Assembly: GCF_900205755.1 (NCBI RefSeq)
Contig: NZ_OANS01000004.1
Span: forward strand, 124,001-188,000
Length of the DNA: 64,000 bases
From: Polynucleobacter meluiroseus
GTDB taxonomy: Bacteria > Pseudomonadota > Gammaproteobacteria > Burkholderiales > Burkholderiaceae
Direction of reading: 5' to 3'
The position numbers were made by a program, and so were the translations under genes. Numbering within the stretch: position 1 is the stretch's first letter; each line of letters opens with the position of its first letter. This document shows positions 1-64,000 of the stretch, one piece after another. The notes beneath the pieces are model-generated. The model worked only from the letters and a program-made list of their open reading frames with translations, did no database searches and had not been told where the DNA came from.

Positions 1-1037
1 CTTTGTTTGCCGCGATGGCGGGCTCAAGTCCAGCAACCTGCTCTGCGATTGGTAGCGCGGGTATTCCTGAAATGCGTAAGCGGGGCTACTCCCCAGGCTT
101 TGCTGCAGGCATTATTGCGGCCGGCGGCACCTTGGGAATTCTGTTGCCACCCTCTATCACGATGATTTTGTATTCTGTTGCTGCAGAGCAATCCTTGGGC
201 CGTTTATTTCTAGCGGCGATCGGTCCTGGCGTGATGCTCGTTTTATTCTTCTCTGCTTACACGGTGTATCGCTTTCGTAAAGAGTATTCCACTGCTTACA
301 AGGCTTACCAGGTGAACGCAACTTCTGCACCAATTCTGGATCGCCAGACTTACACCATGCAGCAAAAGATTAGTGCTCTACCAAGAGTGCTACCTTTCCT
401 ATTGCTGTTAATTGGTGTGATGATGGCTTTGTATGGTGGCTATGCCACTCCAGCGGAAACGGCCGGTTTAGGCGCTGTCTTTGCCTTCGTGCTGATTGCA
501 GTGATTTACGGTATGTGGCGTTTTAAGGATCTTTATCCACTGTTGGATGTGACTATTCGCGAGTCAGCGATGTTGATGTTCATTATTGGCATGTCCTTGC
601 TTTTTGCCAACGTCATGAGCTATTTGCATTTAAGTCAAACCGCAGCCCAAGCGATCGTTGATTTAAATGCCTCACGTTGGATTTTGTTGGCCGCCATTTT
701 ATTTATGGTGATCATCTTGGGATTCTTTTTACCCCCTGTATCGATCATCTTGATGACTTCGCCAATCTTTTTACCTCCACTACGCGCTGCGGGATTTGAT
801 CTCGTTTGGTTTGGTGTGGTGATGACTATCGTCATGGAGACGGGCTTGATACATCCTCCCGTTGGACTCAATATTTTTGTCATCAAGAATATTGCGCCTG
901 ATATCACTTTGCGTGAAATTATTTATGGTGTGATGCCGTTTGTTGTCATCATGTTGCTTTCAGTAGTATTGCTGTGTTTTTTCCCAGAAATCGCTACTGG
1001 TTTATCAGATTGGGTAATGGGCACGCCGCTTGTTTAA
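1..1037 (+). CDS. TRAP transporter large permease subunit, 5'-truncated by window edge
   Basis: This is the C-terminal part of a DctM-type TRAP transporter large subunit, the 12-helix membrane protein that moves a carboxylate with sodium after delivery by a periplasmic binding protein. The reading frame is open at the left edge, so the true start lies upstream; about 345 residues remain of a usual 425-440. Visible family features are the GTLGILLPPS stretch, the TPAETAGLGA stretch and the ETGLIHPPVGLN segment near the end, with many hydrophobic helices. It ends 27 bases before a malonyl-CoA synthetase-like gene, which suggests a malonate or related dicarboxylate as substrate, as in known mat loci. 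The substrate is inference; the family call is firm. Confidence 0.9.
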   Translation, partial: LFAAMAGSSPATCSAIGSAGIPEMRKRGYSPGFAAGIIAAGGTLGILLPPSITMILYSVAAEQSLGRLFLAAIGPGVMLVLFFSAYTVYRFRKEYSTAYKAYQVNATSAPILDRQTYTMQQKISALPRVLPFLLLLIGVMMALYGGYATPAETAGLGAVFAFVLIAVIYGMWRFKDLYPLLDVTIRESAMLMFIIGMSLLFANVMSYLHLSQTAAQAIVDLNASRWILLAAILFMVIILGFFLPPVSIILMTSPIFLPPLRAAGFDLVWFGVVMTIVMETGLIHPPVGLNIFVIKNIAPDITLREIIYGVMPFVVIMLLSVVLLCFFPEIATGLSDWVMGTPLV

Positions 1038-1064
1038 GAATCTCAGAACTCAAGGAATGTTGTT

Positions 1065-2588
1065 ATGAATTTGTATTCAGTACTAGAAAAAGGTTTCCCG
1101 AAGGACAAATCAGCCTGTGCCATTGAGACACAGGACGGTTTGTATTATTCATGGAAAGATATCGAGCGCGGTACCGCCATGATGGCAAATCTGCTAAAGA
1201 ACCTGAAGTTACCTAAGGGTTCTCGGGTTGCTGTACAGGTTGAAAAATCTCCAGAAGCACTTTTTTTGTACCTCGCTACGATTCGTGCTGGCTATATTTA
1301 TTTGCCATTGAACACGGCCTATCAAGCGGCAGAGATTCAGTATTTTTTAGAAAACGCTCAGCCAGCCCTGGTTGTTTGTACTAGCAAGAATTTCTCTTGG
1401 GTTTCGAAGGTTGCCTTCAAGTCAGGCACTAAGCATGTCTTTACTTTAGATGAAGATCGCAAGGGCAGTCTATTAGATCGCGCTAGCGTTCAGAGTGACA
1501 AGTTCAAAACAGTCGACATGAAAGACAATGATTTAGCAGCCATTCTCTATACCTCCGGCACAACTGGCCGTAGTAAGGGTGCGATGCTGAGCCACAATAA
1601 TTTAGCGAGCAATGCCAAGGTACTGCAAAAGTTTTGGGGTTGGAAAAAAGGCGATGTGTTGTTGCATGCTTTGCCTATTTTTCACGTGCATGGATTATTT
1701 GTTGCGGCTCATGGCGCCTTAATTAACGGCAGCAAGATGATCTGGTTGCCACGTTTAGATACGGCGCAGTTAATTCATTACATGCCACAGTCCACGGTGT
1801 TGATGGGTGTGCCTACTTTTTATGTGCGTTTGTTAGCTGATAATGGTTTCAATAAATCAGTGACCCGCAATATGCGTTTATTTGTTTCTGGTTCGGCACC
1901 GTTGTTGACTGAAACTTTTAACAGCTTCAAAGAGCGTATCGGCCAGCCTATTCTAGAGCGCTATGGCATGAGCGAAACGGTCATGCTGGTATCAAATCCC
2001 TACCAAGGCGAACGCGTTGGCGGCTCTGTTGGCTTGCCATTACCGGGGGTTAAAGTCCGTGTTGTCGACGATAACAATCGACCTTGCGATGTGAATGAAA
2101 TCGGTAATGTGCAAGTAAAAGGCCCAAATGTGTTTCAGGGTTATTGGCAGATGCCTGAAAAGACCGCTGAAGAATTTACTAAAGACGGCTGGTTCAAGAC
2201 TGGTGACGTTGGGCGTTGGGGCGGAGCTGCCAACGGCGGTGAAGCTCCCAAAAACTATTTATGCATCGTTGGTCGTAGCAAAGACTTGATTATTTCAGGT
2301 GGTTACAACGTCTACCCCAAAGAGATCGAGAGTTTCATCGATGACATGGAAGGCGTGTTTGAGAGCGCTGTGATTGGCATTCCTCATCCTGACTTTGGTG
2401 AGGCTGTGATGGCGGTAGTAGTTCCTAAAGAAGGCGCTAAATTAGACTCACAGGCTATGATTGCCACCCTGAAAACCCAAATAGCGAATTTCAAAATTCC
2501 TAAGCGCTTAGAAGTTGTAGCTGACCTGCCACGTAATGCGATGGGTAAGGTGCAGAAAAATATTCTGCGTCAACAGTTCTCTAGCTAA
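1065..2588 (+). CDS. matB: Malonyl-CoA synthetase-like acyl-CoA ligase
   Basis: An AMP-forming acyl-CoA synthetase of 507 residues that would join malonate, ATP and CoA in the cytoplasm. The ATP-binding signature YTSGTTGRSKG lies at about residues 162-172, the ALPIFHVHGL and VLMGVPTFYVRLL segments resemble MatB proteins, and the C-terminal GKVQK holds the catalytic lysine (about K495). The N-terminal half (TEKSPEAL-like, YLPLNTAYQ) also fits MatB. The TRAP permease directly upstream supports uptake followed by activation of a dicarboxylate. No malonyl-CoA decarboxylase is visible here; it could be upstream of the window. Another small dicarboxylate such as oxalate or methylmalonate cannot be excluded, which matters because oxalate genes lie 5 kb away. 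Confidence 0.8.
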   Translation: MNLYSVLEKGFPKDKSACAIETQDGLYYSWKDIERGTAMMANLLKNLKLPKGSRVAVQVEKSPEALFLYLATIRAGYIYLPLNTAYQAAEIQYFLENAQPALVVCTSKNFSWVSKVAFKSGTKHVFTLDEDRKGSLLDRASVQSDKFKTVDMKDNDLAAILYTSGTTGRSKGAMLSHNNLASNAKVLQKFWGWKKGDVLLHALPIFHVHGLFVAAHGALINGSKMIWLPRLDTAQLIHYMPQSTVLMGVPTFYVRLLADNGFNKSVTRNMRLFVSGSAPLLTETFNSFKERIGQPILERYGMSETVMLVSNPYQGERVGGSVGLPLPGVKVRVVDDNNRPCDVNEIGNVQVKGPNVFQGYWQMPEKTAEEFTKDGWFKTGDVGRWGGAANGGEAPKNYLCIVGRSKDLIISGGYNVYPKEIESFIDDMEGVFESAVIGIPHPDFGEAVMAVVVPKEGAKLDSQAMIATLKTQIANFKIPKRLEVVADLPRNAMGKVQKNILRQQFSS

Positions 2589-2589
2589 A

Positions 2590-3408
2590 TCAGTATCCAA
2601 ACGCTTTGCGGCTTTCATTGAACATGAAGGCCGCAAGTAAAAACAGCATGATGCCGAAGATGCGCTTGAGTTGACCTACGTTTAGCTTGCGCGCCATTCG
2701 AGCGCCGAATGGCGCTGTAAATACACTCACCACCACAATGCACAGTACTGCTGGGATGTAGATAAAGCCCAAGGAACCTTCAGGCAGATTGGGGTTGCCC
2801 CAACTGCCGTACATATAACCCACTGTGGCTGCGGCCGCTATCGGAAATCCCAAGCCTGATGAGCTCGCCATAGCGGTGTGGGGCTTGACGTTGCACCAAA
2901 GCATAAAGGGAACAGTAATGAAGGCACCTCCTGCGCCCACTAAGCTCGCAAGCACACCGGCAAAAGCGCCAAATGAGAAAAGCCCTACTGGACCCGGAAG
3001 ATCCCTGCCAGCCGTAGGCTTCTTATTAATGATCATCTGAATGGAGGTGTACACGATAAAGATGGCGAAGCCTAGCGAGAGCCAAGAGGTGTTAATTGCT
3101 TCAAATATTTCACTACCGCCGAATAAGCCGCCTAAAACCATACCAGGACTTAAAGACGCTACCAGCTTCCAGTCAATGGAGCCGTGTTTGTGGTGCGCCA
3201 AAATAGCCGAGGTAGTTGTAAATAAGATGGTGGCCATACCCGTCGCAATAGCCATATGCACTATGACATGCTGGTTAAAACCTAAATGATTAAAGACCAA
3301 AATCATGAAGGGCACCAAAATCATTCCGCCACCAATGCCGAGCAAGCCCGCCATAAATCCGGAAATACTCCCGCACAACATGAGCATCAAAATATCATTT
3401 ATTGACAT
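2590..3408 (-). CDS. TSUP (TauE/SafE) family membrane permease
   Basis: A 272-residue inner-membrane protein of the TauE/SafE (TSUP) family, whose members export or import sulfite, sulfoacetate, thiosulfate or other small anions. The two internally duplicated halves are visible: GLLGIGGGMILVPF near the N-terminus and SLVGAGGAFITVPF in the middle, each starting a set of about four hydrophobic helices. It ends one base after the convergent acyl-CoA ligase. The start at 3408 follows a GGGG-containing ribosome site and lies just downstream of the 6S RNA. The transported anion cannot be told from sequence or neighbours. Confidence 0.85.
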   Translation of the reverse strand: MSINDILMLMLCGSISGFMAGLLGIGGGMILVPFMILVFNHLGFNQHVIVHMAIATGMATILFTTTSAILAHHKHGSIDWKLVASLSPGMVLGGLFGGSEIFEAINTSWLSLGFAIFIVYTSIQMIINKKPTAGRDLPGPVGLFSFGAFAGVLASLVGAGGAFITVPFMLWCNVKPHTAMASSSGLGFPIAAAATVGYMYGSWGNPNLPEGSLGFIYIPAVLCIVVVSVFTAPFGARMARKLNVGQLKRIFGIMLFLLAAFMFNESRKAFGY

Positions 3409-3411
3409 GAA

Positions 3412-3592
3412 TTCCCCGCCTTAGCCGCTAGGCCGTCATCCTGAACCCTAAGGTTCAAGGTGGAACGGCTACTTTGTTTCGGGTGCATTAAGACTCTCAG
3501 GGAGTGAACAGCTCGAGGCTGCCACTGTGTAGGTTCAAAACGCTCACGCCCACAATGTAAAGATCGTTCCTGATGCTTGCGCATCGGTTCAA
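3412..3592 (-). ncRNA. ssrS: 6S RNA
   Basis: 6S RNA binds the housekeeping RNA polymerase holoenzyme and dampens transcription in stationary phase. On the minus strand, immediately downstream of zapA (the same order as in E. coli), the sequence contains CCACCTTGAACC, then GGGTTCA, then GACGGCCTAGCGGC. This closely matches the 3' half of the E. coli molecule (CACCTTGAACC, GGGTTCAAGG, ACAGCCTGCGGCGGC). The upstream half contains a TTGAACC repeat and a long imperfect pairing partner, as expected for the rod-shaped RNA with a central bubble. Both ends are approximate and the 5' end may overlap the zapA stop codon. A 61-codon open frame inside it is not a gene. Confidence 0.85.
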
Positions 3593-3951
3593 GGAACTAT
3601 TGGCCTTGGCGAACCAGGCAGGGAAAAGGTTTGCATCAAGCTATCTACATGATCTTCTAAGGAGCGAACTTCTGCATGCAACTCAGAAAGGGCATCAGCG
3701 TCATCGATGGATGATGGGCTTGATGGGGAAGGGCTTGGTGCTGAAGATTTGAGGGTAATGAGATCGCCGGCAATTTTGATGGCGGCCATCATACTTGCCC
3801 GTTCGATACTGCGATTACCACCAGTGATTGCTAACTGAATTTGTTCATCGACTAAAGCGCAAGCAGAGCGCAGTAAAGGCTCATGCTCCGTACTCGTGGC
3901 AAGGGTAATTTTTTGTCCGGCGAGGGTTACTTCAATGCGTTGTTGGCTCAT
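3589..3951 (-). CDS. zapA: Cell division protein ZapA
   Basis: A small cytoplasmic FtsZ-ring stabiliser of 120 residues. The N-terminal part (QRIEVTLAGQKITLAT) matches the ZapA globular domain and the C-terminal part is a predicted coiled coil (ELHAEVRSLEDHVDSL) that dimerises the protein, separated by a serine/proline-rich linker of about 15 residues that is longer than in E. coli. The start MSQQ at 3951 is chosen because AGAGG lies at good distance upstream; two upstream in-frame ATGs have poorer spacing. It overlaps the end of the zapB-like gene by about 20 bases, so the two are probably translated together. 6S RNA follows directly. Confidence 0.85.
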   Translation of the reverse strand: MSQQRIEVTLAGQKITLATSTEHEPLLRSACALVDEQIQLAITGGNRSIERASMMAAIKIAGDLITLKSSAPSPSPSSPSSIDDADALSELHAEVRSLEDHVDSLMQTFSLPGSPRPIVP

Positions 3952-4219
3952 TGTCATCCTCTGGGGTAGGTGTTGCTGCGGCTGCGCCAAGTAAATTGAG
4001 TTGGCGGCTGTCGCTTTGTTCTGGCAAGCGACTCAGAATATGCTGAATGCGCTTTTGGGCATCTTCGATTTTGATTTCAAGTTGGTTGCGGTCATGATGC
4101 AAGCCCTTCACCGCTTCTGTGATCAAAAGGATCTTAGCGGCCACTCTTTTGATGGCGGCAGAAATATCCTCCCGAGTCGGAGAGGACGGGTCCGTGAAAG
4201 TTGAGGTGGGATCACTCAT
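3932..4219 (-). CDS. Small coiled-coil protein, ZapB-like (TIGR02449-type)
   Basis: A 95-residue cytoplasmic protein with a central heptad-rich segment (about residues 20-65: AAIKRVAAKILLITEAVKGLHHDRNQ and onward) typical of a short coiled coil, and a polar proline/threonine-rich tail. It sits directly upstream of, and overlaps, zapA; a ZapB-like protein of this kind commonly precedes zapA in beta- and gammaproteobacteria. A role in cross-linking ZapA at the division ring is inferred from this position and the coiled coil. Sequence alone would not separate it from other small coiled-coil proteins. Confidence 0.65.
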   Translation of the reverse strand: MSDPTSTFTDPSSPTREDISAAIKRVAAKILLITEAVKGLHHDRNQLEIKIEDAQKRIQHILSRLPEQSDSRQLNLLGAAAATPTPEDDNEPTTH

Positions 4220-4258
4220 ATAGCCATTGTAGCTCCGACTCGAAATCCCCTGCAGCTG

Positions 4259-6397
4259 TCAAAAAGCATATTTGGTCGTGAAGAAGTACGATCTTTTATC
4301 GCTTGGATAGTAAAAATAACTATTGGCAAAAGAACCATCTGCCATTTGGACGCTCGTAAAGCCTCCATAAGTTGAGTAAAGAGCATTGCCGACGTTCTTA
4401 ATGGTGAATTTGCTATCCCACCCACCCGTTTTGTAGTTTAGAAATACGTCCCCAACGGTGTAGGAAGGCATGGGAGTTAAAGAGCTATAAAAGCCAGGAG
4501 TAGCGTCATAGTGTTGAGTTCCGACATAATTAACTACACCCCCAACAGACCAGTTCTGGTCTATGGAATAGTTTGCTCTAGCGTTTAACATTAAATTAGG
4601 AACGACTGGAATTGCTTGGCCGATATAAGGGCCATCAGCATAGTAAGACCGTTGAAACTTGCCCCCACCAGCAATGCTTAGGCGACTTGTAATATTTGCA
4701 GATGAATTGAATGCCACTCCTCGGCGGTTGATATTAAATGGCGAGTTGTAGTTGGCGCCTGTAGATGGATTGAAGGTGATTTCATTTTGAGAAACCGATG
4801 AAAAGAGCGAGCCGTTTAACCTGACGGTATCTAGCATCCAATTCCCTCCAACTTCATAGGTTTGGGCTGTTTGCGGTTTGAGGATGCCATTGAAAACTTG
4901 GCTTCCTGTCGTTGGATCAGAGCCCCAAAATTCATCAATATTTGGGAATCGATAGGATTGATTCCATTTCAAGTAGATGCTTTGGTTTTTGGCGTAATTA
5001 AAATTGAAGGCGGCATCGCCAGCGTTTGCTGAAAAAGTTTGATTTGCGCTTGATGCCCCATCTATCGAGCCTACCCCAGAAAAATAAGTACTCGCTTGCT
5101 GCGTCTGATGTCTCGCTCCCCCAGTAAAGGTGATGCCGTAAGTGATTGGTAATTTAAGTAGCCCATACACGGATTGATTTAATAATGAGGCACTTTGAAC
5201 ATTGTTGGTTTGGTTAGTGGGGTTATTGACATAGCCAAAGGGAATCATGTAACTGCTAAGTTGATTCGGACCGTATGACCCAATAGAGCCTTGCGAGGCT
5301 TTATTAAACTCGTAACCAAAAATAGCGCTTCCCAGGGTGCCAAAGTCAGCCTTGATGCGTGGGGAAAGATTGAGTTGCCAACCTGAAAGCGTGTTGCTGG
5401 TGTTAGACCAAATTGGTGTCCCTGTTGATGTATTAACTGCTGCATCAGTATCAAAAAAGGGATAGTTAAAGAATACGGTTCTATTGGTGTAAGAGGCATC
5501 GACTTCGCTTAAATAGCCTTCTGCCAACTCCTTAGTGCCCCCAAACCGGACTCCTGAATTATTGGCAGTGGAGCTTGAGCCAATATTTTTAAAGAAGGCT
5601 GCTTGTGGATTGCCACCGCCCACTTGGCCTAAAACAGCGCCTGGTAATTGCTCATTTGTATAACCGTAAAACAGGTCGACATACGCTTTATCGCTAGCAC
5701 TAAATTTTTGCGTCACTTTGGCGTCAAAAGCGTACGCATTGGCCGCTGAATTTTGGCGCCAGCCATTGGTGTTCGATGTGTTAGCAGTTAATTGATACGT
5801 GGTGCTTTCATAGGTATCGCGCAGAATGGCATTGTTAATCAGCGTTCCAAAACTGCCATAGCTCACGCTTGCTTGATTGAGGGGCGAGGTATTGCCGTTG
5901 GTAATGATATTAATCACACCCCCAACCGCGCCATTGCCGTATTGCACGGATGCGCCACCTTGCAGAATTTCAATGCGCTCGATAGAGTCGATGGGAATAG
6001 ACTCCCAAAAGACGGAGGACATGTCGATGGGGTTAATTCTTTGGCCATCGACAAGGATCAAGGTAGTGCTATTGGCCGTCATGCCGTAACCACCCATATC
6101 CACGGTGGCATCCAGATTTAATTGACCACCACCATTAATATTGCGCACATTGAGGCCGCCAATTTGCGACAAGACATCTGGAATGTTGTTAGACGTTGAG
6201 GCATCAATCTCATCCCGCGTGATAACTTTGACGTTTGCCGGTACCTCATTGAGGTTCTCCTCAAATCGTGAGCCGGTAACGATGACCGTGGATTGGTTTG
6301 CTTGGGCAATGACTGCGAAGGAGTGAATCGCAAGAATGGCTCCGCAAAGCACAGAGCGCAATGCTCTTGCCGATGTAATGCTGAACTGCTGCTGCAT
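4259..6397 (-). CDS. TonB-dependent outer-membrane receptor, probable cobalamin transporter (BtuB-like)
   Basis: A 712-residue outer-membrane receptor that would import a scarce nutrient using TonB energy. It has a signal peptide (cleavage near residue 31, after AQA), a TonB-box-like STVIVTGSR, a plug domain from about residue 50 to 165 (VPANVKVITRDEID, LVDGQRINPID, IERIEILQGGASVQYGNGAVGGVINI), and a beta-barrel ending in the typical terminal aromatic (YAF). The barrel is similar in size to BtuB plus loops. A cobalamin riboswitch directly upstream on the same strand makes vitamin B12 or a corrinoid the likely cargo. No btuCDF genes are seen beside it. Translation starts at 6397 behind GGGAAG. 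Confidence 0.88.
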   Translation of the reverse strand: MQQQFSITSARALRSVLCGAILAIHSFAVIAQANQSTVIVTGSRFEENLNEVPANVKVITRDEIDASTSNNIPDVLSQIGGLNVRNINGGGQLNLDATVDMGGYGMTANSTTLILVDGQRINPIDMSSVFWESIPIDSIERIEILQGGASVQYGNGAVGGVINIITNGNTSPLNQASVSYGSFGTLINNAILRDTYESTTYQLTANTSNTNGWRQNSAANAYAFDAKVTQKFSASDKAYVDLFYGYTNEQLPGAVLGQVGGGNPQAAFFKNIGSSSTANNSGVRFGGTKELAEGYLSEVDASYTNRTVFFNYPFFDTDAAVNTSTGTPIWSNTSNTLSGWQLNLSPRIKADFGTLGSAIFGYEFNKASQGSIGSYGPNQLSSYMIPFGYVNNPTNQTNNVQSASLLNQSVYGLLKLPITYGITFTGGARHQTQQASTYFSGVGSIDGASSANQTFSANAGDAAFNFNYAKNQSIYLKWNQSYRFPNIDEFWGSDPTTGSQVFNGILKPQTAQTYEVGGNWMLDTVRLNGSLFSSVSQNEITFNPSTGANYNSPFNINRRGVAFNSSANITSRLSIAGGGKFQRSYYADGPYIGQAIPVVPNLMLNARANYSIDQNWSVGGVVNYVGTQHYDATPGFYSSLTPMPSYTVGDVFLNYKTGGWDSKFTIKNVGNALYSTYGGFTSVQMADGSFANSYFYYPSDKRSYFFTTKYAF

Positions 6398-6549
6398 GAT
6401 GAACTTCCCGTTGACGCCCCCAATAGCTCACATCCCCGTAAGCTGGGTTGAACGGAATTTCACAATCTGAGATTTCTGGCGTCAATGGTTGACCCTTGCC
6501 AAGCTGGCACGGGTAACTTCATCGGCGCGCGAAGGTCCCCGTCCGCAAA

Positions 6550-6720
6550 ATTCCACCTGTCTTGGCCGGTATCCGGGCTGTAAACATCAGAATCTTGCCT
6601 TCCCATGCAATTGACTTGCACAGTGGCTTCATTAGATTCCTTTGATCTTCAATTCGCATTGAGGATGTATTCACTTACCGTTGCGGGGGCAGCACACTTT
6701 GAGTGTTTCCCGTTTAACTT
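6550..6720 (-). promoter_or_regulatory. Cobalamin (AdoCbl) riboswitch
   Basis: The minus-strand leader of the TonB receptor contains the conserved parts of a cobalamin riboswitch in order: ACGGGAAAC, then GTGCTGCCCCCGCAACGGTAA, then the B12 box GAAGCCACTG, then CATGGGAAGGC, then AGCCCGGATACCGGCC. The elements are correctly spaced and end about 155 bases before the receptor start. In the family, cobalamin binding lowers expression of the downstream transporter. Boundaries are approximate, and the expression platform between 6400 and 6550 was not resolved. Confidence 0.95.
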
Positions 6721-6738
6721 TATTGCATTGCAATAAAG
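6718..6738. promoter_or_regulatory. 21-bp perfect inverted repeat, candidate operator
   Basis: The core TTATTGCATTGCAATAA extends to 10-base arms around a single central base. It lies at the probable start of the riboswitch transcript and about 95 bases upstream of the divergent Crp/Fnr gene, so it could control either promoter. The same ATTGC-N3-GCAAT core recurs in front of ilvD. The binding protein is unknown. Confidence 0.5.
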
Positions 6739-6770
6739 CACCACGACAGATGAATTCTATCTTATTCCTA

Positions 6771-6790
6771 CTGTTTAAGCGCTTAAGCAG
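6771..6790. promoter_or_regulatory. 20-bp imperfect palindrome upstream of the Crp/Fnr gene
   Basis: CTGTTTAAGCGCTTAAGCAG is symmetric except for one base pair and has a perfect 12-base centre TTAAGCGCTTAA. It lies 41 bases upstream of the regulator start codon, where an operator or promoter-overlapping site would be expected. It does not match the TTGA-N6-TCAA sites of the oxalate promoters, so simple autoregulation through that motif is not supported. Confidence 0.35.
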
Positions 6791-6831
6791 GGTTAAACCG
6801 CCTACAATATGGGTCTTGGAACAAAGGAATT

Positions 6832-7449
6832 ATGTTTGCATTAAATAAGCACCCCGAAAAAAACCTGATTCGCTTGCAGTTGAGCCAAAACTCGGTCTTA
6901 AAGAACTTAGACTCCATGGCGCTGGCCGACTTAGAGCGGGATTTAGTTATTTCCGATCTTAAGAAATCAGAAATCCTGCTCAATCAAGGTGATCATCAGA
7001 TGGAGCAGTACTTTGTTTTGGATGGCATTCTGAAAAGGATTGTTTCCAGTCCGGATGCCAAAGAAATGATTTTACGGTTTGCCATCGAAAAAGAGATTGA
7101 AACCAGCTACGCGGCATGGCGACTCAAGACCGCCGCCCCATATAGTATTGCTTCGGTAACCAAGGCGCGAGTAGCCCGTATGCCCATGAAAAAATGGGCT
7201 GAATTTCTGGAAGAGCATCCGCCTTTGAAGGAAAGCTTTGAGTTTGAGGTCATGCGCTTGATGAGTGAAATCATGGCTCATACCATTACCCTGCATATGC
7301 TCGACGCGCCTGGCCGAGTAGAGCGATTTTTGCGCAAATATGAGGATTTATTTGAGCTACTCCCTAAAAAAGAGTTGGCTGCCTACCTCAATTTATCTCC
7401 CGAAACTCTGAGTCGTCTTAAAACGAAGCACAAAGAGCTGTTCGTATAA
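6832..7449 (+). CDS. Crp/Fnr-family transcriptional regulator, candidate oxalate regulator
   Basis: A 205-residue DNA-binding regulator with an N-terminal cyclic-nucleotide-binding-type beta barrel (about residues 20-120) and a long dimer helix (about 125-165). The C-terminal helix-turn-helix (about 177-199) ends almost at once, without the usual beta wing. The recognition helix reads SPETLSRLKTK, and E191, S194 and R195 occupy the places that in E. coli FNR (E209, S212, R213) read TTGAT half-sites. The protein contains no cysteine, so it cannot hold an FNR-type iron-sulfur cluster. It lies directly upstream of oxc in the same direction. TTGA-N6-TCAA palindromes precede oxc, the second frc and oxlT, so it probably controls oxalate use. 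The ligand is unknown. Confidence 0.8.
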   Translation: MFALNKHPEKNLIRLQLSQNSVLKNLDSMALADLERDLVISDLKKSEILLNQGDHQMEQYFVLDGILKRIVSSPDAKEMILRFAIEKEIETSYAAWRLKTAAPYSIASVTKARVARMPMKKWAEFLEEHPPLKESFEFEVMRLMSEIMAHTITLHMLDAPGRVERFLRKYEDLFELLPKKELAAYLNLSPETLSRLKTKHKELFV

Positions 7450-7475
7450 AGAAATCCCCTTCCTAGGGGTGATTT
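7450..7475 (+). terminator. Possible weak hairpin terminator after the regulator gene
   Basis: GAAATC-CCCT and AGGGG-T-GATTTC form an imperfect stem directly behind the regulator stop codon. No run of T follows, so termination here is uncertain. If functional, it would separate the regulator transcript from oxc. Confidence 0.35.
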
Positions 7476-7484
7476 CGAGGGAAA

Positions 7485-7498
7485 TTGACCAAAGTCAA
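7485..7498. promoter_or_regulatory. FNR-like operator upstream of oxc
   Basis: TTGACCAAAGTCAA is a palindrome with five-base arms and a four-base centre, matching the general TTGA-N6-TCAA form. A TAATAT hexamer (7522-7527) lies 30.5 bases downstream of the site centre. A transcript starting near 7534 would place the site at about -42, the classic position for activation by FNR/CRP-type proteins. Confidence 0.6.
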
Positions 7499-7521
7499 TG
7501 ATGATCCTTCTTGCATAAGCC

Positions 7522-7527
7522 TAATAT
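7522..7527 (+). promoter_or_regulatory. Candidate -10 element of the oxc promoter
   Basis: TAATAT is a five-of-six match to TATAAT, and no good -35 hexamer is seen at the usual distance. This is what an activator-dependent promoter would look like with the operator at 7485-7498. The resulting leader of roughly 130 bases before the oxc start has no structure that I recognise. Confidence 0.45.
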
Positions 7528-7666
7528 TCAGATCTGCCCTAGAGGGTTATTTTTTATCCTAAAAACTAGTGGCAATTTCATCAATTTATTGGAGACCGTT
7601 ATTACTAGTGCGCTTGCAGCAAATTTTTTTGATAAGACTGCACGGTAATTAACTTAAAGAAATTCT

Positions 7667-9376
7667 ATGACAACAGATAATCAGCAAAACGTAGCTCTCA
7701 CCGATGGCTTTCACCTTGTAATCGATGCGCTCAAGGCGAATGACCTCGACACCATTTTTGGCTTGGTTGGTATTCCGATTACCGATCTATGCCGCCTTGC
7801 ACAAGCTGAGGGCTTGCGATTTATTGGTTTCCGTCATGAGCAGCATGCAGGTAACGCTGCCGCGATTGCTGGTTACATGACACAAAAACCGGGCATTTGC
7901 ATGACTGTTTCTGCACCTGGTTTTTTGAACGGTTTGACTGCACTCGCCAATGCGACGGTGAACTGCTTCCCGATGATTTTGATTAGTGGCTCAAGCGAAC
8001 GTGAAATCGTGGACTTGCAGCAAGGCGACTACGAAGAGATGGATCAGCTCAATGCTGCCAAGCCATACGCTAAAGCTGCTTATCGTATTAATCACATTGA
8101 AGATATCGGCATTGGCTTTGCCCGTGCGATTCGTGCAGCCGTTTCAGGTAGACCTGGTGGCGTATACCTCGACTTGCCTGCACAGTTGCTAGCGCAAACT
8201 ATGCCAGCGGAAGAGGCGAAGAAGACGATTTTCAAAGTGATCGATCCAGTGCCCCGTCAAATTCCTGCACCAGATGCGGTTGAGCGCGCTCTTAATGTTT
8301 TGAAGAATGCGAAGCGCCCATTAATTTTGTTGGGCAAGGGCGCAGCTTATGCCCAAGCAGATGACGACATTCGTGCCTTGATTGAAAAATCAGGCATTCC
8401 TTATTTACCTATGTCGATGGCAAAAGGTCTCTTGCCAGATACGCATCCTCAATCTGCCTCTGCTGCTCGCTCTTATGTTTTAGCTGAAGCTGATGCGGTG
8501 TTGTTAGTTGGTGCGCGTTTGAACTGGTTGTTGGCTCACGGTAAAGGTAAAACTTGGGGTAAAGAGCCTAAGAAATTTATTCAGATTGATATCCAAGCGA
8601 ACGAAGTGGATAGTAACGTCCAAATCGATGCACCATTGATCGGCGATATTGGCTCTTGCGTTGGCGAACTCCTCAAGGGAATCGCTGCGGTTCCTAAGCC
8701 AAGTGCTGAGTGGATTGCTGCAATCACTGAAAAGAAAGACAAGAATTTAGCCAAGATGGCTGAAACCTTGGCTAAAGAAGCGGCGCCAATGAACTTCCAT
8801 GGTGCCTTGCGCGTGATTAGGGATGTGATTAAAAAGAACCCAGATGTGAACTTGGTGAACGAAGGCGCTAACACGCTCGACTATTGCCGTGCCATCGTTG
8901 ATATGTACAAACCGCGTAAACGCTTTGATTCTGGTACTTGGGGAATTATGGGTATCGGTATGGGCTACGCAATTGGTGCTTCAGTTATCAGCGGTTTACC
9001 TACCATCGCTGTCGAGGGTGATAGTGCCTTTGGTTTCAGCGGCATGGAGCTGGAAACCATTTGCCGCTACAAGTTACCTATCACTACCGTTGTATTCAAC
9101 AACAATGGTGTTTACCGTGGCACGGATATCAATACTAGCGGTAGCGATGATCTCGCGCCAACCGTATTTATCAAAGATGCGCGTTACGATAAGATGATTG
9201 AAGCATTTGGCGGTGTTGGCTACTATGTCACCACCCCTGCAGAGTTAGAAGCTGCTTTAACGGAATCATTAGCGGCTGGTAAGCCTGCCCTCATTAATGC
9301 AGTGATTGATGAGACAGCGGGAACAGAGAGTGGTCGTTTGACGAACTTAAACCCCACTTCAGCAGCCCATAAATAA
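7667..9376 (+). CDS. oxc: Oxalyl-CoA decarboxylase
   Basis: This thiamine-diphosphate enzyme converts oxalyl-CoA to formyl-CoA and carbon dioxide in the cytoplasm, the central step of oxalate breakdown. It has 569 residues, like the Oxalobacter formigenes enzyme (568). Visible signatures are the catalytic glutamate (E58) in FRHEQHAG, the LTVSAPGF-like stretch, [21 protein letters not shown], and the thiamine-binding motif starting [13 protein letters not shown] (about 451-463) and ending in NNN (478-480). It is followed after 37 bases by frc, so the two probably form an operon. An activator-type promoter lies about 140 bases upstream. Closely related 2-hydroxyacyl-CoA lyases exist, but the similarity to Oxc is strong along the whole length. 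Confidence 0.96.
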
Positions 9377-9413
9377 TTTAAGTAACACGACAGTAATTTT
9401 AAGGAGAAGCAAT

Positions 9414-10664
9414 ATGACTAAACCACTAGACGGCATTCGTATTATTGATTTCACACACGTTCAGGCTGGCCCTGCATGTACTCAATTGTTGGCTTGGTAC
9501 GGCGCTGATGTTATTAAAGTTGAGCGTCCAGGTTCTGGCGACGTAACTCGTAGCCAATTACGTGACGTACCAGATGCAGATGCTTTGTATTTCACGATGT
9601 TGAACGGCAACAAGCGTTCTTTAACTTTGGATACCAAGACGCAAGAAGGTAAAGAAGTGCTCGAGAAGTTGATCAAAGTTTCTGACGTGATGGTTGAGAA
9701 CTTCGGTCCTGGCGCATTAGACCGTATGGGTTTTAGCTGGGCGCGCATTCAAGAACTGAACCCAAAAATGATCATGGCTTCGGTTAAAGGTTTTAGCGAT
9801 GGCCACTCATACGAAGACTTAAAAGTCTACGAAAACGTTGCACAGTGTGCTGGTGGCGCCGCTTCTACTACTGGTTTCTGGGATGGTCCTCCTACTGTTT
9901 CTGCTGCTGCCTTAGGTGATTCCAACACGGGTATGCATTTGGCAATTGGTATTTTGACTGCATTAATGCATCGTCAAAAAACCGGCAAAGGTCAAAAAGT
10001 TTCCTGCTCAATGCAAGATGCCGTTTTGAATTTATGCCGCGTTAAATTACGTGATCAACAGCGTTTGGACAAAATTGGATACCTCGAAGAGTATCCACAG
10101 TATCCACACGGTTCATTTACTGATGTCGTACCTCGCGGCGGTAACGCTGGTGGTGGCGGTCAGCCAGGTTGGGTTTTGAAGTGTAAGGGCTGGGAAACTG
10201 ATCCTAACGCCTATATCTACTTCACCATTCAAGGCCATGCTTGGGAGCCAATCACTAAAGCAATCGGCAAGCCAGAGTGGGCAACCGATCCAGCGTACAT
10301 GACTGCAGAAGCACGTCAAGATAAGATTTTTGATATCTTCGCTACGATTGAAGAGTGGCTCAAAGATAAGACGAAATACGAAGCAGTAGATATTCTCCGT
10401 AAGTTCGATATTCCTTGCGCACCAGTTCTTTCGATGAAGGAATTGGCGAATTCACCAGACCTGCGTAAGAGCGGTTCGATTGTTGAAGTTGACCACAAAG
10501 TACGTGGTAAATATTTGACTATCGGTAGCCCAATCAAGTTCTCTGACTTGACAGTAGAAGTTGGTCCATCACCAGTGTTGGGTGAGCATACTAACGAAGT
10601 GTTGGCAGACCTTGGTTACGATGCAGCAGCGATTAGCAAGTTGCATGAAGCTAAAGCCGTTTAA
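9414..10664 (+). CDS. frc: Formyl-CoA:oxalate CoA-transferase (first copy)
   Basis: A class III CoA-transferase that moves CoA from formyl-CoA to oxalate, giving oxalyl-CoA for Oxc and free formate. It has 416 residues. The catalytic aspartate is D169 in ALGDSNTG, the same number as in the O. formigenes and E. coli enzymes, and the glycine loop GGGGQPG that closes the active site is intact. The motifs [29 protein letters not shown] and KVYENVAQC also match Frc. It follows oxc closely, behind the ribosome site AAGGAG, and is followed by a strong terminator. The protein is about twelve residues shorter than the O. formigenes form, because of a gap in the loop before VPRGGNAG. Confidence 0.96.
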
Positions 10665-10685
10665 TTAGCCTTAAAGTTGGTAAAG

Positions 10686-10713
10686 AAAAGCGCTCCTAAC
10701 GGGGCGCTTTTTT
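10686..10713 (+). terminator. Rho-independent terminator after oxc-frc
   Basis: AAAAGCGCTCC, a TAAC loop and GGGGCGCTTTTTT form a stable GC-rich stem followed by a T run. It lies 22 bases behind frc and closes the oxc-frc transcript before the PAS gene. Confidence 0.9.
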
Positions 10714-10751
10714 ATTTCACCATTGCTTGAGAAACTCAGTAGACTAAGAAT

Positions 10752-11180
10752 ATGAAAACTCACATTGATCTGAATCAACTCATAGAGGGCGTGTGCGATG
10801 CCATTATTGTGGCTGATGCCCAGCAAAAAATAGTTCTTTGGAATGCGGCAGCCACGCGCATTTTTGGTTATTCCGAAGTGGAGGCTTTGGGGCAGCATCT
10901 TGACATGATTGTTCCCGAACGCCAACTGCATCGACACAATGAAGGCTACGCTAAATCCATGAGCACCGGCACTACTCGCTATGGAAGTTCACTATTAAAG
11001 GTTCCTGCTAAGCATAAAGACGGTCACCCGCTATCGATCGCATTTACTGTGGGGATGCTGTTCGATGAGCGGCATCGAGCCACGGGGGTGGCGGCTGTGA
11101 TTCGGGACGAAACTGAGCGTTTTGCCGAGGAGCGGGCTTTAAAAAAGCGTCTTGCAGATTTGGAAACGCCCAGTTCATAA
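10752..11180 (+). CDS. Single PAS-domain protein in the oxalate block
   Basis: A 142-residue protein consisting almost only of one PAS domain (about residues 5-125: EGVCDAIIVADAQQKIVLWNAAATRIFGYSEVEALGQ, then the PERQLHRHNEGY segment and the VAAVIRDETER end), followed by a short helix. PAS domains sense small molecules, redox state or light. No kinase, diguanylate cyclase or DNA-binding domain is attached, so any output must come through a partner. It has its own space between the frc terminator and the second frc operon. The position suggests a link to oxalate or C1 sensing, but nothing in the sequence proves it. The histidine-containing PERQLHRHNEGY region recalls haem-type PAS proteins. 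Confidence 0.75.
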   Translation: MKTHIDLNQLIEGVCDAIIVADAQQKIVLWNAAATRIFGYSEVEALGQHLDMIVPERQLHRHNEGYAKSMSTGTTRYGSSLLKVPAKHKDGHPLSIAFTVGMLFDERHRATGVAAVIRDETERFAEERALKKRLADLETPSS

Positions 11181-11263
11181 CTAGACTGGGTTGATTGGTA
11201 TGCACCCTTGGCGGGCTGAAGATCAAGCCCCGCCCCATTTGTTAGTATTTTTGGCTGGTAAAA

Positions 11264-11277
11264 TTGAACTAATTCAA
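11264..11277. promoter_or_regulatory. FNR-like palindrome upstream of the second frc operon
   Basis: TTGAACTAATTCAA has five-base arms and a four-base centre, fitting the TTGA-N6-TCAA pattern at the oxc and oxlT promoters. It ends 28 bases before the start codon. That is too close for an activator at -41 with a promoter downstream, so it may overlap the promoter and act differently, or match by chance. Confidence 0.4.
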
Positions 11278-11305
11278 AATTTCAATCTTTATTAGGACTT
11301 AAATC

Positions 11306-12553
11306 ATGGCAAAAGCATTAGAGGGGGTCAAAATCCTCGATTTCACACACGTTCAGTCTGGGCCTACTTGCACGCAATTACTAGCTTGGTTTGGCGCAGA
11401 TGTTATCAAGGTAGAAAAATCCGGTGAGGGTGATGCTACCCGCGGTCAATTACGCGATATTACCGATGCGGATAGCCTGTATTTCACAATGCTTAATCAC
11501 AATAAACGCTCTATTACTGTCAACACTAAGACAAAAAGCGGTAAAGAGATTCTTGAGCGACTCATTAAAGAGTGTGATGTGCTGGTAGAAAACTTTGCAC
11601 CAGGCGCATTGGATCGCATGGGTTTTACTTGGGAGCGGATTCAGGAGCTCAATCCTATGATGATCTTGGCATCTGTCAAAGGTTTCGGTCCAGGGCCTTA
11701 CGAGGATTGCAAGGTGTACGAGAACGTGGCGCAATGCGCTGGCGGCTCGGCATCCACAACGGGATTTGATGATGGGCCACCGATGGTAACAGGGGCTCAA
11801 ATTGGCGATAGCGGTACAGGTCTACATTTGGCACTAGGTATTGTGACGGCACTCTTCCAACGCACTCATAGTGGTCGCGGTCAAAAAGTATTGGTAGCAA
11901 TGCAGGATGCCGTACTGAATTTGTGTCGTGTCAAACTGCGCGATCAGCAACGTTTAGAGCGGAACGGTGTGATGAAAGAATATCCACAATACCCTAACGG
12001 GACTTTTGGCGAGAGCGTACCGCGCGCAGGCAACGCCTCTGGCGGTGGTCAGCCGGGCTGGATTCTGAAATGCCAAGATTGGGAAACCGATCCTAATTCC
12101 TATATCTATGTCGTTGTTCAGGCTCCTGTCTGGGAGGCAATTTGTAAGGTGATTGGTAAAGAGGATTGGATTACCGATCCCGGCTATGCAACCCCTACGG
12201 CACGCTTACCCCGGTTGATGTCGATTTTTGCTGAGATCGAAAAATGGACGATGACTCATACTAAGTTTGAAGTAATGCAAACCCTAAATCAATATGACAT
12301 TCCCTGTGGACCGATTTTGTCCATGAAGGAGCTTGCAGATGATGAGTCCCTGCGCGCCACAGGGACTGTGGTTGAAGTTGACCATCCGATTCGCGGCAAG
12401 TATCTCACCGTGGGTAATCCTATCAAGTTGTCTGATAGCGAAACTGAAGTCACGCGCTCACCCCTGCTCGGTGAACATACCGATGAAATTCTATCTGACT
12501 TAGGATTTAGTACAGATGAATTAATCTCTTTGCGCCACGAGAAGGTGATTTAA
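11306..12553 (+). CDS. Formyl-CoA:oxalate CoA-transferase paralogue (second copy)
   Basis: A second class III CoA-transferase of 415 residues, clearly a paralogue of the frc at 9414 and alignable along its whole length. The catalytic aspartate is D168 in QIGDSGTG. The glycine loop reads SGGGQPG rather than GGGGQPG, and the asparagine after the catalytic Asp-Ser is replaced by glycine. The CoA-binding and dimer segments ([37 protein letters not shown]) are kept. It is followed after one base by a formyltransferase gene, so the two are one operon. It may use another CoA donor or acceptor, such as succinyl-CoA or acetyl-CoA with oxalate. The family call is sure; the exact substrate pair is not. 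Confidence 0.88.
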
Positions 12554-12554
12554 T

Positions 12555-13487
12555 ATGCGGATCGCTTTGATTGGAAGTGCTGATTTTGGTAAGGCTGCGT
12601 TAGAAGCCTTTATGGATCGGGGTGACGAGATTGTTGCTGTCTTCTGCCCACCCGATAATCCAAAGTCCACTAAGCCAGAAGTCCTTAAGGAGGCTGCGAT
12701 AGCACGGGGGCTCACGCCTCTACAGTTTGCTTCCTTAAAGGGATCTGACGCCTCTCAGGCGATGATTGATAGTAAAGCCGACATTTGCGTCATGGCCTAT
12801 GTCACGCAGTTTGTGCCGCAAGAGTTGGTCAAATTGCCAAGGCATGGCACGATTCAATATCACCCCTCTTTGCTGCCAAAATATCGAGGTCCCAGCGCAA
12901 TTAACTGGGCAATTGCCTTAGGGGAAGAAAAAACCGGTTTAACGATCTTCCGCCCCTCCGATGGTCTTGACGAAGGTGCCATCATCTTGCAAAAAGAAGT
13001 GCCGATTGGGCCTAACGATAGTTTAGGCAAGATCTACTTCGAGCATTTGTTTCCCTTGGGAGTGCTGGCATTGCTTGAGGCTGCAGATCTAGTGGTTGCG
13101 GAACAGCATCAAGAGCACATTCAGGATGAGTCACTCGCTAATTACGAAGGTTGGTTTGATAGTAGGGCTGCACAAATTCATTGGACGACACACATTAATC
13201 AGATTTATAACCTCATTCGGGCGTGCAATCCAGCGCCGGGTGCGTGGACTCAATTTGGCGAACAAAAAGTACAGATCTACGATTGCCATAAGCACATCGC
13301 TCAAACGTTTTCTGCGGTTAAGGGTAAGGTCGGTGAAGTGACGCAGATTACCTTGCATTCTTTCTTTGTTGCCTGCCAAGGTGGTCAGATTGAAGTGCTT
13401 AAGGCAAAAGGGGCAGCAGGAAAAGTCAGTGGCGCCGAATTAGCCAATGAGTTAAAGCTCGAAGTGGGGCAGTTCTTTACTCTGTGA
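12555..13487 (+). CDS. Stand-alone formyltransferase / 10-formyltetrahydrofolate hydrolase-like protein
   Basis: A 310-residue protein of the Fmt fold. It matches best the N-terminal hydrolase domain of eukaryotic 10-formyltetrahydrofolate dehydrogenase (YHPSLLP-RG-SAINW, then DGLDEG, ANYEGW, NLIRACNPAPGAWT), followed by a C-terminal OB-like domain. The catalytic histidine (H103) and aspartate (D139) are present, but the position held by asparagine in methionyl-tRNA formyltransferase is glutamine (Q101). It is therefore probably not the initiator tRNA enzyme. It forms an operon with the second frc (one base gap). I infer a role moving or releasing the formyl group between formyl-CoA, formate and tetrahydrofolate. 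The direct reaction is unknown. Confidence 0.75.
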   Translation: MRIALIGSADFGKAALEAFMDRGDEIVAVFCPPDNPKSTKPEVLKEAAIARGLTPLQFASLKGSDASQAMIDSKADICVMAYVTQFVPQELVKLPRHGTIQYHPSLLPKYRGPSAINWAIALGEEKTGLTIFRPSDGLDEGAIILQKEVPIGPNDSLGKIYFEHLFPLGVLALLEAADLVVAEQHQEHIQDESLANYEGWFDSRAAQIHWTTHINQIYNLIRACNPAPGAWTQFGEQKVQIYDCHKHIAQTFSAVKGKVGEVTQITLHSFFVACQGGQIEVLKAKGAAGKVSGAELANELKLEVGQFFTL

Positions 13488-13500
13488 GCCGCAAGGCGGA

Positions 13501-15207
<1,707 letters not shown>

Positions 15208-15215
<8 letters not shown>

Positions 15216-15396
15216 TCGAATACACGTAGCCGCGCTGTTTCACCTTAGCGGCCTTGGCACGACGCTGTTCTTCTACTGTCAGCGGTTCTTTATCCCATAA
15301 AAGCGCACGACCCGCCTGCTGACCGGCCTCTAAATCAGGCTTCTGGGATTTCAGTTCTTCTAAAAACTGGGTGAACTCGGATTGATATCTTGCCAT
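15208..15396 (-). CDS. DUF3460 family small protein
   Basis: A 62-residue, highly charged cytoplasmic protein (MARYQSEFTQFLEELKSQ, then RALLWDKEP, then EEQRRAKAAKVKQRGYVY) matching the small betaproteobacterial DUF3460 family of unknown function. The start at 15396 is chosen because AGGAAATACC gives good ribosome-site spacing; an upstream ATG at 15426 is not so preceded. It is the first gene of the scpA-panC unit, and DUF3460 genes are often found beside scpA in Burkholderiales. No functional motif can be seen. Confidence 0.8.
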
Positions 15397-15435
15397 GGTA
15401 TTTCCTAAAATTCTTAATAAATTCAATTACTTACA

Positions 15436-15474
15436 ATAATATAGGTATTTACATACTGCTAATACCCATATTAT
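15436..15474. terminator. AT-rich 14-bp-arm inverted repeat between metG and DUF3460
   Basis: ATAATATAGGTATT and AATACCCATATTAT pair around an 11-base spacer with one mismatch. It follows the metG stop and precedes the DUF3460 start on the same strand. It could terminate metG or protect its 3' end, although no clear T run follows. Confidence 0.5.
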
Positions 15475-15488
15475 ATAGGCCTATTTCT

Positions 15489-17159
15489 TTACAAATTCGC
15501 GGCCAACAAAGCTTCGATTTGAGGCGCCTCTACACGGGTCATGAGATGTTTGTATGGCTTGATAGGGCTCTGACTGTTTAAAGGCGTGTGGACATGCCCC
15601 CAGTTCAGGGGCGGTATGGATAAAAACTCCTCTACTCCGACAGCGATATTAGGCAACACCGGCTTGAGATAGAGGGTGAGTAAGCGAAACGCTTCTAAGG
15701 TCACGCTGCACACTCGCTGTAAATCTGCCTCTCGCTCTGGATCTTTGGCAATATCCCAAGGTTTATTGTCATCAACAAAGGCGTTCACTTGATCAGCTAA
15801 TTCCATAACGGTACGCAATGCTTTTGCGTACTCACGAGCCTCATAGAGAGCCGCAATAGTTTCACTAGCTCCGGTGATATGAGTTATCAAGGTGTGATCC
15901 ATTGCTTGATCATTTACCACCCCAGCAAAACGCTTCACTAAGAATCCAGCGCTACGGCTGGCGATATTGATGTACTTGCCTAAAAGGTCGCTGTTCACGC
16001 GTGCGACAAAGTCTTGAAGATTCAGATCCAAATCTTCTAAGCTGTCATTAAGTTTGGTGGCAAAGTAATAGCGGAACCATTCGGGATTAAAGCCGCACTC
16101 CATCACGCTATGTGCTGAGATGAGCGTGCCACGGGACTTGCTCATCTTTTCGCCATCGACTGTCAGGAAACCGTGGGCAAAAACATTGGTAGGCGTGCGG
16201 TAGCCAGCGAAATGTAAGGTTGCTGGCCAAAACAAGGTATGGAAATACAGAATGTCTTTGCCAATAAAGTGATATTGCTCGGTAGTAGTGTCAGGGCTGA
16301 CCCACTCATCGAAGTTCAGACCAGTTTGCTCGCAATATTTGAGAAAACTCGCGTAATACCCAATAGGGGCATCAAGCCAGACGTAAAAGTATTTACCAGG
16401 AGCGTCCGGAATCTCAAAGCCAAAGTAGGGCGCGTCACGTGAGATATCCCAGTCACCCAACTTACTTTCACCAGGTTGACCGACCCATTCTTTCATCTTA
16501 TTGCGCGCCTCAGGCTGAAGCGGTGTTTTTACTTGTGTCCAGTCGCGCAGGAAGTTCTCACATCGAGGGTCCGACAGCTTGAAAAAATAATGGTCTGATA
16601 ATTTTTTGATCGGAGTGGCGCCACTCACAACGGAGAAGGGATTCTTTAAATCGGTTGGCGAGTAAGTTGCGCCGCACTTTTCACAAGAGTCACCATATTG
16701 ATCTTTAGCGCCGCATTTTGGACATTCACCCTTGATAAACCGATCGGGCAAAAACATTTCTTTGACGGGATCGTAGGCTTGCTCAATGGTGCGCATTTCA
16801 ATCAGGCCAGCATCGCGCAACTTCAGATAAATACTTTGAGAAAGCGTTTCATTCTCAGGGCTATCGGTGGTGTAGTAATGATCAAACGAGATCAGAAAAT
16901 CATCGAAGTCACGTTTATGCTCTTGCCAAACCTTGGCAATCAGTTCTTTTGGTGTGAGGCCTTCTTTTTCCGCGCGCAACATAATGGGCGTGCCATGGGT
17001 ATCGTCAGCCCCAACGTAATGCACTTCATGTCCCCGCATTCTCTGAAAGCGTACCCAAATATCGGTTTGGACATACTCCACTAAATGCCCAATATGAATT
17101 TGGCCATTGGCATAAGGTAAGGCGGAGGTCACTAAAAGGCGACGGGGTTGGCTGCTCAT
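15489..17159 (-). CDS. metG: Methionyl-tRNA synthetase (short form)
   Basis: A class I aminoacyl-tRNA synthetase charging tRNA-Met. The catalytic domain shows [10 protein letters not shown] near the N-terminus, the four-cysteine zinc knuckle CPKC with [15 protein letters not shown], and [10 protein letters not shown]. The helical anticodon domain follows ([12 protein letters not shown]-like region, [11 protein letters not shown]). The protein is 556 residues and stops soon after the anticodon domain, so the C-terminal Trbp111-like dimerisation and tRNA-binding domain of the about 680-residue E. coli form is missing. The ending is a normal stop with no visible remnant downstream, so this looks like a genuine short form. 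Confidence 0.96.
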
Positions 17160-17317
17160 GAAAACGAACTTAAATAAGAATCAAATTAAAAAAAGGGCGA
17201 ATATGAGATTATGGGGCTTAGGGCATGATCCAGCAGCCATTTTAAACTGCGGTTAAAGTAATCCCCGTTTGTAAAATGCCTTGAAACTTCGCTGTGAACC
17301 TATTAAGAGACTGCAAT

Positions 17318-18157
17318 ATGGCTGTTCCCCCCACAATTCAGATGTCCAACGCTTCGGTACCTTTGGTGCACGAGGTGGAGATATTGGACGAAGCAGGTCG
17401 AAAAAAAACCACCTTTATCCCCGGGGAGCGTCCTTTAACGATTTATTTGGATAAGCGTGAGGTCGTCACGCTGATGACCTTGGGAAGTGCGCCAGAGGCT
17501 TTGGTGTTGGGCTATTTGCGTAATCAGCGTTTAGTTGAGTCAGCGTACGATATCGAAAGTATCCAGGTTGATTGGGAGACGGATTCAGCAGCAGTCAAAA
17601 CGCTTCGCAGTACAGTCAACATTGATGAGTTAACGAGTAAGCGGGTGGTTACCACCGGTTGCGGCCAAGGCACGATGTTTGGGGGCTTAATTGAGGAAAT
17701 GGCGCAAATTCGTCTATCTGAAGGACCTATGCTGACCCAAGAGGCCGTTGTCGCGCTGGTCGATGAAATCCGCAAACATGACTCCATTTATAAAAAATCA
17801 GGCTCGGTTCACGCTTGCGCCGTATTTGAGCGGGACGGAAACCATGGCGTACGACTGCTTCATTTTATTGAGGATGTTGGGCGCCATAACGCAGTCGACT
17901 CCATTTCAGGCCTCTTATGGCTGGATAACAAAGTAGGTAGGGATTTAATTTTCTTTACTACTGGGCGTCTTACCTCGGAGATGGTGATCAAAGGCGCGCA
18001 GATGGGCATTCCTTTTTTGCTGACCCGCTCCGGCGTCACCCTGATGGGCCTAGAACTGGCTCGCACCACTAATCTCACCCTCTTATCCCGCTGCTCTGGC
18101 AAGCATTTCGAGATTTATAACGCCCCCGAGAGAGTTCAGCTCAGCTCAGTGAGCTAG
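17318..18157 (+). CDS. fdhD: Formate dehydrogenase accessory sulfurtransferase FdhD
   Basis: FdhD passes sulfur from a cysteine desulfurase to the molybdenum or tungsten cofactor of formate dehydrogenase, which is needed for activity. The 279-residue protein shows [56 protein letters not shown] and [10 protein letters not shown], all typical. Of the CxxC pair seen in E. coli, only the first cysteine is present here (C-G-Q-G). The start at 17318 is preferred; an upstream ATG at 17294 would add eight residues. No formate dehydrogenase genes lie in the window. Formate produced by oxalate breakdown and the tungstate-binding protein at 44.9 kb give it a plausible context. Confidence 0.93.
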
Positions 18158-18197
18158 TTTTTTGGTATGCGGTGAGGGTTGGTTTTACAATCACGGC

Positions 18198-18764
18198 ATG
18201 ACTATTAAATCAGACCACTGGATTCGCCGCATGGGCGAGCAAGGCATGATCAGCCCATTTGAGCCTGGTCAAGTTCGCCAAGATGCCGACGGCAACAAAA
18301 TTGTGAGCTATGGCACCTCAAGCTACGGTTACGACATCCGTTGTGCCGATGAGTTCAAGATTTTTACCAACATCAACAGTACGATCGTGGACCCTAAAAA
18401 TTTCGACGAACAATCGTTTGTGGATTTCAAGGGACCCGTCTGCATCATTCCGCCCAACTCATTCGCCTTAGCAAGAACGGTGGAATATTTTAAGATTCCT
18501 CGCAGTGTATTAACAGTCTGCGTTGGTAAGAGTACTTATGCGCGTTGCGGAATCATCGTCAACGTGACTCCGTTTGAGCCAGAGTGGGAAGGGTACGTCA
18601 CCCTCGAGTTTTCCAACACCACTCCGTTACCAGCCAAAATTTACGCCGGCGAAGGTTGCGCTCAAGTACTATTTTTTGAGAGCGACGAAATTTGCGGTAC
18701 GTCTTATAAAGACCGCGGTGGCAAGTATCAGGGTCAGACGGGTGTGACTCTGCCTAAGACCTAA
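18198..18764 (+). CDS. dcd: dCTP deaminase
   Basis: This cytoplasmic enzyme deaminates dCTP to dUTP for thymidylate synthesis. It has 188 residues, near the usual 188-193. The conserved active-site segments [10 protein letters not shown] and [17 protein letters not shown] are present, as are ISPFEP near the start and the C-terminal [13 protein letters not shown]. The start MTIKSDHW at 18198 is chosen because it matches the family N-terminus. The gene lies 40 bases after fdhD, so it may be cotranscribed. Confidence 0.96.
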
Positions 18765-18976
18765 GTTTCTTGTGACAATGGGTTGATTACGGGGTACCAC
18801 GAGAGCCTAGTTAGCCAAGTGTGTGTCCGGCATGTTTATTTTCCTAAAAACGTACATCAAAATACGACTTTTATGGATATAGTCTCAGTTTTGCCAGATG
18901 GCGGTCGGATGATTGATCTAGCCAATTTTGATAAGTGGGCCCTCATGTCTTCGGACTAGTCAGCAGGAGAGTTGTT

Positions 18977-21241
18977 ATGAAATTTCGTTTCCCTATCATC
19001 ATTATTGATGAGGATTTTCGTTCGGAAAATATTTCTGGCTCAGGTATTCGTGACCTAGCAGAAGCGATTGAAACGGAAGGGATGGAAGTGATTGGTCTAA
19101 CCAGTTACGGCGACCTGACCTCATTTGCCCAGCAAGCCTCGCGTGCCTCCGCTTTTATTGTTTCCATTGATGATGAAGAGCTCATCACTGACTCAGAAGA
19201 CCAAGACTTACCGGCGCTTAATAATCTGCGCGCTTTCTTGGTTGAAGTGCGTAAGCGTAACGACTATATCCCTATCTTTTTGTATGGTGAGACACGCACG
19301 TCGCGCCATATGCCTAACGATATCTTGCGCGAACTGCATGGCTTCATTCATATGAATGAAGATACCCCTGAGTTTGTGGCACGCCATATTATTCGTGAAG
19401 CCAAGGTCTATCTTGATTCCCTGGCACCCCCATTTTTCCGTGCCTTAACCAATTACGCTTCCGAAGGTTCTTACTCATGGCATTGCCCAGGTCACTCGGG
19501 TGGTGTGGCGTTCTTAAAGAGCCCTGTAGGCCGAATGTTTCATCAATTTTTCGGTGAAAACATGCTGCGTGCGGACGTGTGCAATGCAGTTGAAGAATTG
19601 GGTCAGTTGCTGGATCACACGGGGCCGGTATTGCAAAGTGAACGTAACGCTGCCCGCATCTTCAATGCCGATCACTTATTCTTCGTGACCAATGGCACTT
19701 CAACTTCAAACAAAATTGTTTGGCATTCCACTGTAGCTCCTGGCGATGTGGTGATTGTCGATCGTAACTGCCATAAGTCAGTAATTCACTCCATCACCAT
19801 GATGGGTGCGATTCCGATTTTCCTCATGCCAACTCGTAATCACTTAGGCATTATTGGACCGATTCCGAAAGAAGAGTTTGAGTGGAAGAACATCCAGAAA
19901 AAAATTGATGCCAATCCGTTTATTAAGAATAAGAATGTCGTGCCCCGCGTAATGACGCTTACCCAAAGTACCTACGATGGGATTGTGTACAACGTCGAGA
20001 TGATTAAAGAAATGCTTGACGGTAAAGTCGATTCCCTACACTTTGACGAAGCTTGGTTACCGCACGCCGCTTTCCATCCGTTCTATAAAGATATGCATGC
20101 TATTGGTGACGGCAAGCGTACTAAAAAGAGTTTGATGTTTGCTACTCAGTCTACCCATAAGTTGCTAGCCGGACTTTCACAAGCCTCGCAAGTGCTGGTG
20201 CAAGATGCCGAAGATAATAAGTTAGATCGTGATCGTTTCAACGAGGCGTACTTAATGCATACGTCGACGAGCCCACAGTACGCCATCATTGCCTCATGCG
20301 ATGTCTCCGCCGCCATGATGGAGTCGCCTGGCGGCACTACGTTAGTGGAAGAGTCGATTGCCGAGGCGATGGATTTCCGTCGCGCTATGCGTGAGGTGGA
20401 TGAGAAGTTTGGCGCTGACTGGTGGTTTAAGGTTTGGGGTCCAGATCATTTGGCTGAAGAAGGCATTGGTGAGCGCTCAGACTGGATTTTGGAAGCCTCA
20501 GATAATTGGCACGATTTTGGTAATCTGGCTAAAGACTTCAATATGCTCGATCCCATTAAGGCAACGGTGGTTACACCCGGCTTAGACATTGAAGGCAACT
20601 TCGGCGCAATGGGAATTCCTGCCAGCATTGTGACCAAATACTTGGCTGAGCACGGTGTGATCGTGGAGAAGTGTGGTTTGTATTCTTTCTTCATTATGTT
20701 CACCATCGGTATCACCAAAGGGCGCTGGAATACCTTGGTTACCGAGCTACAACAGTTTAAAGATCACTTCGATAAAAATGCCCCCTTATGGAAGGTCTTG
20801 CCAGAATTCGTATCGAAGCACCCAAGATATGAACGTGTTGGCTTAAAAGATATTTGCCAAGAGATTCATGAGTTTTATAAGAGCCGTGACGTTGCGCGTA
20901 TGACTACGGAAATGTATCTCTCCGATATGGTTCCTGCCATGCTGCCTTCAGAGGCTTGGGCCAAGATGGCCCACAAGGAAGTCGATCGCGTCCCGCTTGA
21001 TCAACTAGAGGGCCGTATTACAGCCATGCTAGTTACCCCTTATCCCCCAGGCATTCCGCTCTTGATTCCTGGTGAGCGTTTTAACAAACGTATTGTGGAT
21101 TATCTCTACTTCGCGCGGGACTTCAACGAGAAGTTTCCTGGCTTTGAGACCGATATTCACGGCTTAGTTAAGGGTGAGGTGGATGGGCGTAGTGAGTCAT
21201 TTGTAGACTGCGTCAAAGCCGAGAGAGATATTACTTTGTGA
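18977..21241 (+). CDS. Orn/Lys/Arg decarboxylase (AdiA-like length)
   Basis: A PLP-dependent fold-III basic amino-acid decarboxylase making putrescine, cadaverine or agmatine. It has 754 residues with an N-terminal wing domain (about 1-130), a catalytic domain with SWHCPGHSGGVAF and the PLP lysine K395 in STHKLLAG, and a C-terminal domain ending near GLVKGEVDG. Length and lysine position are closest to E. coli arginine decarboxylase AdiA (755 residues, K386), which slightly favours arginine. Residues deciding substrate were not resolved. The start at 18977 follows GGAG; an upstream in-frame ATG is rejected. It faces argH tail to tail. Confidence 0.88.
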   Translation: MKFRFPIIIIDEDFRSENISGSGIRDLAEAIETEGMEVIGLTSYGDLTSFAQQASRASAFIVSIDDEELITDSEDQDLPALNNLRAFLVEVRKRNDYIPIFLYGETRTSRHMPNDILRELHGFIHMNEDTPEFVARHIIREAKVYLDSLAPPFFRALTNYASEGSYSWHCPGHSGGVAFLKSPVGRMFHQFFGENMLRADVCNAVEELGQLLDHTGPVLQSERNAARIFNADHLFFVTNGTSTSNKIVWHSTVAPGDVVIVDRNCHKSVIHSITMMGAIPIFLMPTRNHLGIIGPIPKEEFEWKNIQKKIDANPFIKNKNVVPRVMTLTQSTYDGIVYNVEMIKEMLDGKVDSLHFDEAWLPHAAFHPFYKDMHAIGDGKRTKKSLMFATQSTHKLLAGLSQASQVLVQDAEDNKLDRDRFNEAYLMHTSTSPQYAIIASCDVSAAMMESPGGTTLVEESIAEAMDFRRAMREVDEKFGADWWFKVWGPDHLAEEGIGERSDWILEASDNWHDFGNLAKDFNMLDPIKATVVTPGLDIEGNFGAMGIPASIVTKYLAEHGVIVEKCGLYSFFIMFTIGITKGRWNTLVTELQQFKDHFDKNAPLWKVLPEFVSKHPRYERVGLKDICQEIHEFYKSRDVARMTTEMYLSDMVPAMLPSEAWAKMAHKEVDRVPLDQLEGRITAMLVTPYPPGIPLLIPGERFNKRIVDYLYFARDFNEKFPGFETDIHGLVKGEVDGRSESFVDCVKAERDITL

Positions 21242-21246
21242 TGCTG

Positions 21247-21268
21247 GTCAACGCCCTAGGGCGTTGAC
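21247..21268. terminator. Perfect hairpin between convergent decarboxylase and argH genes
   Basis: GTCAACGCC, CTAG and GGCGTTGAC form a perfect inverted repeat between the two convergent stop codons. It could act in both directions, although T runs are short. Confidence 0.6.
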
Positions 21269-21272
21269 TTAC

Positions 21273-22691
21273 TTAGAGTGCTGAACGAGCGCGAGTGATT
21301 GCGGCAAGCACTTGTGCTGGAGCGGTGCCGCCTACATGCTGACGTGACTCTACTGAGCCCTCGACAGTCAATAGCGCAAATACATCATCACCCATCATTT
21401 CAGGGCGACTATCTAAGCCGCAGGCAAAGCGCAATTCAGCAAGGCTTAAATCAGTCAACATGCAGTTTCTGCCAACACAGGCTTTGACTGCATGGGCCAC
21501 CGCTTCATGCGCATCTCTAAAGGCGAGACCTTTTTTAACGAGGTAGTCTGCTAAATCCGTTGCTGTAGCAAAACCTTCCTCAGCAGCCGCTTTCATAACA
21601 TCCGCCTTGACATCAATATGGGGGATCATGTCTGCAAAAATGCGTAAGGTATCTTGCACTGTATCGACTGCATCAAATAAAGGCTCTTTGTCTTCTTGAT
21701 TATCTTTGTTGTAAGCCAAGGGCTGGCTCTTCATCAAGGTTAATAAAGACATGAGGTCCCCATAGACTCGACCCGTTTTGCCGCGGGCTAGTTCTGGAAC
21801 GTCGGGATTTTTCTTTTGCGGCATGATGGAGCTACCAGTACAAAAGCGATCGGGTAGATCAATAAAGCCAAAGCGGGGACTTAGCCAGAGTACAAGCTCT
21901 TCGGATAAACGAGAAACGTGCATCATCAAGATGGCAGAAAAAGCGCAGAACTCAATAGCAAAGTCACGATCGGATACAGCATCTAAAGAGTTATGGCAAA
22001 GACCATCGAAGCCGAGAGCACGAGCTACTTGCTCACGATCAATCGGATAGGTGGTTCCAGCCAGGGCAGCAGCTCCCAGCGGAAGGTAATTAAAACGGGC
22101 ACGCAGATCGCTTAAGCGGCTATTGTCGCGGCTGAACATTTCGTAATAGGCCATCAGATGGTGGCCGAAGGTGATCGGCTGAGCGACTTGCAAATGCGTA
22201 TGTCCAGGCATGATCGTGCCAGCATGTTTTTCTGCAAGATTCAGCAGAGCAATGCGCAAGGTCTTCAATGTGCCGGCAATGTCATCCACACTGCCGCGCA
22301 ACCACAGTCTTAAATCCGTAGCCACTTGGTCATTGCGTGAGCGACCTGTGTGCAAGCGCTTGCCCGCATCGCCAACCAATTCAGTAAGGCGAGCTTCAAT
22401 GTTGAGATGTACATCTTCTAAGGCAAGTTGCCATTCAAATTGGCCAGACTCAATCTCAGCTTGAATCTGCGCCATACCGCGCTCGATATCCGCCAAATCT
22501 TGCGTATGAATAATCTGCTTGTCAGCCAACATGCGCGCGTGGGCTAAGGATCCGGCGATGTCCACTAGGGCAAAACGCTGATCAAACCCAATAGAGGCGG
22601 TATAGCGCTGCACTAGTTCATCAACGGGTTCGTTGAAACGGGCCGACCAGGCTTGGGCTTTGTTGGATAGGGAGTTATTAGTTGAGCTCAT
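21273..22691 (-). CDS. argH: Argininosuccinate lyase
   Basis: ArgH splits argininosuccinate to arginine and fumarate, the last step of arginine synthesis. It has about 472 residues. The fumarase/lyase superfamily signature [12 protein letters not shown] is present, together with [17 protein letters not shown] and [17 protein letters not shown]. The ATG at 22691 or one two codons upstream may be used. It is divergent from hemC with about 43 bases between starts, so the promoters are tightly packed. Arginine supply is also relevant to the cyanophycin genes at 37-44 kb. Confidence 0.97.
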
Positions 22692-22734
22692 AAACACAGT
22701 ATATTGGTGAAGGTTTCCTATTATTTTAAATGTT

Positions 22735-23685
22735 ATGGCTCCTAGCCCCGCTTCTTCTTATCCCACCCGCTTGATCATTGCCTCGCGCGAGAGTCGTCTA
22801 GCCATGTGGCAGGCTGAATTCGTCCAAGCAAGCCTCAAAAGCTGTTATCCAGACTGCGATGTGCAGATTTTGGGGATGACTACGCGTGGCGATCAAATCT
22901 TAGACAAAACCTTATCTAAAGTGGGCGGTAAGGGCCTGTTTGTTAAAGAACTGGAAACCGCTTTAGAGGAGGGTCGCGCTGATTTGGCGGTGCATTCCCT
23001 AAAAGATGTACCGATGGTCATGCCTCCGGGGTTTGATTTGGCCTGTGTCATGGCGCGGGAAGATGCGCGCGACGCCTTCGTCTCTCCAAACTATGCAAAC
23101 CTCGCAGAGTTACCGCAGGGGGCTGTCGTTGGCACTTCTAGTCTGCGCCGAGAGTCTATGCTCAGGGCGCAGTATCCGCATTTAGAGATTCAGCCACTGC
23201 GCGGCAATCTAGATACGCGCTTAGGCAAGCTGGATCACGGTGACTATCAAGCAATTATTTTGGCCGCCGCTGGCTTAAAACGTCTAGGCTTAGAGGGCCG
23301 CATTAAAGCGCTTTTGCCGATTGACCCGTTTACGCCTGCAGCCGGTCAAGGCGCCTTAGGAATCGAGACCCTGAGTGCGAGTGGCATACAGGGCTGGTTA
23401 GCGCCATTGAACGATATGCCCACCCTGCTAGCCGTTACAGCAGAGCGGATGGTGTCACGTCAGCTTGGAGGATCGTGTGAAGTGCCTTTGGCCGCCTATG
23501 CCTTTTGGGATGCTGGACTTTTAAAGATGCGGGCCTATGTTGCAAGCGTTGACGGTAAGACTATCTGTATGGCAAAAGCCACTGCTGCAGTATCAACCCC
23601 AACAGAAGCCGAAGCCCTAGGTTTGTCAGTCGCACAAGACCTGCTTACTCAGGGTGCTGCTAGCCTTTTACCCAAGCTCAAATAG
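22735..23685 (+). CDS. hemC: Porphobilinogen deaminase (hydroxymethylbilane synthase)
   Basis: HemC joins four porphobilinogen units into hydroxymethylbilane in haem and sirohaem synthesis. It has 316 residues. The dipyrromethane cofactor cysteine is C248 in [11 protein letters not shown], and the N-terminal [33 protein letters not shown] and [13 protein letters not shown] segments are all typical. It is followed after one base by hemD, forming a conventional hemCD operon. It diverges from argH. Confidence 0.97.
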
Positions 23686-23686
23686 T

Positions 23687-24520
23687 ATGAGTAAGAAGAC
23701 TATTGTGATTACGCGACCCAGCAGTCAAGCCAAACATTTGGCAGACTTGCTTAGTGCCGACTTATTGCATCATCCATTGCTTGATCAAGCTGTACCGAGA
23801 TTGCTGAATCTGCCTTTATTGACGATCGTTCCGCGTATAGAACCCGCTTTAGCGCAGCAGGTGCTTAGCGCCCTTGAAAGCGCTGATCTAGCTATCTTCG
23901 TTAGCCCAAATGCGATTGAGAGCACACTACAGCTCATTAAAAGGCCTTGGCAAGAGGCCGCAGGAACATCCATGCCAGTAGCCGTTATGGGCGGCGGCAG
24001 TCTGCAGGCTTTACACAATCATGGCATTGGCCAGGAGCTTTCTCCAACAACTATTTTGATGCCTCAGCAAAATGATCAATGGGACTCAGAGGGTTTATGG
24101 GAGGTACTGCAATCATCAAAAAGCGATTGGTCTGGTCGTAAAGTGCTCATTTTTAAAGGGGAGGGTGGGCGCGACTGGCTGGCTGATACTTTAAGTGCTG
24201 CTGGTGCCTTGGTAGAAGCTATTGCGGTGTATTCCAGGGCGCCTCTAGAATTGAGTCATCCTGCCTGGGGCGACCTTAAGGAAATCGATTTTTCTCAATC
24301 GCTTTGGTTACTAACTTCTTCTGAAGCAGTGCGCTATTTAGGCCAAGTGATGCAGCAACCTTTTCAAGGTGCCCTACAAAAGGCTAGCGCGGTTTGTTCT
24401 CATCCAGCGATTACTTCTGCGGCAGAGCAGATTGGCTTTGGAGAAGTCTTCTCCTGCGAGCCAGGGGATGCTGCCTTGGTGGAGGCTACTAGAGTGTGGT
24501 TGGATAGCTCAGCAAGCTAG
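23687..24520 (+). CDS. hemD: Uroporphyrinogen-III synthase
   Basis: HemD closes hydroxymethylbilane to uroporphyrinogen III. The protein has 277 residues. Sequence conservation in this family is low, but IVITRPSSQAKHLADLL at the start, DLAIFVSPNAIES, VLIFKGEGGRDWLADTLSAAGA and the C-terminal CSHPAITSAAEQIGFGEVF fit the two-lobed HemD fold. The start at 23687 is chosen because it lies one base behind hemC; an upstream in-frame ATG would begin inside hemC. Its last 32 bases overlap the end of the convergent ubiC. No hemX or hemY homologue follows. Confidence 0.92.
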   Translation: MSKKTIVITRPSSQAKHLADLLSADLLHHPLLDQAVPRLLNLPLLTIVPRIEPALAQQVLSALESADLAIFVSPNAIESTLQLIKRPWQEAAGTSMPVAVMGGGSLQALHNHGIGQELSPTTILMPQQNDQWDSEGLWEVLQSSKSDWSGRKVLIFKGEGGRDWLADTLSAAGALVEAIAVYSRAPLELSHPAWGDLKEIDFSQSLWLLTSSEAVRYLGQVMQQPFQGALQKASAVCSHPAITSAAEQIGFGEVFSCEPGDAALVEATRVWLDSSAS

Positions 24521-25067
24521 GCAAAAAGAGTTCAGTCACTAGGATTGGATGGCCTTTGAGGCGATAGAGGGTGCGCCTACCCCACAGCGAGCGCGGCAGA
24601 GTCTTAAAGCGTTTTGAGAAGCTTAGCCAAAGAGGATCGCCTTTAGTTAAGAAGGTAATTTCTCGGGAATGCATTTGTTTGCTTTGCTGCTGAGTATTGG
24701 CAAATAAGAGCGCGCCTAAGGGGCGCTGACCTAATGATAGAGGTGCATGATTGATGCCGCCAGCACTAGTCTTGGGAATAATACTGCGCGCCATTACTAG
24801 AGGCTGACCGTTTGCGCACAGTAGCACTTCACGAACTCGGCATCGTCTGAGCCGGAAATGAAAATAGCGACTTTCGTCGCTATTTAAGTTTTGGCGACCA
24901 TCACTTAGAACAATCACTGAGAGTGTCTGACCGATAGTGCGCTCAATTTTTTGAGTTAAAGAACCGCTGTCACTCAACCAAGCTTGCCACTCTCGTGGGG
25001 CTTGATGGAGTTCACCGGAATCGACTCGACTCCAAAGGGAACAGAGACGACTTCGGCGAGACATCAT
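24489..25067 (-). CDS. ubiC: Chorismate--pyruvate lyase
   Basis: UbiC makes 4-hydroxybenzoate from chorismate, the first committed step to ubiquinone. The 192-residue protein shows the UbiC pattern: WLSDSGSLTQKIE near residue 30, the RRCRVREVLLCANGQPLVMARSIIP core, and GQRPLGALLF. It carries an arginine-rich N-terminus. The start ATG overlaps the helicase stop codon (TAATG), so translation is probably coupled to the helicase upstream. It runs 32 bases into the hemD end on the opposite strand. No ubiA is adjacent. Confidence 0.88.
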   Translation of the reverse strand: MMSRRSRLCSLWSRVDSGELHQAPREWQAWLSDSGSLTQKIERTIGQTLSVIVLSDGRQNLNSDESRYFHFRLRRCRVREVLLCANGQPLVMARSIIPKTSAGGINHAPLSLGQRPLGALLFANTQQQSKQMHSREITFLTKGDPLWLSFSKRFKTLPRSLWGRRTLYRLKGHPILVTELFLPSLLSYPTTL

Positions 25068-26626
25068 TAACTACCGCTAAAGTTCCTGCGTTGACCACCC
25101 GCTTTAGGTTTAGCAAAACGGGGACCAGCGGAAGGACGTGAGTCACCAGTACGCGCTGGATGCGAATCCGCGGAGCGGCTAGGACGTGAGTCGCTTGAAG
25201 GTGAGCGTGGCTCAGAAGAGCGTGACTCGAAGTGATTACCGCTAGGACGGCCGCTGGCGTTACCACCGCCACCACCAGAGCGAGACTCAGAGCGAGCGCC
25301 GGAGCCATAACGACCGCCGCCACCACCAGAGCGATTGCCACCGCCACCACCACCAGAGCGACCGCCGCCTGGGCGACCACCACCACCGCCACCACCAAAA
25401 CTTGGTTTTGCTTGTGGCTCAAGACCGGCAATCACTGAAGCAACGATATCTTGCTGCGTAAAGCGCTCAATATTTCGGATCTTCGCGCGATCACGGTGTT
25501 CAACCAAAGTAATCGCAACGCCGTTACGACCAGCACGTCCCGTTCTACCGATACGGTGCGTATAGTCCTCTGGCTTCATTGGTAAACCAAAGTTAATTAC
25601 GTGAGTAATACGGGGTACGTCAATACCACGAGCCGCTACGTCAGTGGCTACCAAAATCTTGGTGTGACCTTTACGTAGTGATTCTAGGCGACGCATCCGT
25701 ACAGCTTGAGGCATCGCGCCATGCAAGGCACTCGCTTCATAACCGTTTGCACGCAGTGTGTCAGCAATTTTTTCGCTTTCAACTTGAGTGCTAGCAAACA
25801 CAACCGCTTGATCCAAAGTGGCATCAGCCAAAATGTGCTCAAGCAACTTGTGCTTGTGTGAGGTGCTATCAGCCCAATGCAATTTCTGCTGAATGTTAGC
25901 GTGCTTCTCACCTGCGTGAGCAAGTTCAATCCGCTTTGCATTCGTAGTCAATTCATTAGCCAAGGACATGATCTTTGGTGCAAAAGTAGCCGAGAACATC
26001 AAAGTTTGATTGCGTCCAGAACAACGCTTATCAATTGCTTCGAGGTCATCAGCAAATCCCATGTCGAGCATGCGATCGGCTTCGTCGATTACTAATTGTT
26101 TTACATCGTCAAGGCGAATGGCTTTGCTGTCACATAAGTCGAGCAAACGACCTGGTGTGGCAACTACCAATGAAGCGCCTTTAATGGCTTGGATCTGCTT
26201 GCCGTAAGGCATGCCACCCATCACAGTAGCGATGCGGACGCCTTTCAGGCCGCGCACTAAGTTCACAGCATCAGCCGTAACCTGTTGGGCTAGTTCACGA
26301 GTAGGGCAGAGCACTAACACTGAAGGTTGTGCGCGACCGGGTACAGGTGAGCTATTTGGATTAGCTTCAATCAGTTGATGAATTAAGGGTAATAAAAAGG
26401 CTGCGGTTTTACCGCTTCCGGTTTGGCTGCTGACCAATAGGTCTCCACCAGCTAAAGCGGCAGGGACAACCTGAGCTTGAACTTCAGTGGCTTGGGTGTA
26501 ACCCAATTCAGCGATATTTTTAAGTAGTGAGGCCGCTAAGCCAAAAGACTGAAAAGAATTTTCAGTGGATTTTGCGTCCGTGGACTCGTGATTAGTTTCT
26601 TTAGAAAAAGTCATGCTATTACTCAT
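25067..26626 (-). CDS. rhlE: DEAD-box RNA helicase, RhlE type, with glycine-rich tail
   Basis: An ATP-dependent RNA helicase of 519 residues, probably acting in ribosome assembly, mRNA turnover or cold adaptation. The motifs are in order: Q motif near FGLAASLLKNIAELGYTQATEVQ, SSQTGSGKTAAF, PTRELAQQV, TPGRLLD, VIDEADRMLDMGF (DEAD), SATF, ARGIDVPRITHVINF and HRIGRTGRAGR. From about residue 390 the protein becomes a long low-complexity tail of glycine runs with arginines, then a serine/arginine/proline stretch, probably for RNA binding. The tail is highly biased in sequence and gives false open frames on both strands. Its stop overlaps the ubiC start. Confidence 0.93.
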   Translation of the reverse strand: MSNSMTFSKETNHESTDAKSTENSFQSFGLAASLLKNIAELGYTQATEVQAQVVPAALAGGDLLVSSQTGSGKTAAFLLPLIHQLIEANPNSSPVPGRAQPSVLVLCPTRELAQQVTADAVNLVRGLKGVRIATVMGGMPYGKQIQAIKGASLVVATPGRLLDLCDSKAIRLDDVKQLVIDEADRMLDMGFADDLEAIDKRCSGRNQTLMFSATFAPKIMSLANELTTNAKRIELAHAGEKHANIQQKLHWADSTSHKHKLLEHILADATLDQAVVFASTQVESEKIADTLRANGYEASALHGAMPQAVRMRRLESLRKGHTKILVATDVAARGIDVPRITHVINFGLPMKPEDYTHRIGRTGRAGRNGVAITLVEHRDRAKIRNIERFTQQDIVASVIAGLEPQAKPSFGGGGGGGRPGGGRSGGGGGGNRSGGGGGRYGSGARSESRSGGGGGNASGRPSGNHFESRSSEPRSPSSDSRPSRSADSHPARTGDSRPSAGPRFAKPKAGGQRRNFSGS

Positions 26627-26851
26627 CCCCTTTTAAGGGATGTCTCCGTGTATACACTCGTGTTTTTTGATGAGTGTGATGGTCAAAGGCATCGACCATC
26701 AGACAGGCGGCAGCGTTGTTGTGTTTATGACTTCTAAACTAATCGCTGAAATATAGCTGGGGGGCGATGAATCAAATTGCTTTAAAAAAGCCACTTATTA
26801 TGGCATTTACGCAAACGGATTACAAGGGTTATCCCTAAATAAAACTCAGGC
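26627..26851. other. Non-coding gap between aldehyde dehydrogenase and helicase genes
   Basis: About 225 bases upstream of the helicase and downstream of the aldehyde dehydrogenase, read on the minus strand. I see only small inverted repeats (GATGGTC with GACCATC near 26680-26700) and no gene. A long leader would suit a cold-regulated helicase, but no known RNA element is recognised. Confidence 0.4.
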
Positions 26852-28258
26852 TTATCTTAACCAACGTATCAAGCGTTCAACTTTGGGTCCGTAAGGTGGT
26901 CGGACCACTTTCGTGCCACGTAAGAATCGCATGCCAAAAAATCCCCTCACATCCAAAATCGATTTTTGGTGAGTAAAGGTATCAAACCCAGCTTTACCAT
27001 GGTACGCCCCCATGCCGCTTGCCCCTACTCCGCCAAAAGGAAGCTCTTCAACACCGATATGCAAGAGGGTGTCATTGACAGTAACGCCACCAGAGCTGGT
27101 CTCTGCCAAAACGCGCTGTAGTGCAGTTTTATCTTTACCAAAAAAATACAGCGCAAGGGGCTTTGGTTTTTGATTAACGAACGCAATTGCCGCGGAAATA
27201 TCTGCTGCTACAACGATAGGCAAGATGGGGCCAAAAAGCTCTTCTTGCATTACTAGAGCATCTTGCGGCACCTTGATTAAAGCCACCGGGGTAAAGCGGG
27301 GCGGATGCTGACTATCTTGGGCATTCGCTTTGAGAAGCGGAATTGCCTGCGCGCCTTTATCAAGCGCATCTTTTAGTAAGCGTTCCCAGCGAGCCAATTG
27401 CTTATCGTCAATCGGACCAGTTAATTCAGCTGGATTGGAAAATTGCGCTTGCGCTGCAATTTGTAATTCGTCAATAAAGCGTGTGGCATCACCGTCCTGA
27501 ATCAAGACGTAATCGGGGGCGATGCAAGTTTGACCGCTATTCAGTAACTTGCCATACACAATGCTACTGGCAGCTTCCTTAAGATCGGCTGAAGAATCAA
27601 CGATTGCTGGCGATTTACCGCCTAACTCCAAAGTGACGGGGGTTAAGTTATTCGCTGCAGCATGCATTACCTTGATGCCAACGTGCTCTGAGCCAGTAAA
27701 GAAAAGATGGTCGAAGGGCAGCGCGGCAATACTCTCCGCGACATCTGCACCCCCAGTGCTGACGCTAAATTCGCTAGGGTGAAAATATTCTGCAATCAAC
27801 TGCGCTAAAAACCCAGAGGTACGAGAGCAGCGTTCGGAAGGTTTTAACCACACGCGATTGCCCGCAGCAAGCGCTGCAATGGCGGGAATAAGAGCCAATT
27901 GCACTGGATAGTTCCATGGGCTCAAAATACCCACCACTCCAAGTGCTTGGTTTTGTACCCAAGCCTGGGAGGAGCCCATGTAAAACGGAACTTCCATTTG
28001 TACAGGCTTGAGCCATTCTTTGAGGTGCTTACGCGTGTATTTGCATGCTTGATAAATCATCTGAAACTCAGCTAGCCGAGTTTCAATTGGGTTACGAACC
28101 CCAAAATCCGCAGAAATCGCCTTGCAAATTTTTTCTTCATTATTAGCGATCATTTTTTCAATTCGCCCGATGCGCTCCAGCCTCACCTCAAGAGTGGGAT
28201 TGGGTTCGGCCGCGAATGCTGCCTTGAGTTCTTCGAATTGGAGGGTAAAACGATTCAT
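26852..28258 (-). CDS. Aldehyde dehydrogenase, coniferyl-aldehyde dehydrogenase type
   Basis: An NAD(P)-dependent aldehyde dehydrogenase of about 468 residues that oxidises an aldehyde to the acid. LSPWNYPVQLALIPAIAALAAGN binds the cofactor, the general base glutamate is in ELGGKSP, and the nucleophilic cysteine is in NSGQTCIAPDY. The GASGMGAYHGKAGFDTFTHQKS ending and the overall pattern match coniferyl-aldehyde dehydrogenases (CalB) and class 3 fatty aldehyde dehydrogenases. The substrate cannot be decided, and no other aromatic degradation genes are nearby. The start MNRFTLQ at 28258 seems more natural than an upstream ATG at 28279. It diverges from msrA. Confidence 0.88.
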   Translation of the reverse strand: MNRFTLQFEELKAAFAAEPNPTLEVRLERIGRIEKMIANNEEKICKAISADFGVRNPIETRLAEFQMIYQACKYTRKHLKEWLKPVQMEVPFYMGSSQAWVQNQALGVVGILSPWNYPVQLALIPAIAALAAGNRVWLKPSERCSRTSGFLAQLIAEYFHPSEFSVSTGGADVAESIAALPFDHLFFTGSEHVGIKVMHAAANNLTPVTLELGGKSPAIVDSSADLKEAASSIVYGKLLNSGQTCIAPDYVLIQDGDATRFIDELQIAAQAQFSNPAELTGPIDDKQLARWERLLKDALDKGAQAIPLLKANAQDSQHPPRFTPVALIKVPQDALVMQEELFGPILPIVVAADISAAIAFVNQKPKPLALYFFGKDKTALQRVLAETSSGGVTVNDTLLHIGVEELPFGGVGASGMGAYHGKAGFDTFTHQKSILDVRGFFGMRFLRGTKVVRPPYGPKVERLIRWLR

Positions 28259-28308
28259 AATGGGGACCAAGCTGGGCAAGCAATGAAATAAAGCATTAGG
28301 ATAAAGCC

Positions 28309-28881
28309 ATGAACGACATCATCGATAAAAATCTTTCTTCCTTTGAGCGAGCTACTCTCGGCGGCGGCTGTTTTTGGTGCCTAGAAGCGGTATACCAGCA
28401 AATTCAGGGTGTAAAAGCCGTCGTCTCGGGTTACGCCGGTGGCGCAAGACCCAATCCTACTTATGAAGCTGTTTGCACTGGTGTGTCAGGGCATGCCGAA
28501 ATCGTGGACGTGTATTTTGATCCAGCAGTGATTTCCTATCGAGATTTATTGGAAATCTTTTTTGTGATTCATGATCCAACCACACTCAATTACCAAGGGA
28601 ATGATGAGGGCACGCAATATCGCTCGGTCATATTCACGCATAGCGAAGCTCAGCTTCGCACTGCTCAGGAAGTGGTTAAAGAACTCGAGGTTTCTGGAAT
28701 TTATACCTCGCCAGTGGTGACGCAGATTGAGGCAGCTCCCGCAATTTATCCGGCTGAGGCATACCACCAAGATTATTTCCGTCAGAATCCAGGGCAGGGC
28801 TATTGCCGGATGGTGGTAGCACCGAAGCTGGCCAAATTCAGGGCTAAATTTACAGCTCGGATTGCTCCTGAGTTTAAATAA
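28309..28881 (+). CDS. msrA: Peptide methionine sulfoxide reductase A
   Basis: MsrA repairs S-methionine sulfoxide in proteins. The 190-residue protein has the catalytic cysteine C21 in GGGCFWCLEAVYQ, followed by VSGYAGG, GHAEIVDVYFDP and the EAYHQDYF segment that binds substrate. No cysteine pair is seen at the extreme C-terminus, although one cysteine lies in GQGYCRMV. No signal peptide is seen, so it is cytoplasmic. It ends three bases from the convergent pdxH. Confidence 0.96.
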   Translation: MNDIIDKNLSSFERATLGGGCFWCLEAVYQQIQGVKAVVSGYAGGARPNPTYEAVCTGVSGHAEIVDVYFDPAVISYRDLLEIFFVIHDPTTLNYQGNDEGTQYRSVIFTHSEAQLRTAQEVVKELEVSGIYTSPVVTQIEAAPAIYPAEAYHQDYFRQNPGQGYCRMVVAPKLAKFRAKFTARIAPEFK

Positions 28882-28884
28882 ACC

Positions 28885-29520
28885 TTAGGGCGCGAGGCGC
28901 GTAATATCCCAGTGGTTCCCGGCTAACTGGTAGTGAATGCGGTCATGCAGGCGCGATGGGCGCCCTTGCCAGAATTCAATCTCGGTGGGTTGTAAACGAT
29001 AGCCACCCCAATTTTCTGGGCGTGGGGGGTTGTCACCAAACTTTTCCTTAAACGCTTTCTCAGAGTCTTCTAGGAATTCGCGGTTGGGAATCACGGTGCT
29101 TTGAGGTGATGACCAGGCGCCGATGCGAGAAGCGGCAGGACGTGAGTGATAGTACTCATCGCTTTGGGTGGCAGACAAGCGCTCGACAACGCCTTTGATG
29201 CGAACCTGACGCTCTAATTCATGCCAATGAAAGAGTAGGGCAGCTTGTGGACGAATAGCGAGCTCCCGACCCTTTTGGCTCTCGTAATTGGTAAAAAAGC
29301 TAAAACCATTTGCATCAGCGCCTTTGAGTAAGACAACGCGGACTGAGGGATTGCCTGCTGCATCTGCAGTCGCCAAGGCCATCGAGTTAGGCTCAGGACA
29401 TTCTGCTTTAATAGCCTGTTCGAACCAAACCTGAAATAAAGCGAGTGGGTCAGTGGCAATGTCGGTCTCGTCAAGTTGGCCGAAAGTGTAATTTTTTCGC
29501 AATTGTGCAATAGGGTCCAT
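28885..29520 (-). CDS. pdxH: Pyridoxamine 5'-phosphate oxidase
   Basis: PdxH is an FMN enzyme that makes pyridoxal phosphate. The 211-residue protein shows [51 protein letters not shown] and the C-terminal [20 protein letters not shown], all family signatures. The start [11 protein letters not shown] at 29520 matches the family length; an upstream ATG at 29556 would overlap the divergent tcdA. The two divergent start codons are only 22 bases apart, so each promoter must lie within the other gene or be leaderless. Confidence 0.97.
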
Positions 29521-29542
29521 TTTTTCAGTATAAAGAGAAGCT

Positions 29543-30298
29543 ATGGTGGAAGACAATATAAAAGAGACATTAGGCGATCGTCGTTTCGGCGGTGTAGCTC
29601 GGCTCTACGGAACTGAGTTGCATGAGCGCTTCAAACACAGCATTGTGGTTGTGGCAGGTTTAGGCGGCGTAGGTTCCTGGGCAGCAGAGGCATTGGCACG
29701 TACTGGTATCGGTCATCTTGTACTGGTTGATTTTGATCACATTGCTGAGAGTAATACCAATCGACAACTTCATGCCCTTGAGGGTGAATACGGTAAAGCA
29801 AAAGTTCAGGCGATGACAGAACGCATGCGTTTAATTAATCCTGAAATGCAAATCACTTCATGCGATACCTTTTTAGAGCCAGATAATTTAGATGAATTGA
29901 TTCCACCAACCGCATTTGTATTGGATGCTACTGATTCAGTGCTGACCAAGATCGCCTTAGCAGCATGGGCTAGTAAAAATCAACGTGCTTTAGTGATGTC
30001 TGGTGCGGCGGGAGGCAAGGCCGACCCCACTTCGGTACGTTGCACCGATCTTTCTAAAACAGAACAAGATGCCTTGCTTGCCAAAGTGCGAGTGGGCTTG
30101 CGTACCGATCACGGATTTTCGAGGGATCTCAAAAAGCCTATGGGCATACGCGCTATTTATTCTCATGAGCCACGCAGTGGCAGTGCAAATGGCGGATTGG
30201 CTTGTTCGGGATATGGCTCGACCGTCATGGTGACTGCTGCGTGTGGTCTCGCAGCTGCAGCGGAAATTCTGAATCTGATTGCCGCGCAAAAATCATAG
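29543..30298 (+). CDS. tcdA: tRNA threonylcarbamoyladenosine dehydratase
   Basis: TcdA (formerly CsdL/YgdL) is an E1-like enzyme that cyclises the t6A base at position 37 of tRNAs. The 251-residue protein begins with [11 protein letters not shown], then the ATP-binding [33 protein letters not shown] with SNTNRQ, and [11 protein letters not shown]. The C-terminal part has [13 protein letters not shown]. No partner csdAE genes are near. It lies divergently beside pdxH and is followed by the long permease leader. Confidence 0.93.
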
Positions 30299-30564
30299 TA
30301 CGACACCCCTTTATTCAAAACAAGTTCGAAATCAGTGGAAATCCTTAAGGGGATTCCCTGTAGGAATTTACTGATTCTGTTGTCATCTCTGAGACAGACT
30401 AATCCTCTCAAGCTAGAGGCTATCAGACTCCGAAGAGTTTAAGACTTGCATCTCTGTTAGCTTAATTACTTTTCGCATTTTCATCCTCTAGTACATCTTC
30501 AAACTCCTCCCTAGACTTTGCTCCGTTGGTGCCTTGCCAACGACAAATCGAAAGGAGGTCTCTT
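30299..30564 (+). promoter_or_regulatory. 266-base leader upstream of the permease-alanine dehydrogenase operon, probably structured
   Basis: No gene is seen. Several pairings are visible on the plus strand: CAGTGGAAATCCT with AGGAATTTACTG (about 30334-30376), CCTCT-CAAGCT-AGAGG near 30403-30419, and CGTTGG with CCAACG (about 30524-30543) just before a perfect AAGGAGGT ribosome site. The pairing and the length suggest a leader with cis-regulation. It does not match glycine or other riboswitch consensus sequences that I know. Confidence 0.4.
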
Positions 30565-31947
30565 TTGCAGACTGAACAAACCGGCTTGAAACGCCACCTC
30601 AAAGTACGACACATTCGCTTGATGGCTTTAGGCTCAACGATTGGTGTGGGTTTATTTCTCGGGTCAGCAAGCGCCATTCAATTAGCGGGACCTTCTATTC
30701 TGTTGGGCTACCTAGTTGCGGGGATCGTCGCCTTTATTGTGCTGCGGACTTTGGGAGAAATGGCGGTGCATGAGCCAGTAGCCGGCTCGTTTGCCGCATA
30801 CGCCAACTCCTATGTGGGGCCGCTAGCAGGGTATATGGTGGGATGGGGGTATTGGACTTATTGGATTGTTGTTGGCATTGCTGAAGTGACTGCCGTAGGC
30901 ATCTATATGGGGATTTGGTTTCCGGAAACTCCGCAATGGGTCTGGGCACTCTCATCCATTCTGATGATGGGCGCCATCAATTTGATTGCCGTCAAAGTCT
31001 TTGGTGAGTTTGAGTTTTGGTTTGCCTTAATTAAAGTGGTTGCTATCGTCGCCATGATTGCATTGGGTGTCTCCGTCATTTTCTTTGGCTTTACAAATGA
31101 TTGGACTCCGATTGGTCTGGATAATTTATGGGCGCATGGTGGCTTCTTCCCAAATGGCATTAGCGGCATGCTGCTCTCGCTACAAATGGTGTTGTTTGCC
31201 TATGTAGGTATTGAAATGATCGGCCTTTCTGCTGGTGAGGCTGAGAATCCCCGTAAAACCATTCCGATGGCGATCGATTCGTTGGCGTGGCGCATCTTAA
31301 TTTTTTACATGGGCGCGATCTTTGTTATTTTGGCCATCTTCCCTTGGAACGAAGTCGGACAACAGGGCAGCCCATTTGTAGTGATGTTTGAGCGAATTGG
31401 TTTGCGTGAAGCGGCAGGCTTGATTAATTTTGTCGTGATCACTGCAGCGTTGTCGTCATGTAATGCGGGCATCTTTAGTGGCGGTAGGTTGCTGTATGCC
31501 CTATCGGTAAATGGTTACGCACCAGCGCCGTTCGCCCAACTGTCAAAGTATGGTGTGCCTCATCGCGCGGTCATGACGACGGTAGCGGTTTGTATGACGG
31601 GCGTGGTGCTGAATTATTTTGTACCCGACAAAGCCTTTCAATACATCATGGCAGCGGTGACGTTTGTAGGTCTGATGGTATGGATTGCCATTCTGATTAC
31701 GCAAATCCAGTTCCGCCGTTCTCTGTCTCCTGCACAAGTTGCTCAATTAGCTTATCGAGCACCGTGGTGGCCCTATTCCTCGTGGTTTGCTTTGGCTTTC
31801 ATTGCCCTAGTGGTGGTCTTGATGGGCTTTCATGAGGATGCACGAATTGCGCTGGTATTAGGGCCATGTCTTTTAGGTGTGTATCTAGCCATGTTCTATC
31901 TCGTGGGCTTGCATCGTAAAACAACAATTAATCGTGAATTTAAATAA
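30565..31947 (+). CDS. Amino acid permease, APC family (CycA/AnsP/ProY type)
   Basis: A 12-helix inner-membrane proton symporter of 460 residues. The N-terminal LKVRHIRLMALGSTIGVGLFLGSASAI, the GEMAVHEPVAGSFAAYAN segment and AYVGIEMIGLSAGEAENPRKTIPMAI are typical of the amino acid transporter branch that includes CycA (D-alanine, glycine, D-serine) and AnsP. It is followed by alanine dehydrogenase, so alanine or glycine is the likely substrate. The start is taken as TTG at 30565 because a perfect AAGGAGGT lies five bases before it and the upstream ATG at 30526 has no site. It ends ten bases before the ald start. Confidence 0.88.
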   Translation: MQTEQTGLKRHLKVRHIRLMALGSTIGVGLFLGSASAIQLAGPSILLGYLVAGIVAFIVLRTLGEMAVHEPVAGSFAAYANSYVGPLAGYMVGWGYWTYWIVVGIAEVTAVGIYMGIWFPETPQWVWALSSILMMGAINLIAVKVFGEFEFWFALIKVVAIVAMIALGVSVIFFGFTNDWTPIGLDNLWAHGGFFPNGISGMLLSLQMVLFAYVGIEMIGLSAGEAENPRKTIPMAIDSLAWRILIFYMGAIFVILAIFPWNEVGQQGSPFVVMFERIGLREAAGLINFVVITAALSSCNAGIFSGGRLLYALSVNGYAPAPFAQLSKYGVPHRAVMTTVAVCMTGVVLNYFVPDKAFQYIMAAVTFVGLMVWIAILITQIQFRRSLSPAQVAQLAYRAPWWPYSSWFALAFIALVVVLMGFHEDARIALVLGPCLLGVYLAMFYLVGLHRKTTINREFK

Positions 31948-31957
31948 GGAGATCGCA

Positions 31958-33076
31958 ATGATTATTGGCTTACCTCAAGAAGTAAAAAATAATGAATACC
32001 GAGTCGGCTTAACTCCGGGCAACGTCAGAGGCTTATGTCAGCAGGGGCACGCTGTCTTAGTGCAACGCGGGTCGGGTGAGCAAATTGGTTTGACGGATGA
32101 GTCTTATCGCCTAGCTGGCGCTTCCTTGGTGAACAGTGCTACCGAAGTATTTTCTAAAGCGCAGATGATTGTGAAAGTGAAAGAGCCGCAGCCGCAAGAA
32201 TGTGCGATGTTGCGGGAGGACCAAATTCTCTTTACTTACCTGCATCTTGCGCCCGATCCAAAGCAGACTCAAGCCTTGCTGGCCTCCGGTGCCACCTGCA
32301 TCGCCTATGAAACCGTGACCTCTCTGAATGGCGCACTCCCACTCCTGGCGCCAATGAGTGAGGTTGCCGGGCGTATGTCGATTCAAGCGGCAGCTACACA
32401 TTTAGAAAAAACGCAAGGTGGCCAAGGTATCTTGATGGCGGGTGTGCCAGGGGTTGCGCCTGCCAAAGTGGTGATTTTGGGGGCGGGGGTAGTGGGTCGT
32501 AATGCCCTACAGATGTCCGTAGGCATGGGTGCGGATGTCTGCATTTTTGATCGGGATATTGAGCGCCTTAGACAGATTGATCTGCACTACGGCAATCGAG
32601 TGCGAACCTTATACGCTGACCCATTATTAGTTGAGGCACATGTGTTCGAAGCAGATGTCGTGATTGGTGCGGTTTTATTGCCCGGTGCAGCGGCGCCAAA
32701 ACTCGTCACTCGGGAGATGGTGCGCAAGATGAAATCCGGTGCTGTAGTGGTCGATGTAGCGATTGATCAAGGAGGTTGCTTTGAAACTTCTAAACCCACT
32801 ACGCATGCGGAGCCCACCTATTTAGTAGACGGCGTACTGCACTACTGCGTAGCCAATATGCCAGGTGCAGTAGCGCGCACTTCAACCTTCGCCTTAACCA
32901 ATGCGACTTTTCCTTATGTCGAGGCTCTAGCAAATCGTGGGGGCGTGATGGCATTGATCCATGATCATCATTTGCGTAATGGATTAAGTGTGCATCGTGG
33001 CGTCTTGACTTCGGCACCTGTCGCACAAGCCCAACGCTTGGATTTTGTGGCTGCTGAAGAATTGCTTGCCGCATAA
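31958..33076 (+). CDS. ald: Alanine dehydrogenase
   Basis: Ald catalyses reversible NAD-dependent deamination of L-alanine to pyruvate and ammonia. It has 372 residues. The start MIIGLPQEVKNNEYRVGLTPG is the classic N-terminus, and GGVPGVAPAKV-like AGVPGVAPAKVVILGAGVVGRNALQMSVGMGADV binds NAD. It continues with VAIDQGGCFETSKPTTH and NMPGAVARTST near the end. The start at 31958 follows AAGGAG; an upstream in-frame ATG at 31934 lies inside the permease gene. With the permease it forms an uptake-and-deamination pair. Confidence 0.96.
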   Translation: MIIGLPQEVKNNEYRVGLTPGNVRGLCQQGHAVLVQRGSGEQIGLTDESYRLAGASLVNSATEVFSKAQMIVKVKEPQPQECAMLREDQILFTYLHLAPDPKQTQALLASGATCIAYETVTSLNGALPLLAPMSEVAGRMSIQAAATHLEKTQGGQGILMAGVPGVAPAKVVILGAGVVGRNALQMSVGMGADVCIFDRDIERLRQIDLHYGNRVRTLYADPLLVEAHVFEADVVIGAVLLPGAAAPKLVTREMVRKMKSGAVVVDVAIDQGGCFETSKPTTHAEPTYLVDGVLHYCVANMPGAVARTSTFALTNATFPYVEALANRGGVMALIHDHHLRNGLSVHRGVLTSAPVAQAQRLDFVAAEELLAA

Positions 33077-33204
33077 AGCTAAGGGGGTGCTCAGAAGTTG
33101 GTAACCCCCTGAATAGATGGACTTTTATAGTCAAAGGGCTGCTTTGCGAGGCGGCCCTTTTCTCTTCTTGGGTGAAATACGCTTGCAAGATTTAAACTGA
33201 GGGC

Positions 33205-35853
33205 ATGAAAACAGACCTTCCTCACAGCTTTCGTAGACTTGAATACAGCCCCCCAACGTATACCTTGGGGCAAGTGGCGCTTGATATCGCGTTGGATCCT
33301 GCGCACACTATTGTGAAGAGTCGCTTAGAAGTGTTGCCCGGACCGCATCATGCGGCAGATGCCCCGCTGATTTTGCAGGGAGAAGAATTAGAGTTTGTTA
33401 GCTTGCGTGTTAATGGTGAGGTACATCGCCAGTTTGAGCTAAGTCCAGGTTTCCTAAAGATTTTGGCATTACCTGATGGAGGTCAGAAGGCTTTTATCGT
33501 AGAAATAATTTGCGCCTGTGCTCCTGCGACGAATACTTCCCTGATGGGCTTATATGTGTCGAATGGCAACTTCTTCACTCAGTGTGAAGCAGAGGGCTTT
33601 AGAAAAATTACCTACTTTCTAGATCGACCCGATGTGATGGCGCGCTATCGCGTTACCCTACGGGCGATAGAAGCGGATTACCCGGTCTTGTTGTCCAATG
33701 GTAATTTAATCGATACTGAAAAACTACCCAATGGTTGGCATTTGGCGACTTGGGAAGACCCCTTTCCAAAGCCGTCCTATTTGTTTGCTTTAGTGGCTGG
33801 TAAGTTGGAGTGCCTTGAGGAAACCATTACCACTAGTAGCGGCGCAACAAAGCTGCTGCAAATTTGGGTTGAGCCTGCAGACTTAAAGAAAACTCGGCAT
33901 GCGATGGATTCTTTAATTGCCGCCATTCATTGGGATGAAAAACGCTTTGGATTAGAACTTGATCTAGAGCGCTTCATGATTGTGGCGGTGAGTGATTTCA
34001 ATATGGGTGCAATGGAAAACAAGGGCTTGAATATTTTCAATACCAAGTTCATCCTAGCTCAGCCGGAAACTGCTACCGATGCTGACTTTGCCAATATTGA
34101 GAGCGTAGTTGCCCACGAGTACTTTCATAACTGGACTGGTAATCGAGTCACTTGCCGTGACTGGTTCCAGCTTTCACTTAAGGAAGGTTTAACGGTCTTT
34201 CGTGATCAGGAGTTTTCCGCAGATCAAATGGGTAGTGAGTCTGGTCGCGCTGTGCGCCGCATTGATGATGTCCGTGTGTTGCGGCAATTACAGTTTCCTG
34301 AAGATGCGGGTCCCATGGCGCATCCGATTCGGCCAGATGAATACGAGGAAATTAATAACTTCTATACCGTGACCGTCTATGAGAAAGGTGCTGAAGTCGT
34401 GCGGATGTATCAGACTTTGCTCGGTGTAGAGGGCTTTCGCAAAGGTATGGATTTGTATTTCCAGCGGCACGATGGCCACGCGGTTACCTGCGATGATTTT
34501 TTAGCTGCCATGGCGGACGCGAACGGGCGTGATCTCTCCCGGTTCAAGTATTGGTACAGCCAGTCGGGAACCCCCAAGGTACATGTCGCAGAGCGCTATG
34601 ATGCAAGCCTGCAGCAGTACCACTTAACCTTGAGTCAGAGCTGTACTCCAGGTGATGGGCAGACTCTGAAAAATGCTTTTCATATTCCTCTGAAAATGCG
34701 CCTATTAACTGCGAGCAATGATCAGGCTGAACAACTCTTAGAGCTGACTCAGGAGAATCAAACGTGGGTGTTTGAGGGGCTGGCGGAGCGCCCAGCGTTA
34801 TCGCTCAATCGTGGATTTTCTGCACCAATTCAGCTGAAATTTGCCCAAAGCCAAGATGACTTAATGCATTTATTTTTTGCCGATGACGATGCATTTAATC
34901 GGTGGGAGTCTGGTCAAACATTGGCCATGCAATTGATCTTGGACAATCATTTGCCTGATAGCGCGCTGATCGATGCGTATCGCCATATTCTTACAGATCC
35001 TGATTTAGATCCCGCCTTCAAAGAGCTAGCCTTATCGCTCCCCGCGGAGTCTTACTTGTACGAGCAGTGTGTCGAGGTAGATCCTCAGCATATTCATAAT
35101 GCGCGACGTGCGTTTCGTCACGCGGTAGCAAGCGAGCTGCGCCTGGAATGGGCGGCTTTGTACCAACAGATGCAGACTCCAGGACCATTTAGTCCTGATG
35201 CTGTAAGCGCTGCTAAGCGCGCCCTGAAAAACTGCGCATTAAATATGTTGCTTGAAGCCGATCCCCTCATTTGGGCGCCGATGGCAGTAAATCAATATCA
35301 GACCGCCGACAATATGACTGATCGTTATGGGGCTTTAGCTGCCCTAGTCATTTGCGGATCCAAAGAGGCGCAAGCTTGCTTAAAAGATTTTTACACTCGC
35401 TTTGAGGGTGATACCCTTGTAATTGATAAATGGTTTGCCTTGCAAGCGAGTCGCCCACCAGTGAAGGGGGCTCAATCTACTTTAGAAGCTGTTCAGCAGT
35501 TGCGTCAGCATGCCGCTTTTAAGATGAATAATCCGAATCGTGTGCGTAGCGTCATCCATGCGTATTGCCTCAATAATCCGGCGAGCTTTCATCTTGCGGA
35601 TGGCAGTGGATACGTATTTTGGGCTGAGGCGGTCTTGGCTCTGAATGCTGTCAACCCGCAAATTGCTGCACGCCTGGCTAGAGGATTGGATCGCTGGCGT
35701 AATTTTGCGCAACCCTTCCAATCTCAAATGCTGGCGGCCTTGCAACGCGTAGCTACCTCCCCAGGCCTCTCAGCGGATGTGCGAGAGGTCATTAATAAGG
35801 CAATCGGAGCTGGAGCCACCCCAGAACAAGGCAAAATAGAGCCCATTAAGTAA
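33205..35853 (+). CDS. pepN: Aminopeptidase N
   Basis: A zinc M1-family aminopeptidase of 882 residues that removes N-terminal residues from peptides in the cytoplasm. The zinc site is HEYFH at residues 304-308 with the third ligand E327 (KEGLTVF), and the exopeptidase motif is GAMENKG at about 268-274. The N-terminal beta domain and C-terminal helical domain have the E. coli PepN length (870). It lies between ald and fbp on the same strand with its own 128-base upstream gap, which contains a hairpin-like GGCCCTTT region near 33150. Confidence 0.97.
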   Translation: MKTDLPHSFRRLEYSPPTYTLGQVALDIALDPAHTIVKSRLEVLPGPHHAADAPLILQGEELEFVSLRVNGEVHRQFELSPGFLKILALPDGGQKAFIVEIICACAPATNTSLMGLYVSNGNFFTQCEAEGFRKITYFLDRPDVMARYRVTLRAIEADYPVLLSNGNLIDTEKLPNGWHLATWEDPFPKPSYLFALVAGKLECLEETITTSSGATKLLQIWVEPADLKKTRHAMDSLIAAIHWDEKRFGLELDLERFMIVAVSDFNMGAMENKGLNIFNTKFILAQPETATDADFANIESVVAHEYFHNWTGNRVTCRDWFQLSLKEGLTVFRDQEFSADQMGSESGRAVRRIDDVRVLRQLQFPEDAGPMAHPIRPDEYEEINNFYTVTVYEKGAEVVRMYQTLLGVEGFRKGMDLYFQRHDGHAVTCDDFLAAMADANGRDLSRFKYWYSQSGTPKVHVAERYDASLQQYHLTLSQSCTPGDGQTLKNAFHIPLKMRLLTASNDQAEQLLELTQENQTWVFEGLAERPALSLNRGFSAPIQLKFAQSQDDLMHLFFADDDAFNRWESGQTLAMQLILDNHLPDSALIDAYRHILTDPDLDPAFKELALSLPAESYLYEQCVEVDPQHIHNARRAFRHAVASELRLEWAALYQQMQTPGPFSPDAVSAAKRALKNCALNMLLEADPLIWAPMAVNQYQTADNMTDRYGALAALVICGSKEAQACLKDFYTRFEGDTLVIDKWFALQASRPPVKGAQSTLEAVQQLRQHAAFKMNNPNRVRSVIHAYCLNNPASFHLADGSGYVFWAEAVLALNAVNPQIAARLARGLDRWRNFAQPFQSQMLAALQRVATSPGLSADVREVINKAIGAGATPEQGKIEPIK

Positions 35854-35877
35854 TAAATTCCATTTGGAGAATCTTTT

Positions 35878-36888
35878 TTGACTAACACTACGAACTTGAA
35901 CTCTCACTTTAAGCACTACTTAAAGACCGCTTCAATTAAGGGCGCATCCATTCCGGATGGCCTTCAAGAGCTGTTGCTCGCGGTAGCTCATACGTGCGCC
36001 GGCCTAAGTCATGAAGTGGCTCAAGGCGCCTTAATTGGTTTGCTCGGTTCAGCTGGTACTGGCAATGTGCAGGGTGAGGTTCAGCAAAAGCTTGATGTGA
36101 TTGCCAATGATTTATTGATTGAAGGGGTTCAGGGGTGCCAGTCGCTTGCCGGCTTAGCCTCCGAAGAAATGGAATTGCCAATGGCCGTGCAAGGCACTGG
36201 CGATTACCTACTTTTATTTGATCCACTTGATGGCTCTTCCAATATCGATGTGAATGTCTCCATCGGCACTATTTTTTCTATTTTGAAAAAGCAAGATCCC
36301 ACCAAGCCAATGCAAACCTCGGACTTTTTATTGTCTGGACGTCATCAAGTTGCTGCCGGATACGTGGTGTATGGCCCTCAAACTAGCCTAGCTTTAACCT
36401 TGGGCGATGGAGTGGTGATGTTTACCTTAGACCGCACCATCGGCGAGTTTGTCTTAACCAGACACGCAGTAGAAATTGCATCTGCAACCAAGGAATTTGC
36501 TATCAACATGTCCAACATGCGCCATTGGTCCAGCCCAGTGCGACGCTATGTAGAGGAGTGTTTAGCAGGGGTAAGCGGCGCCCGTGAGAAGGATTTCAAT
36601 ATGCGCTGGATTGCTTCGATGGTGGCCGATGTTCATCGTGTACTTTCTCGTGGCGGCGTGTTTATGTATCCTTGGGATCAACGTGAGCCCCATAAACCTG
36701 GCAAGTTGCGCTTGATGTATGAGGCTAATCCGATGAGTTTCTTGGTCGAGCAGGCAGGTGGTGCCGCTACAAATGGCGATCAACTCATTATGGATCTGAT
36801 TCCGACTGACTTGCATGAGCGTGTCTCCGTCATGCTGGGATCCAAAGAAGAGGTAGAGCGCTTACAGCATTACCATTCGCAGGCTTAG
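35878..36888 (+). CDS. fbp: Fructose-1,6-bisphosphatase, class I
   Basis: Fbp hydrolyses fructose-1,6-bisphosphate in gluconeogenesis, which is needed for growth on organic acids. The 336-residue protein has the metal site [20 protein letters not shown] at about residues 112-131, the ENYS-equivalent region, and the C-terminal [33 protein letters not shown] segment. Translation starts with TTG at 35878, behind GGAG. Its TAG stop overlaps the end of the convergent cphA by four bases. A gluconeogenic gene fits the acid-based diet suggested by the oxalate and malonate genes. Confidence 0.95.
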
Positions 36889-39455
36889 GGCTGTACCTTT
36901 TCTTTGAGGTAGGCGAGGGATTCTTCCACTTGATCAATGAGGATCAAGCAAATATCGCCTTCTGAGAGCGAATCTAAGGCAGTATCAATCGCCAGAAATT
37001 CGCCATAGATTTCTTTTACTTGCTTAGTCTTGGTGGTGCCGACTAAACCTTCGCGCAATAGTTTTAATACCTCACCCGTCTCGCGCCCACGCTGACATTG
37101 ATCTTCATACAAGATCACGTGATCGAAGGCATTACCTAAAATACGCGTGAGATCCCGAATATCTTCATCACGCCGATCACCAGCACCGCTAATGACCACG
37201 TGACTCTGTTTAGGCTTCATCGCTTCGATAGCGCTAGCTAAAGCACGCATGGCATCTGGGTTGTGGCCATAGTCCGCAATCACGGTGGCACCCTTGTGCT
37301 GAAATTGATTAAAACGTCCTGGCACAGCAGTGGCAGAGCTTTCAAAAGAATGTAAGCCGCGGGCGATTTTTTCAGCATCCAAGCCTAAAGCCCAGGCTGC
37401 GCCAATAGCCGCCATTGCATTCTCAACTTGGAAGCCTAGAACGCCATTTTGTGTGAATGGAATTTCACTTACTGGAAAGCGATAGAGGACTCGCGCACCC
37501 TTGGAGGCAATGATGTGAGTACCATCGCAGTAAATCACTTTTTTATTCTTCGCCCGATGCGCAGCAACTACGGGGTGGTGTTGATTCTGCGCAAAAAAGA
37601 TTACACGACCAGTACATACGTCAGCCATTTTGGCAACGATGGGGTCAGCTGCATTCAGAACCGCCGCACCAGAAGGCGCGACGTTCTGCACAATCACTCT
37701 TTTGAGAATGGCCAAATCTTCCACACTGGAAATGAAGTTCAGACCAAGATGATCGCCGACGCCAATATTCGTAACTACTGCTACTTCACAGCGATCAAAA
37801 CCCAAGCCTTCGCGCAACAAACCACCGCGGGCAGTTTCTAAAACAGCTGCATCGGTATCGGGGTGCATTAAGACGTTGCGCGCACTCTTTGGGCCGCTGC
37901 AATCACCTGAGTCAATTAAACGCTGATTGATGTATACGCCATCAGTGGTCGTCATACCAACGCGTAAACCAGTCTCACTCAGTAAATGAGCAATCAATCT
38001 CACCGTCGTTGTCTTACCATTGGTTCCGGTAACAGCAACCACTGGTATGCGGCCGTCCTCACCAAGGGGGTACATCATATTAATAATGTCTTCCCCGACT
38101 GGGCGGCTCTTGCCGTAAGAGGGTTTCAGGTGCATGCGTAAGCCAGGTGCCGCGTTTACTTCAACAATGCCGCCACCTTGCGCTTCAAGAGGTTGATAAA
38201 TAGACTCACACAGAATATCTACGCCAGCAACATCTAAACCAATCATCTTGGCTGCGGCTACGGCGCTGGCGGCGACATCAGGATGCACGTCATCAGTAAC
38301 ATCGGTGGCGGTACCGCCCGTACTCAAGTTCGCGTTGTTGCGCAATAGAATGCGTTCCCCGATTTTGGGCATGTATTGAGGTGTGAAATTGAGGCTGGCT
38401 AAATGCGCTAAGGCAATCTCATCAAATCGAATCTTAGTTAACGCAGTAGCGTGACCATCGCCCCGCAAAGGATTTTTGTTTTCGAGCTCAACCAGTTCAG
38501 CGATGGAATGGGTACCATCACCCACTACCTGCGCAGGCTCACGGCGTGCAGCTGCTGCAAGACGATTACCCACTACGAGTAAGCGATAGTCTGCTCCTGG
38601 TAAAAAGCGCTCCACAATCGTTTCGCGACCAAAAGCTTGGGTGACTACGAAGCCTGCCCGCACTTCCGCTTCGGTCTGAATATTGGCAACAACCCCTTTA
38701 CCTTGATTGCCATCTTTTGGTTTAAGCACAATCGCGCCACCAATTCTTTGAGCGGCGAGCCAAGCTTCATCAGCAGTGGTGACAACGTCACCAATCGGAA
38801 CGGAGACACCCGCAGCAGCTAATAAATTTTTAGTGAGTTCTTTGTCTTGTGCAATCGCTTCCGCAATGGCACTGGTATCGCTAGTTTCAGCAGCCTGAAT
38901 GCGTTTTTGCTTGCTACCCCAACCAAATTGCACCATGCTGCCTTCCGTCATACGACGGTAGGGGATATTGCGTTGCACGGCAGCATCGACGATGGAGCCT
39001 GTGCTTGGTCCCAAACGCACGTCTTCATACAAAGCTTCTAGCTCAGAGAGGGCTGCGGCGAGATCAAATGGCGCATCATTTAAGGTGGACTGAATCAGTG
39101 CAAAGGCAAAGTCAAATGCCATGCGTCCGACAACTTCTTCCGAGTACTCGACGATGACTTGAAAAATACCTGCGTCTATTGCGGGCACAGTGCGGCTAAA
39201 AGTAACAGGGCAGCCGGCTTGCGATTGCAGGCCCAAAGCTGCATGTTCCAACGCATGCGCTAAGGAAAGTGATTCAGCATGGCCACCACGATGCATGCTA
39301 CCGAGTTGTGGAAAGCGTTCCCGAATCTTGGTCTCAAATTGGGGAATGGCATCCATCGCACGTTCATGTTCTTCACATGAAACGATGGCCTCTAAAGCGG
39401 TGTGGCGACTCCATAAATTGGGGCCGCGCAACATACGAATACGGGTGATTTCCAA
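36885..39455 (-). CDS. cphA: Cyanophycin synthetase
   Basis: CphA polymerises aspartate and arginine with ATP into cyanophycin, a nitrogen-storage granule. The 856-residue protein has the N-terminal CphA domain ([14 protein letters not shown]; about 1-160), an ATP-grasp domain (about 215-475, with [16 protein letters not shown] and [18 protein letters not shown]), and a Mur-ligase domain with intact P-loop [15 protein letters not shown] near residue 482 and a complete C-terminal domain ([23 protein letters not shown]). It lies just behind the shortened paralogue, whose stop codon abuts the start, and shares a tail with fbp. A standard active CphA1 is expected. Confidence 0.95.
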
Positions 39456-41645
39456 TTAAACCCCTGCTAGATGACTGGGTGCAGGGATAAATGTTTCTGC
39501 ACCTGCTTCGATTACGTTGAATGAAATATCCAAAGCCCATGCGGCAGCAATTGCAGCACCTAAATTGAGTGAGTCCCAGGCTACATTTTCTTGAGCATCA
39601 GTATGGGGTTCAGGGATCTCTTTTTTGGTTTGATCGCCAAGCTTGAGTTGGATGTGTTTTTCATCCACTACAACTGCACGACCGCCTTGTTTGAGGTGGG
39701 CAGCGACCACTGGTGAGGCGAGATCTTGCGTGAAGTAAATAACTTCACCATCACAAAGCTCTGCCATTGCTACGACTAACGCATCATCTGCATTTAAGAC
39801 TGCCACTCCGGTGGGCAACACGACATCCACTTGCGTCCTGACCACGCTGAAGACTTGATCTTCATCGTTGATCGCATACTGCGGAAAATTTTCTGTTGGA
39901 ATGAGATTCAGTACGACGCCGACTTGGCAGCGGTCGTAAGCCAGACCTTCAATCAACATCGACAGATGATTGTTCTCAATCACGGCAGCCTCGACCGCAC
40001 GGTTGAGAAGCGTGCGCCGAGCATTTTCCCAATTGGCGGCATCGGTTTTCTGAACGGCACGATCACCGAAAAATAAACCTTTACTACAAGATAGGCCGAC
40101 ATAGACGTTGGTTAAACGTAAAAAGTGGGCAATCATTTCTGCTACGGGAGTTTTGCCACGCGAGCCCGTGACCCCTACTACCGGAATACGAAACTCCACA
40201 CCGTGGGGGAAAAGGTGGTGGGCAATTTCTTGACCTACGGGTTGGGGGGTACCGCTGGCAGGTTTTAAATGCATCAATAATCCTGGACCAGCATTGACTT
40301 CCACAATAGCGCCATTTTGTGATTCAAGGGGTTGGCTAATGTCCTGTACAACCAAATCAACTCCAGCGATTTCTAAACCAACGATACGGGCTGCCAAGGT
40401 AACTTGGCTAGCTACGTCAGGGTGAACCTGATCTGTAACATCAAATGCCACATTGCCATTACTTTGAATCAGCACTTTTTGATCCAAAGCAGGAACACTC
40501 GAACCAGTGAGTTTCTGGCGGGCTAATTCCAATTCCACAGCGGAATCAATGCGCACGGGATTTAGAGGGTGCTCTTCTGAAGAGCCACGGCGCGGATCTG
40601 AATTGATCTGAATCTGAATTAACTCAAGGACAGTATGTTGACCATCTCCAGAAACCCAAACGGTTTCTCCTTTAGCGGCAGCCACTACTTTATTACCGAC
40701 GACTAAGAGGCGATGTTCGTCACCAATAATGTGACGCTCCACTAAAACTTCACTACCTTCACCATCTGCAACCGCATACGCCGCTTCAATCTCCGCTTGG
40801 GTATAGAGATTAATAAAAACGCCACGTCCATGATTGCCATCAATGGGCTTAACCACCACTGGCAGGCCGATGTCTTGCGCTGCTTCCCATGCATCATTTG
40901 GGCTGGTCACAATTCTGCCTTTGGGAACGGGTACCCCCGCGCTGGCCAACAGGCTCTTGGTCAGATCCTTGTCACGCGAGATGGTTTCTGCGATGGCGCT
41001 GGTCTGATCTGTTTCAGCAGTCCAGATACGCCGTTGCCTTGCTCCATAACCGAGTTGTACTAAATTACCTTCAGATAAACGAATAGAGGGAATACCACGT
41101 TCTTCGGCTGCGTGGACAATGCAGGCCGTGCTCGGACCCAGTAAAAGGTCTTCTCCAAGTTCACGCAACTGCTCAAGGATGTTCTCTACCTCAGTTCGCG
41201 GATCTTTGGTGTCTTGCGCCAGTGCCAAGTAAAGGTCTTTGGCATATTTCAGGGCGGTTAGGGTGAGCTCTTCATTAATGGCGCTGACCATGACTTTGTA
41301 AACACTGCGGCGATCGCCATCACGTGCTTTACCAAAACCACCGGGAATACCCGCTAAGTTTTGGAGCTCTAAGGTCAAATGTTCCAGAATATGGGCAGGC
41401 CAGGTGCCTTCTTCAACCCGTTTCAGAAATCCACCCGCCTCACCATAGCTGCAACGGTGCTCTTGCAAGCTAGGAAGCGCGGTTACGAGGCGGTCATAAA
41501 AACCGGGGATGAGGTTGGAGGGATAGTCCTCTAAGTCGCCAATATCGAGCCAAACCTCAATAACAGGGTGGTAGGTCCACATATTGGGACCCCGGAGATG
41601 CTTGACACTCAAGATCTCAATGGTTTTATCTAGTAATTGGGGCAT
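39456..41645 (-). CDS. Cyanophycin synthetase paralogue, shortened (CphA'/CphA2-like)
   Basis: A 729-residue paralogue of CphA. It keeps the N-terminal domain (RGPNMWTYHPVIEV) and a complete ATP-grasp domain (LPVVVKPIDGNHGRGV, EVNAGPGLLMHLKPASG). The Mur-like P-loop is altered (GVTGSRGKTPVAEMI, with TP instead of TT), and the protein ends near the place where the Mur C-terminal domain should begin. It therefore probably lacks a working second ligase site. Comparable shortened paralogues beside cphA are known in betaproteobacteria, and the cyanobacterial CphA2 polymerises beta-Asp-Arg dipeptides. Whether this one is catalytic alone or works with CphA is unknown. It is the first gene of the minus-strand cphA operon. 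Confidence 0.85.
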   Translation of the reverse strand: MPQLLDKTIEILSVKHLRGPNMWTYHPVIEVWLDIGDLEDYPSNLIPGFYDRLVTALPSLQEHRCSYGEAGGFLKRVEEGTWPAHILEHLTLELQNLAGIPGGFGKARDGDRRSVYKVMVSAINEELTLTALKYAKDLYLALAQDTKDPRTEVENILEQLRELGEDLLLGPSTACIVHAAEERGIPSIRLSEGNLVQLGYGARQRRIWTAETDQTSAIAETISRDKDLTKSLLASAGVPVPKGRIVTSPNDAWEAAQDIGLPVVVKPIDGNHGRGVFINLYTQAEIEAAYAVADGEGSEVLVERHIIGDEHRLLVVGNKVVAAAKGETVWVSGDGQHTVLELIQIQINSDPRRGSSEEHPLNPVRIDSAVELELARQKLTGSSVPALDQKVLIQSNGNVAFDVTDQVHPDVASQVTLAARIVGLEIAGVDLVVQDISQPLESQNGAIVEVNAGPGLLMHLKPASGTPQPVGQEIAHHLFPHGVEFRIPVVGVTGSRGKTPVAEMIAHFLRLTNVYVGLSCSKGLFFGDRAVQKTDAANWENARRTLLNRAVEAAVIENNHLSMLIEGLAYDRCQVGVVLNLIPTENFPQYAINDEDQVFSVVRTQVDVVLPTGVAVLNADDALVVAMAELCDGEVIYFTQDLASPVVAAHLKQGGRAVVVDEKHIQLKLGDQTKKEIPEPHTDAQENVAWDSLNLGAAIAAAWALDISFNVIEAGAETFIPAPSHLAGV

Positions 41646-41844
41646 GTGGGAAATGCGATGATCTGAGCCGCTAAAGCGGGTAGGTCTTAGACTGCCTCTC
41701 TATTTCTAGTAATGATGGGTAACTCACAAATTTAGCAAAAATACACAAAAAGCCCTACTTAGCCAAATTAACGGCTTTGTCATCCCGAAAGTTGACATCA
41801 CTTCTAAATCTAAAAAATTTTGCTCCACTATACTTTTAGCATTC
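41646..41844. promoter_or_regulatory. Divergent intergenic region of the cyanophycin locus
   Basis: About 200 bases separate the two divergent cyanophycin transcripts. TTGACA occurs at 41792-41797 and TATACT near 41827, but not at ideal spacing for one promoter, so they may belong to separate ones. An AAAAGCC ... GGCTTT imperfect repeat lies near 41749-41779. No operator is recognised. Coordinated control of cphA and the exporter from here is plausible. Confidence 0.4.
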
Positions 41845-44196
41845 ATGAAGCCCGTCATACTACCTTCCTCCAGCCCCTTACCAAGCGATTGGTTGGAAGT
41901 TTTAGAGTCCGCACCCTCACCAATCATTCTGGCAGAGTCCATTCTGGCTTGGGTTGAGCTGGATTTAGACGGTCAAATGCACTTCGCCAAAAGCCTACTT
42001 TTGCTGACCTCTCAAGGCTTATTTTGGACCGATAGTCAGCGTTTCGAGACCTGGCCAATTGATTCTGGAGCGCATTTAAGTCATGGTGATCATGCCGGCG
42101 TTGGGCATCTTAAGCTGGAGACTGCCGAAAAACTGCTGCGAATATGGTATTTCACGTTGGGAGTGAATCCTCAAGTTTTGCGCTTACAAAGTGCTTTTAA
42201 GCAAGTCGTGCGGGGCGATCAGTATCGAGCCGCCGCTGAGGAAGTCTCAGAATATGACAAGCAAGTTTGCCCAGTATGCTTAAGTCCCAAGCCCGCTAAT
42301 TCAGAAGCATGTCCAACTTGCGATCCCGAAGATGATCGGCCACCCTCTACTTGGACTTTGTTCAAATTGTGGCGCTTTGCGAAGCCATATAAAAAAGAGC
42401 TCCTGCTAGGTTTTGTGTTGACGCTGTTATCGACTGGCGCTACGCTAATTCCACCATACCTCACCATGCCTTTAATGGATCATGTCTTAATTCCTTTTGA
42501 GCGTGGCGAACCCATTGATTTTAATTTAGCGTCGCAATATTTAATTGCGCTATTTGGCGCAGCCTTGATTGCTTGGGGTTTAGGTTGGTGGAAGACCTAC
42601 CTACTGGCTTTAGTCAGTGAGCGTATTGGCGCTGACTTACGCAATACTACCTTTGAGCATTTACTTAAACTCTCATTGGAGTACTTTGGTGGTAAGCGTA
42701 CAGGCGATTTGATTGCCCGTATCGGGGCTGAGACAGATCGTATTTGCGTGTTCCTCTCCTTGTACGCACTCGATTTTGCCACTGACGTTTTGATGATTAC
42801 GATGACAGCCATCATTTTGGCATCGATAGATCCGTTACTGGCCTTAGTTACATTGGCACCGTTGCCCTTTATTGCTTGGATGATTCATGTGGTGCGCGAC
42901 AAATTGCGCTTTGGCTTTGAGAAGATCGATCGCATTTGGTCTGAAGTGACTAATATCTTGGCAGATACGATTCCTGGTATTCGGGTGGTGAAGGCCTTCG
43001 CGCAGGAAGAGCGTGAGTTACAGCGTTTTGTGACTTCAAATAAACACAATCTACAAATCAATGATCGCGTGAATCGTGTTTGGGGATTGTTCTCACCCAC
43101 AGTGACCTTGCTCACCGAAACGGGTCTCTTAGTGGTTTGGGGTTTTGGTATCTGGCAAGTCGCTCATCGCCATATTTCTGTGGGCGTGCTCATCGCTTTC
43201 CTTGCCTATATCGGCCGCTTCTATATTCGCTTAGATTCGATGAGTCGGATTGTGTCGCATACCCAAAAAGCTGCAGCTGGGGCAAAGCGTATCTTTGATA
43301 TTTTGGATCACGTCTCGAGCGTGCCTGAGCCCATGAATCCAGCACCCTTAGTTGATGTAAAAGGCCGCATTACCTTGCGCGATGTGGGTTTCCGGTATGG
43401 CAATCGTGCGGTTACCAAGGGAATTGATTTGGATATCGCCCCCGGTGAAATGGTGGGTTTAGTAGGGCATAGCGGTTCCGGCAAAAGTACCTTGGTGAAC
43501 TTAATCTGTCGTTTCTATGACGTGAGTTCAGGCTCGATTGCACTCGATGGTCGAGATATTCGGAGCATTGGCATTGCAGACTATCGCAAACGCATTGGTT
43601 TAGTTTTACAAGAACCCTTTTTGTTCTTCGGCACGATTGCCGAGAATATTGCTTACGGCAAATCCGATGCGACGCGCGCAGAAATCGTTGAAGCAGCCCG
43701 CGCAGCCCACGCTCATGAATTTATTCTTCGCCTGCCACTGGGTTACGACTCCTTAGTAGGTGAGCGCGGTCAATCACTTTCTGGTGGTGAACGTCAACGG
43801 ATTTCGATTGCACGTGCTTTGTTGATTAACCCCAGTATTTTGATCTTAGATGAGGCAACCTCCTCAGTAGACACCACCACTGAAAAAGAAATCCAGCGCG
43901 CCTTAGATAACCTAGTCAAAGGTAGGACAACGATTGCCATCGCCCACCGCCTCTCCACTTTAAGAAAAGCCGACCGCTTAGTGGTGCTGGATAAGGGCGA
44001 GATTGTCGAGATGGGCTCACACGATGCCTTAATGGCAGCAGAGGGCGCGTATTACACGCTCTACCAAGCGCAACTCCGTCACGCCGCAGAATTGGTGGAG
44101 GGTGGCGCCATTGGTGAGACTTTAGAAGAGCAGGATGCAGAACGAAGTGAAGGGCGTGTAGAAGTAGCCGCTAAAGTTATTGGGGGTGAAATATGA
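41845..44196 (+). CDS. Cyanophycin-locus ABC exporter with N-terminal domain and zinc ribbon
   Basis: A 783-residue half-size ABC exporter: membrane domain about residues 170-480, then an ATPase domain with GHSGSGKST, LSGGERQR, ILILDEATS and AIAHR. Unusually, about 140 soluble residues and a four-cysteine zinc ribbon (C142, C145, C156, C159 in CPVC and CPTC) precede the first membrane helix. Such exporters occur with cphA and a DUF1854 gene in betaproteobacteria and are known as cyanophycin-metabolism-associated. The next gene overlaps its stop (ATGA), so both are translated together. The transported substrate is unknown. It might be arginine- or aspartate-containing peptides, or a lipid. Confidence 0.88.
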   Translation: MKPVILPSSSPLPSDWLEVLESAPSPIILAESILAWVELDLDGQMHFAKSLLLLTSQGLFWTDSQRFETWPIDSGAHLSHGDHAGVGHLKLETAEKLLRIWYFTLGVNPQVLRLQSAFKQVVRGDQYRAAAEEVSEYDKQVCPVCLSPKPANSEACPTCDPEDDRPPSTWTLFKLWRFAKPYKKELLLGFVLTLLSTGATLIPPYLTMPLMDHVLIPFERGEPIDFNLASQYLIALFGAALIAWGLGWWKTYLLALVSERIGADLRNTTFEHLLKLSLEYFGGKRTGDLIARIGAETDRICVFLSLYALDFATDVLMITMTAIILASIDPLLALVTLAPLPFIAWMIHVVRDKLRFGFEKIDRIWSEVTNILADTIPGIRVVKAFAQEERELQRFVTSNKHNLQINDRVNRVWGLFSPTVTLLTETGLLVVWGFGIWQVAHRHISVGVLIAFLAYIGRFYIRLDSMSRIVSHTQKAAAGAKRIFDILDHVSSVPEPMNPAPLVDVKGRITLRDVGFRYGNRAVTKGIDLDIAPGEMVGLVGHSGSGKSTLVNLICRFYDVSSGSIALDGRDIRSIGIADYRKRIGLVLQEPFLFFGTIAENIAYGKSDATRAEIVEAARAAHAHEFILRLPLGYDSLVGERGQSLSGGERQRISIARALLINPSILILDEATSSVDTTTEKEIQRALDNLVKGRTTIAIAHRLSTLRKADRLVVLDKGEIVEMGSHDALMAAEGAYYTLYQAQLRHAAELVEGGAIGETLEEQDAERSEGRVEVAAKVIGGEI

Positions 44197-44693
44197 CCTT
44201 GCATCACGGAGATATCGAAACTTCTTATCAAAAGCCACATCAACTCGAGCGCGACGCCTTAGGTCGTTTGGTATTTATTGATGAGTATGGTCATAAGCAT
44301 GTTGGCGCGTATCCAGTCAAAGCCTTTCCGATTACAGCGCCAGGTGAGGGCATTTCATTAATGGATTCCTCTGGAAAGGAGCTGTGCTTCTTTGAAGATC
44401 CAGCGCAGATTCCGACAAATGAACTTGAGCTCATTCAAGAGGAATTAGCTACACGTGAATTTATGCCTGTGATTGAGAAAATTACCAAGGTATCGACTTT
44501 TGCTACCCCCAGCGTTTGGGACCTAGAGACCGATCGGGGTCCCACCCGTATTCGTCTCAAGGCAGAAGACGACATTCGGCGCATTGCGGGCAATACGCTA
44601 TTAATTGCTGACTCTAATGGCTTGCAGTTCTTAATCAAGGACTCGACTAAACTGGATAAATTGAGTCGGAAACTGCTGGATCGTTTCCGTTAA
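44193..44693 (+). CDS. DUF1854 family protein, cyanophycin-associated
   Basis: A 166-residue soluble protein with the DUF1854 pattern (LVFIDEYGHKHVGAYPVKAFPITAPGEGISLMDSSGKEL, then IEKITKVSTFATPSVWDLETDRGPTRIRLKAEDDIRRI). No signal peptide or membrane helix is seen. It overlaps the exporter by four bases, so it is surely translated with it and may bind to it. DUF1854 proteins of this type are found next to cphA genes in betaproteobacteria. The function is unknown. Confidence 0.83.
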   Translation: MTLHHGDIETSYQKPHQLERDALGRLVFIDEYGHKHVGAYPVKAFPITAPGEGISLMDSSGKELCFFEDPAQIPTNELELIQEELATREFMPVIEKITKVSTFATPSVWDLETDRGPTRIRLKAEDDIRRIAGNTLLIADSNGLQFLIKDSTKLDKLSRKLLDRFR

Positions 44694-44735
44694 AATAAGA
44701 ATCTAGTTTCAGTAGTTCACCCAATAGTTCTTATC

Positions 44736-44811
44736 GCCGCTTTAGCTCAGTTGGTAGAGCAGTTCATTCGTAATGAAAAGGTCGCCAGTTCGATTCCGGC
44801 AAGCGGCACCA
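44736..44811 (+). tRNA. tRNA-Thr (CGT anticodon)
   Basis: A full cloverleaf of 76 bases: acceptor GCCGCTT with AAGCGGC, D-stem GCTC with GAGC, anticodon loop TTCGTAA giving CGT (threonine), T-stem GCCAG with CTGGC-equivalent pairing CCGGC around TTCGATT, then discriminator A and an encoded CCA. The top pair of the anticodon stem is mismatched (G with A). A following GCGTCATT ... AATGACGT repeat may end the transcript. Confidence 0.92.
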
Positions 44812-44889
44812 CCAGCGTCATTAAATAAATTGAATGACGTATTGGGTATAGATATCTTTGCGCTCATTTTTTAATAAGGGAATTATCTA

Positions 44890-45702
44890 ATGCGTCGTCT
44901 TCTCTCAGCTGGGCTATTGGCAATGAGCATTGCCCTTGCTACCCCATCATTTGCACAGAAATCCATTCTTGTCTCATCGACTACGTCTACTGAGCAATCT
45001 GGGTTATTTGGTTTTATCTTGCCAATCTATAAAAGTAAGTCTGGAGTTGAGGTCAAAGTTGTCGCAGTGGGCACAGGGCAGGCCTTGGATATTGGCCGAC
45101 GTGGCGATGCAGATGTAGTGTTTGTTCATGACAAGGTTGGTGAGATGAAATTCTTGGAAGAGGGTTATTCAACCAAGCGATACGATGTGATGTACAACGA
45201 CTTTGTATTGATTGGACCAAAATCTGACCCAGCAAAAATTGCGGGTGGTAAGGACATCAAAGTGGCCTTGCAAAAAATTGGTAATGCAAAAACTACTTTT
45301 GTTTCTAGGGGGGATAAAAGTGGTACCCATGCAGCAGAGTTGCGTTACTGGAAAGATGCTGGCATAGATCCTAATAAAGACATGAGTTGGTATAAGGACA
45401 CTGGTAGCGGAATGGGTCCGGCATTAAATACCGCCTCAGCCATGAACGCATACATTTTGGCAGACCGTGGCACCTGGCTTTCTTTTAAGAATCGAGGCGA
45501 TCTAGAAATTTTGGTTGAGGGCGATCCAAAGTTATTCAATCAATATGGCGTGATGCTAGTAAACCCTGAAAAATTTCCTCAAGTAAAAGCCAAAGAAGGG
45601 CAGGCATTTATTGACTGGTTAATTTCCAGGGACGGACAAGAGGTGATTGCCCTGTACAAGATTGATGGCAAGCAACTCTTTTTTCCGAATGCTAAGAAAT
45701 AA
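44890..45702 (+). CDS. tupA: Tungstate/molybdate ABC transporter substrate-binding protein (TupA-like)
   Basis: A periplasmic oxyanion-binding protein of 270 residues with a signal peptide (cleavage after SFA, about residue 22). The binding-pocket motif SSTTSTEQSGLFG, VVAVGTGQALDIGRRGDADV, SRGDKSGTHAAELRYW and DTGSGMGPALN are characteristic of TupA, which prefers tungstate. The partner permease and ATPase genes (tupB, tupC) are not next to it, either upstream or downstream. They must lie elsewhere, or the locus is incomplete. Tungsten or molybdenum would be used by formate dehydrogenase, in line with fdhD in this window. Confidence 0.9.
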   Translation: MRRLLSAGLLAMSIALATPSFAQKSILVSSTTSTEQSGLFGFILPIYKSKSGVEVKVVAVGTGQALDIGRRGDADVVFVHDKVGEMKFLEEGYSTKRYDVMYNDFVLIGPKSDPAKIAGGKDIKVALQKIGNAKTTFVSRGDKSGTHAAELRYWKDAGIDPNKDMSWYKDTGSGMGPALNTASAMNAYILADRGTWLSFKNRGDLEILVEGDPKLFNQYGVMLVNPEKFPQVKAKEGQAFIDWLISRDGQEVIALYKIDGKQLFFPNAKK

Positions 45703-45893
45703 ATGATGGGGATATCCATTCACGACCATGATGGTCTGTGAGGGGGCTAAGCAACGGTTGCGAATGGGTATTGAGCAAGCCATCAAGCTCGGTCATATAT
45801 CAATAGAAGTGATCTTTGATTTAGAATCACGCCATTTTATAAATACATTAAAGCCATCTCAATTTTTTGGTTTGATTAAAAAGTACTTCAATA

Positions 45894-47246
45894 ATGCAAT
45901 ACTCCAACGAGATTTTCTTTGCCATTGCCGCCCTTATGATGTGGGGTCTGGCCGTTGGTTCATATCCCTTAATTCAGGCAAGAACCATTACAAAGCCCGA
46001 GGGCTTTTGGTATGCAGGGCTCCTTTTAGAGGCGGCTAGCTTCACCTTCTTTGCTAGCGCCTCAATCATTCATTTAAAACTGCTTACATTAGCGAACATT
46101 TCTCTTCTTGCTGGTTATATCTACTTAGCAACCTACCTACGATCACTCAGTCAGCCCGTTTCGCGACAATTCCAGTGGATAGTCTTGCTCGCCTTATTGA
46201 TTATTGGGTTGAGTTTCGAATCTTTGCTGCAGTTTGGGTCATTTATGCAAAGGGTAGGCTTTGTCATTGCAATTGCCGATTTATGTCTTGCTTGGCAATT
46301 ATGGGAACTGAGGCGCTTGCATAAGTCGGGTATTGGGCTGCCCGTATTTTTGATCATCACCATCATTGCGCAATTTATATTAGCTACAGCGAGATCAATC
46401 GTGTTGATCTATGTTGATCCGCCATCTACTTTCCATATTTATCAAGAGCCCCCATTCACTGTGGCCGTGAGATGGGCTTGGTTTGCCTTCATGATTCTTT
46501 CTTATGTCGCCATGATTGGATATAGGATAAACAGGCTTAGCGCTCAGCGTCTGCAAACTCAGTTAGAGAATAATCGCTTGAAGGTAGAGTTGGCTCATCA
46601 AAGGGCTAATCAAATAGAATCACAACTACTTGCTTCCCTCAATGCACTTGCCAAGGCCAGAGACAATGAAACGGGCAATCACATTATTCGCACGCAAAAT
46701 TACGTCAAAAATCTTGCCCTAGGATTAAGAAAGCTGGGGCATTACACAGATGAATTAAGTGATGAAGCGATTGCGCTTTTGTTCAAAGCCGCACCCCTGC
46801 ACGACATTGGAAAAGTCGGTATTCCTGACAACATCTTACTCAAGCAAGGACGCTTAAATGCCGAGGAGTGGGAGATTATGAAAACCCATGCCAGCATTGG
46901 CGAAACCGTTCTGACAACGGTTGAGCATGAGCTTGATGGAAATGAGGGGGTCATTATTAAAGCCTCCAAAATTGCAGGCGGTCACCATGAAAAGTGGGAT
47001 GGCACTGGATACCCTAGAGGCTTAAAAGGTACGGACATTCCCTTACCAGCACGCATCATGGCACTGGCAGATGTATATGACGCATTAGTCAGTGAGCGGA
47101 TCTATAAAGCAGGATGGAGCCATGAGGATGCCATGAACGAGATAGTCTCCAAGAAAGGGAGTCACTTTGACCCCTTAGTGGTGGATGCGTTTGTTCTCGA
47201 GGCGGATAGCTTTTTGGCGATCTCGCGGCAATATGAGGATAGTTAA
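45894..47246 (+). CDS. Membrane-bound HD-GYP domain protein, probable c-di-GMP phosphodiesterase
   Basis: A 450-residue protein with about seven N-terminal membrane helices (residues 5-220), a linker coiled coil (QLENNRLKVELAHQRANQIESQL), and a C-terminal HD-GYP domain. The metal and catalytic residues are visible: ARDNETGNHIIRT, HDIGKVGIPDNIL, and HHEKWDGTGYPRGLKG (the GYP motif). It should hydrolyse cyclic di-GMP in response to a signal sensed in the membrane part. The membrane part resembles no sensor that I recognise. The gene stands alone, 190 bases after tupA. The start at 45894 has a weak ribosome site. Confidence 0.88.
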   Translation: MQYSNEIFFAIAALMMWGLAVGSYPLIQARTITKPEGFWYAGLLLEAASFTFFASASIIHLKLLTLANISLLAGYIYLATYLRSLSQPVSRQFQWIVLLALLIIGLSFESLLQFGSFMQRVGFVIAIADLCLAWQLWELRRLHKSGIGLPVFLIITIIAQFILATARSIVLIYVDPPSTFHIYQEPPFTVAVRWAWFAFMILSYVAMIGYRINRLSAQRLQTQLENNRLKVELAHQRANQIESQLLASLNALAKARDNETGNHIIRTQNYVKNLALGLRKLGHYTDELSDEAIALLFKAAPLHDIGKVGIPDNILLKQGRLNAEEWEIMKTHASIGETVLTTVEHELDGNEGVIIKASKIAGGHHEKWDGTGYPRGLKGTDIPLPARIMALADVYDALVSERIYKAGWSHEDAMNEIVSKKGSHFDPLVVDAFVLEADSFLAISRQYEDS

Positions 47247-47298
47247 TTACGCTATCAATTTATAGATAGCCACTACCTCAACTACATACAGTTTTTAC

Positions 47299-47586
47299 TT
47301 ACCTATTTGCGAGTGCCAAAATCTGGTCCAGCGTGACATAGCCACGACCTTCGCTATCAATATAGCTAAAGTGCTCCGCCACTCTGGGCATGCCTGCCTT
47401 GGCTTCAACTAAGGTGAGCTTGCCATCATGATTTTTATCGGCAGCTTTAAATCTAGCAACTATTTCCTGATCTTTTGCGCTCATGTTGGCTTGGGCATGA
47501 ACAGCGTTGACCGCGCCTAAGCTGATGAGTAGCAAGGCAACCATTGTTGCCCGCTTAATCAATTGACTCGTCATGATGTTGTTCAT
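47299..47586 (-). CDS. Small secreted EF-hand protein
   Basis: A 95-residue protein with an N-terminal signal peptide (cleavage near residue 31, after VHA) and two EF-hands. The first calcium loop DKNHDGKLTLVE (about residues 50-61) is complete. The second, DSEGRGYVTLDQ (about 76-87), has a usable loop. It should be a periplasmic or secreted calcium-binding protein. No neighbouring gene explains its role, and it lies between the HD-GYP protein and a lipoprotein on the same strand as the latter. Confidence 0.8.
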   Translation of the reverse strand: MNNIMTSQLIKRATMVALLLISLGAVNAVHAQANMSAKDQEIVARFKAADKNHDGKLTLVEAKAGMPRVAEHFSYIDSEGRGYVTLDQILALANR

Positions 47587-47604
47587 CCCAAATGATTCTC
47601 AGTG

Positions 47605-48279
47605 TTAATGTCTGGCTGAAAGTACCAGCGCTTCGCGCACTGCTTTTTTAGCCATATCAGTAAAAGACTCTACCGAACCAGAGCCGGTTCTGAAAGATTC
47701 GCCCTGAATGGTAATTAAGCCTTCCCCTAAAATTTGTCCAGTTTGACTGTCCGTAATTTTGCTTTCAATAATCAGGGCAGGGGTTTTGGCGTTCACTCCA
47801 GCAGCATAGGCAGCTGCATTCGCTGCTAAGCCAATTGGCGTGAAATTCCAAGGCTGCAAACTGTTTGCAGACATTTCTGCACCAGTAATACCGACGGATA
47901 CTTTGGCAACACCAGGACCCGGCTTTTGAACAATGGTGATGTTGCTTTTGCTATTCACAGCCTGAACCATGGAGGCCTGCAAAGTTTGTTTCACTTGAGC
48001 CAAGGTTTCAGCTGGCACGCGTTGAGTAGCTGTTTGATTTAAGTAGACTGGATCCAAGATGACGCCAGTGTATTTATCAGGATTAACCGTGGCATCACGA
48101 TAGCGCCATACCTTGGTATCTGCGGAACTGTTTGCTACTGGTTGAAGTAATTTGTAGTTTGGTAAAAAACCCGACTCTGGCATCGGCTCAGTTAAGTATT
48201 TAGAGGTGTTGCTACAAGCGGCAATCAGAAGTGCTGCAGGAATAAATAGACTAAGGATGAGGATGTGACGGCGGTTCAT
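47605..48279 (-). CDS. DUF3313 family lipoprotein
   Basis: A 224-residue protein starting MNRRHILILSLF with a lipoprotein signal (lipobox LIAAC), then SNTSKYLTEPMPESGFLPNYKLLQPV. The mature part fits the DUF3313 family of envelope lipoproteins of unknown function (WRYRDATVNPDKYTGVILDPVYL, VPAETLAQVKQTLQASM, KAVREALV). The ATG at 48279 is chosen because AAGGAG lies just upstream and because it gives a proper signal peptide; an ATG further upstream does not. The acidic residue rule for sorting at +2 points to serine, so outer-membrane location is likely. Confidence 0.83.
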   Translation of the reverse strand: MNRRHILILSLFIPAALLIAACSNTSKYLTEPMPESGFLPNYKLLQPVANSSADTKVWRYRDATVNPDKYTGVILDPVYLNQTATQRVPAETLAQVKQTLQASMVQAVNSKSNITIVQKPGPGVAKVSVGITGAEMSANSLQPWNFTPIGLAANAAAYAAGVNAKTPALIIESKITDSQTGQILGEGLITIQGESFRTGSGSVESFTDMAKKAVREALVLSARH

Positions 48280-48486
48280 AAAAACTCCTTGTAAGGTACT
48301 GCATTTGAGCAAGCCCATCCCCTAGAATTACAAGCTAGAGCGGCACATGAGTGTTTTAAAGTAAGCGGCAATTTGGTTGTTGCTCAGATCTTAGCATGCA
48401 AATATTGGCCTTTAATGACCAATTTTCTCTTATTGGGTCAAGTGGGTTGACTTATTTTGGTTTAAAAAATATGGCAAACTATTTCT

Positions 48487-48828
48487 ATGAACCTCATTGA
48501 AATCATACAAACCGTTAGTAATATTTTGGATGCCCTCGGTGTGGCAATTGTTTCTTTGGGTGTGTTCTGGGGTCTCTTCGGGTTTCTGAGGGATATGGCT
48601 CAAAAGAAGCCAATAGATGAGCTTTACAAGACGTTCCGTAATCAGATCATCCGAGCACTCTTGCTTGGCCTGGAAATATTGGTAGCAAGCGATATCATTC
48701 GTACCGTTGCCATCAGTCCGACCTTGATGAGTGTGGCCATCTTAGGTGCCATCATTACCTTAAGGTGTTTCTTGAGTTGGTCTTTGACGCTAGAGGCAAC
48801 AGGCCGTTGGCCTTGGCAAAAGTCGTAG
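48487..48828 (+). CDS. DUF1622 family membrane protein
   Basis: A 113-residue membrane protein with three predicted helices (about 10-32, 50-70, 75-100) matching the DUF1622 family, whose function is unknown. RNQIIRALLLGLEILVASDIIRTV and ILGAIITLRCFLSWSLTLE are the conserved segments. It sits alone, divergent from the DUF3313 lipoprotein. The promoter region 48400-48486 is AT-rich. No functional clue comes from neighbours. Confidence 0.8.
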   Translation: MNLIEIIQTVSNILDALGVAIVSLGVFWGLFGFLRDMAQKKPIDELYKTFRNQIIRALLLGLEILVASDIIRTVAISPTLMSVAILGAIITLRCFLSWSLTLEATGRWPWQKS

Positions 48829-48936
48829 ATTGTGCTATTGAAAGTCAATTGGCCCGAGCCTTAGCTGGCTTGAGTCATGCAGCTGTAAGCCAGAGTTAGT
48901 AATATACTGGTTTACCCTCTCAGTCAATTCTTGAAT

Positions 48937-49737
48937 ATGCCCTGTTTGAAAAAACACTTATTAAGCCTAGTTATTTGCGGCATGCTTATTGCATTGCTGG
49001 CCCCAATGACTGCGCATGCTGTCCTGCAGGATGAGATTCAGGTCTATGACGATGAAATCAATGCCAAGGGTGAGCAGAGCCTGGAATTGCACGTAAACAC
49101 CACTCCGCGGGGCGTGCAGACCCCCAGTTATCCAGGCGAGATGATGACTAACAATGCTACGCGTATCACGCCAGAGTACGCGTACGGCCTTGGCGATAAG
49201 CTGGAAGCGGGTTTTTATATCAACTCCGTGGTCAGCAATAACAATTGGAACTATGCGGGCGCTAAAGTACGCCTCAAATATCTCCCTTTCAATGAAGAGG
49301 AGGGGGATTATTTCTTTGGCGGCTTGAACGTCGAGCTCTCTAATACCCTGCCTCAGTATGAGCAGTCCCGATACAATGCCGAGGCGCGTTTTATTATTGG
49401 TAAGCACGTAGGTAAATGGTTGTTTGTTGTTAATCCTATCTTCGACCAGCCACTTTCGCAGCCCTATGTCCATCAAGGTCCTGATTTCAATACCGCCATT
49501 CGGGTTTCTCGTGAAGTGGCGCCAGATTGGTCTGTGGGCACGGAGTTTTACTCAAATTACAATCAAATTGGCTCTGGACCCATCTCCTATCCAAATACCC
49601 AGCAACTGGGATTCTTGAAGGTTTACTGCGACGCGGGGCCAATTCCTTTTCAAGCGGGCATTGGCAAAGGCTTTACCAACAGCAGCGACTCCCTAACCTT
49701 AATGGCTATTATTTCCATCCCCTTGCCACAGTTTTAA
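48937..49737 (+). CDS. Probable outer-membrane beta-barrel protein of unknown function
   Basis: A 266-residue exported protein with a signal peptide (cleavage near residue 29, after AHA). The mature part has alternating amphipathic strands (SLELHVNTT, ITPEYAYGLGDKLEAGFYINSVV, GAKVRLKYLPF, NVELSNTL, TAIRVSREVAPDWSVGTEFYSNY) and ends in a terminal phenylalanine (PLPQF), which is the usual sign of an outer-membrane barrel. I do not recognise a characterised family. The ATG at 48937 is the best start. Neighbours give no clue. Confidence 0.75.
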   Translation: MPCLKKHLLSLVICGMLIALLAPMTAHAVLQDEIQVYDDEINAKGEQSLELHVNTTPRGVQTPSYPGEMMTNNATRITPEYAYGLGDKLEAGFYINSVVSNNNWNYAGAKVRLKYLPFNEEEGDYFFGGLNVELSNTLPQYEQSRYNAEARFIIGKHVGKWLFVVNPIFDQPLSQPYVHQGPDFNTAIRVSREVAPDWSVGTEFYSNYNQIGSGPISYPNTQQLGFLKVYCDAGPIPFQAGIGKGFTNSSDSLTLMAIISIPLPQF

Positions 49738-49873
49738 GATAATTATTATTTAAAACAAGTAGTTAGTAAAAAATGAAGTCATTTTTCTAGTCATCTAGAG
49801 CAAGCTGTCCAAGACTCTGCAAGGCAATCGTATTAGGGTTATACTCTAGGTACTAACCCTTAAGGAGATCCAA
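49738..49873 (+). promoter_or_regulatory. Promoter region of the 35-codon gene with inverted repeat
   Basis: TATACT near 49840 may be a -10 element. AGGGTTA and TAACCCT flank it as a seven-base inverted repeat with a twelve-base spacer (about 49835-49860), just before the AAGGAG ribosome site. The overlap suggests an operator or a leader hairpin. Confidence 0.4.
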
Positions 49874-49981
49874 ATGGCTCAATTAATTAACAAATTCAAC
49901 CAACTGTTTACTACAACTAAGACAGCTTCCGAGCAACGTGTACGCCACTATGATTTTGATGGTGCTTACCGCGGAATGTAA
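49874..49981 (+). CDS. Small protein of 35 residues, unknown function
   Basis: A short gene with a strong ribosome site (AAGGAGATCCAA) and a complete frame beginning MAQLINKFNQLFTTTKTASE and ending RHYDFDGAYRGM. A perfect rho-independent terminator starts 19 bases after its stop, so the unit has the expected order of promoter, ribosome site, gene and terminator. The sequence has an amphipathic N-terminal helix and an aromatic, glycine-rich end (YDFDGAYRG). I do not recognise a family. It might also be a leader or a small regulatory RNA that happens to encode a peptide. Confidence 0.6.
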   Translation: MAQLINKFNQLFTTTKTASEQRVRHYDFDGAYRGM

Positions 49982-50000
49982 TTCTGTCTCAGGCAAATTG

Positions 50001-50026
50001 AAAACCACCTTCGGGTGGTTTTTTTT
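50001..50026 (+). terminator. Rho-independent terminator after the 35-codon gene
   Basis: AAAACCACC, a TTCG loop and GGTGGTTTTTTTT form a perfect stem with a UUCG tetraloop followed by eight T. It is among the clearest terminators in the window. Confidence 0.95.
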
Positions 50027-50136
50027 CGTCTTCAATTTGCCCGCAAGCCAATAAGCAATTGCATGTTTTAAAACAATAGAGGATTTTTTATGACCAAAGG
50101 CACGAGGGTAATCACTAGTGATACAAATGGAAATAA

Positions 50137-50150
50137 TTGATTAGTGTCAA
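50137..50150. promoter_or_regulatory. FNR-like operator upstream of oxlT
   Basis: TTGATTAGTGTCAA matches the TTGA-N6-TCAA form of the site at oxc. AATAAT (50176-50181) follows 32.5 bases from its centre and could be the -10 element, again giving an activator position near -41 to -44. Confidence 0.55.
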
Positions 50151-50241
50151 GTGCTTGCAAGAAAATCTGTTCAAAAATAATGCATCAAATGTAGATGCGC
50201 ATTTTGGTAACAAATTAATTTGAAATATTAGGAGATTAGAG

Positions 50242-51504
50242 ATGGGTAGCGAACAAAATTCAGGGCCATTTGGAGGTCGATGGTTTCAACTTCTAATCGG
50301 CATCATCTGTATGTCGATGATTGCAAATTTGCAATACGGTTGGACTCTATTCGTCAATCCAATCGATGCTAAATTTGGTTGGGGCCGCGCTGCAATTCAA
50401 GTTGCCTTCACTATTTTCGTATTGACAGAGACTTGGTTGGTGCCAATCGAGGGATACCTAGTTGATAAGTTTGGTCCTCGCCCAGTAGTATTTTGCGGCG
50501 GTATCTTATGCGGTATTGGTTGGATGCTCAATTCCCAAGCTGACACATTAGCTATGCTCTATTTTGCTGCGGCAGTAAGCGGTGTTGGTGCTGGTGCTGT
50601 TTATGGTACTTGCGTAGGTAATGCGCTCAAGTGGTTCCCAGACCGTCGCGGTTTGGCTGCTGGCTTAACCGCTGCAGGCTTTGGCGCTGGTTCCGCTTTA
50701 ACCGTAATTCCAATTGCAAACATGATTGCAAACCAAGGCTATCAAGAGACTTTCTGGTTCTTTGGTATTGGTCAAGGCGCTATCGTTGTGATTTTGAGCT
50801 TGTTGCTGGTAAAGCCGATTCAAAGTGTCATCACTACAGTCAAGGCTCAAGTTGCTCAAACCCGTAAAGATTTCCGCCCAATGGAAATGGTTAAGCAGCC
50901 CGTGTTTTGGATTATGTATTTGATGTTCGTGATGGTTGCAGCTGGTGGTTTGATGGCTACTGCACAGTTAGGCCCAATTGCCAAAGACTTTCAAGTGGCA
51001 GGCGTAACAGTAAGCCTCATGGGATTAGCTTTACCTGCTTTGACTTTTGCATTAACAATCGACCGCGTTCTTAACGGTTTAACCCGTCCTTTCTTTGGTT
51101 GGGTATCCGATAAGATTGGCCGCGAACAAACCATGACCTTATGTTTTGCTTTCGAGTGTTTCGGTATTCTCGGTCTCTACTACCTTGGACGTGATCCAAT
51201 CATGTTCGTGTTGTTGACTGGTTTGGTATTCTTCGCTTGGGGTGAAATCTATAGCTTGTTTCCATCGACTAGTGCCGATACATTTGGTACCAAGTTTGCG
51301 GCTGGTAATGCAGGCTTGCTCTACACCGCTAAAGGTACGGCCGCATTGTTGGTTCCGCTCTCTAGCGTGTTGGTCGCCACAACTGGTGGTTGGGAGGCAG
51401 TATTTTGGGTAGCCAGCTTCCTTAACGGTACTGCAGCTATTTTGGCGTGGTTTGTATTGCGCCCAATGCGCCGCAAACTGATTGAGCGCTCCGCATCGAT
51501 GTAA
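50242..51504 (+). CDS. oxlT: Oxalate:formate antiporter, OxlT-type MFS transporter
   Basis: A 12-helix MFS transporter of 420 residues that would exchange oxalate for formate, which in Oxalobacter also generates proton motive force. It aligns with OxlT (418 residues) along its length: LQYGWTLFVNPI, YLVDKFGPRP, WFPDRRGLAAGLTAAGFGAG, GLTRPFFGWVSDKIGR and LFPSTSADTFGT. The two positive residues that bind oxalate in OxlT, R272 and K355, correspond to R282 in LTRPFFGW and K364 in YTAKGTA, and both are kept. It is 38 kb from the other oxalate genes but shares their candidate operator. It ends with a strong terminator. Confidence 0.9.
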   Translation: MGSEQNSGPFGGRWFQLLIGIICMSMIANLQYGWTLFVNPIDAKFGWGRAAIQVAFTIFVLTETWLVPIEGYLVDKFGPRPVVFCGGILCGIGWMLNSQADTLAMLYFAAAVSGVGAGAVYGTCVGNALKWFPDRRGLAAGLTAAGFGAGSALTVIPIANMIANQGYQETFWFFGIGQGAIVVILSLLLVKPIQSVITTVKAQVAQTRKDFRPMEMVKQPVFWIMYLMFVMVAAGGLMATAQLGPIAKDFQVAGVTVSLMGLALPALTFALTIDRVLNGLTRPFFGWVSDKIGREQTMTLCFAFECFGILGLYYLGRDPIMFVLLTGLVFFAWGEIYSLFPSTSADTFGTKFAAGNAGLLYTAKGTAALLVPLSSVLVATTGGWEAVFWVASFLNGTAAILAWFVLRPMRRKLIERSASM

Positions 51505-51529
51505 TTCCTGGTTAGTATTGCCAACAAGG

Positions 51530-51555
51530 AAAGGGCTCGTAAGAGCCCTTTTTTT
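51530..51555 (+). terminator. Rho-independent terminator after oxlT
   Basis: AAAGGGCTC, a GTAA tetraloop and GAGCCCTTTTTTT form a strong stem with a long T run 25 bases after the stop codon, so oxlT is a single-gene transcript. Confidence 0.93.
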
Positions 51556-51680
51556 CATGTTCGTGAAGTTTAAGCAGCCCCCACTAGCTCGCATAAACTT
51601 AAGGCAAGTAAGGTCAATACTGATTGATAATGATATGTAACGCGAAGGTAGTGAATGAAATTCAATTTACGGGGGCAGTA

Positions 51681-52154
51681 ATGACAAGACGAAATAAGTT
51701 TGGATTATGCGGTTTATTTTTAATGGGTTTTGCGCTGGCAGTCCAAGCCCATGATGCCAAAGTGGGCTACATCGAAATTGAGCACGCTTACACGCGCGCA
51801 ACCGTACCTGGCCAGCAAGTGGCGGCGGGGTATATGAAGATTGAAAATCGCGGCGCTGCCGATCAACTGATTTCTGCAAGCTCTCCTGCTGCCGGTGAAG
51901 TGCAACTCCACGAAATGAGTATGGAAGGCAATGTCATGAAGATGCGTCAGCTCAAAGACATCCCTTTGCCTGCTGGATCCGTAGTTGAACTCAAGCCCGG
52001 TGGTTTTCATTTAATGCTCATGAATTTGAAGGCACCTCTTGGTACCGGCGAGACCGTAGCAGTCAAACTCAAGTTTGCTAAGGCTGGTGAGGTGGAGGTT
52101 AAGCTCCCGGTAAGTGCAATGGGCGGCCAAGGCGGTCACGGCATGCGGCATTAA
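51681..52154 (+). CDS. Periplasmic copper chaperone PCuAC
   Basis: A 157-residue exported protein with signal peptide (cleavage near AVQA, about residue 23). The mature domain is PCuAC, which carries Cu(I) to cytochrome oxidase. The copper motif is visible: LHEMSMEGNVMKMRQL, followed by FHLMLMNL, giving the H-M-x10-M-x-H-x-M arrangement. AYTRATVPGQQVAAGYMKIEN is the usual first part. A histidine/methionine-rich tail (GGQGGHGMRH) may add metal binding. The start MTRRNK at 51681 is used. No senC/sco gene is adjacent. Confidence 0.9.
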   Translation: MTRRNKFGLCGLFLMGFALAVQAHDAKVGYIEIEHAYTRATVPGQQVAAGYMKIENRGAADQLISASSPAAGEVQLHEMSMEGNVMKMRQLKDIPLPAGSVVELKPGGFHLMLMNLKAPLGTGETVAVKLKFAKAGEVEVKLPVSAMGGQGGHGMRH

Positions 52155-52192
52155 GGAGTGTTATGCAGTAAAATTATTAATTAGTAGTCGTA

Positions 52193-52230
52193 AAAAAGCC
52201 CCTCAATCTCGCGACTAAGGGGCTTTGCTT
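52193..52230. terminator. Bidirectional terminator between PCuAC gene and ilvD
   Basis: AAAAAGCCCCT and AGGGGCTTT pair around a 14-base loop with T-rich flanks on both strands. It serves the convergent PCuAC and ilvD genes. Confidence 0.85.
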
Positions 52231-52254
52231 TTTGATGCGAACTGCTTGGAAGGT

Positions 52255-53943
52255 TTACTCCAAATTTAAATCCGTCACCGCGCCTTTGCTGGCACTGCTT
52301 GCAAGGTAAGCGTACTTAGCCAATAGACCGCGGGTATAGCGCGGCTTAGGTTGCTTCCAGTTAGCCCGACGTTTTGCAATTTCTTCATCGCTCACATTGA
52401 GCTGAATTAAGAGCGTGTGCGCATCGATGGTGACTGAGTCGCCTTCTTCAATCAAAGCAATCACGCCACCAACATAAGCTTCGGGCGCTACGTGACCCAC
52501 CACCATGCCCCACGTACCACCAGAGAAGCGGCCGTCGGTGATCAAGCCTACTGTCTCGCCAAGACCTTGACCGACCAAGGCAGAGGTTGGAGCAAGCATC
52601 TCCCGCATTCCAGGGCCACCCTTAGGGCCTTCATAACGAATCACCATGACGTCGCCGTCTGTAATCTTTTGCGCCATGATGGCGGCCATCGCTTCGTCTT
52701 CTGAATTAAATACACGCGCTGGTCCAGTAATGGAAGGATTCTTTAATCCGGTAATTTTGGCAACGCAACCTTCAGGAGAAATATTACCCTTCAGAATCGC
52801 TAAGTGACCTTGCTTGTAAATAGGGTTATCCAAAGTGCGAATGACCTTTTGATCGGCGCGAGGTACTGAAGGTACATCTTTCAATACTTCAGCAATAGTC
52901 TTGCCAGTAATGGTCATGCAATCGCCGTGCAATAGTCCACCGTCGAGCAAAATCTTCATCACTTGCGGAATGCCGCCAGCCAGGTGCAAGTCGGTTGCTA
53001 AGTATGCGCCTGAGGGTTTCATATCCGCGATGACTGGCACGCGTTTACGAATGCGTTCGAAATCATCAATGGTCCAGTCAATTTCAGCAGCGCTAGTAAT
53101 AGCGAGGAAGTGTAAGACCGCGTTAGTAGAACCGCCGACTGCCATGATTACGCTGACCGCATTCTCAATGGATTTTTTGGTGATGATATCGCGTGGACGC
53201 AGATTGTTTTTAATCGCCTCGACTAAAACAATCGCGGAGTCATGCGCACTCCTTACTTTTTCTTCATCTACGTTGGACATCGTGGATGAGTAGGGTAGGC
53301 TCATGCCTAAGGCCTCAAAAGAGGAGCTCATGGTGTTGGCGGTATACATTCCGCCGCAGGAACCACTTCCGGGGCAGGCATTTTCTTCCACACCCTTGAG
53401 GTCTTGAGCGTTCATTCTGCCGGAGGTGAATTCACCAACGGCTTCGAAGGCGGAAACAATATTCAGCTCTTTACCTTTGAAATGACCAGGCTTAATCGTG
53501 CCGCCATAAACATAGATACTGGGGACGTTGGTGCGAGCCATCGCCATCATGCCGCCGGGCATATTTTTATCGCAACCACCAATGACTACCACGCCGTCTT
53601 GCCACAAGCCATTGACGCAGGTCTCGATACTATCGGCAATAACTTCACGGGAGACGAGGGAATATTTCATACCTTCGGTACCCATGCCAATTCCGTCGGA
53701 AACCGTTGGCGTGCCGAAAGTCTGCGCCTTAGCACCAGCCCCTTCAAGGGCGGTGACCACTGCATCAGCTAATTTTTGCAAACCGCTATTGCAAGGCGTA
53801 ATCGTAGAGTGGCCATTAGCCACCCCAACCATAGGCTTTACAAAGTCCTTCTCTTCATATCCCATCGCGTAATACATCGAGCGATTTGGAGCACGTGCGA
53901 CTCCCTCAGTAACATTACGCGAGCGTTCATTAAGTCGTTTCAT
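52255..53943 (-). CDS. ilvD: Dihydroxy-acid dehydratase
   Basis: IlvD is the iron-sulfur dehydratase of valine, leucine and isoleucine synthesis. It has 562 residues. The cluster cysteines appear in [17 protein letters not shown] and [14 protein letters not shown], and the domain signature [21 protein letters not shown] and the C-terminal [19 protein letters not shown] are typical. The [2Fe-2S] type is likely from this pattern. A 23-base palindrome lies about 95 bases upstream in the divergent region with the RodZ-like gene. Confidence 0.97.
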
Positions 53944-54035
53944 ACGGATAGTGACTCCAAAAAAAGTTCTAAAACCTCTATTGTGCCGTGAGACGGCTTA
54001 TCGGTGCGGAGATTTGGGCGAGCCTGGCTAGAAAC

Positions 54036-54058
54036 TAGATATTGCGGTGCAATATCTA
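54036..54058. promoter_or_regulatory. 23-bp perfect palindrome upstream of ilvD
   Basis: TAGATATTGC and GCAATATCTA flank the three bases GGT. Its core ATTGC-N3-GCAAT is identical in form to that of the palindrome before the cobalamin-controlled receptor (6718-6738). It lies about 95 bases before ilvD and 118 before the divergent RodZ-like gene. The regulator is unknown. Confidence 0.5.
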
Positions 54059-54176
54059 ACTTCCTCATAATGAATTATCCCTAAGGCTATCAGTACTTCC
54101 CGACTATTGCCCTTTTATTTTTCCGGAATTAATATCAGTCACAATTAGTACATATCAGCCAGTTAAATTAACTTTC

Positions 54177-55175
54177 ATGAAAAAAATGACCACGCTGCCA
54201 GAAATCAAACCAGAAGCGTTCCGCAACGCGCGCGAATCTCTTGGTATGAATGTTAAAGAACTAGCAGTTAAAGCGTGCTTGTCAGTTCGCCAAATAGAGC
54301 AAATTGAAAATGGCGGCCAGGCTTCTTATTACAACCCTCAAATTAAACTAACTGCGGCTAGGAAAGTGGCCAGCCTGTTGGGTATGAAAGAGAATGACGC
54401 TTTTGATTTCGGCATCGATACGCCGACAAAAGAAGTTTCTATTGAAGCGGCGCTTAACAAACCTGTACCAGTAGCAACCGCAACTTCTAAACCAGTCACG
54501 CAAATTATTGCTGAAGAATCTTTTGAGCTTGAATCCTTAGGTAGCTCCGGCCCTTTGGGTAAACCTAAGCAACCATCGCAAAAGCAATTGCTCATTTGGC
54601 TTGGTCTCATAGTCGCTACCGTTTTTGCCCTGATGAATCTACGCCCACTATTTTTTGGTAACAAGCCAGAAGAAACTCAAGTGGCAAAAGAAGAAATCAC
54701 CGCGCCTGCATCAAGCGTTCCAGAACCTGTGGCGGAGACAGCAACTACGGCGGCGAACACAGAAGCACCAGCAAGCTTAGTTTCGGGAGTGAATGCTGCT
54801 GCAACTGCGACAGCCCCAGCCCCAGCCCTATCCCCTATCAGTACTGCAAGTGCTGAGACCACTGGCAATTGTCCTGCTGAGAGTCAAAGCCCAGTGAGCT
54901 ATACGCCAGAGAATCCACGCAAGACAGGAGAGAAGGTGTATTTCCAGGCTAAAGCAAAACAAGTGGTTTGTGTGGTTGATGCTACTGGCAAAAGGCAAGT
55001 TAAGACTTTAGAGCCAGGCGTTGGCATCTCTTTTTATGGTCAGCCACCCTTCAAAGTTCTGACAGAGGGACTGGCTCAGGGGGATATCTACTTCCAAGGT
55101 TACAAAGTCAAACTCAGTGACTTAGAAGCGAAAACCTTAGTATTAAAACCTGCGGAAATTCAAGCTTCTAATTGA
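54177..55175 (+). CDS. RodZ-like helix-turn-helix membrane protein (DUF4115)
   Basis: A 332-residue single-pass inner-membrane protein with the RodZ layout. A cytoplasmic Xre-type helix-turn-helix (about residues 10-80: ARESLGMNVKELAVKACLSVRQIEQIENG) is followed by a linker, one membrane helix (about 137-156), a proline/alanine/threonine-rich periplasmic linker, and a C-terminal DUF4115 beta domain (about 240-325). RodZ links MreB filaments to cell-wall synthesis and cell shape. The insertion of YYNPQI in the helix-turn-helix is unusual. In several Burkholderiales such a gene precedes ispG, but here P-II follows on the other strand. Confidence 0.8.
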   Translation: MKKMTTLPEIKPEAFRNARESLGMNVKELAVKACLSVRQIEQIENGGQASYYNPQIKLTAARKVASLLGMKENDAFDFGIDTPTKEVSIEAALNKPVPVATATSKPVTQIIAEESFELESLGSSGPLGKPKQPSQKQLLIWLGLIVATVFALMNLRPLFFGNKPEETQVAKEEITAPASSVPEPVAETATTAANTEAPASLVSGVNAAATATAPAPALSPISTASAETTGNCPAESQSPVSYTPENPRKTGEKVYFQAKAKQVVCVVDATGKRQVKTLEPGVGISFYGQPPFKVLTEGLAQGDIYFQGYKVKLSDLEAKTLVLKPAEIQASN

Positions 55176-55217
55176 GGATTGATTCGAAGTAATCAGATCT
55201 TGAGTAATGAGTCGGAC

Positions 55218-55577
<360 letters not shown>

Positions 55578-55643
55578 TCAATTTGTATTGCCTAGGATAG
55601 TGCCTTATATCAAGAATGCAAGCAATAGCATTGCAACTGGGAT

Positions 55644-57269
55644 TTACGCCCTAAATTGAGAAGTAATGGGGTAGCGCCAGTCGCGACCGAAGGCACGGGT
55701 AGTTACCCTAACGCCAGGAGGTGCTTGGCGGCGCTTGTATTCATTCAGCTTAATTAGGCGGGTCACTTTTTCGACGCTCTCCGCGTCTAATCCCGCAGCG
55801 ATCATTTGCGCAATCGATTGGTTTTGCTCCATGTAACGCTCCACGATATTGTCGAGTACGTCATAGGAGGGTAAGTGATCTTGATCAGTTTGCTCGTGGC
55901 GTAGTTCCGCCGATGGGGCGCGGGTGAGAATGCGTTCAGGAATGACTTGTGAAATCGTGTTGCGGTAGTGACAGAGTCGGTAAACCAGCGTCTTGGCAAT
56001 GTCCTTAATCACGGCAAAACCACCTGCCATATCACCGTAGAGTGTGCAGTAACCAACTGCCATTTCGCTCTTATTGCCTGTAGTGAGTACCAAGCGACCC
56101 GTTTTATTGGATAGCGCCATTAATAAAGTGCCACGCACGCGTGCTTGAATATTTTCTTCAGTAGCGTCTTGCTCTAAGCATTTAAATTGCTCTGCTAAAG
56201 CCAGTTCCAGAGCATCTACCGGACCACTAATAGGGATTTCATCGTATTGAACTTGCATACGGTTGGCCATTTCGCGGGCATCTACCCAAGAGATATCGGC
56301 GGTATAGCGTGAAGCCATCATGACAGTGCGCACGCGCTCCGCACCTAAAGCATCTACCGCAATTGCCAGCACTAGCGCGGAATCTACTCCACCAGACAAG
56401 CCAATGATGACGCCGGGAAAACGATTCTTCTGCACGTAGTCCCGAACACCAAGCACTAAGGCTTGGTAGGCTTGCGCTTCTACACTCAGGCTAGGAGTAG
56501 TGACTCCTGAGATTAAATCTCCAGAGGAATTCAGGCTTACTAGGCCAAGCCCGATTTCAAACTGGGGCATTGACATCACCAGCTTACCTTGCGCATTTAA
56601 CGCAAAAGAACCACCATCAAATACGAGTTCATCTTGACCGCCAACCGCATTCACATAAATCAACGGCATTGACGTTTGGGCAACCTGTTGATGAAGCACA
56701 TCAATGCGCAGAACATCTTTCTGTAAATGAAAGGGGGATGCATTGATCACCAACAGTACTTGTGCACCGGCAGCGTGCGCCTGTTTGGCTGGCTCAGCAT
56801 GCCAAGCATCTTCGCAAATGATTAAGCCAAAATGCGTGCCTGCGCTCTCAAACACGCAAGCTTGTGAACCAGGCGTGAAATAACGTACCTCATCAAAAAC
56901 CTCGTGATTAGGTAGCTCTTGCTTGGCGTAGGCGGCAATGATTGCGCCATTCTGAATCACAGACGCAGCATTTTGTAAGCCCTGTGCCGATCGCTTGGGA
57001 TGGCCAACAATCACTGTTAGGCTAGGGAATTGCTTGAGTTGAGTGACTAATGCGTTTAGCTGAGTTTCAGTAGCGTCTATAAAAGCAGGGCGCAATAACA
57101 AGTCTTCTGGAGGGTAGCCAGTGAGGGACAGCTCTGGAGTAAGCAGAAGCTTTGCACCTTGCGCATGCGCCTGTACAGCCGCTTGAAAAATTAGCTCAGC
57201 GTTGCCGGGCAAATCACCCAGAAGTGGGTTGATTTGCGCCAAGGCGATGGTTTGTGGGTTCACTTCCAA
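55644..57269 (-). CDS. nadE: NAD+ synthase, glutamine-hydrolysing
   Basis: NadE amidates nicotinic acid adenine dinucleotide to NAD using glutamine. The 541-residue protein has an N-terminal nitrilase-type glutaminase (about 1-260; ELSLTGYPPEDLL, catalytic cysteine in GLIICEDAWHA) and a C-terminal synthetase with the PP-loop GLSGGVDSALVLAIAVDALGAERV and TGNKSEMAVGYCTLYGDMAGGFAVI. Both catalytic parts are complete. It lies upstream of glnB on the same strand with an 87-base gap, so they may share a transcript. Confidence 0.96.
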   Translation of the reverse strand: MEVNPQTIALAQINPLLGDLPGNAELIFQAAVQAHAQGAKLLLTPELSLTGYPPEDLLLRPAFIDATETQLNALVTQLKQFPSLTVIVGHPKRSAQGLQNAASVIQNGAIIAAYAKQELPNHEVFDEVRYFTPGSQACVFESAGTHFGLIICEDAWHAEPAKQAHAAGAQVLLVINASPFHLQKDVLRIDVLHQQVAQTSMPLIYVNAVGGQDELVFDGGSFALNAQGKLVMSMPQFEIGLGLVSLNSSGDLISGVTTPSLSVEAQAYQALVLGVRDYVQKNRFPGVIIGLSGGVDSALVLAIAVDALGAERVRTVMMASRYTADISWVDAREMANRMQVQYDEIPISGPVDALELALAEQFKCLEQDATEENIQARVRGTLLMALSNKTGRLVLTTGNKSEMAVGYCTLYGDMAGGFAVIKDIAKTLVYRLCHYRNTISQVIPERILTRAPSAELRHEQTDQDHLPSYDVLDNIVERYMEQNQSIAQMIAAGLDAESVEKVTRLIKLNEYKRRQAPPGVRVTTRAFGRDWRYPITSQFRA

Positions 57270-57302
57270 TGAGAAGCCCCACGCCCGTCCAAATGCAAAG
57301 AA

Positions 57303-57839
57303 CTATTGTGCTGACTTGGCATAGCCCTCAATGCCATTGAGGATTTCTTGATGGGCAGCGGGAATATCGCCCCAACCGGTAACCTTAACCCATTTGCCCT
57401 TTTCGAGATCTTTATAGTGCTCAAAAAAGTGTTGGATTTGATTGAGGGTTAAGACACTCAAGTCTTCTAAGGTTTGGATCTTTGAGTACAGCGGCAAAAT
57501 TTTGTCTTCTGGCACCGCCAATAATTTGGCATCTTGTCCGCCTTCATCTTCCATTTGCAAAATGCCAATGGCGCGGCAGCTTACTACTACACCAGGAATC
57601 AGTGGAAATGGAGTCATGACCAAAACATCTACTGGATCACCATCACCTGCAATCGTTTGCGGAATGTAGCCATAGTTACATGGATAGTGCATTGCTGTGC
57701 CCATAAAGCGATCGACGAAAATGGCGCCGCTTTCTTTATCAACTTCATATTTGATGGGATCCGCATTCATGGGGATTTCGATGATGACGTTAAAAATTTC
57801 AGGAATTTTTTTACCTGGTTTTACTTTGTCTAAACTCAT
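57303..57839 (-). CDS. ppa: Inorganic pyrophosphatase
   Basis: A family I soluble pyrophosphatase of 178 residues that removes pyrophosphate released by biosynthesis. The active-site [10 protein letters not shown] is preceded by [13 protein letters not shown], and [28 protein letters not shown] and [17 protein letters not shown] are all family segments. It is the usual bacterial length. It follows trxB on the same strand with a 76-base gap that is AT-rich. Confidence 0.97.
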
Positions 57840-57915
57840 ACTTACTCCGGATAGTGATTGATGCGACTAATTAAAAAACGAATAATAAAAAATAATTTAA
57901 AGGAATAACAAAACT

Positions 57916-61224
<3,309 letters not shown>

Positions 61225-61234
61225 ACCTTATATT

Positions 61235-61918
61235 TTGACTACACTTTTATCCGTTCTTGCGTTCAGCCTGACTTGTTTATTCTCAGCAAATAGCGTGCTA
61301 GCAGACACCCCCAGTGGCGTTGAGCAATTGCGGGAATTCGTGCGGACATCTAAGACGGCTGAAGGAGAGTTTGTGCAACAACAACTGCGCGCTCCCAAAG
61401 CGAATGAGCCGCAAGATAAAGGTCTGAAAGTCATTCGCCAAACACAGGGTATTTTTATCTTCCAACGTCCGGGCCGTTTTGTTTGGGACACCCAAAAGCC
61501 TTACGAGCAAAAACTCATTGCGGATGGCAAGCAACTCATTTTGTGGGACAAGGATCTCAATCAGGCGACTTTTAGACCTGCTGGCCAAGCCTTAGCCACA
61601 ACTCCTGCGGCAATTTTATTTGGCGAGACTTCACTAGAGCAGCATTTTGATCTAGTGGAAGGTGAAGAGCGCCTCAATATGAAATGGGTGAACTTAGCGC
61701 CAAAGAAAGTTCCCAATGCCAAGAATGGCAATAACTTGCCTTACACTAAAATCTCTGTTGGCATGTTGAACGGACTGCCGCGCGCACTTGAACTCACCGA
61801 TGGCTTGGGCAGCGTGGTCTTGGTAACGCTCGATAAGATCCAACTCAATATTAGTTTGCCTGCTAACCGCTTTACCTTTGACCCACCTGCTGGGGCCGAA
61901 GTGTTACGCCTTAAATAA
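61235..61918 (+). CDS. lolA: Outer-membrane lipoprotein carrier protein LolA
   Basis: LolA carries lipoproteins across the periplasm from LolCDE to LolB. The 227-residue protein has a signal peptide (MTTLLSVLAFSLTCLFSANSVLA) and the LolA fold, with GIFIFQRPGRFVWDTQKPYEQKLIADGKQLILWDKDLNQ (the usual hydrophobic-pocket segment). TTG at 61235 is the likely start because no ATG, GTG or better TTG gives a proper signal peptide, and because it lies ten bases behind ftsK. ATG starts further upstream lie inside ftsK in another frame. ftsK-lolA-serS is a common order in Proteobacteria. Confidence 0.9.
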   Translation: MTTLLSVLAFSLTCLFSANSVLADTPSGVEQLREFVRTSKTAEGEFVQQQLRAPKANEPQDKGLKVIRQTQGIFIFQRPGRFVWDTQKPYEQKLIADGKQLILWDKDLNQATFRPAGQALATTPAAILFGETSLEQHFDLVEGEERLNMKWVNLAPKKVPNAKNGNNLPYTKISVGMLNGLPRALELTDGLGSVVLVTLDKIQLNISLPANRFTFDPPAGAEVLRLK

Positions 61919-63277
<1,359 letters not shown>

Positions 63278-63321
63278 TCTTAAGAGGCTAAAGCAAAAGA
63301 GCGCACGTAAGGCCTCAAAGC

Positions 63322-63327
63322 TATAAT
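63322..63327 (+). promoter_or_regulatory. Candidate -10 element of the tRNA-Ser promoter
   Basis: A perfect TATAAT lies 13 bases upstream of the tRNA 5' end, between serS and the tRNA. No clear -35 hexamer is seen at 17 bases, so readthrough from serS may also contribute. Confidence 0.5.
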
Positions 63328-63340
63328 CAGCGTTCGGTTC

Positions 63341-63430
<90 letters not shown>

Positions 63431-63510
63431 AATACTGAACTGACCTGATTTTTAGTACCACTCCAGAAGAGAGGATTTTTGATAATCTTCACCTTAAAGG
63501 AGTGCTAAAT

Positions 63511-63792
63511 ATGGCAAAAGGCCAACGTCTTAAACCCGAACAAATCGTCACCTTATTGCGTCAAATCGATGTTTTAACCACCAATGGCAAAACCTTAGCT
63601 CAAGCTTGTAAAGAAGTGGGAACGGTTGAGCAAAGCTACTATCGCTGGCGCAAGATCTATGGTGGTATGAAGGTCGATCAGGCAAAGAAGTACAAAGATC
63701 TGGAACTGGAAAATACCCGGCTTAAGAAGCTCGTAGCGGACTTATCACTACGAGAGGTGATGCTCAAGGAAGTCATTAAGGGAAACTTCTAA
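63511..63792 (+). CDS. IS3-family transposase OrfA
   Basis: The 93-residue OrfA is a DNA-binding protein with a helix-turn-helix (EQIVTLLRQIDVLTTNGKTLAQACKEVGTVEQSYYRWRK) and a leucine-zipper-like end (LELENTRLKKLVADLSLREVMLKEV). Both are typical of IS3-family OrfA. The start MAKGQRLK at 63511 is preferred over an ATG nine bases upstream because AAAGGAGTG precedes it. At its end, the heptamer GGGAAAC (63780-63786) lies in the reading phase needed for a -1 frameshift into orfB. Confidence 0.9.
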   Translation: MAKGQRLKPEQIVTLLRQIDVLTTNGKTLAQACKEVGTVEQSYYRWRKIYGGMKVDQAKKYKDLELENTRLKKLVADLSLREVMLKEVIKGNF

Positions 63793-63824
63793 GCTTACGA
63801 CCAGCGGAAGTCCCTTCAGGGACT
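63780..63824 (+). promoter_or_regulatory. Candidate -1 frameshift signal (G GGA AAC plus stem-loop)
   Basis: GGGAAAC is positioned so that codons GGA and AAC are read in the OrfA frame and would slip to GGG and AAA. A perfect six-base stem (AGTCCC-TTCA-GGGACT, 63809-63824) follows 22 bases later. The -1 frame then continues directly into the OrfB sequence. Confidence 0.55.
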
Positions 63825-64000
63825 AGGCGTAAAAATGCAGCGCAGCTGCTCATGGACCAGCATTCTATCTCTGAGCGGACTGCCTGCAGTTTAGTGGGGC
63901 TATCCAGAGCAGCTTATCGCTATATGCCACTGCCTAAAGATGACGAAGAGCCCCTTAGAGCCGAAGTCATCCGCATGGCCAGCACCTATGGCCGGTATGG
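63786..64000 (+). CDS. IS3-family transposase OrfB, N-terminal part, cut by window edge
   Basis: In the -1 frame relative to OrfA the sequence reads LRPAEVPSGTRRKNAAQLL, DQHSISERTACSLVGLSRAAYRY and EEPLRAEVIRMASTYGRYG. These match the N-terminal helix-turn-helix and the beginning of the IS3 integrase protein. The DDE catalytic domain lies beyond the window. It is probably made as an OrfAB fusion through frameshifting, since no good start codon is seen at its beginning. Confidence 0.85.

Follow-up and report, generated by a model that had tools for sequence, protein, structure and literature searches.

Gene context and active-site conservation point to a probable formyl-CoA:tetrahydrofolate formyltransferase in a Polynucleobacter oxalate operon

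What is a formyltransferase-fold protein doing at the end of an oxalate operon? Pathway schemes usually show formyl-CoA as a carrier confined to the cycle of oxalyl-CoA decarboxylase (Oxc) and formyl-CoA transferase (Frc). In the accessible part of a recent map of oxalate metabolism, the outlets are formate or glyoxylate (PMC12927642). The window, a 64,000-nucleotide stretch of Polynucleobacter meluiroseus DNA, carries genes in the order oxc-frc1-PAS-frc2-ftr, all on the same strand. Curated models identified oxc (7667–9376, + strand; TIGR03254, 985 bits against a cut-off of 739), frc1 (9414–10664, + strand; TIGR03253, 728 bits against 504), and frc2 (11306–12553, + strand; 732 bits with the same model and cut-off). 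The last gene, ftr (12555–13487, + strand), starts with ATG and encodes a stand-alone protein of 310 aa that joins a Formyl_trans_N domain (PF00551) to a Formyl_trans_C domain (PF02911).

The frc2 stop codon (TAA, 12551–12553) is followed by a single base and then by the ftr ATG at 12555; the original prediction had placed the start of ftr one base past the second frc, and a direct reading of the junction bears this out. The one-base gap recurs in 25 of 28 congeners, and stop and start overlap in two more (L032 and L034); L015, also in this junction set, ended before the ftr start and was out of register. A Shine–Dalgarno-like AGAAGG, found by eye, falls inside the last part of frc2 (12540–12545, + strand), 9 bases ahead of the ATG of ftr, and AGG also stands at this site across the 28-congener set. 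Median pN/pS for ftr was 0.12 across 27 congeners (L015 excluded), with synonymous sites near saturation, and the gene is under purifying selection. The open reading frame, the conserved junction, and the low pN/pS together indicate that ftr is a real, selected gene that is probably translationally coupled to frc2.

A promoter and terminator scan of 10600–13700 found signals no more often than in shuffled sequence. By eye, we noted a GC-rich inverted repeat (11210–11234) in the gap between the PAS gene and frc2 that the terminator scan did not call; on the strength of this repeat, frc2 and ftr might form a separate unit. The gene between frc1 and frc2 (10752–11180, + strand) encodes a stand-alone 142-aa protein with one PAS domain and no output domain, and it occupies the same place in many or most of the genus loci examined. 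Upstream of oxc lies a gene for a 205-aa Crp-family-like regulator (6832–7449, + strand). Because two distant loci with ftr (L046:2648–3256 and L137:2408–3025) encode relatives 61–62% identical to this regulator, it may control the pathway.

The original prediction likened Ftr to the hydrolase domain of 10-formyltetrahydrofolate dehydrogenase. A phmmer search agreed, placing the dehydrogenase structure 1s3i (E = 6e-45) ahead of Escherichia coli Fmt (1fmt; E = 2e-34). A profile built from 48 sequences, namely the window protein and 47 proteins from the best 80 of 553 related loci, gave the dehydrogenase (FDH) 278–290 bits, Fmt 201–218, ArnA 151–156, and HypX 79. In an IQ-TREE phylogeny, the dehydrogenase hydrolase domain joined the Ftr family, apart from Fmt and the ArnA-like proteins (support 99/98); the tree contained a single dehydrogenase sequence, on a long branch and of uncertain exact placement, and its bootstrap values had yet to converge fully. 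Judged from these sequence comparisons, the hydrolase domain (ALDH1L1/FDH; PDB 1s3i, 4qpd, and 2bw0) is the nearest characterized relative of Ftr. The fold itself does not discriminate: an AlphaFold2 model of Ftr (mean pLDDT 94.7; built on an alignment of the same 48 sequences) fit Fmt, ArnA, and FDH equally, with the best chains tied within Z scores of 31–34, and only HypX was lower (Z about 21–22, 18–22% identity). No NCBIfam model claimed any of five Ftr family members scanned, and of five records with Ftr relatives in a plasmid collection, the best (39% identity) was labeled fmt_2; present annotation thus hides the family. Unlike the dehydrogenase, Ftr is a bacterial protein of an oxalate operon that stands alone, without the carrier and aldehyde dehydrogenase domains, and it shares about 31% identity with its cousin over the aligned model.

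Conservation of the active site was examined in 94 family members, comprising the best 80 loci of 553, the window protein, and 13 further proteins. The dehydrogenase counterparts of His103 and Ser105 (codons within 12861–12869, + strand, in an HPSLLP motif) are His106 and Ser108, and that of Asp139 (12969–12971, + strand) is Asp142; all three Ftr residues are present in 94 of 94. His103 and Asp139 are the two residues that the original prediction had described as kept. According to the part of PMC4388273 that was available, His106, Ser108, and Asp142 are catalytic in the dehydrogenase, and mutations of Phe89, Arg114, and Tyr200 cut its activity. The Ftr equivalents of the latter three, Phe86, Arg111, and Tyr197, are retained in 86, 92, and 94 of the 94 members, so that Ftr shares with the dehydrogenase both the His-Ser-Asp triad and the Phe/Arg/Tyr residues of the folate site. 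The two proteins also agree in lacking Asn at position 101, which belongs to the Asn-His-Asp active site of Fmt and which the Fmt, ArnA-like, PurU, and PurN proteins of this genome all possess, and differ in what replaces it: Gln101 in Ftr (12855–12857, + strand; Gln in 89 of the 94 members, Cys in the remaining 5) and Ile104 in the dehydrogenase. Both the exchange of the Fmt asparagine for Gln101 and the dehydrogenase isoleucine were as predicted. Nearer the N terminus, Gln9 and Lys13 are typical of the family (86 and 88 of 94, respectively); the window protein has Ala in place of Gln9 (12579–12581), and its residue 13 is encoded at 12591–12593. In HypX, the R9A and Q15A variants were apparently aimed at the CoA diphosphate site, as far as the accessible portion of PMC6802093 indicates, and they fall in an N-terminal stretch comparable to that of Ftr residues 9 and 13, judged without an aligned comparison.

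Two precedents suggest what such a protein might do. The dehydrogenase domain passes the formyl group of 10-formyltetrahydrofolate (10-formyl-THF) to the 4′-phosphopantetheine thiol of a carrier domain, according to the section of PMC8748788 available. The N-terminal domain of HypX/HoxX uses 10-formyl-THF and CoA to make formyl-CoA, as described with a structure in the accessible part of PMC6802093 and as an experiment recounted in the available text of a review (PMC12134894). Both of these relatives, which do not formylate amines, therefore use a phosphopantetheine thiol. By analogy with these kin, and with Oxc and Frc as neighbors, the evidence points to CoA as the partner of Ftr, an inference for which there are no CoA-site data. 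HypX differs in retaining its formyl-CoA for CO production through a fused enoyl-CoA-hydratase-like decarbonylase, a domain that Ftr does not have. We consider it probable that Ftr is a free-standing formyl-CoA:THF (10-formyl-THF:CoA) formyltransferase, a judgment that covers both directions. Gene family, operon, co-occurrence, conserved active site, and the lack of a formate-THF ligase in the genome are observations on Ftr itself; its activity, CoA partner, reversibility, and direction are inferred. In searches of open-access literature, we found, beyond HypX, no description of such an enzyme and none of a stand-alone gene for it, which is not proof of absence.

Gene neighborhoods outside the genus bear directly on this proposal. 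A scan of genome_contigs (one genome per species, 84,980 species) yielded for analysis the best 80 of 553 relatives; they were ranked by likeness to the protein of L047, itself an oxalate-operon protein, so the ranking favors oxalate context. Among these best 80 of 553, an frc gene at least 45% like frc2 stood upstream of ftr in the same orientation, no more than 400 bp away, at 61 of the 73 loci with enough flanking sequence, and no frc was found upstream at 11 of 73. The frc genes of these loci matched the frc2 paralogue better than frc1. Where 3.3 kb of upstream sequence was available within the same best 80, oxc was present at 42 of 64 loci, an odd thiamine pyrophosphate (TPP) enzyme at 10, and neither at 12. 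A formate-THF ligase gene followed ftr within 500 bp at 50 of 77 loci of the best 80, which ties Ftr to folate as well as to formyl-CoA, and the full oxc-frc-ftr-ligase quartet, counting either TPP enzyme, was found at 39 of 61. The original prediction of a possible link between formyl-CoA and folate is supported by both checks that could be computed, the co-occurrence with frc paralogues and the existence of a separate fmt beside def; the recurring four-gene operon supports it more strongly than either. Most carriers among the best 80 of 553 belong to the Hyphomicrobiales or to other Alphaproteobacteria; the others include Beta- and Gammaproteobacteria, Terriglobia, a Rokubacteriota, a Longimicrobiales, and a Thermoleophilia metagenome-assembled genome. 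Cultured carriers include Pseudolabrys sp. Root1462 (L074), in which the ligase gene adjoins ftr, and Methylopila sp. Yamaguchi (L066), in which it does not.

Formyl-CoA is also released by 2-hydroxyacyl-CoA lyases. The odd TPP enzyme occupies the oxc slot at ten loci (L065, L078, L108, L122, L123, L124, L127, L128, L129, and L136) and is 25–27% like Oxc. Five of the ten proteins were scanned against NCBIfam; their best matches were PRK05858 and 2-hydroxyacyl-CoA lyase models, below the cut-offs. A search of seven of the ten genomes gave no oxc match at E = 1e-100. The enzyme is either an unrecognized oxalyl-CoA decarboxylase or a lyase that releases formyl-CoA from another acid.

Loci with neither oxc nor frc in view came from 14 genomes, one of which (G803) had oxc over the cut-off, while four had oxc matches of 512–525 bits, below it, and nine had no oxc match at E = 1e-100; three of the 14 loci had <900 bp of upstream sequence. 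At L048, ftr is paired with the ligase alone, and the genome has no oxc at E = 1e-150. With so few oxc genes over the cut-off in these genomes, part of the Ftr family acts independently of oxalate or serves some other function. At two loci without oxc or frc, L119 (1031–1978) and L121 (4303–5250), a 315-aa open reading frame comes after ftr; that of L119 encodes a 2-hydroxyacid dehydrogenase that scores best, though under the cut-off, with the glyoxylate reductase model, which hints at a different C1/C2 setting for ftr. Separately, an ADP-forming acyl-CoA synthetase-like protein is encoded directly after oxc-frc2 at L055 (9575–11746), and one of the same type, 68% identical to it, 1.7 kb after ftr at L132 (11591–13717). 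These proteins of 708–723 aa might provide CoA thioesters once formyl-CoA has been drawn off.

In a sample of the phylum, Ftr was present in 10 of 397 genomes, set apart from the others by a clear drop in score from 231 to 147 bits. Nine of the 10 carriers had oxc over the cut-off vs. 31 of 397 genomes overall, and outside the genus the figures were 4 of 5 vs. 26 of 392 (Fisher's exact test, 7e-5). Ftr is nonetheless optional in oxalate metabolism, as 22 of the 31 oxc genomes lacked it. In 259 genomes of the same taxonomic family outside the genus, nothing scored above about 120 bits for Ftr. Not every first-look candidate was scored in these whole-genome searches, and absences are slightly uncertain.

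Within the genus, co-occurrence with oxc was strong. With ftr counted as present at E <1e-70 (broken and partial copies included) and oxc when over its curated cut-off, 112 of 151 genomes had both genes, 24 had neither, and 15 were discordant, nine with ftr only and six with oxc only. Two of the ftr-only genomes (G264 and G269) had oxc, frc, and ftr broken together, and G318 retained only remnants of oxc and ftr; the other six were assemblies 74–90% complete. Among the oxc-only genomes, G361 and G412 were 56% and 83% complete, and the remaining four carried a formate-THF ligase gene, which thus occurred in 4 of 6 genomes with oxc and no ftr vs. 15 of 121 with ftr. In G407 that ligase gene is split in two and contains stops, and in G416 the match is partial; one event within one clade may account for the association of the ligase with the absence of ftr. 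In G389, where ftr is broken and no ligase gene matched, oxc and both frc genes are intact, and ftr is therefore dispensable at least there. Mostly, ftr has been gained and lost with oxc within the genus. Decaying oxalate clusters also lie near panC/scpA/metG in four single-contig genus genomes (L056, L057, L058, and L060), probably through repeated loss.

Other reactions must be weighed against the proposed one. The common fold and the C-terminal Formyl_trans_C domain would suit a second methionyl-tRNA or sugar-nucleotide formyltransferase; we regard this as scarcely credible. Fmt shares the two-domain fold with Ftr at Z up to 34, but Ftr scored 156.2 bits with TIGR00460 (fmt; cut-off 201.5), 135.2 with PRK06988 (316), and 126.1 with the ArnA model (777), and the Asn of the genome's own enzymes is Gln or Cys in all 94 family members. 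The 1.89-Mb genome (11 contigs) encodes five PF00551 proteins, the other four being PurN, Fmt, PurU (L003), and an ArnA-like PRK06988 protein. Its true fmt adjoins def (peptide deformylase), so ftr is not the sole fmt, the outcome that the original prediction had asked to see. With the tree separating Ftr from both Fmt and the ArnA-like proteins, we rejected Ftr as a sole or second fmt and as a sugar formyltransferase. Identity with PurU was likewise rejected (20.4 bits with TIGR00655 against a cut-off of 285.95, the true PurU being encoded elsewhere in the genome), and Ftr also fell under the curated PurN cut-off. A 10-formyl-THF hydrolase (deformylase) that recycles THF and releases formate is improbable. 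The nearest characterized kin of Ftr is named a hydrolase domain and ligase neighbors would suit formyl-THF turnover, but hydrolysis by that kin in vitro needs nonphysiological thiols at high concentration, as stated in the available part of PMC8748788; purU is already in the genome, and the tight tie to oxc and frc would be left unexplained. Somewhat more improbable still is a formyl-CoA hydrolase (EC 3.1.2.10), an orphan activity placed in oxalate pathways and said to be without a gene in the accessible part of PMC10192776. Gene context does connect Ftr with formyl-CoA, but the folate-site residues of the dehydrogenase are kept, the ligase neighbor indicates folate, and a hydrolase would dissipate the thioester on which the Frc cycle depends. 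Of the options first suggested for Ftr, feeding folate fits the context better than releasing formate.

The rival that comes closest posits the same reaction run mainly in reverse, with 10-formyl-THF and CoA giving formyl-CoA to prime or replenish the Frc cycle. It overlaps the formyltransferase reading, and as an account of the main direction we consider it rather unlikely. The expected energetics count against it, favoring transfer from formyl-CoA to give 10-formyl-THF. So does the distribution of the ligase, with no match in the window's genome and none in 105 of 120 other ftr-bearing congeners; 10-formyl-THF would therefore need other C1 donors here. On the other side, the ligase so often directly downstream among the best 80 of 553 is hard to square with pure assimilation, which would need the ligase only. 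Formate-THF ligase (FTHFS), which is unrelated to Ftr and ATP-dependent, also makes 10-formyl-THF. HypX works in the reverse direction, for CO synthesis, in the part of the review that was available (PMC12134894). Priming has a parallel as well: YfdE, an acetyl-CoA:oxalate CoA-transferase and accessory enzyme of an oxc/frc operon, was suggested to prime oxalate catabolism in the accessible text of PMC3720670, but it belongs to a protein family unrelated to Ftr and involves no folate.

Under the favored formyltransferase reading, the reaction would most likely be formyl-CoA + THF = 10-formyl-THF + CoA and probably reversible. Ftr would bind folate like its dehydrogenase cousin, and Asp139, His103, and Ser105 would help formyl exchange between the CoA thiol(ate) and N10 of THF. 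Oxc would convert oxalyl-CoA to formyl-CoA, the bulk of which would cycle via Frc to formate; oxidation of this formate by formate dehydrogenase would provide energy from oxalate, and Ftr would divert part of the formyl-CoA to 10-formyl-THF for biosynthesis. Searches of the window's genome gave no match for formate-THF ligase and no glyoxylate carboligase over the cut-off, and formate dehydrogenase is present. With this complement, energy from oxalate via Oxc, Frc, and the dehydrogenase and C1 units via Ftr are possible, and in this genome the probable role of Ftr is to channel carbon from oxalate into the C1 pool. As a caution, four Polynucleobacter species, which may or may not carry the operon, were reported as not assimilating oxalate (PMC5018217; also PMC3308952). 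Growth might fail to reveal an auxiliary use of oxalate as a source of energy and C1 units.

Where the ligase is co-operonic, formate and ATP could also yield 10-formyl-THF and then formyl-CoA, which would start or top up the oxalate cycle. We suggest more tentatively, and with less than even confidence, that stand-alone formyl exchange between CoA and folate is a widespread and so far unassigned C1 node, serving ligase-driven formyl-CoA synthesis or, without the ligase, assimilation. Ligase and Ftr could then also refill other formyl-CoA pathways, such as those of loci whose oxc slot holds a 2-hydroxyacyl-CoA-lyase-like enzyme. If Ftr acts as proposed, it would open C1 biosynthesis to formyl groups without a formate-THF ligase, and it would hint at the way in which oxalate users start or replenish their cycle. 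An E. coli C1 auxotroph has been described that obtains C1-THF from formate through ftfL and can be supplied with formyl-CoA by a BKACE enzyme (PMC11961710). Synthetic pathways that make formyl-CoA (Oxc, HACL, BKACE) might likewise gain from Ftr a direct route into serine, purines, and methyl groups.
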